DNA of 64,000 nt from Blakeslea trispora (lineage: Eukaryota; Mucoromycota; Mucoromycetes; Mucorales; Choanephoraceae), in the NCBI GenBank assembly GCA_025331445.1, contig JAIWNE010000006.1, forward strand, positions 186,001 through 250,000, read 5' to 3'. A program made the translations under genes and the position numbers. Below are positions 1-64,000 of this stretch, one piece after another. How positions within the stretch are numbered: the stretch's first letter is position 1; each line of letters starts with the position of its first letter. Below the pieces are notes generated by a model. The model saw only the letters and a list, made by a program, of their open reading frames with translations, had not been told where the DNA came from and made no database searches.

Positions 1-127
1 TACTGCAAGACAAGTGTGTCTTAAAAAAAAATAAAAAAAAGAGAGAGAGAGAGACTTCTAAGGGGGGAAATGAATCACGCAGAAAAAAATAATAAAATAA
101 TGAAAATTTAACAAGACGCTTTCTCTT

Positions 128-155
128 TTATTATTATTATTATTATTATTATTAC
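128..155. repeat. (TTA)n microsatellite
   Basis: About nine tandem TTA units just upstream of the start codon at 161. This is simple-sequence DNA in the 5' leader of the first gene, and a short GA run lies further left at 42-54. No function is inferred. Confidence 0.9.
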
Positions 156-160
156 TAGTG

Positions 161-958
161 ATGTCAAGGTAATAATAAAAAAAAAAAAGAGGGGAATACA
201 TCATAAACTCATCATCCTCTAGACGTGATTTAGAAGACCTTTCTGATGATGAAGCTCTTTTTGCAGAGTTGGAGAATGAAGAAGATACAGAAGTATCTGC
301 CATCAGAGAAAGACGCATCAAAGAGATTCAACACGAGTAAATAGAAACACAAAAAAAAAGGGGGGGAGCCAATACTCATTCTATTTAGAATCAACCGACG
401 TCATGCCCATGCAGAGAACCAACATGGACTGTATACAGACATCACTAAAGAAAAAGAATTCATGAACATCACCACATCAGACAAATATGTAGTGGGTCAT
501 TTCTATCATCGAGACTTTAGACGATGCAAGATTATGGATAGTCATCTAGAGGTATAGAACACATAAAGCCAGATGCCACATTCATTCACACTATACAACG
601 CATAGACTTTAGCCAAGAAATATTATGATACCCGATTTATCAAGATAGATGTACAAAATGCACCTTTTCTAGTAGAGAAACTTCAAGTACGCGTATTGCC
701 CTGTGTGATGGCATGGATCAATGGTTATGCACAGACAAAGTAAAGATCCTCTATTTATCATTCATCTTCTTTTTCCATTAACACACCCAAAGAATTGTAG
801 GCTTTGATGATTTAGGCAATACCGATAGCTTTCAGACAGCTGCCCTTGAACTTAAGCTGCTACATGCAGGTGTGATTCGAAAGAAAGAAGAAGGCAAAAT
901 AGCCGAAAAGAAAGCCATCTTTCAATCCAACGATACTGATTCAGAGTTGGAAGATTAA
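161..958 (+). CDS. PLP1: Phosducin-like/thioredoxin-domain protein (Plp1/TXNDC9 family)
   Basis: Spliced gene. The family modulates the chaperonin CCT/TRiC during tubulin and actin folding. I start at ATG 161 because its two-codon exon joins in phase across an intron (169-222) to an acidic N-terminus (RDLEDLSDDEALFAELE). A second intron follows IKEIQHE, and the next exon gives the NQHGLYTDI...VGHFYH segment. A third intron separates MDSHLE from TLAKKYYDTRF. The thioredoxin fold follows (FIKIDVQNAPFLVEKL, then a cis-Pro-type RVLPCVMAWING) and the family signature VGFDDLGNTDSF. The usual thioredoxin CxxC is absent and there is only FRRCK, which is normal for this family. The C-terminus is acidic (DTDSELED). 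Length and order match TXNDC9. Family call is firm; first-exon choice is inference. Confidence 0.85.
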
Positions 959-1055
959 AGACAATAGATTTATTTTTTGATTTACGCGTTATATTTTTGA
1001 AATAAAAAAAAAACTCATTTTTTCATTATTTTATTTTCCCTCCACTTTTCTTGCC

Positions 1056-4000
1056 ATGTCAGATCCCATTCAACAGTTTTACAACAATAGAAAGAATGCA
1101 AGTAGGCAACTTGTTTTACTAATAAAAAAAAAAGAAACCTGCTACTCACCTCTTCTTATCAACATTAGAAAGTATATCAACACGCTGATTTTGATTATTT
1201 CGAACAACAGACAACACAAGATGCACTAGATGAATTTATTTCCTACCAAGAAATCAAGACTGAATTCAGTCAATATCAATCAGACTATCATACATCATTA
1301 CCAAGTAAAAAAAAAAGCAAAAAAGAGAGAGAAAAAAGGAAATGTTGACACTGAAAGCACCTCTTTTTTTTTTCTTAGGTTGGTCTACATCCAGTCTAGA
1401 GCAGAAACAAGAGATCATTCAACGTTGTATGGATCAACTCGACCTTCAGGAACAACAGAAGCGTATGACTGCTATTCGACAACTTGTCTATATTGCCTTG
1501 GGTATGAGTCAAAAGAAGGAGTGTGATAGAATAGTAGACCAACATCTGTTTATAGGTCATTATGGTGAATGTCAAGGTGATCACAGACAGTGGCTAGAAC
1601 AGAACAATCAATTACTCTATCAGCTCAACATCATACCCATCATTCAACAGTCACTCTATACAGCCTGTCAATCGATTGAAGTACATCTAGAGTAAGTAGA
1701 ATAAAGTCCCTCAATAGCCTATTCCTAATATCACTTTAAAGAACACCTGGCATGCATCTGTATTGTCAAGAAATCGACATGTATTTGACTGTGCTCTATC
1801 TGGTGAGTCTCTATAATCCAGTGGATGAAAAGGATCAGACAGTAGAATGCCTGTTGGATCTTGTCATTCGATTGAGAGATAGATTCACCAAATCATTTCC
1901 CTTGAAGAAAGTAAGTCAAGACATACTTGGATTGAATCACTTATTGACTGTTCTTTAAAGCTCATCATGACATTACATCGATGGCTCTCACTTACTCTCT
2001 CGTTGGATTCACAAGAAGCAATAAAATCAGATATGCGCACCATCTGTCAATTACCTCCCATTCAAAAGAATCAAGTCAAGCTGACATCCGAGGAACTACA
2101 TCACTGGTATCAACAGACACAACAGAAATACCATGCCTTTCAACCCACACCTTTACCTCAGCCTATTCAACATCCACTCACAGCCACCTATTCAACTGAA
2201 TTGATTTCAGCTATGGGATTATCCAAAGTAACCGAAAAGATGGATTTACCCTATCATACCTTGTTCCCCTCCAAGACACCTCTTGTCTCTCAACCCACCA
2301 AACGATCGATGGAGACAGTTCATCTGATAGAGAAAGTACCCGACAGTCTGATGGAGGCCAATCGTATCTGGCTTGATCATCTCTATATCTCATTGGCGGA
2401 TGTGCAACTGATTCATGAACGAGAAAAGGCAGTCCATCGATGGGAACATTGGACAGAGGCAATGAATGATTGGCATGAACGATGGCAACAGTTGAAGCCA
2501 GAACATGTTGAAAAGATGAATCGAGTCGAACACCTCTTTTGTCATGTAGCACCTCATCTTCAGGCCATGGTGGTGGTCTTGCTGAAACTCTTGCTTTCGA
2601 CTGTCTCGATCGGAAAGGATAAGGAAGCCGAGATTCTGGAGGATATTAATCTGGCTCGGAATCGGGAAAGTATCTCAAAGGCAGCTTCGGGTACTTTGTT
2701 GCTCTTGTTAAAATGGTTTAAACGGTCACGTATGTAGTTTGTGTAGGATAAGGAGAGAGAGAGACTAAGTCTATTGTCTATAGATATACTCAAGTTTGAA
2801 TATCTATCTCAGACCTTGGTGGATTCAGGTTGTATGTTGCTTATTTTGAAGCTATTGGGATTGCAAGAAATAGCCATGTTGGCCTCTAAAAGGACAGATG
2901 ATCCAAATCAAAGGTAAGAAAGGATAAATAAAAAAAAAATCAATAGCGCACCTCTCATTCCTCTTGTTTAGTTTTACTCAGTTTATAGCTAAAGGACCTC
3001 ATGTGGAGGAAGATATCAAAGAGGATTATACCAATAAACGCAATCTGGTTTGGTCTATTCATCTGTTACGCATTTTACAAATGATCACCAAACGAAAGAC
3101 ACATCGTATTCTACTGTTAGTTCAATACAAGTCCTCTGTAAGTATCTAGAAAAAGAGATAGATTGAATCCGTTGACATTAATACAAGCATTAAAAAGGCC
3201 ATCTTGAAACGATTACTCAAAGTAGGTCATCCTATCATGGATCTCTATGTCCTAAAAAACCTCAAGAATCAAGTCCCTTTTATGGGTAGAAAATGGAGAG
3301 CAAGTAAAGTAGAGATGATTTAGATAGACAACATAATAAGCTAATGAGTCTAATAGATAACATGAAGACGATTTCTGCCATCTATGGCTCTTGTTTAACT
3401 TATTTGAATGATGAATGGTTATCCCTTCAAGACAGTAATCCTACCGAAGAAGGAACAGTAGGTGGATAGGATTGTATCGTATACAGATGCTGATAAAATA
3501 GATATAGGCTAAAGAAATGAATTTGCGTGCATTGACCCGATTCTATATGGGCCAATACTATCTTCCTCAATTGATGCCCTTGTTGGATGATATGGATGGA
3601 CCGGAAGCTACTTTATTTCATGACCATGCCTATACACTCGACACACCACCTGATCATGTCGAGCTCGATCCTACCTTTCATCAAGACTATCGTGACTGGC
3701 TTGAATCGGATGTCTATTCAGTATCAGATCAAAGAAGCGAGACAGAATGGGTGGGTACACCTTTACCCGATAGCACACCTGCTCCCATCTCACCGGAAGA
3801 TCTAGCCAATGAAATCAATAAACTCTATCTTGAAGAACTCGAACGTGAATTCGAAAAGAAAGAAAAGCAAGAGCAGCCTGTGGTGGATGGTTGGGATCAA
3901 CCTATCCAGACACCAACCACCAATGTACGCCAACAGAGTGATGATGAAGATGATGAAGAAGAAGAAGTTCAGCTAGATCCTCTTGAAGATATCAATTGGG

Positions 4001-4164
4001 AGAATCTGACCGAAGAAGATCTCAAGGCACGTTTAACATTGGTAGAGAAAAAGACAGTACAACGATGGATGAATGTCGATATGGAAGATCCTCGGTATCT
4101 TAAAGTAGTTAATCCCTTAGAAACTGAAATTCCATTGGATGAAGAAGGTTGGCCAATGTGGTAG
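1056..4164 (+). CDS. FAR11: Far11/STRIP1-family STRIPAK subunit
   Basis: Multi-exon gene for a striatin-interacting protein, the scaffold subunit of the STRIPAK phosphatase-kinase complex (Far11 in yeast, STRIP1/2 in animals), which acts in hyphal fusion, septation and cell-cycle control. It starts at ATG 1056 (MSDPIQQFYNNRKNA), then an ADFDYFEQQTTQDALDEF segment like the start of the N1221 domain. The middle exon (1967-2737) carries WLDHLYISLADVQL and a helical region; splicing at 2731 gives SHILKFEYLSQTLVDSG, matching the DUF3402 region of STRIP proteins. The last exon has an acidic linker and ends EIPLDEEGWPMW, the characteristic family C-terminus. About ten short introns; not every junction was fixed. 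No frameshift seen. Family call is firm from N- and C-terminal signatures. Confidence 0.82.
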
Positions 4165-4264
4165 ATAATAATAATAAAAAAAAAAACTGGGTGATACTTG
4201 CTGACACGTTAAATCATGTTTTGGGAATTTTTCTTTTTTTTTTTTTGTTTTATTATTTTTTGTC

Positions 4265-6484
4265 ATGTCTAAAATCACCATTACCACAAAACAAAATGAG
4301 TCCATTGTAGGCATCTTGCAAGAAAAACCAGTCTTGAATGCTACTCAACAACCTCGATTAGCCCTTATTGTACATGGTGTATTAGGTAATCACCAACAGA
4401 AACCAAAAAAAGAAAAAAATACTAAATTTCTACAAGGACACAAGGATTATTTATTTCAAAGACTGCTTGCTCAAGAGTTACCCCTTTCTTCTTTTCGATT
4501 TGACCTTCGAGGCAATGGTGAAAGTACAGGTTCACCCGGATTTGCCAATATGCTTGTAAATTGAGACAATAGAGATTTTGGCACACATAGACATTGACTT
4601 TTTTTTAATAGGAAGATACAGAAGACATTCATACAGTGGCTGAATATTTCGAAACAAAAGGATATCAGATTTATGCTGTCATTGGTCATTCAAGAGGTTA
4701 GATTGCATTGGATGCTATGGATTTAGATTGACATGATCATATAGGGGCTATTGCTGCATTTAAATATGCTACCAGTTGCGAAAAACCTTTGGCCATCATG
4801 GTCAATATCTCGGGTCGTTATAAAATGAATGATAATCAGATAGAGACCAGTCGACCTGAAATTGGTCAAGCTTTAAGAGAAAAAGTAAAAGAAGCACATA
4901 GCCAATAGACATTTGACTGATTCTCTTCTTAAAAAGGGTTATTTTGATTGGCATGTCAAACAAAGAGATCGTATTGTTACCATCAAGGTCACACAGGATC
5001 AAGTCGATAAATTCTACAGTTGGTCCAATGAACATGGCAAGTACAAATTAGATGGAACGTTTATTTTGCCTGTCCTAATCCTTCTACTATAGTCTCTCGT
5101 ATGCCACTCACAACCAGTGTATTAACCTGTCATGGTTTAAAGGATAATGCAAGTTGTATCTAGACCAAACCCTACTTTTTCTTTAACTTACATGTCTATA
5201 GATCGTACCCTCTTATAATGCAGCCATGTTTGCCAATCGAGTACCCAACCATACCTTGACCTTGATTCCGGAAGCAGATCATAATTTCAAAGGTCGATTT
5301 GAGATCATTACAAAAGAAGTCGTTGATTTCTTTGTTCAACATGAGATGAACAGTTATTTGAAAGCTATCCGAATGGGTCAACATGCTGGTATCTCTATTC
5401 CTCGTTGGATTGATGTAGAAGGTGTCCGTAACTTTCGTGATATCGGTGGCTGGCCTGTGCAAGATGGCTCAGGCTATATTCGTGAACGTGTTGTATTCCG
5501 ATCTGGAAAGTAAGGGCTTTTTTAAATAGAAAGAAAGGAGATTGAATTGACATGATTTTCTACAAGTTTGGCTAAAATCACACCTCAAGGACAAACCACT
5601 TTACGTGTCCTGAATGTCAAGGCTGTATTTGATTTTCGATTGGATCATGAAATTGAACGGGATGGATTTTTAGAGTAAGCAGGAAATCAGAATAAGGGTC
5701 TGTTAACTGATTCTATTGATTAGTACTCCTGATTTGACACGATTTGGGTGTAATTTATACAAGGAGGTCGTCAAGACAAATGAAGAGTATTTTAAACAAT
5801 TAAAAGTATTTTTGAATGGAGAAGAAGGTTTTGCTGAAGGTAAAATAAAAGAAAGAGAGGGGGCTTTTTTTTTATTTATTGATGATTGATTAGGTTATAG
5901 GGTCATTTTAGATTCTGGAAAGAAATTGATCGGGGATGTGTTCCGGTACATGATCAAATCGATTTCTATCCGGGACCGTGCTTCCATCATCATCCATTGT
6001 ACTGCTGGAAAGGATCGTACGGGTGTTTTTATTATGCTTCTGTTAGGTCTTTGTGGAGTAGATGATGAGATTATCTGTAGAGAATATGAATTGACCAATC
6101 TTGGTTATTTTGGTAAGATAGTCAAGGCAAGGAGACAATAAAAGAAGAAAAAAAAAGTTGACTTGTATTCTATAGATTTTGAAAAAGATTTAGAAAAGAG
6201 ATCTCTTCAGCTGGGTGTATCGATAGATCAGCTACGTGCTGCTCTTTCTGCTTCGTAAGCGCCATTGGTTGAATTGTGTTTGTTGGATTCGATTTAACAT
6301 AGATTCACATAGATATGGTGGTATGAAATTAGCTATCCAACAATTGAAGCAAACGTATGGTTCTATTGAAGCTTATGTGATGCGTGAATGTGGTCTGTCT
6401 AAAGGTGAGGTAGATGCCATTCGTCAATTGATGGTTGTGCCTATTCGTTTTGAAGAAAGACAGTTATATCGACCCAAGTTTTGA
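4265..6484 (+). CDS. Alpha/beta-hydrolase fused to Y_phosphatase3-type tyrosine phosphatase
   Basis: Multi-exon gene encoding two enzymes in one chain. The N-terminal half is an alpha/beta hydrolase: ALIVHGVLG, FRFDLRGNGES, and after splicing the nucleophile elbow GHSRG (exon junction near 4695). Its catalytic His lies in LIPEADHNFKGRF. The same uninterrupted exon (5226-5513) then runs into WIDVEGVRNFRDIGGWPV, the opening of a Y_phosphatase3 domain (fungal and bacterial tyrosine/phosphoinositide phosphatases). The P-loop is HCTAGKDRTG near 5998-6027 with Cys and Arg in place. The C-terminus reads AYVMRECGLSKGEVDAIRQ. Both active sites look complete. Hydrolase substrate unknown; the phosphatase may act on phosphotyrosine or phosphoinositide. 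The fusion is seen directly because the linker is within one exon. Confidence 0.8.
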
Positions 6485-6598
6485 GAATGAAAAACAAATA
6501 CAAATTTCAGGTCCAAACATATTATTCACATTCATCAATTTATGAAAGAATGTTTAAAAAAGATTGAATAACCTCCGTTTATTTAACTTTTTTTTAAG

Positions 6599-6637
6599 TG
6601 TCCCCCCCCCCTCACTCCCTCTCTCTCTCTCCCCCCC
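6599..6637 (+). promoter_or_regulatory. Pyrimidine-rich promoter tract
   Basis: A C10 run followed by CT repeats and a C7 run on the coding strand, about 85-125 bp before the F-box gene start. CT-rich coding-strand tracts near transcription starts are common in fungi. A similar tract precedes COX15. Confidence 0.45.
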
Positions 6638-6721
6638 TAATTGAATATATAAATATGTTTCAAGCCTTATGCATTTGTCTCTCTTTCTCTTTCCCTCTCT
6701 TTTTTTCTTTCATCATACTAT

Positions 6722-7888
6722 ATGAATGCTTATCCATCAAAACCTCATTTGGCTGTATGTTTGCCAGAGGTGGTCAGTCATATCTTGTCCTTCTTAATAC
6801 CTCATCATGAAGATTCAAAAAAGAAGATGCATGCCGACATTTATGCCTGTTTGACAGTCAATCATCTATGGAATGATTGTGCCAGTCGACTTGTCTGGAG
6901 AAGAGCTTCCTTTGAGGATGCCATGGATGATACAGATGTCTTTTTGAAATTCGCTTCAGTCATCTCCAATCTATCCATGCCCATCCTATCACCTTCGAAT
7001 TCAACAACAACAACAACAGCATTAGCAGTCGGTGGCATCCCATCCCATCCCACCTTTCTCATGCCACCCAGTCCACCTTCATCCCCTCTACCAGACTCTC
7101 TTGAATCAAGCGAACTCAGTCAACAATGGACAGAGGCCAGATTGACACTCTATCGAAAGGCCCTTAGGATACTTTCGGTACGAAAGATCAAAGATAAATC
7201 AGTCAATGAACCACTTTCCTGGATCGGTAAGATGGCCAGTCGATTAGAACACCTGGATATCTATATCTGCGACTACCTCGAAAACGACACACTCTATCCT
7301 TTTCTCGATCATCAAAACCTGACCCATCTTTCGTTGGCTGGATGTCATCATATCTCAGACGAGGCTATCTTGAGAGTAGCAGAGACCTGTAGACGACTAG
7401 AACATTTGGATTTACGCGCCTGTGGATTAGTCTCGGACCGATCCCTTTCGGCCATTGCCCTGAACTGTCAGTGGTTAAGGCACCTGAATGTCGGCCGAAT
7501 CAGGGACCGTGAACGAGTGACGTTCAAGTCGATTGAGTTGATTGCAAAATACACACAGGCAGCTGTCTTGGGTCTAGCAGGATGTGATATGGATGATGCC
7601 TGTATGGCTGCCCTGGCCAAGTACCGAAAGACCGGTCTTGAACGTGTCTCTGTCAACAGTTGCTTCAAAATTACAAATCAGACTGTCTATGACTATATTG
7701 AACATTGTCCTAATATATCTGTCTTTGAAATGAAAGAATGTCATCATGTCAATGATTGGGGTGCCATAGCCGAACTTGTTCGACGCAAGGTTTTGCTGAC
7801 CTTGTGTGATCAACAGAACAGAGCCTTTGCTGAATGGGCTCGTATGCGAGGCATGATATTAGATGTAAAAGCACCTATCAAAAGCTAA
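6722..7888 (+). CDS. F-box/leucine-rich-repeat protein
   Basis: Single-exon gene of 388 codons. Residues about 12-60 (VCLPEVVSHILSFLIP ... NHLWNDCASRLVWRR) fit an F-box, the adaptor that docks on Skp1 in SCF ubiquitin ligases. A Ser/Pro/Thr-rich linker follows. From about residue 165 come AMN1-type cysteine-bearing leucine-rich repeats such as LTHLSLAGCHHISDEAIL and LEHLDLRACGLVSDRSL, running to about 355. These would be the substrate-binding surface. By family the protein should select a target for ubiquitination; the target cannot be told from sequence. The start at 6722 follows a pyrimidine tract and gives a complete F-box. Neighbours show no shared pathway. Confidence 0.8.
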   Translation: MNAYPSKPHLAVCLPEVVSHILSFLIPHHEDSKKKMHADIYACLTVNHLWNDCASRLVWRRASFEDAMDDTDVFLKFASVISNLSMPILSPSNSTTTTTALAVGGIPSHPTFLMPPSPPSSPLPDSLESSELSQQWTEARLTLYRKALRILSVRKIKDKSVNEPLSWIGKMASRLEHLDIYICDYLENDTLYPFLDHQNLTHLSLAGCHHISDEAILRVAETCRRLEHLDLRACGLVSDRSLSAIALNCQWLRHLNVGRIRDRERVTFKSIELIAKYTQAAVLGLAGCDMDDACMAALAKYRKTGLERVSVNSCFKITNQTVYDYIEHCPNISVFEMKECHHVNDWGAIAELVRRKVLLTLCDQQNRAFAEWARMRGMILDVKAPIKS

Positions 7889-7997
7889 CTAATACCAGTC
7901 ATTATAATAGTCTAATCCAATACCCCCCTTTTTTTTTCTTATCACTTATATTCCCCCCCCCAAAATCGTTATAATAAACAATCCCATTTCACTTTTA

Positions 7998-10160
7998 TTA
8001 TTCAATTGTTTTCTTCAAGTCTAAAAACAAGGACCGAAATTCCTTCTTTTCTTTTCTTAGACTATGGATTTCATTCAACAGTTGTTTCTAAAAAAGGAAA
8101 GTGAGATCAACCAACCAAACAAACAAACAAACAAAAACCTTTGTTTTACCTTGACAGATTTAAAATGAATGGACAATCGATTTCCTTTGGCTCGTAATTG
8201 GTTCATTTTTTCTCTGTCATTCTTCTACAGCATATTTGAATTTATTTGATTTTTCATGTTTGTATTTTGACTTACTTGTTCTTTTGCGAATTGATCTATT
8301 CTCATTGTGAGATATTTCTTGTGAACAAAAACATGAGCATAAAGAAAATGATTTCCTTTTTTGTATAAATACCTTTTCGGATTTTAAAAATGAAATGCGA
8401 AAGAAAGCTATCTTTTTCAATTTCTCTTGTCTTTGAAAGTATATCTGGGTCATGTGATGCAATGTCTTGTAGACACGCATTTGGTATTCTTTCAGCCGGT
8501 CTTCTGCTTGCTCTTGAATTTGAGCTAATAAAACAGTGTCAGCAATTATGGTTGGTTAAAGGTAGAATTTTCTTACTCGTTTCAATATGATTGGCATTTA
8601 TCCTATCATTTAACTTTTCGTTTTCTAACTGTAATTGAAATATCTTTTGGTTCTTTGCTTCAATCACTTTTTTGGCTTGCTGATACTTTGTCTATTTCGA
8701 GCAACATAAGAAGACGAGCGAAATGTACAAGTAGGCATATTTACTCTGTAGTCCTTTTTAGAGTGTGCTTTGCTGGGTTCAGATAAAGGTAGGTTGGCTA
8801 AAGAGATCGTCTTGATCTTTCTCATTTTCTCTAATAACTCTAGCATCAAGATAGTCTCAGATCGATTGGTTCGTAAGCATTGCTATATCATTAAAAAAGT
8901 TAGTTTAGTTGATAGTTATTATAAACAGAATCCAACTTGCATTGATATGAGAAATGACTAACAATTGACCTTGACCACATATGAATTTAGACATAAGGTA
9001 GGTCAAGACATAATAGTCTGTCACTACAGGTATGTTGGATTCTATACCAATACAATAATTCACCAATCTACCTATACATAAAATAAATATGGGTGGGTTC
9101 ATCTATTCAATAAACTTACAAAGACGTTGAAAACTATAGTAAATAGCATCCATGTTTTTGGATTCAGAGTCAGAGGCAATCAAAGCAGGTTGAAGTAGAT
9201 CAAATAGATAAAGACTACTTTTCCTTTGAATAGATTTATGAAATAGGTTGATTTTCAATATGCTCGGTAGTTTGCATCCTTTACGCACTGTGTCCCATAT
9301 GGCATGTATTGTATCAACTGGACTCATCCAATGATCAATACCTTGATTGATGAGTAAATCATCTAGCCTACTGGATCAGTATTTCTATAATAAATAGTGG
9401 GGAATTGTACTGACTGGAACATAGTGTATCTTGCGTTAAATTGTAAGAATATCCATCTGTAAAGCCAAAGTAACTATATTCAATTGTTGTCTCTGATTTG
9501 TCTAGTCGACCTTCAAGTTCCTTAAATATTTGTTGCTTTTGTTCCAATCTATTTTGTTTTTTTAAGCATCTTTTTCTTTCTCTCTCTCTCTCTCTCTCTC
9601 TTCTTACTTTTTGTTAAACATAGTATGACTTCCGCTTTTTTAAAAAAGGATTTTGAATTGTTCAATTTACTTGTAAGCTTTGTATGATTTACCTGACATG
9701 CATAAATAAAATGGCTGAATCATGACCTATGCTTGTATGAGTTTCTATCAAGATTTACTGGTTTTTTTGGACTACCTTCGAACAAAAGATCTGCTAATTC
9801 TTCTTTTTCTTTATTGAAATCAAATGGGTCTGTTTCCTTTAAACATTTATCGAGGTGCCATATATGTCTTGAGGAATAAATAAAAATAGGGAACTCTTTT
9901 CTTTTGACTGTCTTTTCTTACATTTGATGATCATAATCTAAGTTAAATTTGATTAAGATGGTTGCTTGCTTTCTTTTTTTTTTCTTCTACTTGAGACAAC
10001 CTTTGGCTAATAATTCGACTGCTTCGTTTGTGCCTATAGCTTGATTGGTTTGTATACAACCACTATGATCGTGTGGATGACGTTCTTCAACAACAGCCAG
10101 TCTTGGATATAAGCAAACAAATGCCTTTACGTTTGAAATATAAGCACTAGTGAGATTCAT
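7998..10160 (-). CDS. Unrecognised multi-exon coiled-coil protein
   Basis: Many short minus-strand exons join in phase from MNLTSAYISNVKAF at 10160 to KQLLNEIHSLRKEK...LKKTIE with a stop at 7998. The middle part contains a helical region with WMSPVDTIHAIWDTVRKG, SLYLFDLLQPALIAS and SNIPVVTDYYVLTYLMSKF. This faintly recalls the CH-like N-terminal domain of Cdc24, but the similarity is too weak to name. The C-terminal third is coiled coil (KYQQAKKVIEAKNQKIFQLQLENEKL, then IQEQAEDRLKEYQ). No catalytic motif is visible. The exon model is by eye and several junctions may be wrong; the region 9560-9720 with a CT repeat is most likely intronic. A structural or cytoskeletal role is possible only by analogy with coiled-coil proteins. 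Confidence 0.45.
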
Positions 10161-10291
10161 TGTAAAAAGAAAGAAAAAGAAAAAGAAAAGAAAAAAGACA
10201 GGTGTATTCAAACATTTTATTCTAATTTATTGATTGGAAGGAAGATACTATAAAAGACAGTCAATACACATCATCTAATGCCTAATTTTCT

Positions 10292-12574
<2,283 letters not shown>

Positions 12575-13333
12575 AAGTCTAAATTAAAAAAAAAAAAGAG
12601 AGAAAAAAAAATAGAAAAAAAAGCATAGAATTTTTTTTTCTGCGCTTTTTAATCAAATGTGTGAGTCAACGTTGGCTCTGGCGAGTGAAATGACAGATTT
12701 AGGAAAGGATCTCCGCTGCTGCCGATGATCTTCTAATTTAAACAAATCATCTTGTATGCACCAACTATCATTATTTGGAAACTTCTTCATCTAAATATCA
12801 CTATATAGAGGATCCAATGTTCAAGTGTGTGTTGTATGAGCAATACAAAAAAAAAGAAAAGGCTCAAAAAAAGGGGGATGAAATTACTTTATTCTGCTGG
12901 CTGAAAAAAAAAAGAAGGAGCCTTCTCTTTTTACATAAAGAATGAATTTGTTGTAATGAAGATGGATTTTCTTTTTTTTTGAGCAAAATGAAAACTCAAG
13001 CAATGACAGCAGCTTTTTCGGCTTGTAATCAAAGCTCTGTTCTTTTTTTTGTTTTTGCTGATGCCAATAAAAAAAATACTGATTTGAAGAAAGTTATACT
13101 CAATAGCAGGTTAGTAGACAACAATTTAGGCTGTTTAGATACAACACAGAAGCAGTATAACTTTCCCAATCATCCATAGGTTTTGGTCTTTTTTTGTTAA
13201 AGAAAAAACCAATCAGCCATAAGCATAACAAGAGATAGGAAAAAAAGGGGGGAAATAGTGAAAGTAGGGCCAAACAAGGTCCTAGCAATAAAAAAAAAAG
13301 TTTGTTCCTTAAATTTATTCCTTACAGCAGGTA
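12575..13333. other. Intergenic, AT-rich
   Basis: About 760 bp between the dehydrogenase start and the first Tc1-like element. It holds A and T homopolymers and short open frames without recognisable content. I see nothing else. Confidence 0.6.
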
Positions 13334-14620
13334 CAGTAGTCCCAAGTTGACTATACACTGACCTCGAAAACTACTTAACCGTTGCTTAAAATCAAGCATT
13401 ATTCTCATGATGATCAAAACCTTTTACTTCTCATACAACCACTAACATAAAAAAATTGGAATAACATAAGAAACAAACGCAAGCGTGGTAATTGCATAGA
13501 GATTACTGACAAAATGCGTTGGGCATTTATTGGTTTCATGATGAAGGATATGATAATACTACCATTGGAAGAAAGGTTGGGCCATTTAGAGAAACTGTAA
13601 AGAGCATCGTTAAGATGATCAAAGAAACAGGGTCACCTCTCCTTCGCTTGAGACATCTCGAGCGTGCTGTAGATCGCGACCCATCCATGAGCATCCAGCA
13701 AGCTAAAAACGAATTGAAGCTAATCGACATCAATGTCTGTAGAGACACCATTGTGTTTTATCTTCGCGAGCTTGGATTCAAGCCTTACTATGTAGCGTAC
13801 AAGCCAGCTTTGACAGACAACCACAAGAAGAATCGCTTGGAATGGGTCACGGAACACCTGGATTGAACAACAGATCAATGGGGCCCACGTCGTCTGGTCT
13901 GATGAGTCCAGATTCTCCGTGTGAGGAGCAGACGGAGGTGTCAGAGTTCTTCGTCGCGTAAGTGAGCGATACAAAGAAGAGCTCACTGTGCCCACTACCA
14001 AGTTTGGTAAAGGAGGAGTAATGGTTTAGGGTTGCTTCTAGAAAGGTGATGTTGGTCTTCTTGTTGTTGCTGGCGGTGCAACAAATCAGGCCAGGTACAT
14101 CAAAGTCCTATCAGAAAAGTTCCAGCCTTGGCTCATGGAACTCCAGTTCAAGCATAACGGACGCTTCATCTTTCAAGAAGATGGAGCTACGTGTCATACT
14201 GAGGGCTCTATCATGCAACTGGAAGAACCACCATATGATGAAGGGATTTGATTTCTGGCCTGCTCAAAGTCCATATTTAAATCCAATTGAGCACTTGTGG
14301 TGGGCTCTCGAGAGCGTGAGGTCTGGTATCAACAATACCAAAATACTGGCTGATGAGTTATCTCATGCACCGTCTGGTTGATAGTGTGATAAAAGATGCC
14401 AAGCAGTTATTGATGCAGAAGGCTGTCCCACAAGATATTAAATCATTTCTTAACTTTGTGTTATTAAAGTAGATCCTCTACCATACCATTGATTAAAATA
14501 TGAAGACGTTCTGATGATATTTAGCTTCACTAAGGAACAACTCAATAGTCATATCTTTATTTCTGAGTTTTAAGTGGTTGAATATTTTTCGGGGTCAGTA
14601 CAACATTGGAGGATTTTGGA
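13334..14620 (+). mobile_element. Degraded Tc1/mariner transposon, copy 1
   Basis: The left end reads TA followed by CAGTAGTCCC, the usual Tc1 style of TA target plus CAG terminus. An inner segment (ACTGACCTCGAAAACTA, about 13357-13373) recurs in inverted orientation as CGGGGTCAGTAC near 14590-14602 past the transposase, so imperfect inverted ends flank the gene. The outer right end is eroded, so the limit is approximate. The transposase inside carries several nonsense codons; the element cannot move by itself. Confidence 0.65.
13510..14472 (+). pseudogene. Tc1/mariner transposase, broken
   Basis: The translation runs from a helix-turn-helix region (EGYDNTTIGRKVGPF ... KMIKETGSP) through the DDE catalytic core: RRLVWSDESRFSV (first Asp), GRFIFQEDGATCHT (second Asp) and DFWPAQSPYLNPIEHLWWALE (Glu). 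The C-terminus ends SFLNFVLLK and a stop at 14470. Nonsense codons interrupt it after FSV (near 13922), at GVMV-GCF and at GCF-KGD, and there are frame changes near 13866 and 14215. Two of the stops replace expected Trp codons (TGG to TAG). No in-frame ATG remains at the N-terminus. It is clearly related to the second transposase at 25183, sharing VWSDES and FQEDGATCHT. Confidence 0.8.
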
Positions 14621-16000
14621 AAAAAAAATTCGTCCTTAGGTTACCCTATAAGAAAATAACTTGCCTAGAGGTTACAATATCCATAGACAAACCTTATTCA
14701 GAGTACCCTACTAAGGCCACTAAATTAGGTTTGTCTAAACATCGGTACATGAATTCAAGCAGTGTCATCGGCTGAAATTCGGTTCCGACGAGCAAAAATG
14801 AGCAAAAAACGAATGGAAGAAGGAAGAGTCTTGTCGTTGAACTATCTCAATTTAACTAATAATGACATGATAGAGCTTAATGACTAAGGCCTAAATTGCT
14901 GCCAACCCAAATATTGATATTTTGTATGATAAATCAAGCCATTGACTATTCAATTTCTTTAATGGTTTATCGCATATTCCTTATAAGAAAATAAAGAAAG
15001 AGTAACGAAATGAAGCAAAAGAGAAAAGTGCATCTGCGTTGCGGAATAAGTGTGGTTATTGCAGAGCATTTGATTGTTTTAGTGTCTTTATTAATGAACT
15101 GATTAAACACCTTACAACATCTACAGTTCAAGTGCTTCTCTCAAGTAAAGTATAATCTAGTAGACTGCATAAAATACTCTACAGATTATAACCTTGATAT
15201 AGCTTAGTATTGCTGAACACAGTCATGAATTATACTTTTTGCATTAACATCATGTAATCAATGGAAACATACTTCTTTAAATATCAGGAAATGAGCCAAA
15301 ACATACAACAAACTAAGCTTAAATCGTCAGCAATGCTGTCTAGAAGTATTCTAATAGTTATAGAGTCAAATTATCGCTATTTTATATTGTTTTTCTTGAA
15401 TTACAGCCAAGTATCCCAATGTGAATGTAAATTGCTTCAGGGATGAAATCCGGTTGTTCAAGTCATTTAAAGACCGGAGGACAATGAATTTTAGAAACAA
15501 ATGGAGTTTCAACGATAAATGTTTTGGAGGGTCATATGACTTTTGTCTCTCAAAATTTATTTTAAATTTTGTTGTTTCATAAGAAATCAATGGCGCATTT
15601 GCTATCTTAATAGGCATATGAAACAACATTGGCCATTAGATTATTTATAAAACGCCAAATTCAATAGGTCTGACTGTATGGCAAAAATCCCGGCGCTAAT
15701 ATAAATTTTCCTAGGTTTGACCTGAAAACACGATAATTCCATGTGAATAAATAAACAATAGAAGGCCATGGAAAGATATTAGCATCCATCTTGAAGTGAT
15801 CGACAAGATGTATACTCTGTGTGATTGTACTTGGAAAACGAAATGCCCTGTATTTTGTCCGTGTAACATAAACAAACCAAAAAGTAGGGAGGGGATAAAT
15901 GAGTATCGCGTGCATCAAAAAGTTCTTTACCTCTTTTACTTTTATTATACTTGCTTTTTACTATATCTGTTTCTCTATATCTCTATTATACTTTTATATC
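14621..16000. other. Non-coding stretch in accessory island
   Basis: About 1.4 kb with only short unconvincing open frames on either strand. It may contain eroded transposon sequence; I recognise none. Confidence 0.5.
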
Positions 16001-17934
16001 ATGTCTCCTAACTATTATTCAACATTTAAAACATTTTTTGAAAGATGTGACGATAAAGGGACTGTTCCTTCGTTCTGTGAATTTTTAAATCGTCATCACA
16101 AATTTGTAAAAAATCATATCAACCAACAAGAAACCGATCCACTGAACTATTGGTACACCTTGTTCTTGGAATGCGCCAAGCAATTTGGTACTGAAGTCGT
16201 ATGTATTAGCAGTAGAGACAATCTTATAGATGAATATAGTGATACTGATATTGCTTTTTGTTATTGTTGTTATTGTTACTTACCTATAAATATATATACT
16301 AGATCAAGGGCAATTCAGCAGCAATTTGGAATGAGCTGGTATGTCTTTTCTTTTTCTTTCTGACCGTAAACTAACTGCTTCTTTTGTGTCTAAAGATAAT
16401 GAACCAGAAGAAGAGCAAGATCAGCAAGCCAAGCTTGCAGAAAGCCAATTTGATGGAAGAGTAGGTTACTTTGTCACAAAGAAACATACAATTGACATTG
16501 TTGAATAGATTTGAAGGCTTGGAGGAGAAGCTTGGCGATGATGAAGATGATGAAGATGATGACATGCTGAACAGGTTTAATCAGTTGAGAGCTGCAGCAA
16601 TCAAAGAATTGCCAAAAGCTGGAATGCTTAAGAGCATAAATGTTGACCTTGACAAACTGCTGTAAGTGATTTCTTTATGAATGCTACTAATGTCAACATT
16701 TAACTTGTATGAACCTAAACCTAACTATACTGTTTGACTACAGGGCAGTACAAGGTATTTTGAGGGTGACCAAGAACCACAGTGCTGAGGTGAAGACGGT
16801 GTTGGGTGAAAGCACCTTGTTGAAGATAAAGAAGAAGATGTTTGGAAAGACAAACAGAATGCCAAGCAGCAGTAAGGATGAGCTTGAAGACATTCTGTTG
16901 GTAAGTTATCTATACATACAAAGGATAGAGACAGGTTTCTTCATTACGGAAACAATTTCTAACACTCTTTGTTATTGTCGTTGTTATATAGGACTACCAA
17001 GACACCGACGATGAAGACAAAGGCGAAGAAGAATTGGAGGAGAAACTCTTCGCGTTGAAGAAGAATTCTGGTGGCGCTGTTGCCCAGGTGACGAAGGTGT
17101 TCATGGAACTGTAAGTAAACTTCAAGCTCGACGTTGGTTTTTCTCTTCTTTTCCAAAGAAATACTCACTTCTGTATGTAGCTACGAACATATGGAGACAG
17201 AGAGGGAAGTCGTGAACGGGATGTTCTTACAGTCCGGTCTCGTTCCTGCACTTTGCCGCCTTTTTAAGGCCACAAAGCATCATCATCCTAAAGGGTAAGT
17301 AAACACAATAGCGAAAAACAAGAACGCATCAAAACCAGGTGTTGACATTTAGTATAGGTACAACAAGGCCCTTTTCCCCCTCGCTGCAGCAGTCAGCGGG
17401 TGCCATCCTGACTTTGTTGTTAGTGTCGGGAGCTCCTCACCCTTTATCAACGTAGTTGGTGAGATAAAGGGTGAGGATGCAAGCAAGGAGTATATAGCCC
17501 TTGACACATACCGTCTTGGGCTATTTGGATTGATGATGCTGCGAGAACACAGGTTGAAAAGTTCTTTGGTGTTTCAAGTGGTTGGTAAGTAATAACAAAG
17601 TAATTAAAGTCGGAAAATAACTAAACAAATTGTAGGACTGAACACCACATTTTACCTGTGTTCTCGCCTTGGCGGCATTGTTGCCATGGTTGAGGTTGGC
17701 TCCCTCTCTCTCCCCTCCACCTTCGTGGAGTTTGCCCACTTTGGCTCCCAGGCCCAAACTATGTTCGATGTTGCAATGTTGTATCAAAAGCATTGCAACA
17801 TCGATCATAGTTTGACCATTCATAAATGGAAACTGGTCAGCTACAGCATCATAAAAGAACTATATGATGTTTGTAGCACAAAGACTTCAACAGTCAAGGC
17901 CAGCGGAGCTTCTTCAACAGAAGCTCAATCATAA
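16001..17934 (+). CDS. Unrecognised multi-exon protein with PD-(D/E)XK-like motif
   Basis: Starts MSPNYYSTFKTFFERCDD at 16001 and ends ASSTEAQS with a stop at 17932. Clean introns join exons, among them GTATGT..CTAG after FGTEV, and introns before AVQGILRVTK, before DYQDTDDEDKGE, before YEHMETEREVV and before YNKALFPLAAAV. An acidic stretch (GDDEDDEDDD) lies in the middle. Near 17400-17475 the protein reads HPDFVVSVGSSSPF then VVGEIKGED. The spacing Pro-Asp ... Glu-x-Lys is the signature of PD-(D/E)XK nuclease folds, but I rest on motif only. It sits in a transposon-rich island with no host-type neighbour. It could be a lineage-specific expanded family or transposon cargo. No stop interrupts the exons. 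Confidence 0.55.
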
Positions 17935-18997
17935 ACTGTATATATTCTCTTGCCTTTTTTTTTTTTCTTGTAAATATCTTTTCTGTACATACATTTTTAT
18001 AAATATCCTTTTCCTTGTAAATATATATACATATATACATTCTGTTCCTTTTGTTGTGTTTATCATTCTTCTCTTCTCTTGCAAATAATGCTAACTTCTT
18101 TTAGTGATGTAAAAGTAACGAGCAAAGGAAAAAAAACCGCTCTGTAGAATACTATAGCTATCCAGCCTATTTATGACTGCTGGTCTTTAGACTGAGAGAT
18201 GCACACTAAAAAAAAGAAGAGGAAGACAACAAACAGCAAAAAATTGACAAAAGTCAATTCAGGCTAAAGCAAAGGTCAAATACCATTTGGTCCTATCTTT
18301 TTTATTAGAACAATGTTATCAATGTGCCCTCTTTGTACCAATTAAAGGTTATTGACAGAGATCAAGCAGGTACTTTTGACAGGAGCCAACACCTTTTACT
18401 CACGTACATGCACATCGACTCGTGGCCATTATTGATGTAAATGCGTCAAACATGTTGCTCCTTATGCTTGACTGGTACAGGATGATCCAGGTTCAGTAAA
18501 TGAATGTGGATTAGAGAAAAGGCTTGTTCACTCCTCTACAAAGGATTTAAAGGCCTTCGTGCACGGGTTCCTCCTCTTCTTCTCCATAACAGCATCTTTT
18601 CTTCCCTCCTTAATCACAATTTCAAGCTCTTTCTGATAGACTAGCCACTTCAGTTGAAAAAGATTGTATCATTTATGAAAGACAAAAGAAGGCTAAATAG
18701 GCGCTGAGTTTATTGAAACAATGTATATCTGATTTGTATGTCTATGTATGAAATAAATAAGGCGTAACTATTGAAACTTGCTACCACGTTCTAGTCTCGT
18801 CTTCGTTAACTCGCGCATTCTCCATAAAGACTACGATCAATACTGGAGATCATTTTAGGGCTGGAGTCATGCCTATATTTGCCGATCAGCTTATATGTAA
18901 TCATGCTAGGTCTAGGTCTACGTTCAATCTGTGCGAGAGTAGGTAAGCATGTGTGTTCTACTTTTATGCCAGATGCGTGTATGACGTAAGACGCAGA
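17935..18997. other. Non-coding stretch
   Basis: AT-rich 3' flank of the preceding gene, then about 900 bp without a convincing gene. Short coding-like fragments in several frames near 18780-18990 may belong to the remnant that follows. Confidence 0.45.
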
Positions 18998-19378
18998 ATG
19001 TCAGTTCGCTTCAGCCTTGTAGGCTTCGATAACTATGTACAAGTCGGATTTGATCAGATACATACGACAGGTGTTCTCAGATCCACCTACTGAAGTGGTA
19101 TTCAGTCCAGTGTGGGGTAAGCACATCAAGGTGTTCGTGGTTAATAAGATGTTGGTGGACTCTAGCTCAATTATCGGTGATCTTGATGCTGTTGTAGCTG
19201 ACTTGAACGCCACTCCTGATGACATGTGTTTTATCATGAGATTGATAGTATCAAAATGCCTGTGTTTATGGCTTATTCAAGACTCATGTTGGGTATTGCA
19301 ACCAGCCCTAGTACTAACATGTTTTGTATCTATAGTGGTGTCGGAACGATTACCAAAGAGGTTGTTAAAAAAAACTAA
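18998..19378 (+). pseudogene. Fragmentary coding remnant, family unknown
   Basis: Coding-looking pieces lie in three frames: MSVRFSLVGFDNYVQVGF, then LIRYIRQVFSDPPTEVVFSP to LNATPDDM, then KMPVFMAYSRLML to TKEVVKKN. The frame must change twice to read through. Either short introns were missed or this is a decayed gene. I do not recognise the family. It lies directly before the 157-bp tandem duplication. Confidence 0.3.
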
Positions 19379-19440
19379 TAGCACACGTAACAAACGTAAA
19401 AGTTGGATTTTAAACACGTTCAGAACCCGTAAATATACGT

Positions 19441-19750
19441 ATACAGAGCAGGGAAACCAACTAGACCCAAAATCCAGCCGACTTTTGATGTATACGCATG
19501 ATTCCACAACCACAACGCTCTAGTCGCTGCTGCATGTTCACATTGAGAACTAAAAAGTTAGTAAGGAAAGGAATTTCTTTTGATGATAAAGTGACATATA
19601 CAGAGCAGGGAAACCAACTAGACCCAAAATCTAGCCGACTTTTGATGTATACGCATGATTCCACAACCACAACGCTCTAGTCGCTGCTGCATGTTCACAT
19701 TGAGAAATAAAAAGTTAATAAAGAAAAAAAAAGGAAAAAAAAATTTTTTT
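19441..19750 (+). repeat. Tandem duplication, period 157 bp, two copies
   Basis: The unit starting ATACAGAGCAGGGAAACCAA at 19441 starts again at 19598 and is nearly identical for about 120 bp (one C to T change in the CCAGCCG/CTAGCCG part). It then diverges at an A-rich end. Both copies contain the same short open frame ending HDSTTTTL. This is a recent local duplication. Confidence 0.9.
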
Positions 19751-19810
19751 CACGATAAAGGCGCGCACGTATAAATTCCTAGCTTTCTTGTAACACGGTC
19801 ATACACAAAA

Positions 19811-20029
19811 TGTTGTGAGTCCTAACTCAGCCAATCTGTTTGAAATTCAATTCTCCATATAAGGATATTTCCCCCTAAGCTCCTTCGATATTCTTTACAT
19901 CTCATTTAAGATATTCTCAATATCTTGTATAAAGTATTCTTCATATCTCAATAGAGATTTTCTATATATTTCAATCTGAAGACTAAGAGATCTAGTATAA
20001 ATACTCTAAAAATATTAATCAATACAACA
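19811..20029 (+). mobile_element. Candidate solo LTR (TGTTG...CAACA)
   Basis: A 219-bp segment begins TGTTGTGAGTCC and ends AATACAACA, the inverted termini typical of copia-type LTRs. It holds a TATA-like GTATAAATAC about 30 bp before the end. No matching 5-bp target duplication was seen, and no adjacent gag or pol. The call rests on termini and size only. Confidence 0.35.
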
Positions 20030-20764
20030 TTATCTTTATTCTCATCTCAATTCACCCAACTAACTCAAATCTACTGAGTTATCTGCATCAGCTCTCTTCC
20101 TCCTCTACCTCTGGTCTCTCAATTTAAAGTCCGTCATCCAGCTTATTTGGCGGGGCTGCTGTGTCTGGGGGCTACTCCGCCGGTAATAAGCAATACGATT
20201 GGACACTGTTAGCCAATAAAAGTTGTTATTACTGTCGCTCATTTAAGTTTTTGCTTAATGGTTTTTGAATGAGTGGGCTCAAACAGAATATTACTAAAAA
20301 TTATAAAATTTTCTCTCTTCTACCAAAGAAATTCATCAAGAAAATTCCAGTGATTGCAAGCTTGTTGGACTACAAATAAGAAACGAAAGTGAGTAAGATA
20401 ATCAAGCTAATGAAGTAAGCCTTGTCTCAGAAACGAAGCCAGTAACGCCCTGCAATCCTTACAAGAGCTGGATTTCGTTTAAGGAACATTATTAGAGGAG
20501 TCAATGAAAGATATGCCTCCAATTAACATCGTTTTGGCCGAGTATTTTGAGGACCTTCTGACTTGCTTGACATAATGAAAAAAGTCCTTCTGAAAATGGA
20601 AAAGTGCCCCATTTATGGAATCAAGTTTGTGATTACAGAGTAATGTGATTATTTGGGTAAAAATCATCAGCAACATACATTTAAAAGGCTTCAATTTTTA
20701 AAATCTGAGATGTTTGTCTCACCCGAGAGCTACACAAAGAGAACAAAGAATATACAATCTATCA
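20030..20764. other. Spacer upstream of the Fanzor gene
   Basis: About 700 bp without a gene. A GC-rich patch at 20149-20183 (GGCGGGG ... CTCCGCC) can pair, and GTAATAA near 20181 recurs inverted as TTATTAC near 20229. I could not find inverted ends matching those expected to the right of the second transposase. Confidence 0.4.
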
Positions 20765-20773
20765 TATAAAAGG
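20765..20773 (+). promoter_or_regulatory. TATA box of the Fanzor gene
   Basis: TATAAAAGG, a canonical RNA polymerase II TATA element, followed by a CT-rich tract. It lies 170 bp before the start codon. A likely 5'-UTR intron (GTAAGA at 20866 to CTCTTAG at 20939) sits between, so the ATG follows the acceptor almost directly. Confidence 0.6.
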
Positions 20774-20942
20774 CCAAAAAAAACTTGTTTCTGTTTTTCT
20801 CTTTGTCTCTGTTACCTCATCTGTTAGATTCTTCTAATACATCTAATCTCTTATTGCTGGAAGGAGTAAGATATATTTTATTCTGACCTTGATATATCTG
20901 CCCCATTAATATGCTATGAATAGATCTAATCCCTCTTAGGCA

Positions 20943-23900
20943 ATGTCCTACCGCAGGGCTCTACAAGATACATTCTATTTGGGCGGTCGTTATACTCCTG
21001 CGCCCCAGTTGTCTGTCAATGTGCAACAACAACCATCTACCATAGCTCCTGGCATGAGGCGTGCATTTGAAATGTCTGTAGAAGAATTCCATGACCTGTT
21101 TTATATCGTAGCCCAAGCCAAGCTACGCGATAACATTATCCGTGAAAAAAACAAAAAGAAGCCAAACTACTCTGCTCTCAAAGCCAAAACTCTTGCTGGT
21201 CAAATTCCAAGAGGACTGTATGCTGATATGGATAAACATGCTAACCTCGGTTTGCGAGAATCTGCAAACAGATTTCAAAATGATAATTCAGTGTCTCGAG
21301 CAATTGATCTTTGGAGAAGATATGTACAACAAAATTTTGATGTCGTCCAAGAGTCTGTAAGCAATCCTACTACTGAAGCAACTAGCTCTACTCAAGCCAT
21401 TGAACCTTCTTCAGAAGAGCTCCCTACCGAACCTGCTTCCTTTGTTGTTACCGAAGAATATTTTGAAGTCTGTACTGCGTATTTTCCCTCGTTGATACGA
21501 GATGATCTTACACCTGAAGTTAGACAACTCTTTGATACTAAGCTTGCTGAACTACTGCCTCAGACCTCCAACTTTATCAGTGACTTTCAAACAATCATGT
21601 TTATGATAATGTCCTGTTTCCGAAGCCATACTTTTGCTGTTCGCAATGGAAAATCAGTATTTTGATAGATCAAATGGCTTTCAAATACAAAGCATCTTCC
21701 CAAGTAACTTTCAGCTACAAGATACCTTGATTTTTTCTGCCTCTCCATATGCTTCCAACTTTCTTGCCTCTCCTGATGCTAATGACATTCCTTTTCTCTT
21801 CACTGACCGACATATTCATTTTTTGAAGTCTGGTTTTTATGGTGTTCGTGGCTTGCAAACAAAGACCAAAACAGATTATCCTTTGAGAACCCTGTTAATG
21901 GAAGCCATCTCTGACTCAGTCAGCCAATTCATCCAACCAAAAAACACTCTTCATATGGCCTGCTATGAGTCTGCACTGACTAACTATATTACCAATCTAT
22001 CTGTCATGTGGGGTGATAACAAGATGATCAACATTCTTCTAGACAAGCTTTTGTTAGTGTTGCTACGTATTCATTTGGCTCCTACAAGAGAAAAAAAGCA
22101 TCAAGAATATATCAAGTCTATGAAAAATGCCTCTAAAGAAAGAAAAGACGAAGCTGCAAAAGAAAGTAAGACAGAAGCAGGTCATCCTACCAACTGGTTT
22201 CCACTGCTCCATCAAAGCAGAAGAAGGTTAATAGTCCGCAAAGAACGTTACCGGCTTGCAAAATACAGACAAAAATCAAAAAGCTCATCATCTGCGTATA
22301 TGAAGCAAAAATGGGAAGCTCGAGCCCAAAAAAGTGAGAAACGTATCGCAACATACACAAAAGCTCTGGAAACTAAGGTATGTATGTCTACAATCAACGG
22401 GAAATCAGTCACTCATCTATGTCTATTATACTATTTTCAATAGGAACCCAAAACTACTTCTGCCAAGAGAAAACAACCTTCTGAGCCTGATGTCGCCGAA
22501 GGTTCTGAGCGTCCAAGAAAGATCCCTGCTATCCAACATCCCTCTACTGCTTCTGCTGAGGCTGGTCCCAGTATGCTACATACTAGTCGCATGGAGTTAG
22601 ATATTCCCACACAGCCGTACGAAGGAAAAGGGAAAGCGCCAATGAATCCCCAAAGCGATCCGAAACCTGTTACTTTCCAACCACCCATGACAGGAGAGAC
22701 ACACACTATTCTGCCTGCTACACCAGAAGACTACGCAAGCATGGATGAAAATGATGTTGTCGAAGAAGAGGATGCTATAAAAGATGCTGATGATGATGCT
22801 CCTAGACACAGGTTGAATGGCTTAAAAGGCTTTATCAAGAGCTTGCTGTTGCGTGATGAAGATTTGCCTAACGAACAAGACTTGACAGGTCTGCGCTCTG
22901 ACTTGAATGAGAAGGAAGCAGAAGTGTGTTTGCTTATACTACGACGCTTAAAACCTTACATCCCTTCAAAGAAAAACTACTCTCATATTGGCTACCAGCT
23001 ACCTTTTGTAATTCTTGCGAATGATTTGCTGCGCTGTGCTGGCTATGCTAAGTTCTGTCGTAAAATCTGCCCAATGCCTATTGCAACTCAAAAGTCCTTT
23101 AGACTGGATACACCTTCGTTATTCAAGACATTCTGCGAGCATGGTGACAACAAAATGACATTTTTTGGCTATGACAACAGAGTCATTAGGGGCCCTTTGG
23201 AATATATCAATCATAAAGATGCTGTCTTCAATGCTTTTTTCAAGATTGATAGAATACAACAGTTGTGCAGACGTCGTAAATTGGTTTTTGCTCATCATCT
23301 TCATTTGCTGCCTGGTGGAAAGTATGTCAGAATCCTTGGTATCAAAGAGAAAGCGCCCATGAAGCAGACTGCTGATGTAACAGGCCAGAAGCGTCAATAC
23401 AACATTCCTGAATCGACTTGGCAAGATATACTCAGTGAGCGCGAAAAAGACAATGAAGTTTTGAGACAAGAAATTGATGAACTCTTGGGGAACACCAACC
23501 GTTTGTCAAAGCAGCTGAAAAACAGATTTAAAGAATTCGGCAATCAAGATTTTAGTTTGCAGATCAAAACTGCCAAGCAAGGCTGGAAAAACCCAATTAA
23601 TCTTGAACCTGAAGTTGCTGTTGTGCAGGGTAGTGATTCTGAAGAAGAGGCAGGTGTATGTTGTCCTCAAATTGGTGAATGTATGACTGGTGTTCAGAGA
23701 CAAATTGCAGACATTGTCAGAACTATACAAGCTCGTATCCGACGTCCGCATGCCAATAATGATGAAGAGTTGATTACTGCTGCTAGAAATGAGATCAAGG
23801 TGTACATTGATGGGTTGAAGGCTGAGAGAAGTAGGTTGTTTCTGGCTATTCAACAAGTCAAGTCTGAATTGGCAGACCAGCGATACCAGCTGTATATCCG

Positions 23901-25023
23901 CAGAAGAGCATTAAATTTGACAAAAAGAGATCAAAAAGCGCCCAGACAGACCAGAGAACTGCAGCAGATTACGGGCCAGCCTACGATTGCTAAAGCTGAA
24001 GATATGCAACTGATGGGTGACGCTGATACTATTGCTAAAAATTTCACCTTCTCCGGCACAGACAATGGTGTTGTCAAAATGACTGAATCAGTGCCAGTTT
24101 CCATTCAAAAATACGTTTATCATCTGAAGCTCTACAACAGGTTTTCTGCTTTGACTACTACTGAAGAACAAGAAGAAGAATTTCAGCCTTTGCCGTCGTC
24201 CACTGTCATCAACGCTGAAGACATTGACTTTGGAAGCCAAAACTTGAACTACAGACACAAGCTTGCTGCTAAAAAGGCAAATGATGTGAATTTGATTGAA
24301 GCTGAGAAGGTGTTGTCCGAAAAAAGTTTATCCAATGCAAGTTCCGTAGAAGCAATCCAGACAAACTATCATTTTTTGCAAGCCAATAGACAGACAGTCA
24401 GGAACTTTTATGATTCTCCACAAAGATCTAAACAGGCCATGAAGCAGGAATACTTTACCAAGAAAATCAAAGACCGCCTTTGCTCTCGCGAAAGGGAATT
24501 CACGAATCCTAAACCGAAAAAGAAAGATGTCAAGAAGAAAGGGAAAGAAATACAAAGAAAAAAACTGTTGATGATGATTGGTGATCGTGGCTTTGGGATA
24601 GGTTCCAGAATTAGAGGACATCTTAGATATGGTGGTATTTGGAAACAAGATCGGCATGCAAGGTATACGACTGTCTGTATAACAAGCGAAAACTATACTT
24701 CCCAGACTTGTGTGTATTGCTTCAACAAGCTCACTCATGCAAGATCGCGCATTATCAAACAAGACAAAATAGCTTATAGAGAAATCAAAGGTACCTTTAT
24801 CTGCTATAATTCCAAGTGCCCTTCTGCTCGTCACGGTCGTAACACAACCTCCAGAGATAAAGTGTCTGCCCTTGCTATTGCCATCTCCGGAATGACAACT
24901 TTGCTCTTCCAAGAAACTCTCCCTGTATTTTCAAGAACCATCAGTCACTCCAACACTGAACTGCACAACAAAACAGCATCCTTCTGTACAAGAAGCGGTG
25001 TATTGGCTGCACGCGAAGCGTGA
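20943..25023 (+). CDS. Fanzor (eukaryotic TnpB-like RNA-guided DNA endonuclease)
   Basis: Fanzors are eukaryotic relatives of bacterial TnpB; characterised members cut DNA guided by an omega RNA encoded at the gene's 3' end. Modelled as three exons (20943-21598, 21669-22377, 22444-25023), about 1314 residues. The second intron is textbook (GTATGT..CAATAG); the first (GTTTAT..GATAG) is weaker and could be a frameshift. The RuvC site is complete: Asp in FSGTDNGVVKM (codon 24061), Glu in VCITSENYTSQT (24688), Asp in NTTSRDKVSALAIA (24856). A zinc ribbon, CVYC ... CYNSKC, lies between the last two. A basic patch (SAKRKQPSEP ... RPRK) may be a nuclear signal. RuvC-I to RuvC-II is 209 residues against 87 in ISDra2 TnpB, and RuvC-I falls near residue 995, so there is a large N-terminal extension. 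A Tc1-type transposase follows in the same orientation. Confidence 0.85.
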
Positions 25024-25115
25024 TAAGCAAGGTTGTAAGTGTTACACAAACTCTGATTGCTTTAAATTGCTAAACCTTCTCTCTCCCCCCCAGACATGAC
25101 AGCCTTGCCGCTTAT
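25023..25115 (+). ncRNA. Candidate structured 3' element (possible omega-RNA scaffold) of the Fanzor
   Basis: The segment 25023-25034 (ATAAGCAAGGTT) pairs with 25101-25115 (AGCCTTGCCGCTTAT): six pairs, a three-base bulge on the 3' side, then six more with one G-U. The loop contains a good intron (GTAAGT at 25035 to CAG at 25093); if removed, the loop shrinks to about seven bases. A smaller hairpin CACGC-GAA-GCGTG ends at the Fanzor stop. Characterised Fanzor and TnpB guide RNAs overlap or follow the 3' end of the gene, which is why I flag it. No expression evidence; a 3'-UTR or termination structure is the alternative. Confidence 0.35.
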
Positions 25116-25182
25116 TTTAAAAAAGATGCGTTTTGATTAAATTTCTCACATTCTTTATCTACTTTTCCGCGTAAAACTCAAC

Positions 25183-26271
25183 ATGCTTCTTAAGAAACTC
25201 AAAACTTCAAGCTGTGAGCCAGCTAGCGAAGATTGTAAGCCTAGTAAAAATCTTGATTTAGAGATATTATGGGGTATTTTTTGCCTCAAGGAAGCAAATT
25301 TCTCTTATGCCAATATAGGTGACATGATTGGTGTAGCTAGTACCAGTGTCTAAAGAGTTGTAAACAGAATCGAAGAAACTGGGTCACCACTGCAAAACAA
25401 ATCACCTGGAAGACCCAAGGTCTTGTCAGAAAGAGACTTGAATCATCTTGAATTGATTGTAAGACGTTATCATTTCGCTTCTTACAACCAAATCAGTTCC
25501 GAGCTCAAGGCAATTCACATCAACATTCACGGAAACACCCTGATAAGCTACTTGAAAGATATGGATTTTACATCGTACTTCGCAGCTCATAAGTCAAAAC
25601 TGTCTGAAGTAAACAGGCTTAAACGACTTCGATGGGCCAAAGAAAGGGTCAATTGGCCATTAGAGAGTTCGAGACGTGTTGTGTGGTCTGATGAGTCAGG
25701 GTTTACTGTGGAAGGTTATCGTGGAGGGGCCAGAGTGTTCCGAAAGCTCGACGAAAGGTACCAAGAGCAACATATTGTGCCCATAACAAAGTGGGGCAAA
25801 GGATGTGTGATGATTTGGGGCTGTTTTTGGGCTGGCGGTTTCGGGCCTTTGGTCTTGTGTGATAGCTCTGTAAATCAGGATGCTTACGTCAACATCCTTG
25901 CTAAGAACTTCATGCCATGGTTCATTGAGCTGAGCGAGAAGGAGGAACAGGACTTCATACTCCAAGAAGACGGCGCTACGTGCCATACAGGTAAGTATGC
26001 AACATGGTAGAAAGATACATAACAGACTACCCGGTTTGATTTCTGGCCACCACAAAGTCCTGATCTCAACCCAGTTGAGCATATCTGGAGCTCTTTAGAC
26101 AAGCTCATTGAAGAAAAGAGGCCCGATGTGAACAATGTTAAGTAATTGGAGTCGGCTTTGAAAGAAGCTTGGGGGCAGATCAGTGTTGATCTTGTAACAC
26201 GTTTGGTTGAAAGTATGAATGATCGCTGTCAGGCAGTTATTGATGCCAATGGTGATCCAACCAAATATTAA
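25183..26271 (+). pseudogene. Tc1/mariner transposase, broken, downstream of Fanzor
   Basis: From ATG 25183 one frame reads through to TKY and a stop at 26269. It has a helix-turn-helix part (FSYANIGDMIGVASTSV ... RIEETGSP), SPGRPKVLSERD, and the catalytic blocks RRVVWSDESGFTVEG (Asp), DFILQEDGATCHTG (Asp) and DFWPPQSPDLNPVEHIW (Glu). Nonsense codons stand at 25351, 26008, 26020 and 26143, with the frame otherwise kept throughout. The two at 26008-26022 could instead be spliced out, since GGTAAGT precedes them at 25989 and CAG follows. It lies 160 bp after the Fanzor stop in the same direction, as expected if both belonged to one transposon. I found no convincing terminal inverted repeats by eye. 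Confidence 0.85.
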
Positions 26272-26605
26272 AAAAAATATTTTTGTCTTAATTCTTAAGT
26301 ACTATGACTTGAGCTACATATCTGCTGAATTTGAGAAAACAAGAGCCCTTCTTGGGCTTACAGTGTTTATTGCATGATACAGTATGCTTCTCGGCATTTC
26401 AAAAAAATTAAAATTGAACTCATCTTTTTTGTGTGTATTAAATCTGGGAATAAAAATGCGGCTAAAGAGTCGGAGTGAGCCATATGGCTATTGTGGGTCG
26501 TGCCTGCCACAATTCATTGTACGCGTCACACTTGGTTTGTAGGGCTTGATTTGCTAATTTTTTGACAAAGAAAGCAGGTGCTCTATACCAATATAACAAA
26601 TAACC
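26272..26605. other. Spacer between transposase remnant and SIR2
   Basis: Contains a short hairpin (GAGCCC TTCTT GGGCTT near 26345-26361) that may mark the right part of the transposon, and a 12-bp perfect palindrome AGCCATATGGCT near 26478 in the SIR2 promoter side. Confidence 0.4.
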
Positions 26606-28635
26606 ATGAGCGACGAAGTTGAGAACCAGCGTAAGGAGGACCTTTCTTCTGACAAGAAACGATTTGCTAGTGATTCAGTGGATGAAGAGCAAGCCAAGAG
26701 AGCAAGAATAGGTAGGCCCTTTCTAAAAAAAAAAAAGAAAAATAAAAAGTCCAAAAATAAAGAAAGGATAATAAAATTAATTTTGGTAATAGATGATCAG
26801 GTGGAAGAAACTCAAGATGATCCTGTAGCCACTGCTTCTATATCTATCAGCGACGCGTTGTTTGATGATTACAATGAAGAATCAGATCAAGATTGGGCCT
26901 CTGGTGATGAAAGTGAGAGCAGCTTAAGTGATCAAGGTATTTTGTCACACCCTGCTTTCCAAGTAGATGATGACAGCCCAGATGATGTTGATGTGGATGG
27001 ATCAGATGAGGAGAGCCGTTACCAGCTGTGTAAGTGGATTTATTGAGTTATTTGCATGTTTCTCACAATAACTTGATAGCATGGACAAGTTTTACTGAAG
27101 AGGAAATGGAAGCTATTCGAGAAGAGGCAAGAGAAAAGGGTTTAATGAAATTTATCGAGAAATACGTTGTCCAAGAATCAGTTCCGGTTCCAAAGATGTT
27201 GGAAGTATTTGATATGTTTATGGTAAGGTACCTATGCGCTCTGGGCTTGACTTAAGCTAGTGCAACTAAATTCATGCTTCAATTTTTTTTTTAAAAAAAA
27301 AAGCATCCCAAAGCAGCTGCGTTGGCTTCCGACATTGAACTTTTACCTATCCTCAGAAGCGTTGTTACCCGTTGCTTGCGTAAAAGACGTCGATTAGAGA
27401 ATGTAAACACAATAGAAGATGTTGCTGATTTGCTTGGAAAGGCCAACAATATTATGATTGTCACTGGTGCTGGAGTATCTGTCTCATGCGGTATCCCAGA
27501 TTTCAGATCAGAAAAGGGCATCTATTCACGCCTACAGGAATACGAGCTGGACGATCCTCAGCAGATGTTTGATATTGAGTATTTTAGAGAGATGCCTGAG
27601 ATATTCTATACCTTTGCAAAGGAGCTCTATCCTGCCAATTATGAGCCCAGTCCAGGTCATATGTTTGTCAAGTTGATTGAGGAAAAGGGCAAGCTATTGA
27701 GAAACTATACACAAAACATTGACACTTTGGAACATAAAGCAAACATCAAAAGGGTGGTGAATTGTCATGGTAGCTTTGCCACTGCTTCATGTGTCACCTG
27801 TGGTTACAAAGTGGACGGTAAAGAAATTGAGGAATACATTATGGCTCAGAAAGTTGCTCCCTGTCCTAAATGTCAAGCACTAAAAGAATCGTTGCCGAAC
27901 AGCCATACAAACGGTTCGGACGATGATGACGACAATGTGATTCCTCGTCCAAGAGGTGTTTCCATCATGAAGCCAGTAATGTCTATCTTTTAAAAAAGAG
28001 AGAAAAGAAGCTGAATGTATTCATGCTCTATTGACTTTTAGGACATTACTTTCTTTGGTGAACGTCTTCCAGCTGAATTTGATGATTTACTTGTAGTAGA
28101 TACAGATCAGGTGGATCTATTGATTGTAATGGGCTCATCACTCAAAGTATCTCCAGTATCAGAAATCATGTCTCAAATACCACATAGTATTCCTCAAATC
28201 TTAATTAATCGAACACCTATTACACACATGACATTTGATATTCAATTACTGGGAGACAGTGATGTGATCGTACCTGAACTCTGCCGCATGCTTAACTGGG
28301 ATTTACAACACCCTAAATTACCTGGTGGTAGCGCTCTTAGTGAAGAAAGTATTCGTCTTAGTCGTGAAGGATCAGGCGATATTGTGCAAATAAAAGATGA
28401 ATCTGGTCAAGTTAGATCTGAACAAAAAATCTGGAGTTTTGTTCGACAAGGTCTTTACACTTTTCCTGGTGCTGTGGTTGATCCAAAATATATCAATAGT
28501 CAAAGGTAAGGAAAAAAAATAGGTGTCTTTGCGATATGTTCTTATGTATCAACGCATAGATGCGATGAAAGAGGTTGTGTTGATAGTAGCGATTCTGAAC
28601 GAGAAACAACAGAAATTGAACCGCAAGAAGATTAA
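26606..28635 (+). CDS. SIR2: SIR2/SIRT1-type NAD-dependent protein deacetylase
   Basis: Multi-exon sirtuin. It removes acetyl groups from histone and other lysines using NAD, acting in heterochromatin silencing. After a basic/acidic N-terminus (intron 26712-26789 with GTAGG..AATAG) comes a helical segment ([18 protein letters not shown]). The catalytic core follows: [18 protein letters not shown] (NAD loop), [15 protein letters not shown], catalytic His in [13 protein letters not shown], and four zinc cysteines in CVTC and CPKC. After an intron near 27987 it continues [24 protein letters not shown] and QILINR. A last small exon ends EPQED. Class I SIR2/Hst1/SIRT1 type from the N-terminal segment and the [14 protein letters not shown] core. 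No lesion. The start at 26606 is only 335 bp from the broken transposase. Confidence 0.93.
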
Positions 28636-29723
28636 TAATATTTTTTTATTTGTTAAAGTGTAAATAGGATAAAAAAACAATAAAGAGAGACTAAACATAG
28701 GATGACCCACTGTATAGAGAAACTTGAAGATCAGATAATGTAGACATCGTTGTATTTTCAGCCTTGGTTCTGGAGGCCTGAAAGGCTCTTGATATCTATC
28801 AAGAGATGAAAGCAAAAACACTCTGGCAAGATCACTTGCTAGAGACAAAAGATTTTTCTTTCTTTTAGTAGTTCTATGATAATGACATGTATCTTAGGGA
28901 AAACAAAATATATCTCTGTATTAGTGAGATATTGATTATCGTTTCGAAAGAAACTTCCTCATAATTATCAGTGTAAAGAGCATCTGTTTACAAAAAAAAA
29001 GAAAGAAAGAGAAATCCAATATTAGAATTGTATAAATCATAAAAGAAACTAGTACGAGATACGTCGTTTTTGTTCATTTAAGAAAATTAAAGTCTTTTTT
29101 GTTTGTGAAGACGTCCTGACAATCAAGCCTTGTACATGCATGGTCAATTCCTTATTCATTTTTCACCAAGTCCAGCTGAAGGGTTCGCTCCGAGAAATAA
29201 AATGTCAAGAAAAAAAAAAGACGTTTAAGGTGAAGGGGAAAATTGCTTGTCTCTATTGAACTTGAGACTTTGCAAAAATGCAATTTTTGAACACGTCTAT
29301 CATTCATTGAAGAGTTTCGGTTAATTGGAAAGAACTTTTGATACTTGTAACTTCCTGCTTACATTCTGTTCTTTTCATTAGCCATATAAACAAAGACCAT
29401 TCAGTTTGTTATTGTTATTATGACTAAATTCATTCTTGAATGCGACAAAGCATCTATTATCCTCTTTGATTCTTTCTCTTTTCTTGTTTTATCATTATAT
29501 CATAGTATGACCATATTGAATCTTTGGAACTTGACCTGTGAATTAAAGTTTCGAAATAGCAACAGCCACAAAGTTAAATCAGTGTTACATTTAATTACAT
29601 TCATTATGTGCCTGAATTGTGTAACACAGACTGCGCTACAGTACTGCGGTCCATTAACATTTGATGATATAAAAACTTCTTCTTTTTCTTTATTTTATCA
29701 TAATCAACAATCATTTATTGAAC
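28636..29723. other. Intergenic
   Basis: About 1.1 kb between SIR2 and the BCS1-like gene. Short open frames near 28549-28848 (minus) and 29420-29743 (plus) look like chance; no motif was recognised. Confidence 0.5.
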
Positions 29724-31556
29724 ATGGCTACCACACAAATTAAAAAGAACTTGCCTCCTATTTTGATGGGTTCCAATCGCCTCGGAAACATTGTGGATAC
29801 TTTGCTAAGTGTTCTGGAGAAGGCCTCTGATGAAGCATTTTGGAATGGTATTTTCGGTGAACGTGTACTAAACCTTTTGAAACGATACTTTGGAAGTGAT
29901 GTTGTATTCTTGGGTTTTGTTGTTTATATTGCACGTAAGTAAAAGAGGAGATAGCAAAGACAAGAAAAGTGCAAAGTAATCATGTTTTCTTTTTTCATAT
30001 TAGCAATCGTCGGCCATCAATTCACTTCTCTGTATTACTATTGTCTTAACAAAGTCAAGGAGAATATGTATGTTTCTATTCAAGTATCTAAAGACGAGTC
30101 GGGGTACAACGCTATTCAAGAATTTATCTCAAAGCACAATGACAAAACTCTCCGTTTGCGTGATGTAGAAGGTCGTTGTATTGTTGAAGATGATGATACC
30201 GATATGCAAAGAGCAACTCCTCCTCCTCAACTTCAGCTCTTCCCCTGTAAGTCTGATTCATACAAAAAAAAAGGACTTTCACTCATACTTTTTCTTTTTC
30301 TAGTGGATGAAAGTGAATACAAGATCCAATATAAAGGACATAATCTTTGGGTCAGAAAAATGAAGAAAGGAAACACAGATAAAGACACAAGCCAATATTA
30401 TTACAACAACCTTTCAGATTTCATTGGACAGATGCAGTCAAATCCTTGTGTCGTTATTACCATGTGGGGCCGAGACCTTAATTTACTCAAGTCATTTATA
30501 CAAGAATGGATCAATACGCATTTTGAAAACGAACAAGGCAGACTGACGATATACAAGTGTATGCCTACCCGTTACGAAGGATTTGAATGGTCAGCTGTAG
30601 GATCAAAGGAGTTGAGACCTTTCAGCTCGGTCATCTTGAAGAACGGACAAAAAGAACACATTTTGAAAGACATTCAAACATTCCGTAGCCGTGAGAGTTG
30701 GTATTCTATCCGTGGTATCCCTTATCGTCGTGGTTATCTGTTGTACGGCCCTCCTGGTACCGGTAAAACTTCCTTGGTTCAATCAGTGGCAAGCAAAGTC
30801 AACATGAATGTAGCTATTATTAGTCTGTCCGGAAAGATGGATGATGAAAATTTTGCTGTCATGCTTCGTGAAGTTCCTCGGAACAGCATATTGGTAATGG
30901 AAGACATTGATCATTGTGTCATCAAGGATCCTAGTTCTTCAGGCGATGATTACAGTGCTAGAATCACAATGAGCGGTCTGTTAAATGCACTAGATGGTGT
31001 GGTAGCACAAGAAGGTTCCATGATTTTCATGACATGCAATGATATTACTCGCATTCAACCTGCTCTGCTTCGACCTGGCCGTATTGACATGAAGATGGAA
31101 TTGGGCTATGCAGATAAAGACCAGATTCAAAAGATGTTTTGGCGCTTTATGGGCAAAGACGATGATATCCAAAACGACGATGAGCAAAAGACATTTGTGG
31201 CTTCAGAAGAATTAACCTTGCTTTCACAAAAGTTCACTGATATGATTCCTGATTTATATGTTACACCTGCTGAATTGCAAAACTTCTTTATCATGAACAT
31301 GATGGATAGAGAGGATGAGACGGATGATGAGGAGAGCAAGACAAAGGATTACTCTTACTTGATTGAATCTATTCCAAGTTTCTTGGCTTCTGTCAAAATG
31401 GATCGTGAACAAGCAAAGGACCATGAGATTAGAAACAGCAAGCAAGTTCAACAAGAAGCTCCAAAACCTATAGAAAACGCTAAAATAGAGAATGAAGACA
31501 AGACAGCTATTGCTAAAGAAGAGAATGCAGAAACTGTAAATAATGAGACAAAATAA
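29724..31556 (+). CDS. BCS1-like mitochondrial AAA ATPase
   Basis: Three exons. The first ends in a hydrophobic segment (SDVVFLGFVVYIA) joined by an intron to AIVGHQFTSLYYYCL, giving one membrane span near residues 50-75. The BCS1 N-terminal domain follows (MYVSIQVSKDESGYNAIQEF). The AAA core has Walker A GPPGTGKTS, Walker B SILVMEDID, sensor FMTCND and arginine fingers in LLRPGRIDMKMELGYA. By family such proteins translocate folded Rieske protein in the inner mitochondrial membrane, but fungi carry many BCS1-like paralogues of unknown function. The C-terminus is long, charged and low-complexity (AIAKEENAETVNNETK), unlike canonical Bcs1, so I call it BCS1-like only. Start chosen at ATG 29724. 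Confidence 0.87.
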
Positions 31557-31956
31557 CTTAATTTGTATATAATGATTCCCAATAAAATAAAATAAACTAA
31601 AACAACCTTGTATATCTCTTTGACAGTCCCAATCTTCTTTTTGAAGACAAAGAAAATGAGCAGGTTACTGTTATAAAGCAATTCAAATTATCAAAATTCA
31701 CAATAACAAGAGTTTTTTTTATGCAAAGTCCTTTTGCTTTTTATCCAAAAAAAAAATAGCTTGCTATTTAACAACAATGCTGCATTTCTGCTTGAATCAA
31801 CTGTCAAGCGAAATGACACAAACAATGTAAACTCGTGACATTTTTCTTCTTCTTCTAATTCCAACATTTATTTGAGTAAATTCCATAGGGGACTTGATTG
31901 TACACAATATATATATATATATTTATAAGAGATTACCAAAAAAAGAGCACAAAAAT
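31557..31956. other. Intergenic between convergent genes
   Basis: Convergent 3' regions of the BCS1-like and zinc-finger genes. A (TA)n tract lies near 31904-31922. Nothing else seen. Confidence 0.6.
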
Positions 31957-33060
31957 TCAAGAGCAACTATCGGGAGACAAGAGTATAGAGTGATTTTTGT
32001 CAGAGGAGTAAAAAGCGCAAGAAGTAGAAGTTGGTAGAATGCATGAATTTAAATCATTTACACTCTTGTCTTGACTGAAACAATTTCGTGTTGAAGTGAA
32101 ATTTGTGTTATGTTGGCGTGCAGCAGCAGCAATTGAAGCAGCAGCAACTACTGCAGCTGCAGCATCAGCCGAATGGTTTAAATATCGACTGTATAACTGA
32201 CTTGATTTGGGCGAGTCAGAGCTTTGTTGATTGGTCAATGTTGTTCCCGTGAGCCCTGTTGGCGTTGTTGTTATTGTTGTCGAGGCTGCATGAGGATAAT
32301 AAAAGTCTAAATGGCTGTCCAAAGGAGGAGAAGGAGCCAGAAAAGAGGAAGTGACGGCTGCAACAGCTGCAGAGGTGGCTACGGTTACTGCCATAGACAT
32401 GGAGGCATCACAATAATAGGGCTGAAAAGATGTCTTACTGCTTTTCTTTTTAGAGAGATGGACTGACCGAGTATGTTGCTGTGTTCCATTTCTTCTAGAT
32501 ACACAAAAAGGACAATGACGTACGAAGCGGGCAATAAGTTCTTTTGGAATCCATGAATAGCGTTTGCGTACCTGATTGAAGAGAAAGAAAAGGTTGATTT
32601 TAGATGTTGCATTCTTTTAGACAAAGAGAATTTCCCTGGGGCTACTTACCAAAGCTGATGTCTTGTCTCTACCACCATGATGTGCCTCTTTATGAGCAGC
32701 AATCAGTATATGATAGATATCTTCGCGAATGGCCACTGGTTTATTGTCATGACAGACAAACTCTATACGATCCTGAGTCATGCTAAGACAAAACATCTTC
32801 TTTACCCAAAATCGAAATTGAGCAGTTGAAATGGCTGTGTTTCGTGGGTCCTTTAAGACTTGTAGGATAAGCAAATAGCGATGGTTGTCTACAAGAGCTT
32901 TATCCCTCTTTTTGGATGACAAGTTCTGCAGATAATTGTTGACAACAATATCAAATGCTTCTAAAGATGGAAATTGCTGATGATCCAGCAACATTTTCTC
33001 TGAATTGTAATAGCCTAATGAAGCCTTTCTCTTTGTATCTTCTTCTGCTCTCATAGTCAT
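31957..33060 (-). CDS. Protein with integrase-type H2C2 zinc-binding domain
   Basis: Minus-strand, two exons. From MTMRAEEDTKRKASLGYYN at 33060 the first exon reaches DKTSAL, then an intron of about 70 bp (GTAAGT..TCAATCAG), then VRKRYSWIPKELIARFVRHC. Together they give His-x4-His (HKEAHHGGRDKT) and RHCPFC, the HHCC zinc-binding unit that precedes the catalytic core in retrotransposon integrases. No catalytic core follows; the rest is low-complexity, with Ala runs and Thr/Ser stretches, ending SILLSPDSCS. Such stand-alone H2C2 domains occur in domesticated gypsy-integrase-derived proteins. A DNA- or protein-binding role in the nucleus is plausible. No lesion seen. Confidence 0.7.
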
Positions 33061-33084
33061 CTAATCTGTTTTCTATTAAACAAT

Positions 33085-33104
33085 ACACACACACACACAC
33101 ACAA
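33085..33104. repeat. (AC)n microsatellite
   Basis: About ten tandem AC units just upstream of the zinc-finger gene start on the minus strand. Confidence 0.9.
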
Positions 33105-33256
33105 AATATAAAGCAGAAAGAAAAGAAAACAAAGAAATCTCTCTTTTTTTTTATTGTTGTATAAGTTTTTTTTTCTTTGTTTTGTTTTCTATAAAAAATG
33201 AACTTTATATGAATGTATGCATATATAAAATCCAATATTACCATATTTATAGTATC

Positions 33257-34532
33257 ATATGTTAAGGTCAGACAGAGGGAAAATTTTTATTCATTGTTAT
33301 AAGTAACATCATCTCTTCTCTGATACACTTGTTGAGATTTTCAATGCAGTGCTTGGTCCATGCCTCACAGTCATTACCAGTGATTGTTTTTTCAGCTTCT
33401 TTAATAAGATCAAGCATGTTGTCTTTGTCTTCTCTGGGCGATCTTTTAACAAAGTTCTTGAGCTTATTGAAGCATGTTTCAATGAGATTGAACATTGGCG
33501 AGTAAGGGGGGTAAGAAAACACACGCATGTTTTGAGGCTTTGAACAGATCCTGTACCTCTTTGCTGTGGTGAAATCTTGCATTGTCCATGATGAGGAACA
33601 TTGGCTGGTCATACTCTTTGTCAGGCCATTCCAACAATTGCTTGATAAATTCAGCGAAAATGAACCTGTTGGTGGAGGTATTGACCAGAACAGCTTGAAG
33701 GGATTCAACCCGTCTTGATGACATGGCTGCAATGATTGATATGTTCTTGCTTCGTTTGACTTTTGTAAGGACATGTGTTTTTTTACCTTTCTTTGATCTA
33801 GCTTGTCCAGGAACCATACAAGCGTTAAATCCGCTTTCATCAACAAAAATACAGTTGGTGAGATAGTTAATCCCATTCAACTGCAAGCTTTCGGCGTATT
33901 CTCTTCGCTTCTCATCGGTGGCTGGTTGCAGCTGAGCCATTTCCAGAGGCAAAGTTCTTTTCAAGGTGAGCTTTAGATGATCCTTGACGTGATTGTGGAT
34001 AGCAGCAATGTTGATCGATTTTTCATTTGGAAAGTCTTCAGGGAAACCATCCAACAGCCTTTCCTTGAGCTTTTCCAGACTAAGGATGTTGCCATCAGGT
34101 TCTTCATCCATCAGGTCCCTCAAGAAATTGGAATGGATGTTTTGAATCTTGACGTTTCTTGCGCCACCACGCTTCTTGTATTCTACAGTACCTGTGAGAC
34201 GAAAACGTGTATTAATGCTATCCACAGCACTGTCAGAAAGTCTGTACTTTCTAGCAACTCTAGAAATTTTCCTTCCTTTGGCAAAAAAGTCATGACAAAC
34301 AACCATACAAATTGCCTTCGTTATCTTGGCGTATGTGCGCTTTGAGTCTTGACTGGTGTTCCTTTGAGTGAGTAGCTTTATAAAGTAACTGGAGGTAATC
34401 AGACTGAGTAAAGTATAATAAACAAAAAAATAAAGAAGAGAATGTGATGTAATATTTATCAACATATTTCTGCCAACTTTCATGTAATTGAGCTGACTTT
34501 TCTTTTCCCCCTAGATTTGTACCTTAACATGC
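33257..34532 (-). mobile_element. Tc1/mariner-like transposon with matching ends
   Basis: The two ends share an inverted ATGTTAAGGT core: TATGTTAAGGTCAGACAGAGGG at the low-coordinate end and, reversed, GCATGTTAAGGTACAAATCTAGGGGG at the high-coordinate end. A DDE transposase on the minus strand fills the interior. The left flank has TA; the right flank reads TG, so the TA target duplication may have mutated. Much better preserved than the elements at 13.3 and 25.2 kb. Confidence 0.75.
33268..34483 (-). pseudogene. DD34E transposase with one frameshift
   Basis: Reads from the region of MKVGRNMLINITSHS (true start uncertain, perhaps further in) through a helix-turn-helix (ISRVARKYRLSDSAVDSI), then CIFVDESGFNACMVPG (first Asp), MFLIMDNARFHHSKEV (second Asp). 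The frame is lost at a C6 run near 33506-33511 (plus-strand G6) and resumes in the next frame as YSPMFNLIETCFNKL (Glu). With the frame corrected the second Asp and Glu are 34 residues apart, the Tc1/IS630 DD34E arrangement. The tail ends NKNFPSV. A single base in a homopolymer is the only lesion noticed, so either recent mutation or a sequencing error. Confidence 0.8.
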
Positions 34533-35172
34533 GATGTCTCTATTTTCTCATTGAGCTACCTGAGATCAGTTTCGTTTTTTTTTTTGCTGCTAATGATGGC
34601 AAATCATACTAGTTTATTTTAACCCTAAAGAAAAGGAAAGAAATCCATTCCTGGCAAGAAAATACCATGATTACTTCATTGAGTCACTGCCCTTTATTTA
34701 GCCAAAGTTTTCATTTGATACAAACTACAATAATTTCATGAAGGATGTGTTAGGGATCAATGTATAACTAGCATCATTAGATCAAGAAACCATCATCTGT
34801 GTCGAATCAAAGAAATTTATAGCTGCCAACATTTGTGTAGTTTGGCTCTGTTTCCATGCAACACTTTAATGGCATAACTACTAGTAAATGTAAATGCAGA
34901 GAAGGATAAGCATGCAATTGACTGGTGCCTATGTATTTGTTTAAACACAATGGACTTGGTCACATTACTTTGAAACATGAGTCTGGAGTGTTCAGATAGA
35001 TGTTCAGGCTCTTGATGATCAAAAGAAAACCAATATCCTCAGGGCAAAACTCATTATGCCTTGTCAATGATTGAAATATTTTTTTCTTACTTCTGTCTTT
35101 AAATGAGGGAAGCGCAGCATTGTTTATCCTTTTTCTTTTTCTTTTATTTTTTCGTTATTTGACGCGTATCAT
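34533..35172. other. Intergenic
   Basis: About 640 bp upstream of the FHA kinase with no recognisable gene; a T-rich tract near 35130-35160 is a possible promoter pyrimidine element. Confidence 0.5.
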
Positions 35173-37727
35173 GACACTTGTGGGGCTGTTGAGAGGTGCC
35201 AATGCCAACGACAAGCACTTTTGTAAGACTCCATTTAATTTACTTGGAAAAAAAATAAGCGAGAGAATGAAGCTAAATAAAGCTGTATTAACAGTGGCAG
35301 GTATCCATGACAGCCAAAAAACGATGAAACTAGGAAGAAATATGCACAAGTAAGATGGAATGAAGAGAAAGCACTCAAAGAAGCCCGGGCTAAATGTTCT
35401 CTTCTCAGCGATGTAACAGTCTATTGTCCTTTCATAAGCGATGTCCATTGTGAGATTCATACGGTAAAGAGATCTGTCAAAAACAAGTAAAAAGAAAGAT
35501 CAGAAGAAAAAAAAAATTATTACTAACTGCATAAAAATAGAGTTCTAACGGCGACATAACAAATGTCTATCTTACAGTAAGTGACGAGAATGAATGCAAC
35601 GAATAACAGTCATCTTATTGTACTTTTTTTTGACAATAGGACAAGAGTGAAAATGGCACATTCTGTAAGTGGAATTGGGGAAAAAGAAAAAGAAAGAGAA
35701 GAAACGTTTATGCTTATTGAGTTTTTCCTTTTTTGTATCATAGTCAATGGCTCTTTGATTGGATATAACCAATCTGTTATTCTCTACAGTGGTTCCATTA
35801 TCTCTTTTGTTTCAAGTCACCTTAGTAAGCTTGAATTGCTCTTGCCATTCATATGTATTAATGTTTCTATTTGATAGATTTGTTATATATTCAGGTGGAT
35901 AAACCTTTCTCGAGAGAAGATAATTTTGATGTTGTAAATGTCACATACGCATTCATGTACCTATTTATATCTAATCTGCGAATCACATTAGGTCCTTCAG
36001 AGAGAATCACCCAAAGATTCAAAATACATCACTGTGACCAGTAAGCCTATTGGAAGGGGTGCAGAGTCAGAGATTCTGTTGGCCTATGAATCTAGTGATT
36101 CAAGGCATGAGATTGTCTGCAAATTGTTAAGGAAAGCTGCATGGAAAAAGATAACCAATAGATTGGCGACAGAAACTGAATTCTTGAAAAGGACAAGACA
36201 TGTAGGTTCAATAGGCTATACTTTCCAATTCTATCTATTAATACAAGGCCAACTTGTTAGCCTAATGTTGTGTCTCTTATAGGAAATTGTGCAAATCCCA
36301 AGTCAACATGGTCTGAATGCTGTTTCTTTCCTTTGTAAGTTAGCAGAAAAAAGACAAATCAATAAGCTTACAATCTCATTTCTTTCTTTTTTGCACAGAT
36401 ATGCTGGTGGATCATTATATGAACGTATTAAGAGAAAGGAATATCTTGAAGAAGATGAGGCTTCATTTCTGTTCTTTCAGATCTTACATGGCCTTAAAGT
36501 AGGTGTTGAATGGGTCAATTCGCTTGACTTTTTTTTTTTGCTTATTTCTTGGTACTTTAGTATATTCATAGTCAACGTATTATTCATTGTGGTAAGTACA
36601 AATAACACACAGTATCATCTCTGAGCTGTACTTTATTGACTTTCTTTCTATCAAACGAATCTTGTAGACATTAAAGTAAGAAGATATGAAGCATTACAAA
36701 GCAAAAACATGCCAATAGTAGCTAAAAGCTTTCATTCTTCCTAGGCTGAAAATATCTTTCTGAGCAGTCAAAGTGATAGAACAAGAGCAGTCATTGGTGA
36801 TTTTGGTTTAGCAAAACGCAACAATGGCAATTTATGGGCAGATGAACATTATGGAACATGGAAGTAAGAGACTAGCATAGAATGACAGCTTTTCTTTTGT
36901 AGGCAAGAGTAACATTCTGACTAAAAAAAAAAAAAAACTTAGTAACCATGCACCCGAGATAGTAAACCAAGAACAATATGATGAGCGAATTGATGTTTGG
37001 AGTGCTGGTATTGTGCTTTATCTGATGCTTTCTGGTGATCATCCATTTTTAGAATCATCTGAATTCAGGAATCGACATATCAAAAACTTTGACGAAGTAC
37101 GTGACCGTATTGTCCATAAGGATCCTTTGATGCGAAGAGAGCGTATTAAAGCATGCAGTCCTGAAGGTAAAGTTTTTTCTTTTTTTTTTGGAGTACCAAG
37201 CAATATCTTTTGGTATTCATGACTTTTTCTTAATAGCCCATCATTTAATACTATTGTTGTTAAAAAGAGATTCGAAAGAGAGATGCACTGCTTCTGAGGC
37301 ATTGAAGGACGCTTTCTTTTTGCGCAAAGCAGTAACTGATCAACAAGCATTCTTTCAAGAATATCAAACTTATGTAAGAGAAGACTTCAATAGAGAGAGA
37401 TCGTATTGGTTTGATGAGAAGATCGATGAAACTCAATCTGAGAGAAACAGATGCGAAGTAGAGATGCATCCAGACGACAACGCTGAAGAGGTCGCAACCA
37501 TAATCGAACTTCGTTCTTCTGATTCTGTAAACCCTATCTTTAAAGCTAAGCAAGTTGTCAAATTCGATCCTGAAAGAGAAGACGAGATCTTTAGTCTTGC
37601 CATGAGTGAAAGATATCCAAAGGCAAGCTTTAGAGCTAGCAAGCTGTCAAGTGTCTTGTCGGATAACACAGATGATGATAGCAAGTCCGACAAAGATGAG
37701 CAGGAGTTTTCTGTCTGTGCAGTTTAA
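35173..37727 (+). CDS. FHA-domain Ser/Thr protein kinase (Chk2/Rad53/Cds1-like)
   Basis: Multi-exon. Exons from 35173 give a fragmented FHA (phosphothreonine-binding) domain: KLGRNMH joined by an intron to NDVTVYCPFISDVHCEIHT, then SNGDITNVYLT, DKSENGTF and VNGSLIGYNQSVILYSGSII. The kinase follows: IGRGAESEILLAYE (glycine loop with the third Gly replaced), lysine in EIVCKLLRK, LKYIHSQRIIHCDIKAENIF (catalytic loop HCD, not HRD), GDFGLAKR, HAPEIV and WSAGIVLYLMLSGDHPF. A long charged tail runs to 37727. Domain order is that of DNA-damage checkpoint effector kinases. The HCD loop and missing third glycine are unusual, so activity control may differ. Exon model by eye; start may be earlier. Confidence 0.75.
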
Positions 37728-37908
37728 ATGCATTTGTCAGCTAAAAAAAAAAAAGCAAGAGGATCTTGGGTGTATTTTTTTTTCTCGAATTTATTTAATT
37801 TATATACATTATGGTTTCCAAACAGTTTAAAGTAAAAAGAAAAAAGCATAACACTGTTAGCTCTTCAACTAAACGCGATTGTTCTTTATTTGTCATTGCT
37901 TTAAACAG

Positions 37909-38868
37909 ACTGAATTTGCAGTTGAGATGACTTGTCAGGTAAACTTCATCGCAGCACCCTAACTTAGTCAGCAAGTTAATCTAGCCAGGGTAGTCATGCG
38001 TAAACGATATAACAAACGTCATGAAGGATATACCCGGTAGGAGCAAAATCGCTTGTGGACAGTGGAGAAAAAAATTGACTAACTGACTGACTCTGTCTAT
38101 CCTAGGCGTCGCTTCATTTGACGTTGACCTTAAAGAGAAAAAAGTACTTGTTGAAGGCACAGGTAAAGCATAAACAGACTAACAAGAAGAAAGAAAAAAA
38201 ATGAGGTGGACTAAAATTCAACATGTTCTCAAGCACCACCTTCTATGGTATCCAAGGCATTAAAAGCTACAGGCCGAACAGTCATTGTTCGCGGACAAGG
38301 AGTTCCAGATGGTCAAGGCCATTCTGGTGCTGCAGTCTGTATTTTTGATTGTTATGGTACAGATCCAACTGCCAAAGTACCTACAGGAAAGTCAGGTTTA
38401 GCACGCTTTGTACAGGTAGACAACGATACATGCTTGATTGACCTGACGATCGAAGGTCTCTCACCTGGCAAACATGGTGTACATATTCATGAATCAGGCG
38501 ACATTTCAGAAGGATGGCGATCGACTGGTGATCACTACAATCCTACTGAAGTATCTCATGGTGATGGTGTACAAGATGGTCATTTAGGTGACTTGGGCAA
38601 TATTGAAGTGGATCAGAATGGCTGGGGAGACCTAGTGGTTGAAAGTAACCGTATCAAAGTGTGGGATATTATTGGAAGAAGTATGGTGGTAACAGAAAGA
38701 GAAGACGACTTGAAGAGTACCACAAAAGATGGCAATAGTGGCAATGGCATCTTGTGTGGTATTATTGCCCGTAGTGCTGGTGCTTTTGAGAATACTAAAC
38801 TAGTGTGTGCTTGTAATGGTAATACATTATGGGAAGAAGCTCGTTTGGTAGAGAAAGAAGCTAAATAA
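37909..38868 (+). CDS. CCS1: Copper chaperone for Cu/Zn superoxide dismutase
   Basis: CCS1 delivers copper to Sod1 and forms its disulfide, in cytosol and mitochondrial intermembrane space. Small exons assemble domain 1: TEFAVEMTCQ, intron, SCVNDITNVMKDIPG, intron, VASFDVDLKEKKVLVEGT. This gives the Atx1-type MTCxSC copper site, split by an intron. Domain 2 is SOD-like (TVIVRGQGVP, GKHGVHIHESGDISEGW, TGDHYNPTEVSHG). Domain 3 has the CxC motif in LVCACNGNTLWEEARL, close to the yeast Ccs1 end. The first coding exon, upstream of the acceptor at 37908, was not resolved: the ATG at 37811 does not join in phase. Family call firm. Confidence 0.88.
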
Positions 38869-39631
38869 ATAACGATTGACTGTATATGTTTATTAAAATA
38901 AACACGTCTTTCTTTGACTCACTGCTATTGAATCTTAAGATATCCATTATGCAAAGCTGAATGTTCATGCTGTCAAGGTCCAATGTAACTTGCAGCTTAA
39001 ATATTCACTAAAGACTTAGTTTGAGTGGAGTAGTGATTTCAAGTATAAATCGAAAACAAAATGAAAGAGAGAACCTTTAGCGCTTGCATTTACGATTGGC
39101 GCTTCGAGAGAGATACCTCAGAATATGTATGCTTAATACACAGATAGACATGCACTATGGATTGATAGCATTTTATGCAATTACACTATTCTACTTATAA
39201 TGGTCATAATCACGAATGGAAATCAAGTTTATAGCAGAAAACGACGAGCGCGTTCTTTGTTACCACGGTTCTTTTATAAAGCCAAAACTAACAGGTAAAA
39301 GACAGAATTCAGAAAGAGATCAACTACAAGATAGGACCACTTTAAATGCACAGTAAATCAAAGTAGGGGAACAATCAAGATTCTCTTTTTTTTTACTTTT
39401 ATGCGCCGATTGGATTTTCATGCACCAACCATGATTTTAGGCATTGTACGACTAATCTAATCTATACTCATGAAAGGTGTATATACAGTGTGTTTTGAAA
39501 TGCTATATTTTTTTTGTTATTTATCTAGTTTCTCTCACATTTACTTATCTTGAAATGATTTACTTTTTGTTTTGTTTTCCTTTCTTTTATTCTTTCCCCT
39601 TCTTTCTTGGTTTAAACAAATATATCTTCAT
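38869..39631. other. Intergenic
   Basis: About 760 bp with no recognisable gene. A T-rich stretch just before 39632 is the likely allantoinase promoter region. Confidence 0.5.
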
Positions 39632-41190
39632 ATGGCTACCTCTTTGCAACGTCAATATTTGCTTATCAAAGCACCAGCAGCTATCCTCTCTCCGGAGCAC
39701 AAGCAAGCCCCTGCTGAAGTCCTCATCGATGAAACAACTGGAAAAATTGTCGAAATAGCACTTGATGGTAACAAATGTATTTCTGTAGCAAACGAAACAG
39801 AAATAAAGGTAATTCAGTTGGATCGAGATCAACTACTTATGCCTGGTTTAGTGGACGCTCATGGTAAATAAGAGAGAGAGAGAGAACAACGGACAATTTG
39901 AAACAAAAAAAAAGAAAACTTACATCATATCACCTTAGTACATCTGAATGAGCCTGGACGTACAGAATGGGAAGGTTTTGAGACAGGCACAAAAGCTGCT
40001 GCTGCAGGTGGTATTACAACAGTCATTGATATGCCTTTAAACGCAATTCCTCCCACTACTACTGTGGAAAATTTTGATATCAAGTTGAAGGCTGCTCAGG
40101 GTCAGTGTCATGTAGATGTTGGATTTTGGGGTGGTGTTGTGCCTGACAATGCAAGTGAGTTGCCTGGTTTAATAGGAAAAGGTGTGCGCGGTTTCAAGTG
40201 CTTTTTAATTGAAAGTGGAGTTGATGAATTTCCTTGCGTGAATGAAGCTGATGTCCGCTTAGCCATGGATCAAATGATCAACTCAGACTGTGTTTTGTTG
40301 TTTCACGCCGAGATGGATAGTTGCAATAGAGCACAAGTCGAGCAAACACAAGATCCTCGCACTTACGCTAGTTTCTTACACTCCCGTCCACAATCACTCG
40401 AGACAGATGCAATTGATATGATCATTCGACTCACAAAAGAATACCATACACAAGGAAAGCCAGTCAAGACACATATCGTACACCTCTCTGCTGCAACTGC
40501 TGTTCCTGCCATTCGTGAAGCAAAGGCTTCAGGTGCCCCTTTGACTGTCGAGACATGCTTTCACTATCTCAACTTTGACGCGGAGACTATTGAAGATGGT
40601 GCAACTCACTATAAATGCTGTCCTCCTATTCGTGAAGCATCTAATCGTGAACTGTTATGGGATGCGCTTTTAGATGGGGCAATTGATTATGTCGTCAGTG
40701 ACCATTCTCCATGCACAGCTAACTTGAAAAAGCAAGATACAGGCGACTTTGGCCAAGCTTGGGGTGGCATTGCCAGTGTTCAGTTTGGATTGCCTGTCTT
40801 ATGGACTGAGGGTCGTAAGAGAGGAGTCAGGTAAGTTACAAAACATACTTGTATCCGAGAATTCTTTGATGTCTAATACTATGTTTGCGTCATAGACTGC
40901 AAGACATTGTTAGATGGTTGAGTTCAGTGCCTGCTAAACGTACCAATCTAAATCACAAGAAAGGTGAAATACGTTTAGGCAATGATGCTGATCTAGTCAT
41001 TTGGCGACCTGATTCCGCTTTTGATATCCAGGTTTCTAATGTTCATTTCAAAAACAAGCTATCGCCTTATGTTGGTAAATCGTTTTATGGTGTTGTTGAT
41101 CAAACCATCGTTCGTGGTCAGACTGTCTATGAAAGACAATCTTTAGAGTTGTTTGCAAAGACACCTGTTGGACAGCCACTGCTTAACTAG
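39632..41190 (+). CDS. DAL1: Allantoinase
   Basis: Hydrolyses allantoin to allantoate in purine-nitrogen breakdown. Three exons. Start ATG 39632 (MATSLQRQYLLIKAPAA). Amidohydrolase metal ligands are present: LVDAH joined across an intron to VHLNEPGRTEWEGF (HxH), RGFKCFLIES (carboxylated Lys), LLFHAEMD, THIVHLSAAT, ETCFHYLNF and YVVSDHSPC (Asp). A second intron after GRKRGVR leads to LQDIVRWLSSVPAKRTNL and the C-terminal GNDADLVIWRPDS. Length and motifs match cyclic amidohydrolases of allantoinase type. No other purine-degradation gene is visible nearby. Confidence 0.93.
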
Positions 41191-41778
41191 AGAAAGAGTT
41201 AGAAATGAATTATACACCATAGGCTTGTCTTGATTTATTCACAACAAAAGACGGTACAAAGAAACAATCGTACCTATATGTCTTGACCTGATGAAATATA
41301 TTTACAAATGTAGCTGATTATATTATACGTTTTGCATTCAATCCAGTCAGACTTGTTTATTTTGACTGTATTGATATTGTCTTTTTGATTGTTAGTGGGA
41401 GATTATTGTCAAACATTAGCTTGAAACGATTATTTAAAGTACTTTACCAAAAACAATTAAGTCAGCTCAACGAAACTGGCTTTAAGTTTCAACCAGTGAA
41501 TCTATTGTAATATGAAAGAAATAACATACATCAATAGTGACTAGCCATCTCTCTTATGATTCATTTCCAAAGAAAACCTAGATCTATTTGTTTTTTTTTG
41601 TATATGGTTGTCTATCCGAAGACTCTACTGATTTTAGCATAAGAGATTAATTGTTTAAGATGGGAACAAATACGCATTGTTTCAGAATACAGTTTTCTTA
41701 GCATTAAATTGAATATTGTTTTCTTTATTTCAAAAAAAAAAAAGAGTCAAGTGTAGGAAATTAACGTTAATGTTGACT
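41191..41778. other. Intergenic between convergent genes
   Basis: 3' flanks of allantoinase and of the basic-tailed protein. AT-rich; no gene recognised. Confidence 0.55.
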
Positions 41779-43169
41779 TCATTTGTTCCCTTTTTTCTTG
41801 TCGTCTGGTCTCTTTGATCTTTTTTTTACTGGCGCTTGTTTCTGTTCGTTTTTTCTTTTGTTCATGTTTGCAATACGCTGAGATCTTCGAGGTGCACTCT
41901 CGTCTGATTTTCCTGCTCTCTTTCCTTTTTCTGCTTTCTTTGCTTTTGCTGTTTCTTCTGCTCTTTCTGCTCTTTCTGCTACTGCTGGTTGTTCTGATCT
42001 TTCTGCTACCTCTGATTTTCTGCTCTTTCTACTCCCTTTCCTTTTTCTGCTCTGCCTGCTCTTTCTACTCTTTCTACTCCCTTTCCTTTTTCTGCTTTCT
42101 TTGCTTTTACTGTTTCTTCTGTCTCTTCTGTTTCTTCTGCTCTTTCTACTACCTCTGATCGTTCTGGTCTTTCTGCTACCTGTGATCTTTCTGCTTCTTC
42201 TTGAACTTCCTCTAGGACAAGTGGGTGATCTGAATGAATCATTGTCCTGACAGTAATGACAATAGGAATGGTTTGAGCGTGTGAGGAACAGATCAGTTCT
42301 TGAGACTCAGGACGAAGTTCCCTTTGAGAACGTGTTCTAAGGAGAGAAGATGGATTGATGGAAGGAGCTATGTGTGTTTCGGTTGATTCAGGAAGAGACG
42401 CCACATTTGTTTCAGTGGGAGATAACGGGTGAACGCTGGTGGAATCGGTTGGGTTATTCACAGAAGGAGAAGAGAAATGGACGGCTGGATCAAAAACAGC
42501 AGCAGCATCAGCATCAGCATCAGCAGTCTCAACGAAAGTAGGAGAAGGACTCGGTCTATCATCTAAAATACTAAATGGTTCTTCCTCTATCACCTGAAAT
42601 TCCTTGTTTTCTTTATCATCTGAAGGTGAGCGTCTACGGCGAGGTGAATCAAAGAATCCAGCCGTAGATGAGACCATACGAAGAGGTGGGTTGGAAGGTC
42701 CAGCCGTAGGTGAGTCATTGCGAGTAGTTGAGTTCGAGGATTCATCCGTAGGTGGAAGCAGGACAAAGTGATCTTGAGTTTCTTGAGATTCATTCCATCG
42801 AGTAAGTTGTTGTTCAGTATCATTTTGAAGAAACCAGATACGATCAGAGATAGGTACCTGAGAAGTCAAGACATCCATTTCGTCCACAAAAAGAGCATCA
42901 ATTTCAATTTCGGGGTTACAAGAGAAAGTGAGAGCAGCTTGGTTCAGTAGACCGTATATGTTCACACGAGCACCTTCTCTGGGTTGAGTTGGTTGATTGA
43001 AGTGAGGTAATACGTTATTCAGAAGCTCCGGAGTTATTAAAACAACACAAAAGTTGCCACATTCAAGCAATACATGGTATAGAAACAGTTCCCGACCATT
43101 TGTGATCATACGGCCTAAGCGACGAGGAATAAGCAGGCCAAATTTGATGGAGCGACTAGTAGGTACCAT
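41779..43169 (-). CDS. Unrecognised protein with charged repeat tail, interrupted by a frameshift
   Basis: The minus-strand frame opens MVPTSRSIKFGLLIPRRLG at 43169 and runs 387 codons to a stop at 42006. Residues about 18-100 (ELFLYHVLLECGNFCVVLIT ... ARVNIYGLLNQ) look like a compact beta-rich domain, perhaps an OB fold, without a firm match. A Ser/Pro/Asp-rich middle follows, then repeats such as RAEKGKGVER. Just before the stop the repeat shifts frame, and the next frame stays open for about 80 more codons. It continues the repeat, reaches APRRSQRIANMNKR and a lysine-rich end, and stops at 41779. One A missing from an A-run near 42017 explains this. The tail looks like a nuclear basic region. 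Function unknown. Confidence 0.6.
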
Positions 43170-44204
43170 TTATAAAGAAGCAAAAGAGAATTACGCTGTA
43201 GAGAAAGTTAAAAAAAAAGGGGAGAGGTTGCTCTTCATATTTATATAATCCTTTTTGTTATTTGTCTCTTTCATTGTCTATGATCTGTTGGCTTTTTCAT
43301 TATATGAAGTACTAAAGGTTTCATTCAATAAGCAATCTAAAATTAACTTTAATAAGAGACCATTAAAAAGCATATTGTTTTTCTTCTAAAAAGAGAGAAG
43401 GAAAATAAGCTTAGACATTTGATAGTTATACTTTGATTGTTGGCTTCTTTCTAAGAACATGCTTCTGAATAAAAGAAAGAAAACAGGCCAAGCTTTAATA
43501 GGGTAAGAGAACCTACTGAATTAGTTTTTCGTTAAGACTAAATTATCATTGACCAGTCCTTTGGTTTATAAGCATACTATCTTTGAATGACTTGAATATT
43601 GGCTTCCTCATGTTACTCAAATCAAAGAAGTGTATTTATATCATCACATTTTCTTTGTCTTTTTTTTCGTAATTTTTATACACCTATTTTCTTGCAAGAA
43701 CTATTTAATTAAGATAATGGATAATGAGCCATTCGTTGTGATGAGCAGTGTGCTCAGGTAAAGCAAATCAGTGAATTATATTCAAAACTATTTTTCAACT
43801 GAATGATTTGTTGTCTATGACAAAAGTCCAATGGGCTCGCCAGATAGCCAAGGCCGTGGTGGTGCATAAATAATGGAGTTGGGAGCGGAAATCGTACTCA
43901 ACCGTATCCAGATAAGGAAGACTCACAGTACATCAGCAGACTGAAATTCTCAGTATAGCCATCAGAAGAGAGAAAGCCTCTGTACAGATACGCTATTCAC
44001 TGAGTAGATAGTTACTCATCTCCACTGAAAGTTGGCAGGATTGGCAAGAGGGGTCAGTGTTATGTCAATATTCTGTTCTGCAAATACAAGCATTCTGCTT
44101 TTTGCTCAAGGACTATTCAATCTCCGTTTGTATAGTGTCAAGTGCCGATTAAAAATACCACAATTTGGCTAAAAATGCATTGACAAATGGTTTATAAGTG
44201 CTCT
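43170..44204. other. Intergenic, with a possible tiny two-exon gene
   Basis: Mostly AT-rich. An ATG at about 43718 begins MDNEPFVVMSSVL, followed by a GTAAAG donor and an AAAAG acceptor, then SPMGSPDSQGRGGA and a stop near 43870. This could be a 27-residue protein or the stump of a gene cut by an insertion. Low confidence. Confidence 0.25.
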
Positions 44205-44470
44205 TCCTGCAGGCCATAGATCCTCACATGGCTAGCCTGCCTTAGGGGCGTCAACCGCTGGATGAGGTCAAAGGGCTTTCGGGCCCCCGAGGAACTCACG
44301 CGTCGTCGCAGATATGCACGCTCAAACCACTGGCTTGTCTAGGAGTGACAATGCTGATGCAACACGGCAAAGGAGTGTACTCCCTCATTTGGTGCACGAT
44401 TCCGTTAAGGCCAATTTTTTGAACCTGGGTGGTTTCTTTTCGGAGAAACCATCCTTCTTTTTTTTTTTTT
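44205..44470 (+). other. GC-rich tract ending in hairpin plus T-run
   Basis: Base composition is visibly richer in G and C than both flanks. It ends in GGTGGTTTCT TTTCGG AGAAACCATCC (about 44429-44454), a ten-pair hairpin, followed by a run of T. No tRNA or rRNA could be recognised. The T-run is exactly where the duplicated 624-bp block begins. Confidence 0.5.
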
Positions 44471-45094
44471 ACAAGACAAACTTTTATTATGAAAAAGAAA
44501 ATGAAGATGAAAAAAGAACAAACTTGAAAAACTGGTGTTGCTTGAGCGTAAACAAAGTATGAACACTTGGCATCCCAAAGTACAAGTTTTGCGGGCAGTT
44601 TTCGTATTTGAGACTGATCGCATTCGAATTCTCTACAGAGTGCAGATGTCGTCTTTTCTTTTTGGACTTTCTTTGACTTTACTCTTTGTCAATATAACTT
44701 CAAACGAGTCATACAATCGTCTCTCCTTCCATTCAACAACGCAACCAGCAAAAAAAATAACTGACTGATCGAGAACATGACATTGTTACTGGCGCTTTTA
44801 TGTATCGAAGCAGCACTCGCCAGATTGCTCGAGATCTCAACATACCTAAAGGCACTTTTCAGTCCGGAAAGGACTCCATTATAGTATGAGGCTGTCTTTA
44901 CACAAATGGTTTGAGCCTGTTGATGTTACAAAAGGGCATTATAGATCAGGACACTTGAGTATAGGCCTACCGAAGTCTTGGCTCGGATTCGACTGAAAAA
45001 CTTGCAGAGCATTCTCAAACGACATGCAGATCGTTGCGAGAGCGAGGTCAACAATTTGGCAAAGTCAGAGAAGAGGTTTTGAAGGATAAGTGAA
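44471..45094 (-). repeat. Duplicated 624-bp block, copy 1
   Basis: Identical in register to 55484-56107 (constant offset 11013, no indel seen). Read on the minus strand it ends CATAATAAAAGTTTGTCTTG followed by a run of A, that is, a poly(A) signal about 15 bases before an A-tail. Within it, plus-strand pieces STRQIARDLNIPKGTFQS and SIIV-GCLYTNGLS resemble a Tc1 transposase with an internal deletion. The similarity between the two loci resumes weakly to about 45136. Confidence 0.85.
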
Positions 45095-45136
45095 CTTTGA
45101 GGAGCCAAATCGACAATTTTCAATTACGAAGACAGT

Positions 45137-45983
45137 AGAGGTCTTGCAGCAAGAAATAAAGGATAGAACTGAGCCATTCCGATAAGGTCAAATGCTTCTT
45201 TCAGGTTGAGTTTAATTTCTAAAAGTGAAACTAGTCCCACTTGACTCGTATCGTTCTAGTTTCTTTTTTAAGGACATGCTCAGATAGTTTTACCTTGTTT
45301 AATTTTATTTTTCATAAATCAGTTTTTTTTGTAAGTACTGCAGATGCTTTGGAACAAATGATAGTCTTAGTATCATGTCAACACTCATTGTACTATAGTT
45401 AATATTTTCAGATAAATTTCGAGAACAAAGCCTTTGAAAGTATCATGGGTCGAATTCCTTCTACCTGGTGAAGGTTCTGCTTTCAATTTTTGAGAAGAAT
45501 TTTGTGAAATGCTTCTTTCGCTACTATAAGAGCTATATTCTCATTTTGCCTCCTCTCAGAAGGTAGTTTGCAGATAGAAAAATAATACAGCGCGAAATAG
45601 GAGACAACATGAATGTCGCCTTATGTACTTATTCCTTTACAGTACATAAGAAAGTACTTAGATATATTTCTTCATCAAGCTTTGTCTTCCTTGCTTTGAC
45701 ATTTAAAGGACTTTAAATAAAACCGGACTTGCTCCTCTAAAAAAAAACTGTGTTCCTTTGGCTGACCAATTGGGGTTCAGAAAAGTGACCGATCGATATT
45801 CGGAAAAGCGAAGTATTGTAAACATAAAAAAAAAGGTGGTTCGAGGTTTATTTTTTTTACCCTTCTCTCTCTTACCTTCCCCCCCCCCCTCTCTCTCTCT
45901 CTTTTTTTCTTCACTATATTAAACTAGTTTTCTTTCTTCGCAAAACAAGAGCATATCCATTGAGAGATTGAATAGTGTCACTT
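45137..45983. other. Intergenic upstream of COX15
   Basis: No gene recognised. A pyrimidine tract with C12 and CT repeats at about 45862-45913 stands some 75-120 bp before the COX15 start and is the likely promoter element. Confidence 0.5.
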
Positions 45984-47352
45984 ATGATTAGAACAGCATT
46001 AAAACGATCATTTCTTAATGTCAGCCGATTGGCTCGCCCCTGTCAGCAACAATCTCGGTCATTTTTGAACCTGGCACAGCCTGTCAATTCAAACTTGAGA
46101 GGTTTCAATACAGCTTTTCGATCTCGATTCATGCAAATGCAAAGCAATTCGGTTCGGTTCTCAAGTACTGCTACTATTCAGGCCAAAACAACTAAGCCTA
46201 TAGTAGCTCACTGGCTTTATTTCAATGCCGGTATGGTATTTGCCATTGTTGTTGTTGGTGGACTGACTCGTCTGACGGAAAGTGGTCTGTCTATTACTGA
46301 ATGGAACGTTATCTCAGGCATGAAGCCACCTAGATCTGAAGCAGAATGGCACGAAGAGTTTGAGAAATACAAGCAATTTCCTGAATACAAAATGTAAAGC
46401 ATTTTTTGCTTTGTTCATATTGACATTGTTCTAATTGTATATATATAGATTGAATCGCCACATGACATTAGATGAATTCAAAAATATCTTTTATTGGGAA
46501 TGGTCTCACCGTATGATTGGCCGTTTTATTGGTATGTCGTTCATATTGCCTGGTCTTTATTTTGCCAAAAAAGGTTACATGTCAAAACGTGTAGCTAAAC
46601 AGACTTTTGGTATTACTTGTTTACTTGGCTTTCAAGGCTTTATGGGCTGGTACATGGTCAAGTCAGGTCTCAATGAGGCCTTGATGAAAGAGCCAGGCGC
46701 TGTTCCTCGTGTAAGTCAATACCGTCTGACAGCTCACTTGGCTACAGCCATTGCCATTTACGCCAGCACCATCTTTGTTGCCTCTGACATTGTTCGTCAA
46801 CACAAGCTTGCTACTGGCCAATTCCCTGCTTCTGTAACATCCATGCTTAATAACCCTATTCTTAAGCGATTCCGTATTGCTACCCATAGCTTGGGCGCTT
46901 TAATGATGGTTACTGTCTTGTCCGGTGGTCTTGTGGCTGGTTTGGATGCTGGTTTAATCTACAACGAGTTCCCTTACATGGGCAACGGTCTTGTTCCTCC
47001 TACAGCAGAACTTTGGTCTGATCATTATGTAAAACCAACAGATAACGGCAAGTGGCGTAACTTTTTAGAAAACCCAACTACTGTCCAATTTGATCACCGT
47101 ACTCTGGCCGAAACTACAGCTACTCTGACGACTGCTCTTTGGCTTTATTCTCGAAGATTGCCTTTACCCAAGAACGTGAAGATGGCTGTCAATGCTATGA
47201 TGGGTGCTGTTGTAGTTCAGGTCACTTTGGGTATCTCTACTTTGATTTATATGGTGCCTATCGAATTAGCTGCTGCTCATCAAGCAGGTGCTATTACATT
47301 ATTGACTACTAATTTTTGGTTAATTCATGCCTTGCGTCGTGTTCGTCTGTAA
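45984..47352 (+). CDS. COX15: Heme A synthase
   Basis: Inner mitochondrial membrane enzyme that oxidises heme O to heme A for cytochrome c oxidase. Two exons, intron about 46395-46448. The N-terminus from ATG 45984 is Arg/Ser-rich and lacks acidic residues (MIRTALKRSFLNVSRLARPC), a mitochondrial presequence. Core motifs: GLTRLTESGLSITEWNVISG, WEWSHRMIGRFIG, YRLTAHLATA, RIATHSLGALM and AAAHQAGAI, which carry the four heme-ligating histidines. Eight hydrophobic segments fit the family. Ends in HALRRVRL. Very confident. Confidence 0.95.
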
Positions 47353-47873
47353 ATAAATTTAGTTGAGATATACCAGCTAAGTGAACTTGAGGTCTTTTGT
47401 TTTATTTGCGTGCGTTTCTGACACAAAGCATAAAGTGTTTGAATGCCAAAAAATGATGAAAACAGACTCTTTTGTTTTTCGCATAAATTAAAAAGCTCAT
47501 TAATACAACAGAAAAAGAATCGATATATAGAGATTTGAAGAAGACAGAAAACATACTGTCATTTGTGATATACTTCATATTGAAAGGTTATAGGATACTT
47601 GTCTTCAAAATGGTTAGTACAGTCTGCCAGAATGATATCAATAATGCCAAGAATCATGATGTTTATGTCACCCTTGCAGCTTGGTCTTGCCTCGAAGCTC
47701 GAATGATCATATAAGAAGGATAGACGAGTTAATGCGAAAAGGCCAAAAAGCAAATCAGATACTTACATGTAACAGTGATTCATTAAAGATGTATCTGATT
47801 TATTACAAACTTGACATGTAACATGTCTGATTTCCTTCCCAGTAAAATTACCTTTTCTCTTTTTTTTGATTTT
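47353..47873. other. Intergenic
   Basis: 3' flank of COX15 and AT-rich spacer. A CTTGACATGTAACATGTCTGAT segment near 47810-47830 contains a small inverted repeat ACATGT. No gene recognised. Confidence 0.5.
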
Positions 47874-47948
47874 TTCTTTTTTCTTTTTTCTTTTTTCTTT
47901 TTTCTTTTTTCTTTTTTCTTTTTTCTTTTTTCTTTTTTCTTTTTTCTT
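47874..47948 (+). repeat. (TTTTTTC)n heptanucleotide tract
   Basis: About ten tandem 7-bp pyrimidine units immediately before the next gene, ending 16 bp from its ATG. It is likely part of the core promoter or 5' leader. Seven is not a multiple of three, so any reading through it as protein would shift on each length change; I treat it as non-coding. Confidence 0.9.
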
Positions 47949-47964
47949 TAAAGAAGATACGAAT

Positions 47965-50084
47965 ATGGGATGGAGATATACAGATCGCTTTGCGGCGTCA
48001 CAACCTCAACCAAAGCCTGTAAAGAAAAGGGGGCCAAAACCTAAATCAGCTCCAAAACCCAAGAATCCAATACCTGCACCAACTTCTCTGCCTCAAGTCT
48101 CGACTCATCCCTTAACTGATAAAACTACTTCATCGTCTACTGATCTGCTCAGCTCAAAGCTATCAGAAACAAAAGCAACACTACCCAACACTCCTGAGAC
48201 ATCACTAACCATTAAACCGTCTCCGCCTTCTATATCTTTGCCTTCTGATAGTATCCAAAAGATACCAGCACCCGTAAAGACACCAAAAGAAAAGAAGCCG
48301 CCTACCCAAAGATCAAGAGCAAAGACGACTATTGAAGACACCGAAACGCCAGCCAATATTGCTGATCACGACAAAAAGGAAGCCACAAAAGTGCCACCAA
48401 CAAAGGTTGTTGCCGATAAAGAAGCGTCTAAGAAAAGAGGCAGAAAGCCAAGAAGCGAAACAGCAAAAGAGACACCACCCACTACAAGCAAATCAAAACC
48501 AGGAAGAAAGAGGGCAGCTGAAGCAGATGACAAGGAAGCGCGAAAGAAGTCCAAGCCAAAGCAACCTCTTCCTCTTTTAAGTAAGGATTGTGTGTTTTCT
48601 GGTATATGATTATAGAAACTGATAAAATTGCATTAGCCTCTACTTATAAATTAACGACGATTATTGAAGGACATACTGAGATCAATGTGCCTGTACGTAG
48701 TAAAGATGATCTGGAGGATCCCAAAGACATTTGGTGTTGCGAGTTTGAGCCTAAATTAGCTGAGAGTACGAATGATATTGTGGCGCTTGCTGGATCTTAC
48801 AGCGTCTTGTTTATGGATGTTCAACAGGGAAGATATATCAAGAAATACACTCATACAGAAGACCAAGAAATCTTTTATACCATGGCATGGTCTACACTCA
48901 TATTGGAGAGTGACTCATCAGATACAAAGTGTAATGTTCTTGCAGTAGCAGGAAGATTAGGCTCCATCAAACTGATCAATCCATTGCAGCATGAATGTTA
49001 CCGTTATCTCTTTGGTCACCGACAGCCTGTATTAAAACTCGCCTTTGCTAAATCAGAACCTCGATGGTTATTAAGTAAGTCAATAAGAGAGGGAAGTAAG
49101 TTTGGAGTCTGATCATAAGAGGGATCTATTTAGGTGCTTCTGCAGACAACACAATTCGATTATGGGATGTTGGTTCACCTACAAGTCGGACAGATGATTC
49201 AATGTAACGCGCTTCAGTCCTAAACAGACATAATCGAGCCTCTTTATTTTTCCAACTAAAAAAATGTATCTATAGGTGTTTAGCTAAATTTACGCTTCCA
49301 GCAAAAGCAGGTGTCCCGTCTGCATTAAGCATTTCATTTGACCTGTCAACAGTTATGGTTGGCTGCGACAATGGTGACATGATACGATACCATCTTTCGG
49401 ACAAAATGCTTGATAAGATCCGTCAAAAGATGAAGCAAGCAAAAAAGCAAGATGCTGCTGAGAAATGGTTTACTGCCATGACCATTGAACCCACCATGAC
49501 TTATCCTGCAGGTGATGAATGGCATGCGGGGTATGTGGACGACATCTGTATTCTAGGCCAAGATGGAGACACAAAGAACCCATTGTACAATAACATCGTA
49601 TCTCGCGGCGCAAATGATTTAGAGATTCTCTTGTGGAATCTGGAAAAGAGTACACCCAAGGATGCGCAAGTAGAAAAATCATTTGATTGGCCAGATTCTG
49701 CTGAATGCACTGGGCTAAGATTTAAAGTGATAGAAACAGAAGGTAAGAATGATGAGCTTATGTTTATATTATGTTCTCTAATAGAGTTGATGTAGATACA
49801 AAGGCTTTAATTGCTGGTGAATATGAAGGCCAGATTCATATATACAATATGAGTGATGGAAAGAAGAGCAAGGTATTAGAAGATGGCAGTATGGAGCTGT
49901 TTCATCCAACCACAGTAAGTTAAATGCGTCTTGTATCAAACTCTTTGACTAATCTGTATAATAGCTTCTGTCACATCCAAAATCCTCTCAGCTTATTCGT
50001 GATATATGTTGTTCAACTGATACACGTACTATTGTTGCTGTAGACAATAACAATACAGCATTTGTTTGGAGTACAATTGATTAA
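47965..50084 (+). CDS. AT-hook and WD40 protein resembling LRWD1/ORCA
   Basis: Multi-exon. The first exon (from ATG 47965) is basic, rich in Pro, Ser and Thr, with AT-hook-like motifs KKRGPKPKS, KKRGRKPRSE and SKPGRKRA for minor-groove DNA binding. After an intron near 48580-48613 come WD40 repeats: EDQEIFYTMAWSTL, NVLAVAGRLGSIKLINP, FGHRQPVLKLAF, ASADNTIRLWDVGSPTS, VMVGCDNGDMIRYH, then AGEYEGQIHIYNMSDG and AVDNNNTAFVWSTID. The wording LWDVGSP and the order resemble LRWD1, an origin-recognition-associated chromatin protein; EED also shares the EnFYT-AW and AVAG--G-I blocks. Leucine-rich repeats of LRWD1 are absent. A chromatin role is inferred. Confidence 0.7.
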
Positions 50085-50283
50085 AAGAAAAGAAAATGGA
50101 GTAATTCTCGAGCTTTGCTCTGAAAATTCTTTTATATCTTAATAAGGGGGAGGAAAAATTATACATTTTTTATTTTATTTAACTGTACAAGTTGTGATAA
50201 ATTGTTGTTAGCATATATGTGTGTACGGTGAAGCTGCTATTGTAGTCTTCAGTTATTTTTTTTATACAATAATGACCGCTTAC

Positions 50284-51833
50284 TTAACCGCGCTTGCTAG
50301 TCCAGGCAGCAGGGTTAGTGCGGTTGCAGATCAATTGAGTTCTGTCATAGGAGTTGCGGTTCTTGTTGGCAACAATTTGGAAACAAGTAGCACTACCTTG
50401 ACGAGCAACAATGGTGGACCAAGAAAGGAAGATCTCCCATACACGGACCAAGTTATCACCGTATTTGGCTCTCATGGCTTCCTTGTTCTTCATCCAGTTA
50501 TCGTACCATCTGTTCAATGTGGCTGAGTAGTGAACACCAACAGTGTCAACATTGTGGATTTCAAAACCAGCAGTTTCGAGTTGCTTAATGTACCAGTACA
50601 AAGGAGTAGAGGCATCAGCACCAGGGAAAATATACTTGGCCATGAAAAGACCCCTTTTTTAAAAATAAATAGATAAGTTTATGACTTGTTCTTGCTCTTC
50701 TTTTATATAATGTATTTACCAAATGAAATCTTCATATTGCCATGAAGCTCTCAAACCAGCAACTTGCATGTAAAAGAGACCATCGTCTTCAAGCAATTCA
50801 CGAACTTCAGTAAGGAAAGTTTGGAAGCGACGAAGACCAACATGTTCAGCCATTTCAACAGCCTATATTGAATTAAAGTTAAATTCCCGCATTTGATTTT
50901 TTTTTATAGGACAATAAAGTAACTTACAGTAATCTTGTCATACTTTTGGTTCTTGGGAATATCACGGTAATCCATACAGAGGAGATCAGCCTTACCCTTC
51001 ACGTTCCAGTCTTCAATACGCTTTTCACCGAATGCAACTTGGTTACGAGCCAAAGTGACACCAGTAGAGCGAGTGTTGTATTCCTTTGCAGAGTAAGCAA
51101 CCAAGGTACCCCAACCACAACCAATATCCAAATGCTTGTCACCTTCCTTCATATGCAACTTTTCACAAATGAGCTTCATCTTGTTTTCTTGCAATTCTTC
51201 AAGGGATTCCTTCTTGGTAGGATCAGTGATGATACCAGAGGTGTAGATCATCAAAGGACCCAAGAAAGCTTCATAGAAATCGTTACCACGGTCATAGTGA
51301 TCACGAACTTGGGTTTCATCTTGTTCACGAGAGTGCCAGAAGGTTTCAGGAAGCCATTGGGTCAAGAAGAACTTGAACTGACCATAAGTGAATTCGAAAG
51401 CAGCCCAGTCATGACGAAGTTCCATAGTTTCCAAAGCATCACCCTTGAAGTCAATCTTACCAACAAAGTAAGCTTCGAAAAAGGTTTCCATGGGGATCTT
51501 GTTACGGCCATGATACTTGGCCTTGAGTTCAGGGTCATGGAAAACCAAGTAGTGTTCAACAGGCTTACCGGGAAGAGGCACGCGGTTTCTGTAACGGGGA
51601 GCGAAACGAGAATAGAGGTAGAGAGTACAGGCCAAGAGAGGAAGAAACAAGAGGACAGCGAGGATAGGGAAAAACCAGAGGGGTAAACCAAAAGTGTAAG
51701 CAACAAAGGCAGGAACACCAATAGTGACACCGAATAAAACACGGTTGTCAAAAGTTTGGTTACCAGCACCTTCTGCGGGAAGAGGAGCGTTGTTAATAGC
51801 CGCCCAAGTAGTTGGTTTAAATGGGCTTGACAT
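50284..51833 (-). CDS. Sphingolipid C9-methyltransferase
   Basis: Adds the C9 methyl branch to the sphingoid base of fungal glucosylceramide, using S-adenosylmethionine, at the ER membrane. Three exons on the minus strand from ATG 51833 to a stop at 50284. Two adjacent membrane segments near residues 32-75 (VTIGVPAFVAYTFGLPLWFF, then AVLLFLPLLACTLYLYS). The cyclopropane-fatty-acid-synthase-type core has DHYDRGNDFYEAFLG, MIYTSGI, HLDIGCGWGTLVAYSA (SAM motif I), GVTLARNQ and, after an intron, AVEMAEHVGLRRFQ. The C-terminal part has FEIHNVDTVGVHYSATLNRW. Order, length and membrane anchor match the fungal enzyme rather than bacterial CFA synthase. Confidence 0.92.
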
Positions 51834-54800
51834 CTAATGATAACGATAAATCAGAAATCAATCAAACATGATAAAGACGCGACAACGATTGAACTTCATC
51901 CTGTTCTCCCCTCCTGTCCCCCCTATTTTATAATAGCCTATTCTCTATTCTTATAGGAAAACATGGTTGTTTTCTTTTCCTTTAAAGAGTACTCACCTTT
52001 CTTATGTTTAGAAAAATACACAAAAAAAAAGAAGAAAGAGGGAAAAAAGAGAGGAAAAAAAAAGATCTATTTGTCTTTAATTTTAACGGTGTTCCTATTG
52101 TCGCCTTTTATATTTTTGTCTGTTTACTAGTCTAACCAGTCGGGTTTCTTAATTCAACTTGGCGTCTTTTAAAAATAAACCTTGCTTGTTGTTACAATGT
52201 GTATAACATAGACTATTAAGCATGATAAGAGAAATAAAATGTATTAATTTCTGCGAATAAAAGGTATAGGGTGCAAATCATGAAAAGTCGAGGAATTTGA
52301 TATAATAGCCACAAAAAATAAGAAAGTACCGTAAAAGTTAACGTTTGTGTATCCCTTTTTCCGAAAAAAAAAAACCAATAAAAATACCCAATCACAACCC
52401 AATATTGTTGTCTTGATTGCATTTTGAAGCTGGTAACATAAATAACAGAAGCATCGAAGAGACTCATCAATATAAAATTGATAGGGTTTCTTTTCTCCTA
52501 TTAAAATTGGAGAAATCAACAGCCTTTTTTTTCTTCCTATTCAAAAACTGAATGATGTGGCGCACAATATTCCAAAACAAGATAAAAGCGCATACATAAG
52601 CGTAGATATCGACAACAATTGGCCATGTCACAAACTAAAAGTGGTTGCTCAAGTTGCACTGAGCCCACAACCCTTGCTTGAACAAAGCTTAAGATATTTG
52701 GCTTCTGAGAAGAGAACAATGAAAGAGAAAAGGACTAGAGCAAGTAACCAAACTGATGCAGCAGGTGAATTGGTATATACGCAGTAGTGGCTCATGATAT
52801 AGTGTGATTTCAAAAAAGGTTACCCTATCTACGCTTGGCTTAACGAAAACAAAGCCTCAGTACAACACAGCCAAAAACAAAGCAACAGAATGACTTGTTT
52901 GATCTAAACATGCCTTGGCTGCTTGATTAGTAGTCAAACCCAATAAAGCTGAGACAATAATAACTGCCACTAATGTACCCCCTTTTTTCACTATCACTAA
53001 TTATCAATTTACTTTTTTTTTGTCAGGTCTTTGAATAATGGGATTTTTAAACTCCCATTCGTTGCGTTTTAATTCTTGTTACTGCAATCCTTATAAAGCC
53101 ACATAGGGAAGCTTTTGTGCTTTGCATGCTTATGCGAATCAAGTAGAAGGAGTTAATGGGTTTATTCTTCTTTTTTCTTTGATATATATTCAAAACAAAC
53201 AAGTTATTAAAAAAAGAAAGTACGAAAGATGTATTCTTTTTTGAGTGTTTCGAGCTTGGTGACACTTTATTTGAGAAACAAAGAGCTAATTACTCAGTTG
53301 GTTTGAAGCTTATTTTGCATTAGAGTGATTACACATATATTTGACTGTTTGTACACTCCTTTTTTTTTTTAAAAAAAAAAAAGAACTAAAATCTTTTCTT
53401 TATTTGGTTCAAAGGAATGAAAGTGTATCATTTAAGTGATAAGAGACATGGCTCGAGTGATAATATCTCATTAATTCCTTACATTGAATATATGTAATTA
53501 CACATAGAAATAACAAAAGGAACAAGGTCTCGACAATATGTATGAAAAGGATCCTAATATGTTGCCCATATGCAAGGTTCCAGCTATAGAGTTTGATTTT
53601 ATGCCACTTTTCTATTGGCTTGTCGATCCTATGCGATAGCAAGATATATGCTAGTTAGGATGAACGCGTACAGGAATGGTTGCGTATGTCTTGACATAAC
53701 ACCTTAAATTGCAATTGATAGCGAACTTTTTTCTGATGATAGGGATGATATACCTGTTATAGATAAGGCTGTACCTTTTAACTTTATGATTCGACTCTCG
53801 TCATTCCTTTCTTGTTGATTTTCTTAGACTTGCTTACAGCTCTTTATGTGTTGTTCAGATGACAAATTGCACATATCAAAATAACTAGGGCTACAACATC
53901 TGACTCTGTAAAGATACTGAATGTGTCTAAATCCATTTTGATCGCGTAAATTTCTAAATATGAGCTTTACACGTCTTTTGGCATCATTATTCAAAAGAGG
54001 ATAACGGACTATAAGAAATCTAAATGTTTGTACACTTGTCGTTTGTTTCAAATTGTAGCCAGTATGTTAAAAAACCAAGTCAAGACATCTTTCTATCTTT
54101 TCTCTTTTTTTTTCTTTGAAGTCAGTATGGAGGATCTTGATAAAGCCACCATATATAAGTGCTTGATACTTGGATTATTGATCAAGGTCAGCAAGATCAA
54201 ATTGTATTCTCGATCTGCTTATTAGTGTTATCTAATTGAAAGACAAAATTACAGCAATAAGAGAGAGTCTGTATGGCAAATTAATTTGGAGCGGAAAAAA
54301 TTGCTATTTAAAGTAACTTTCATTTGTTACACACCATGCCCAAGACATTCATAAGTCAGCGATAGTCATTTCGTTGTAATACATATGTCACACAATAAGC
54401 TAAAATTAAACAATACGCTTGGACTTTACTTTTTGAGATTTCAGGGGAGACGATACACAGTTTACGTAAATGGAGCTTTTTGTTTCAGAATAAACACAAA
54501 TGCAAACGAATAGAAATAAGTTATTTTTCTTTTACCCATTTTAAGTGATGGATCATATAAAGACTATCAAGAGTCAAATCTGCTCAAAAAATAAAACAAT
54601 TTGGTAGGTACTGCCTGACTTTGAACCTAGTTGAGTAACAATCGGTCAAAGAAGAAAGCAATATTAGGCAAATGATATACAAACACTTGCCACTTAAAAG
54701 TATACAGAGTTTATCATGGTTGTTGCTAGTATAAGGTTGATCCTCATATTGGTTGCTTTTGGTCAGAAGCTGTTTATTTAATCATTCTATAATACTAGAA

Positions 54801-55483
54801 ACAAGAAGCAAACTCATTATCTTACGCGAACAAAAAGAAGAGAGAGAAAAGATTGCTTCTCTATTGGATCGTAACAAAAAGATTATTACTAAATCAAGGG
54901 CCTGCCGTATCATTGACATTGATTGTAAGTGTCGAGAACTGTTGTATTGATGGGTTTTAGCATCTCCTCTTTCCATAGTCACCATTCTTCTAGAAGCAAA
55001 AGGCATCAGACAGATGTGATGTTCTTTGAGGAACTTTAAGTTTATGTAGATTAGTAGTTTATGAACTCCACGGCAGAGCAACAACAAGCAAGACACTAGT
55101 GGAAAAACATGCTGGTGACACCTCTTGCAATATTGAGTTTCACATAAAAAGGATTCTTTTAGATAAAAGAGCATATTTTTGATATCTGTCTTAATGAGAT
55201 GTATGTTTTGAGTATGGCATGCAAGATCTTTTCTCTGTTCATCATAAGAAAAAAAAAAGGCCTCAGTTATCTGGCCATTATCAGACTTGCTTAAAGGCAA
55301 CTCATCGAAGTACTATCGTTGCTCAAAATACAAAAGTGAGACTCTACTTTTTCTTTTCTTGAAATTCTTTTTACTTTTTTTTTTGACATACAAAGTAACT
55401 CAGTGACACCTTGGTATTTGTAAAAAGAAGAAAAAACTAGGTGGTAAAGTACAGCTTTTCTTTTTCTTCCCCCTTTTTTTTTT
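51834..55483. other. Long gene-poor interval
   Basis: About 3.6 kb. Open frames at 52557-52787 (plus, 76 codons, MAHNIPKQDKSAYISVDIDN) and 54782-55300 (minus, 172 codons, with CETQYCKRCHQHVFP) have no recognisable domain. Coding-like text at about 54753-54950 plus (RSKLIILREQKEEREKIASL) overlaps the latter in antisense, so at most one is real. Likely old transposon debris; no ends found. Confidence 0.35.
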
Positions 55484-56107
55484 ACAAGACAAACTTTTAT
55501 TATGAAAAAGAAAATGAAGATGAAAAAAGAACAAACTTGAAAAACTGGTGTTGCTTGAGCGTAAACAAAGTATGAACACTTGGCATCCCAAAGTACAAGT
55601 TTTGCGGGCAGTTTTCGTATTTGAGACTGATCGCATTCGAATTCTCTACAGAGTGCAGATGTCGTCTTTTCTTTTTGGACTTTCTTTGACTTTACTCTTT
55701 GTCAATATAACTTCAAACGAGTCATACAATCGTCTCTCCTTCCATTCAACAACGCAACCAGCAAAAAAAATAACTGACTGATCGAGAACATGACATTGTT
55801 ACTGGCGCTTTTATGTATCGAAGCAGCACTCGCCAGATTGCTCGAGATCTCAACATACCTAAAGGCACTTTTCAGTCCGGAAAGGACTCCATTATAGTAT
55901 GAGGCTGTCTTTACACAAATGGTTTGAGCCTGTTGATGTTACAAAAGGGCATTATAGATCAGGACACTTGAGTATAGGCCTACCGAAGTCTTGGCTCGGA
56001 TTCGACTGAAAAACTTGCAGAGCATTCTCAAACGACATGCAGATCGTTGCGAGAGCGAGGTCAACAATTTGGCAAAGTCAGAGAAGAGGTTTTGAAGGAT
56101 AAGTGAA
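55484..56107 (-). repeat. Duplicated 624-bp block, copy 2
   Basis: Exact counterpart of 44471-45094, same orientation. It also begins directly after a run of T (A-tail on the minus strand), but the DNA before the T-run is unrelated to that of copy 1, so the shared sequence stops exactly at the tail. It is interrupted on its right by a further insertion (see 56098-56321). Confidence 0.85.
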
Positions 56108-56321
56108 ACTCTGTCTCTCCTGAACAACCACTATACATAGTGATTAATATGTCTAAAAAATTTAAAGATGTGTATGAAGTCAAAGGAGGATACATAAGAT
56201 GGCAATTTTCAATTTGCTTCACTTTGATGAATTGCGCACCTCCTTCTTTTGTTTGTATTAGTATGGTGTGCTACTTAAGTAGCATATTGGAATCTTTGCT
56301 TTATGATTATACAAGATAAGT
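56098..56321. mobile_element. Small insertion flanked by GATAAGT repeats
   Basis: GATAAGT occurs at 56098-56104 and again at 56315-56321. Copy 1 of the duplicated block has GATAAGT only once (45085-45091) and continues with sequence (ACTTTGAGGAGCC) that resembles what follows the second GATAAGT here (ACTTTGGGAAGTC). So about 217 bp were inserted in copy 2 with a 7-bp duplication. No open frame or inverted ends recognised. Confidence 0.55.
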
Positions 56322-56593
56322 CGACTTTGGGAAGTCAAAACGACAATTTTCAACTGCAAAGACAGTATCGCTTAGTAGTCATCATGGTCTGTTCCATATT
56401 TGGTACAATATTTCAACAAGTGAATGTTATGTAAAGCGAAAACGTTCCTTCAAAGACTTACTTCATCAAGATCTTTGTCTGGCTTTTTTTTTTTTCTATT
56501 TGGATGTTTATTGAGTTTGAAATGATTGCAAATGCTTATCGACTAAAAAAACTTTTCATGCAATGCGTTGCGAGTGTCTCTCTTTATTATACT

Positions 56594-57824
56594 ATGATAG
56601 GACCTGCTATTCCCGAAGAATTACTTAAAGGAAAACGTCAAAATCAAGCAGAGATTGATATTGCACTATCTGATGATGATAGTGACGCATTTGGCCCTCA
56701 GCTTCCATCCCAGAATGTAGCAGTAGGGCCCACTATTCCTACTGACATTCTTGCTCAGAGAAGACAACAAGAAGAAGATTCTGTCATCGGGCCTCACTTT
56801 CCAGATCGCGAAAAGCAACAAAAAGTAAATACAGATGAGATCGCAATTTCGGATGATGAAGATGCTGTAGCAGGACCAGTCATACCACCTCATATACTAG
56901 AGAAAATGAATAAACAAGTTGAACCAGAAGAAGAGGTGAATGCAGATGACTTTGCACCAGCTCTTCCTCCTGATCTGTTGGTAGAACGTCAGCAACAGCA
57001 AGTAGAGAGTCATGGTAAAAGACGACGTAGACCTGCTGGACCAAGTTTTCCTATGGGTCCTATCCCTTCAGCAGACGATGATGATATAGTGGGACCTTCA
57101 CTACCTCAAAACTATAATCCTGAAGAAGAGTCCAAATATTCAGCTATTCAGGCCATTGAAGAGCGCGCTAAACAAACCCGAGAAGCTTTAGAGAATGTAA
57201 GCATAATGTGTTTTGTCCCTTTGGGTATCAAAGAAAGTAAATTCATATTCTCCTCAATAGAAAGATAAAAAGGATACCAAAATTGAAAGACCTGAATGGA
57301 TGTTGGCACCACCAGAAGTTGATTATCTAAAAGCAGCACATTCGGGAAAGTCAAGACAGTTTTCTAATCGAAACATGACAGAAGAAGAGCGAGACAATAC
57401 ATCTTGGATCGAGACACCCGCAGAAAAAGAACGTCGTTTACATGAAGAGCAAAAGTCAGGCGGGAAGAGAAAAGCACACGATCAGCAATCTGCTATGTCC
57501 AGAGAGGAGATGCAAGTCAGACAGAACGTACATGAATATAATGTAAAGTGTAGCTGCAATTAAGAGTTTTTTTATAGTGTCTAACATAGAACATGATAGA
57601 TGCAAACACGGCCCATGTCCTTGCTAGAAATGCATCAACAAGGTAGAAAGAAGCGAACCAAACAAATCACGGATGAAGAAGATGTATCGAAACGTCCATT
57701 TGACCGAGAAAAGGATTTGTTGAGTGGTGGAAGAAAGCTAGATAGAAAGCAAAAGAAAGAAATCTTCAAGAACTCTTCTGAATTAGGATCCAAATTTGGT
57801 TATGGTAAAAGTTCATTTTTGTAA
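56594..57824 (+). CDS. GPALPP1-like nuclear protein (DUF3752)
   Basis: Three exons, with introns near 57197-57261 and 57542-57599. I start at ATG 56594 (MIGPAIPEELLKG), since the first GPAIP motif follows directly; an in-frame ATG at 56504 would add a hydrophobic stretch unlike the family. The N-terminal half repeats GPxxP motifs: GPAIP, GPQLP, GPTIP, GPHFP, GPVIP, GPSFP, GPSLP, separated by acidic DDDE stretches. The C-terminal half has RPEWMLAPPEVDYL, NTSWIETPAEKERR, RPFDREKDLLSGG and SSELGSKFGYGKSSFL, the DUF3752 signature. The family is conserved in eukaryotes with little known function. Confidence 0.88.
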
Positions 57825-58219
57825 ATAACCCAATAAAAAGAACCAAGCAATTTTTTTTCTTGTATGTTAATAAATGAGGAAGGAAGCCTACTTTGCGAAA
57901 TCATTCAAAGGCCATCTCAGGCGATTGCAAGGAAACGGCTAAATTAATTATTACAGGTTAAAGAGGGCAAAGGGAAGAACAGTTGGCGCATTTTTTTCTC
58001 TTATAACATATCCCATGTTTGGTGTAAAAAGTGAGAAAAAGTAAATCATTCAAAAGATTCACATAATAAAAAAGCTTCTTAACAACACTTATGATATATA
58101 TATTTTATTTTCAAATCTAATTTGATCATTATTTATATTGTAATTTACAGATACTGAGTGTCTATTGTATATACAAAGGGGGTGGGGTATGAAGATTTTG
58201 CATGAAATAGGATTTAGAC
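57825..58219. other. Intergenic between convergent genes
   Basis: 3' flanks of the GPALPP1-like and BAG genes; AT-rich, nothing recognised. Confidence 0.6.
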
Positions 58220-59533
58220 TTAAAAGTCATCTTCACTGTGATCACTTTGGCTACTGCAGCTAACACGTTCCCATTCTTTTTGCTTGAATTCATCCAGTGT
58301 ATGTAACATATCTTCAGCTTGTTTGACGAGTGTCTTTCGCTTGTTTCGAATCTCTTCATCACCGTCTGATTCTATGGTATCCAGTCTCAAAAGTAGCTTC
58401 ATGATTTGGTCTTCATAACCAAGGAATTCTTTGTTTTCAGCGGACGAAGCAGACAAAGTCTCAGGAGAAATAGCACGATCGCCCTGAGCCAGTTCAGGGA
58501 AGCTAAGGGTACCATGGAGAATATGACTTTCATGTTTTTGACGTACTTCTTCTAGTTCTTTTTCGATTCGATTAAGAGCGTCTAATTTAGCAAACTTGAC
58601 AGGATCTTGAGGTACAGATTCTTCGTCAGAGTTGTTATCGTCATCCGATTCTTCAATCAGGCTATGCACAAGATCCTTGACCGCATCTGTAGACTTAACG
58701 AGCACAGGCATATCTTCATCATCTTCTTGCTCACTTTCTTCATCCATCGAATCAGATTTATCATCTCGAACAAACTCAAAGTCCATGGCGTCTTCCTCCA
58801 TGTCACTATTCTTGTCTTCTTCAATCATGTCTTCTTGTTTGCTATCATCGAGCTCTTGAACTTTTTTGGAAACATAGTTGACAAGTTCATCAACAGTCAT
58901 TGTTTGATGCTCATGTTCTTCATCTTCATCTTGCATTTCTTCTTCATCATCTTCTTCTTCATTATCGTCATCATCTTCTTCTTGATGACCAAAAATAATC
59001 TTGACTAAAGCCTTGAGTTTGTCTTCAGTATCGTTGTCAGATTCATCATCAGATTCTTCACGATAATAAGTCTTGGCAGGAACAGTTTGGACAGATCTTG
59101 TTGACTTTTGCATCATGCCATTCAATTCGTATTGCTCTTTTAGTTGAGATTCAATCATAGCTTGATAGTAGGCTTCCTCTTCCATTTGTTGTTGCTTACG
59201 GCGCAGATATTCCTGCTCTTTCTGTTGCTGCATAAGCCATTTCTGATGTTGCTGACGCTTGGCAGCATAATAAGCCTGAATAGCAAGTTCCTCCTCTTCA
59301 CGGCGACGTTGAATTTCTGCCATTACCTGAAGTTTATACATGGCACGATCAAGACGGCGTTGTTCCATCTGTTGCTTTTCATAGGCTTTACGGAAAGCAG
59401 CTTGTTGGCGTTGAGCTTGTTCTTGAGCAAGTAGCAATTCGAGTTGCATATAGTCATTTACACTGAATTGTTGAGGCTCAGTACGGCGGCAGCGTAAGGA
59501 AGAAGGGTGTTGTTCGAAATAGAGAGGAAACAT
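58220..59533 (-). CDS. BAG-domain Hsp70 co-chaperone
   Basis: Intronless minus-strand gene of 437 codons. Residues about 20-145 form a long Gln/Glu/Arg-rich helix or coiled coil (AYEKQQMEQRRLDRAMYKLQ). Residues about 160-300 are strongly acidic (Asp/Glu runs with Ser). The C-terminal region, about 325-425, fits a BAG domain: LDALNRIEKELEEVRQKHES, then MKLLLRLDTIESDGDEEIRN and RKTLVKQAEDMLHTLDEF. BAG domains bind the Hsp70 ATPase domain and speed nucleotide release. Heat-shock elements lie about 120-190 bp upstream, and an HSP70 gene is 4 kb away. Partner specificity unknown. Confidence 0.85.
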   Translation of the reverse strand: MFPLYFEQHPSSLRCRRTEPQQFSVNDYMQLELLLAQEQAQRQQAAFRKAYEKQQMEQRRLDRAMYKLQVMAEIQRRREEEELAIQAYYAAKRQQHQKWLMQQQKEQEYLRRKQQQMEEEAYYQAMIESQLKEQYELNGMMQKSTRSVQTVPAKTYYREESDDESDNDTEDKLKALVKIIFGHQEEDDDDNEEEDDEEEMQDEDEEHEHQTMTVDELVNYVSKKVQELDDSKQEDMIEEDKNSDMEEDAMDFEFVRDDKSDSMDEESEQEDDEDMPVLVKSTDAVKDLVHSLIEESDDDNNSDEESVPQDPVKFAKLDALNRIEKELEEVRQKHESHILHGTLSFPELAQGDRAISPETLSASSAENKEFLGYEDQIMKLLLRLDTIESDGDEEIRNKRKTLVKQAEDMLHTLDEFKQKEWERVSCSSQSDHSEDDF

Positions 59534-59652
59534 GATGTAGTTTCAAATGTTTGTTTAATATAAAGTTAAGTTTGTAAGTTAACAAAAAAAGTAAAGTTTG
59601 ACATCCTGTAGAAAAAATTGAATCATTTTATATAAATTTGGTATTTGTCATG

Positions 59653-59723
59653 GAAAGTTCGCGCACCTACCAGCATATTACAAATTCTCGAGCGAAACTC
59701 CGGTTTTCTGGCGAGTTCTAGAG
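59653..59723 (-). promoter_or_regulatory. Cluster of heat-shock elements upstream of the BAG gene
   Basis: GAAAGTTC at 59653 is a perfect GAAnnTTC pair. TTCTCGAGCGAA at 59685 and GAGTTCTAGAG near 59713 are further near-consensus nTTCnnGAn units. They lie 120-190 bp before the BAG start codon at 59533. Binding by heat-shock factor Hsf1 is inferred from consensus only. Confidence 0.6.
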
Positions 59724-59730
59724 GTTGCAG

Positions 59731-60564
59731 GAAATCGTTGGCCAATCAAAATTTTACAATAAATTTTGTTAAGGCAAATCAGTCTTACAAATCATACAAA
59801 CGTCTGTACGCAGCCAATTTTATGCTGACAAACACATCTCTTTCAGTTGTATTCAAAGCCGAATAAATCTAACGAAATTTACATAGGCAAATTTATTCAA
59901 AGCCATAGGATATAGGTGATTCTGTTTTGTATACTTTTAACATGTCCTTTTTTTTTAAGAATCCGTTCTGGTTTTTGAGTGGTTTTCTCTTTCACCTCAT
60001 ATGTGCAACTTGTATTGATTGCATAGAAACAAACTCATTCGGCTCTCATTGGCGGGCCCACAACTGAAAGCCATCGCTCTATCGACATTTGAGTAAACTT
60101 GGCGCGAAAAGATAGGATAAGAAAGAGTAAAAAAGAAAATGAAAGAGTTGTGACTCAGAGAAGGAGCAACATGTCTTTTCATTTTAATCCAATTCTTTGG
60201 GATAATCTCAATTCAAGAACCAAAAAAAAAAAAAGAGTTTAATTCAAGTGTCATAGGGGCTTCATAGCATATAGATTTAAATGCGCCATTATTTAGTAAC
60301 AGCAATCCAGTCATTCTCTTGCATGTATTTTTATTCAGTGCATCTGCCTCATTTTCTTATGCATAATCTGTTCTCTCAGTTTCATCATTCATTAGCTTAC
60401 CCGTTACTAGTCTGTTGATGTGGATCTTTCATTTACACTAGTGCTCCAAGCCACTAGAGGACATCCAAATAAGGAAGTTACTGGCTGCAGTCACTTTTTT
60501 CTTTCCAACACAATTTTTTTTTCGTAACTTCCTCTTTTAATACTTTGTAAATAAATTAGACAGC
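59731..60564. other. Divergent intergenic region, BAG/eIF3b
   Basis: No gene recognised. TTGGCGCGAAAA at about 60099-60110 matches the E2F-type consensus on one strand. A T-rich leader precedes the eIF3b ATG at 60565. Confidence 0.5.
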
Positions 60565-62827
60565 ATGCCTGGTATCGATTGGAAAAACCTTCCCGAACGC
60601 GAGGAAGACATCAGCTTTGACGACATCTACGAGAAGCACCAAATCGATGCCACCAGTGATTTCGACACTATTGTTGTTGTAGATGGTGCCCCTATCGTTG
60701 ATGAAGCCAAGGAAGAAAAACTATTGACTGTCTTGAACAAACTCTTCAGCAAAGGTGGTGGTGAAATCAAAGAAAACGGTATTTGGATGCCCATGACACC
60801 CAACGAAGAAGGCAAGAAGACCAGCTCAGGGTAAAGAAAGAAAAAAAAAGAACTCCCTTTATGTTTTATTGATACAATTTCCCTCATTGTTTAGTTACCT
60901 TTTCATTGACTTTAAAGAACCTCAATCTGCCCATGCTGCTGTCAAGAACTTGGATGGTCACAAATTAAGTAAGACCGTTACTTTGTCTGTCAACAAGTTC
61001 ACCGATGTCGAAAAATACAGTGACATGAGTGAGGAATATGTTGAGCCTGAAATTCCTCCTTACACACCAAAGGAGCACTTGAAGAGCGCATTGATGGATC
61101 CTCAAGCACGCGACCAATTCGTTATGTACAGAGGCGATGATGTCTCTATTTTCTGGAACAAAAAGTCAGAATCCCCTGAACACGTTTATACTAGAACAAA
61201 CTGGACAGAAACCTACGTACAATGGTCACCTAAAGGTACCTACCTTTCTACATTCCACACTCAAGGTATTGCTCTTTGGGGTGGCCCCTCTTGGAACAAG
61301 ATTGTTCGTTTCGTTCACCCCGGTGTCAAGTTGATCGACTTTTCTCCCAACGAACGCTACCTTGTGACTTGGTCTAACGAACCCATTAGTTTGGCTAGAT
61401 TGCCCGAAAGTGGTCATCCATTCACTGAATATGATGAGGGCAACCAAGTTGTCGTCTGGGACATCAAGACTGGTTCTTTGCTCCGTAGTTTCCCTCTTGC
61501 TCAAACTTCAGAAGAACAAAAGACAGTTCGCTGGCCCATGTTCAAGTGGTCCGCTTCCGAAAAGTACTTTGCCCGTGTCATCCCTGGCCAACAATTGTCT
61601 ATCTACGAAGCTCCTTCCATGGGTTTGGTTGGTAAGAAGTCTGTCAAGATTGAAGGTATTGTTGATTTCGAGTGGTCTCCTGCCAAGTCTGGTGAGAACG
61701 CCGATATCAAGGTCTATCAAAAGGAAGAAGTCTTGGCTTACTGGACTCCTGAAATTGGCAACCAACCTGCTCGTGTCTGTATGATGTCCATTCCTTCCAA
61801 GGAAGTCATTGCCACCAAGAACTTGTTCAATGTATCCGAATGTAAGTTGTACTGGCAAAACCGAGGTCACTTCTTGGCCGTCAAGGTTGATCGTCATACC
61901 AAGACCAAGAAGTCTACCTTCTCCAATATCGAAATCTTCCGTGTCAAGGAAAAGAACATTCCTGTTGAAACTATTGAACTCAAGGATCCTATGGTTGCTT
62001 TTGCTTGGGAGCCCTTTGGTGAGCGTTTTGCTACCATCACCACTAGTGATCCTAACTATGGTGCTGCTCCTACTCAAGGCCAAAACCCTCCTACCATCAG
62101 AACTGATGTCAAGTTCTTCTATCTTGATACTTCCAAGAAGGCAAATGCTGGTTTCAAGTTGATGAAGTCACTCGATAAGAAGACTGCCAATTACCTCTTC
62201 TGGTCTCCTAAGGGCCACAACATTGTCTTGGCCACTTTGCGTTCTTCCTCTGTCTTTGATCTTGAATTCTACGACATTGACTTTGAACCTCTCTCTACTG
62301 ATAAGAAGAGCAAGAGCGATGTCGGTGCCAGTGTTCAATTGTTGGCTACACAAGATCATTATGGTGTCAGTGATGTTGAATGGGATCCTACTGGTCGTTA
62401 TGTCGTTACCGGCTCTAGCATGTGGCGTCACTCTGCTGACCATGGTTTCTGTATCTGGGATTTCAAGGGTCAATTGTTGTTCAAGCAAAACATCGAAAAC
62501 TTCAAGCAATTGTTGTGGCGTCCCCGTCCTGCCAGTCTCTTGTCTGCCGAACAAAAGAAGAAGATCAAGAAGAACCTTCGTCAATACTCTAAGCAATTCG
62601 ATGAAGAGGATCTTGCTATGGGTGATGCTACTGCTGCTAAGCTTCATGCCGAGCGCAGAAAGGCTATCGAAGAATGGTACGCCTGGAGAAAGGCTACCGA
62701 ACGTAAACTTGAAGAAGAACGTAAGGCCTTGGGTAAAGAATTGCAACACGCAGATGAAGGCAAGTCTGAGGTTATTGAAGAATGGGTCGAAGAAGTTATT
62801 GAAGAGAGCGAAGAAATCATTGAATAA
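60565..62827 (+). CDS. PRT1: Translation initiation factor eIF3 subunit b
   Basis: Scaffold subunit of eIF3 on the 40S ribosome. Two exons: 60565 to about 60831 and about 60895-62827; the junction joins KKTSSG and YLFIDFKEPQSAHAAV inside the RNA-recognition motif (residues about 35-115). The nine-bladed WD40-like propeller follows: FWNKKSESPEHVY, YVQWSPKGTYLSTFHTQGIALWGG, LIDFSPNERYLVTWS, NQVVVWDIKTGSLLRSF, then FKWSASEKYFAR, FAWEPFGERFATI, LFWSPKGHNIVLA and VEWDPTGRYVVTGSS. The helical C-terminus (AIEEWYAWRKATERKLEEER) binds eIF3i/g. Codon use is strongly biased to preferred C-ending codons, as in a highly expressed gene. Confidence 0.95.
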
Positions 62828-63259
62828 AGAAGAAAGACCTATATATTGCATACATCTACTCCCTTTTTTTTCACATAATAAAACCACATCTCTTATACAT
62901 TTAATAGAAACATTGAACATGTAAATTTATTCATTTTTACTCGCTAACTCTCTTTTTTTTTTGTGTCTGGCAATAACATTGAGTTTTTCTTTTACATTTT
63001 GTATAATAACACAAGACATTGTAAGGCAGAAAAGAAAGATACTTTCTTGATTCAAACAATAGGAGACAAGCTTATAGGCTGATTTACAAATCATCGCATA
63101 TGCATTGAGACTACACCAAGCCACAAACGAAGATAGTCACAGGCGTCTCATGTTTTGGCTGTTTTTTATTGAAAAATTTTCGATGCCCGTTGGCAATTTA
63201 ATAACTAAAGTGAGTCGGAAATCAATGGTTCTTTCCTTTTTTTCTTATCATCTATTAAT
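62828..63259. other. Intergenic between eIF3b and HSP70
   Basis: 3' flank of eIF3b and the HSP70 promoter. I did not find a perfect heat-shock element here; GAAAAATTTTC near 63170 has the wrong spacing. Confidence 0.5.
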
Positions 63260-64000
63260 ATGTCTGCCGAATACGAGGGTGCCATCGGTATCGATTTGGG
63301 TACAACGTTAGTATTAAACCTTCCAAACTTGTTTACTCTCTAGCTAGACAGGACACTCATTTTCTTGATATCTTTCTTTAGTTACTCATGTGTTGGTGTT
63401 TGGGAATCCGAACGTGTTGAAATCATTGCCAACGAGCAAGGTAACCGTACTACTCCTTCCTACGTTGCCTTCTCTGACGCCGAGCGTCTCATTGGTGATG
63501 CTGCCAAGAACCAAGCTGCCATGAACCCCAAGAACACCGTTTTCGATGCCAAGCGTCTTATCGGTCGCCGTTTCGATGACCCCGAAGTCAAGGAAGACAT
63601 GAAGAACTGGCCCTTCACTCTCGTTGACAAGAATGATGCTCCTTTCATTCAAGTTGACTTTGAAGGTGAAGCCAAGACCTACTCTCCTCAAGGTAAGAAA
63701 ATTATTTGGAAATTTACCTTGAAAAAAGTCTAATATTGAGTTTTTACATGATAGAAATCTCTTCTATGGTTCTCATCAAGATGAAGGAAATTGCCGAAGC
63801 CAAGCTCGGTAAGAAGGTCACCAAGGCTGTTGTCACTGTCCCTGCCTACTTCAACGACAGTAAGTATTGAAAAGTTTTTTTTTCTGGATTTGTTTATTTT
63901 GCGGATTTTTAATATTTCACTTTTTTAAGGTCAACGTCAAGCTACCAAGGATGCTGGTACCATTGCTGGTCTCGATGTTCTCCGTATCATCAACGAACCC
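63260..64000 (+). CDS. HSP70 family chaperone, 5' part (cut by window end)
   Basis: Starts [21 protein letters not shown] with an intron inside the phosphate loop (GTTAGT at 63306 to TAG at 63382). Then [40 protein letters not shown] and [17 protein letters not shown]. Introns after TYSPQ and after YFNDS; the last exon reads [22 protein letters not shown] and runs off the window. This is the cytosolic Hsp70 ATPase domain. [20 protein letters not shown] and [12 protein letters not shown] recall the ribosome-associated Ssb branch as much as Ssa; the missing C-terminus would decide. Dense introns in an Hsp70 suggest constitutive rather than strictly heat-induced expression. Confidence 0.92.

Follow-up and report, generated by a model that had tools for sequence, protein, structure and literature searches.

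The biological role of Fanzors remains unknown (PMC10432273), and why they ride on many eukaryotic transposons, and whether they have any influence on the sites at which these land, is an open question. In the portion of the account of Spizellomyces punctatus SpuFz1, its Spu-1 elements and their ghost loci that bears on these features, known Fanzors are 400-700 aa long and the SpuFz1 TAM adjoins the left end of the element (PMC10432273), whereas the Blakeslea trispora element described here encodes a protein of 1,337 aa, has its motif 15 bp from the left end, and differs also in its 8-bp TSD. PpFz1 of Parasitella parasitica is, like the Blakeslea protein, a mucoralean Fanzor1, and is its best Foldseek match; its TAM is given as ATN in the part of the report consulted (PMC11423790), and no ATN-type motif lies beside the Blakeslea left end. 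Further Fanzor1 elements of the Mucorales are ROr-4, PBl-3, MCi-4 and MCi-2 (Bao and Jurka 2013, PMC3627910). As far as the relevant portion of that survey goes, the first three are without a transposase of their own and have 9-bp TSDs and MuDR-like TIRs, whereas the Blakeslea TSD is of 8 bp and the motif lies outside it; MCi-2 differs in having TSDs of 11-12 bp with the pattern ATAATTNNNN(N), and is without TIRs (PMC3627910). Dada elements are likewise eukaryotic DNA transposons with target-specific insertion, but their targets, in the sections of the report drawn on here, are multicopy small RNA genes (PMC3706591). The Blakeslea target, in contrast, is a dispersed 11-bp motif, with no tRNA at 17 sites. 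P0012, the Mucor homologue of the Blakeslea family, may correspond to an MCi protein. Tn7-like elements and CASTs are bacterial, use dedicated targeting subunits and generate 5-bp TSDs; what the Blakeslea element has in common with them is that insertion is oriented and occurs at a set spacing from a sequence that is recognised.

The locus lies in a 64,000-nucleotide stretch of the B. trispora genome, referred to here as the window. Taken as a whole, the observations are probably best explained by a giant-Fanzor1 transposon family that is mobilised in trans and inserts in an oriented, motif-directed manner, with a Tc1/mariner relic as an older neighbour of the copy in the window. In this culturable, industrially used fungus the family offers a Fanzor gene under selection, both intact copies and ghosts, ends that can be read, and a sharply defined rule for the target and orientation of insertion. 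This rule makes the question of Fanzor influence testable, since new insertions can be scored against a single 11-bp word, and oriented insertion at a fixed distance could yield a site-selective integration tool.

The element family

The features of the locus are listed in Table 1. The TIRs of the family are about 23 bp long with the ends GGCRRGGCTG, and a pattern search allowing three mismatches or fewer gave 154 matches, of which about 100 were listed. Of 24 elements, 17 have an 8-bp TSD, two more match at seven of the eight bases, and five are without a TSD that matches. Two protein lineages have common element ends, the Fanzor gene is under purifying selection, and ghosts are elements reduced to their ends alone. 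We regard the ends, the TSDs, the copy number, the two lineages, the ghosts and the purifying selection on the gene as established; the family is a young one. Over the first 370-380 bp or so of the left end, identity to five lineage-2 copies is 92-98%, and recent exchange would account for this near-identity between lineages no less than constraint.

Table 1. Features of the Fanzor locus and its surroundings (positions in the window)
Feature	Position	Strand	Basis or remark
Target motif TTTAAAGTCCG (family consensus TTNAAAYTCCG)	20123..20133	+	Outside element; 7 bp before TSD, 15 bp before left end
Left copy of 8-bp TSD GCTTATTT	20141..20148	.	Flanks left end
Whole Fanzor element, 4,961 bp	20149..25109	+	Limits taken from alignment to other genomic copies
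Left TIR GGCGGGGCTGCTGTGTCTGGGGG	20149..20171	+	Copy alignment and TIR pattern search
Left end retained in ghosts, 432 bp	20149..20580	+	Copy alignment
Fanzor exon 1	20943..22377	+	Frame interrupted near 21,66x in window copy
66-bp intron (GTATGT...ATAG)	22378..22443	+	Inferred from reading frame of other copies and Choanephora protein P0001
Fanzor exon 2, 859 codons and stop	22444..25023	+	Open; contains RuvC and zinc-ribbon part
D540 (FSGTDNG), RuvC-I aspartate	24061..24063	+	Motif and register
E749 (ENYTSQTC), glutamate adjoining zinc ribbon, cf. GtFz1 EHYTSQEC	24688..24690	+	Alignment
D805 (SRDK), RuvC-III aspartate	24856..24858	+	Motif and register
Candidate omega-RNA scaffold, right ~200 bp	24910..25109	+	Conserved, retained in ghosts; folds, right TIR forming one arm
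Right TIR (reverse complement GGCAAGGCTGTCATGTCTGGGGG)	25087..25109	-	Copy alignment and TIR pattern search
Right copy of 8-bp TSD GCTTATTT	25110..25117	.	Flanks right end
Decayed Tc1/mariner copy, outside Fanzor element	25119..26436	+	Terminal words degraded; adjacent by insertion

The candidate scaffold at the right end is 87-90% identical to the five fetched lineage-2 copies, and L025 matches at 93-95% over the last 161 bp. In the right-end fold 96% of cells pair, with none of 20 pairs carrying a compensatory (two-sided) change and one pair broken in 8 of 20 sequences.

The Fanzor protein

The Fanzor frame of the window copy is broken after residue 240, as are those of copies L013 and L017, while four other copies give one 1,337-aa protein when read across the intron. 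Exact start and splice words were required for this reading, and the lineage-1 loci L011 and L020, with one word missing, were left out. Profile searches recovered little: the window protein had no Pfam match at E<=1, the TnpB/Fanzor profile PF07282 included, the Cas12f1-like_TNB profile reached E 0.12 in one of ten family members scanned, and HMMER matched no solved Fanzor, whether the cut-off was E<=1 or E<=10. When profiles were compared with canonical Fanzor fragments from the same genome, ENYTSQTC fell in register, at a probability of 4.4% and an E value of 0.0093.

The AF2 prediction for the C-terminal 460 residues (pLDDT 70.7, pTM 0.60) has a RuvC fold into which a zinc ribbon is inserted, resembling solved Fanzors in Foldseek, and aligns structurally with PpFz1 at 12% identity; TM-scores of the six Fanzor rows in this search are modest, at 0.27-0.40 of the query, with Cas12 members close behind. 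Prediction of the whole 859-aa part from 10 sequences was poor (pLDDT 48.8). The three putative catalytic residues in Table 1 and the four putative zinc-ligand cysteines C756, C759, C787 and C792 are invariant in the seven-row alignment A3, and not all seven are so in the larger alignments A2 and A4, which include partial gene models; D540, E749 and D805 were equated with SpuFz1 D383/E541/D606 from their motifs and their order rather than from measured coordinates. The predicted fold and catalytic residues, rather than sequence profiles, support the view that this is a Fanzor, as the first-pass annotation had proposed, and of the Fanzor1 type, though sequence alone would not place it in this class.

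Target motif and geometry of insertion

Insertion of the Fanzor elements is oriented, with the left end toward the motif TTNAAAYTCCG and at a constant spacing from it. Allowing three mismatches or fewer, the motif stands precisely 15 bp ahead of the left end in 43 of 52 distinct left flanks (54 before two duplicates were merged), and it is found in this register also in 28 of the 37 flanks that had not been used for its definition; no other register accounts for more than 4. Counting against the rule are the nine flanks without a register match, which include those of three of the seven ghosts. The right flanks have no comparable motif, and directly beside the left end no conserved TAM was found, positions -4 to -1 holding just 0.18-0.38 bits across the 52 flanks. 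We also sought a constant guide within the ends themselves, but in the left 432 bp 368 of 500 first-order Markov shuffles reached or exceeded the best motif score, as did 105 of 500 in the right 254 bp.

The motif is barely over-represented in the genome, with 206 exact sites compared with 140 for the reversed control, and in view of this lack of clear enrichment we rejected its interpretation as a host promoter-like word. A tRNA B box was likewise rejected, as ARAGORN found no tRNA at 17 rebuilt empty sites. To our knowledge, it is unusual for a eukaryotic DNA transposon to insert in a set orientation and at a constant spacing from a short dispersed motif, and no eukaryotic parallel was found in a literature search.

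The Tc1/mariner neighbour and mobilisation of the element

The first-pass annotation had joined the Fanzor gene and the Tc1/mariner gene that follows it on the same strand into one former composite transposon, in which the adjacent transposase would have mobilised the Fanzor. Both genes are indeed present on one strand, with at most a few hundred bp between them, but the Fanzor frame is interrupted, the Tc1/mariner copy is decayed, and they do not form one element, as the right TIR and 8-bp TSD of the Fanzor element (ending at 25109) precede the Tc1/mariner copy. The latter matches PF01498 at E 8e-10 and is open for 218 codons, compared with up to 397 in close relatives, and both of its terminal words are degraded. 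Five Tc1 relatives (3.2 kb each) were fetched; none is similar to the Fanzor elements, and they have their own, different, TA-flanked TIR, CAGTCACACACAAAAAAG, seen at the right end in all five and at the left end in three. A relative of at least 40% identity lies within 10 kb at just one of the 18 places with a Fanzor row of at least 94% identity, namely that in the window, as judged by eye from positions and with Tc1 relatives taken from the 150 of 389 candidates that were scored. The composite reading is refuted, and by the outcome that the first-pass annotation had itself specified for this: in the copies compared elsewhere, the two genes are apart and have different ends. We found neither ends common to both genes nor a TA target duplication around an element with the Tc1 gene inside. 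While the two kinds of element do meet, as at copy L010, within which a Tc1-like element is nested, a former composite is extremely improbable, and the relic is an older, unrelated neighbour beside whose end the Fanzor element inserted.

No transposase was recognised inside the elements read, and mobilisation in trans is most likely. The motif could be the binding site of a host protein that tethers the integration complex, as occurs with Ty3 and Tf1, and need not then be read by the transposase; the one-sided geometry, the fixed distance and the CCG triplet typical of fungal Zn2Cys6 factor sites are consistent with this, but the scarcity of the motif's genomic excess and the absence of tRNAs from the rebuilt sites are not what it would favour, and we think it unlikely. 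Nor is mobilisation by a hAT-type transposase a likely account: its 8-bp TSD fits and the genome has 32 hAT dimerisation-domain matches, but none lies between the listed end pairs by eye, no link was found between hAT genes and the Fanzor-family TIRs, and we know of no strict one-sided target motif among hAT elements. A MULE-type (MuDR) transposase deserves consideration while remaining rather doubtful. The Rhizopus, Phycomyces and Mucor Fanzor1 elements provide a precedent, with MuDR-like TIRs and 9-bp TSDs and without a transposase in the portion of the survey that covers them (PMC3627910), and there are at least 148 MULE-domain matches in the genome (150 of 184 candidates scored), but the TSD here is predominantly 8 rather than the usual 9 bp, and the sole match seen by eye between such ends, at C216, is nested inside a ghost and was rejected as an autonomous partner. 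We consider it quite improbable that the Fanzor itself directs insertion, its RNP (or the N-terminal part of about 1,000 aa) recognising the target and making a staggered cut that receives the element and yields the 8-bp TSD. With TTNA as the TAM, the TSD would fall at nucleotides 15-22 beyond it, within the range of the SpuFz1 cuts, which the relevant section of the report places after 16/17 and 20/21 (PMC10432273); none of the elements read had a recognised transposase, and the protein is about twice the length of Fanzors described there. However, conservation of the motif ends 7 nt beyond TTNA, which is short for an R-loop; the implied 8-nt stagger exceeds that of SpuFz1 as reported; neither end scores above shuffled sequence for a constant guide; the N-terminal part, predicted from residue 478 on, is without a confident fold; and the geometry may be chance. 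That the giant Fanzor, or a constant recognition part of its RNP, selects and cuts TTNAAAYTCCG, as a eukaryotic counterpart of CRISPR-associated transposons, is just as hard to credit.

Under mobilisation in trans, a transposase supplied from elsewhere would bind the TIRs of ghosts as well as those of Fanzor elements, would recognise the 11-bp motif either itself or via a host protein, and would join the element at a fixed distance from this motif, left end towards it. The right end may be transcribed as an omega-RNA scaffold with the DNA just outside it as guide, so that each copy would be aimed at its own empty site; the Fanzor RNP could then cut empty sites or sister chromatids, as proposed for TnpB, and repair would therefore restore or copy the element.

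A candidate autonomous partner with a Fanzor-family TIR was sought among eight frames of L074, L076 and L082, none of which matched Pfam below E 0.2. At C2:549312 there is a left TIR for which the right end was not found; 6.7 kb inward from it, at C2:556025, is a weak hAT match (E 2.6e-4). Sixteen further TIR loci were fetched (about 1.1 kb each, one of 0.4 kb), and 12 are Fanzor elements or ghosts; L076, L082 and L089 have short terminal matches only, and L074 seems to represent a further, third lineage of Fanzor.

Ends of the Fanzor element and its Tc1/mariner neighbour

Alignment of 20 fetched genomic copies with the window copy, a comparison proposed in the first-pass annotation, yields shared ends: in near-identical copies similarity starts at window 20149 and stops at 25109. 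Imperfect inverted repeats form the two ends, GGCGGGGCTGCTGTGTCTGGGGG on the left and GGCAAGGCTGTCATGTCTGGGGG (given as reverse complement) on the right, and the element is bounded by 8 bp duplications (GCTTATTT in the window copy), perfect in 17 of the 24 elements with both flanks read and matching at 7 of 8 bp in two more. In four of the five mismatched elements (L011, L022, L027 and L052) a flank or duplication word is common to another copy, or one flank recurs in inverted form, which points to recombination or misassembly. L051, unlike these, has no such explanation. Flank shuffling among L011, L018, L022, L027, L032 and L052 likewise suggests ectopic recombination or misassembly. L011 and L018 have a common left flank and different right flanks, the right flank of L022 is that of the window copy, the right duplication word of L027 is the left word of L032, and L052, a short element made of ends alone (a 'ghost'), lies between inverted copies of one flank.

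These ends exclude the Tc1/mariner gene, which had been read together with the Fanzor gene as one composite transposon. That gene is a real frame behind the Fanzor frame (PF01498), but it is open for only 218 codons, against up to 397 in close relatives. Five relatives carry a terminal repeat of their own, CAGTCACACACAAAAAAGATGCG, adjoining TA (left end in three, right end in all five), while the window relic has lost both terminal words; none of the five shows similarity to Fanzor elements within the 3.2 kb fetched. Among 18 places with a Fanzor match of at least 94 % identity, only that in the window has a Tc1 relative (at least 40 % identity) within 10 kb, positions being compared by eye and relatives taken from 150 of 389 candidates scored. 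The composite is therefore rejected, and the pair is a neighbourhood. A more distant Tc1/mariner-like element of another family (29 %) is nested inside Fanzor copy L010, and a second decayed fragment in the window, with internal stops, is 47 % identical to the window's Tc1.

Features of the window
Feature	Position	Remarks
Tc1/mariner fragment, decayed	13796-14200	
Direct duplication, 133 bp	19437-19569 and 19594-19726	96 % identical
Target motif (family consensus TTNAAAYTCCG)	20123-20133	left of the element
Fanzor element	20149-25109 (+)	4,961 bp
Intron, 66 bp	22378-22443	removal joins the reading frame in four copies
Fanzor-gene frame	22444-25023	859 codons, open
Tc1 relic	about 25119-26436	extent from five relatives with 88-89 % DNA identity
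Presumed sirtuin-like gene	26600-28500	directly downstream of the Tc1 relic

The Fanzor gene

The Fanzor frame proposed earlier is confirmed, and is multicopy in its own genome, with at least 60 matches listed (53 of 197 candidates scored); 12 of these span all 859 residues at 96-100 % identity and eight span at least 600 residues at 48-51 %. Gene reading with exact start and splice words was tried on 14 loci of the window-like lineage (lineage 1), of which 12 were readable. Removal of the intron gives a single protein of 1,337 aa in L012, L015, L016 and L018, and the L014 frame runs to 1,306 aa; an interruption after residue 240 is common to the window copy, L013 and L017, and L010, L019, L022 and L023 are broken elsewhere. 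Choanephora cucurbitarum protein P0001 continues across the same intron position. In seven copies whose 859-codon exon is open, all 21 pairs give dN/dS of 0.16-0.34; purifying selection has thus acted on the protein in the course of its recent spread.

Common ends, two lineages and ghosts

A second protein lineage (lineage 2) uses the same ends. Against its member L025, the window element shows, per 100 bp, 97-100 % identity in the first 300 bp, 93-95 % in the last 161 bp and 35-79 % in the body between them. The five lineage-2 copies fetched match the window element at 92-98 % in about their first 370-380 bp and at 87-90 % in their final 210 bp. At the 3' end of the coding sequence, synonymous difference is 0.76 upstream of the last 60 codons and 0.33 within the final 37. 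Of seven short elements, six are about 750 bp long, with 432 bp of left end and about 250 bp of right end and no gene, the same arrangement as in the SpuFz1 ghosts of PMC10432273; the seventh (470 bp) retains only 27 bp of right end. L074 (C2:549250-550400) has a diverged left end (about 78 % over some 117 bp); judged by eye, the frame behind it looks like the N-terminal part of the Fanzor, and L074 is probably a third lineage.

Target motif

Left flanks were read at 54 elements (52 distinct) from fetched copies and terminal inverted repeat (TIR) matches with 0-1 mismatches, so that old copies are under-sampled. Positions -26 to -16 read TTNAAAYTCCG, with T in 46/52 and 44/52 at -26 and -25, and C, C and G in 43/52, 41/52 and 43/52 at -18 to -16. 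Counting up to three mismatches over the ten specified positions as a match, the motif is at register in 43 of 52 flanks, against 4 of 52 at the next-best register up to 12 bp away, and in at most 3 of 29 right flanks in either orientation. It was derived from 15 flanks, which all match; among the 37 outside its definition, 28 match at register and at most four at any other. In the 7 bp spacer between motif and duplication, as in the duplication itself, no position exceeds 0.38 bits. Among unclassified ends 24/29 match. Because both lineages (10/11 and 5/5) and most ghosts (4/7) obey, the rule is a property of the ends and of whatever machinery moves them. A repeat, TTNRAACTCCGGGACACCCAAAATCAGG, whose first positions vary as the motif does, occurs at about 14 places listed (e.g. 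C113:137934 and C217:157071), a few of them close to MULE matches.

Mobilization

Some transposase must recognize the common ends, or once have done so; none was recognized inside the Fanzor elements read. The genome has at least 148 MULE domain matches (150 of 184 candidates scored) and 32 hAT matches; the sole MULE seen between a pair of Fanzor-element ends, about 3.8 kb long, is nested in a ghost (C216:205654-210221), with ghost halves on both sides. The likeliest mechanism is that a transposase would move the elements in trans, that the motif would be recognized by a protein, either transposase or host factor, and that Fanzor would favour retention by cutting empty sites with guides derived from the flanks. 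That the Fanzor ribonucleoprotein itself chooses and cuts the target is very improbable: the duplication does occupy nucleotides 15-22 beyond TTNA, in the cutting range given for SpuFz1 in PMC10432273 (after 16/17 and 20/21), but the implied stagger exceeds that of SpuFz1, conservation reaches only seven nucleotides past TTNA, and the element ends contain no motif match above shuffled expectation.

The predicted fold of the right end consists of a hairpin and a long helix that pairs the right TIR with GCAAGGTTGT, located directly after the stop codon. This helix forms in three of five sequences folded and is shortened in a fourth, while ML054 folds differently. Across 20 sequences pairing holds in 96 % of cells, versus 29-47 % when slid; one pair fails in eight of them, and no right-end pair is altered on both sides. 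A candidate omega-RNA that takes in the right TIR, as PMC10711439 reports for Fanzor1, is plausible and unproven; alternatively, since the internal GCAAGGTTGT is similar to the TIR itself, it may be a protein-binding site.

Relation to known Fanzors

PMC3627910 and PMC10432273 already describe ghosts, Fanzor1 elements that lack a transposase, and Fanzor elements of Mucorales whose duplications measure 9 bp or 11-12 bp; the former also describes an Ectocarpus IS4-type element that bears Fanzor1 and has an 8 bp duplication. In the open-access literature, a scope outside which subscription papers and most preprints fall, we found no description of a fungal Fanzor family combining an 8 bp duplication with a distant oriented target motif, or of a 1,337 aa Fanzor. 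One of the ten Mucor families in PMC3627910 may be a relative of the present family. Canonical Fanzor fragments outside this element family lie at C20:33602, C1:618090, C233:102916 and C13:12014 (PF07282, E 1.7e-9 to 4.6e-9), and their profile matches GtFz1, a TnpB and mimivirus L79.
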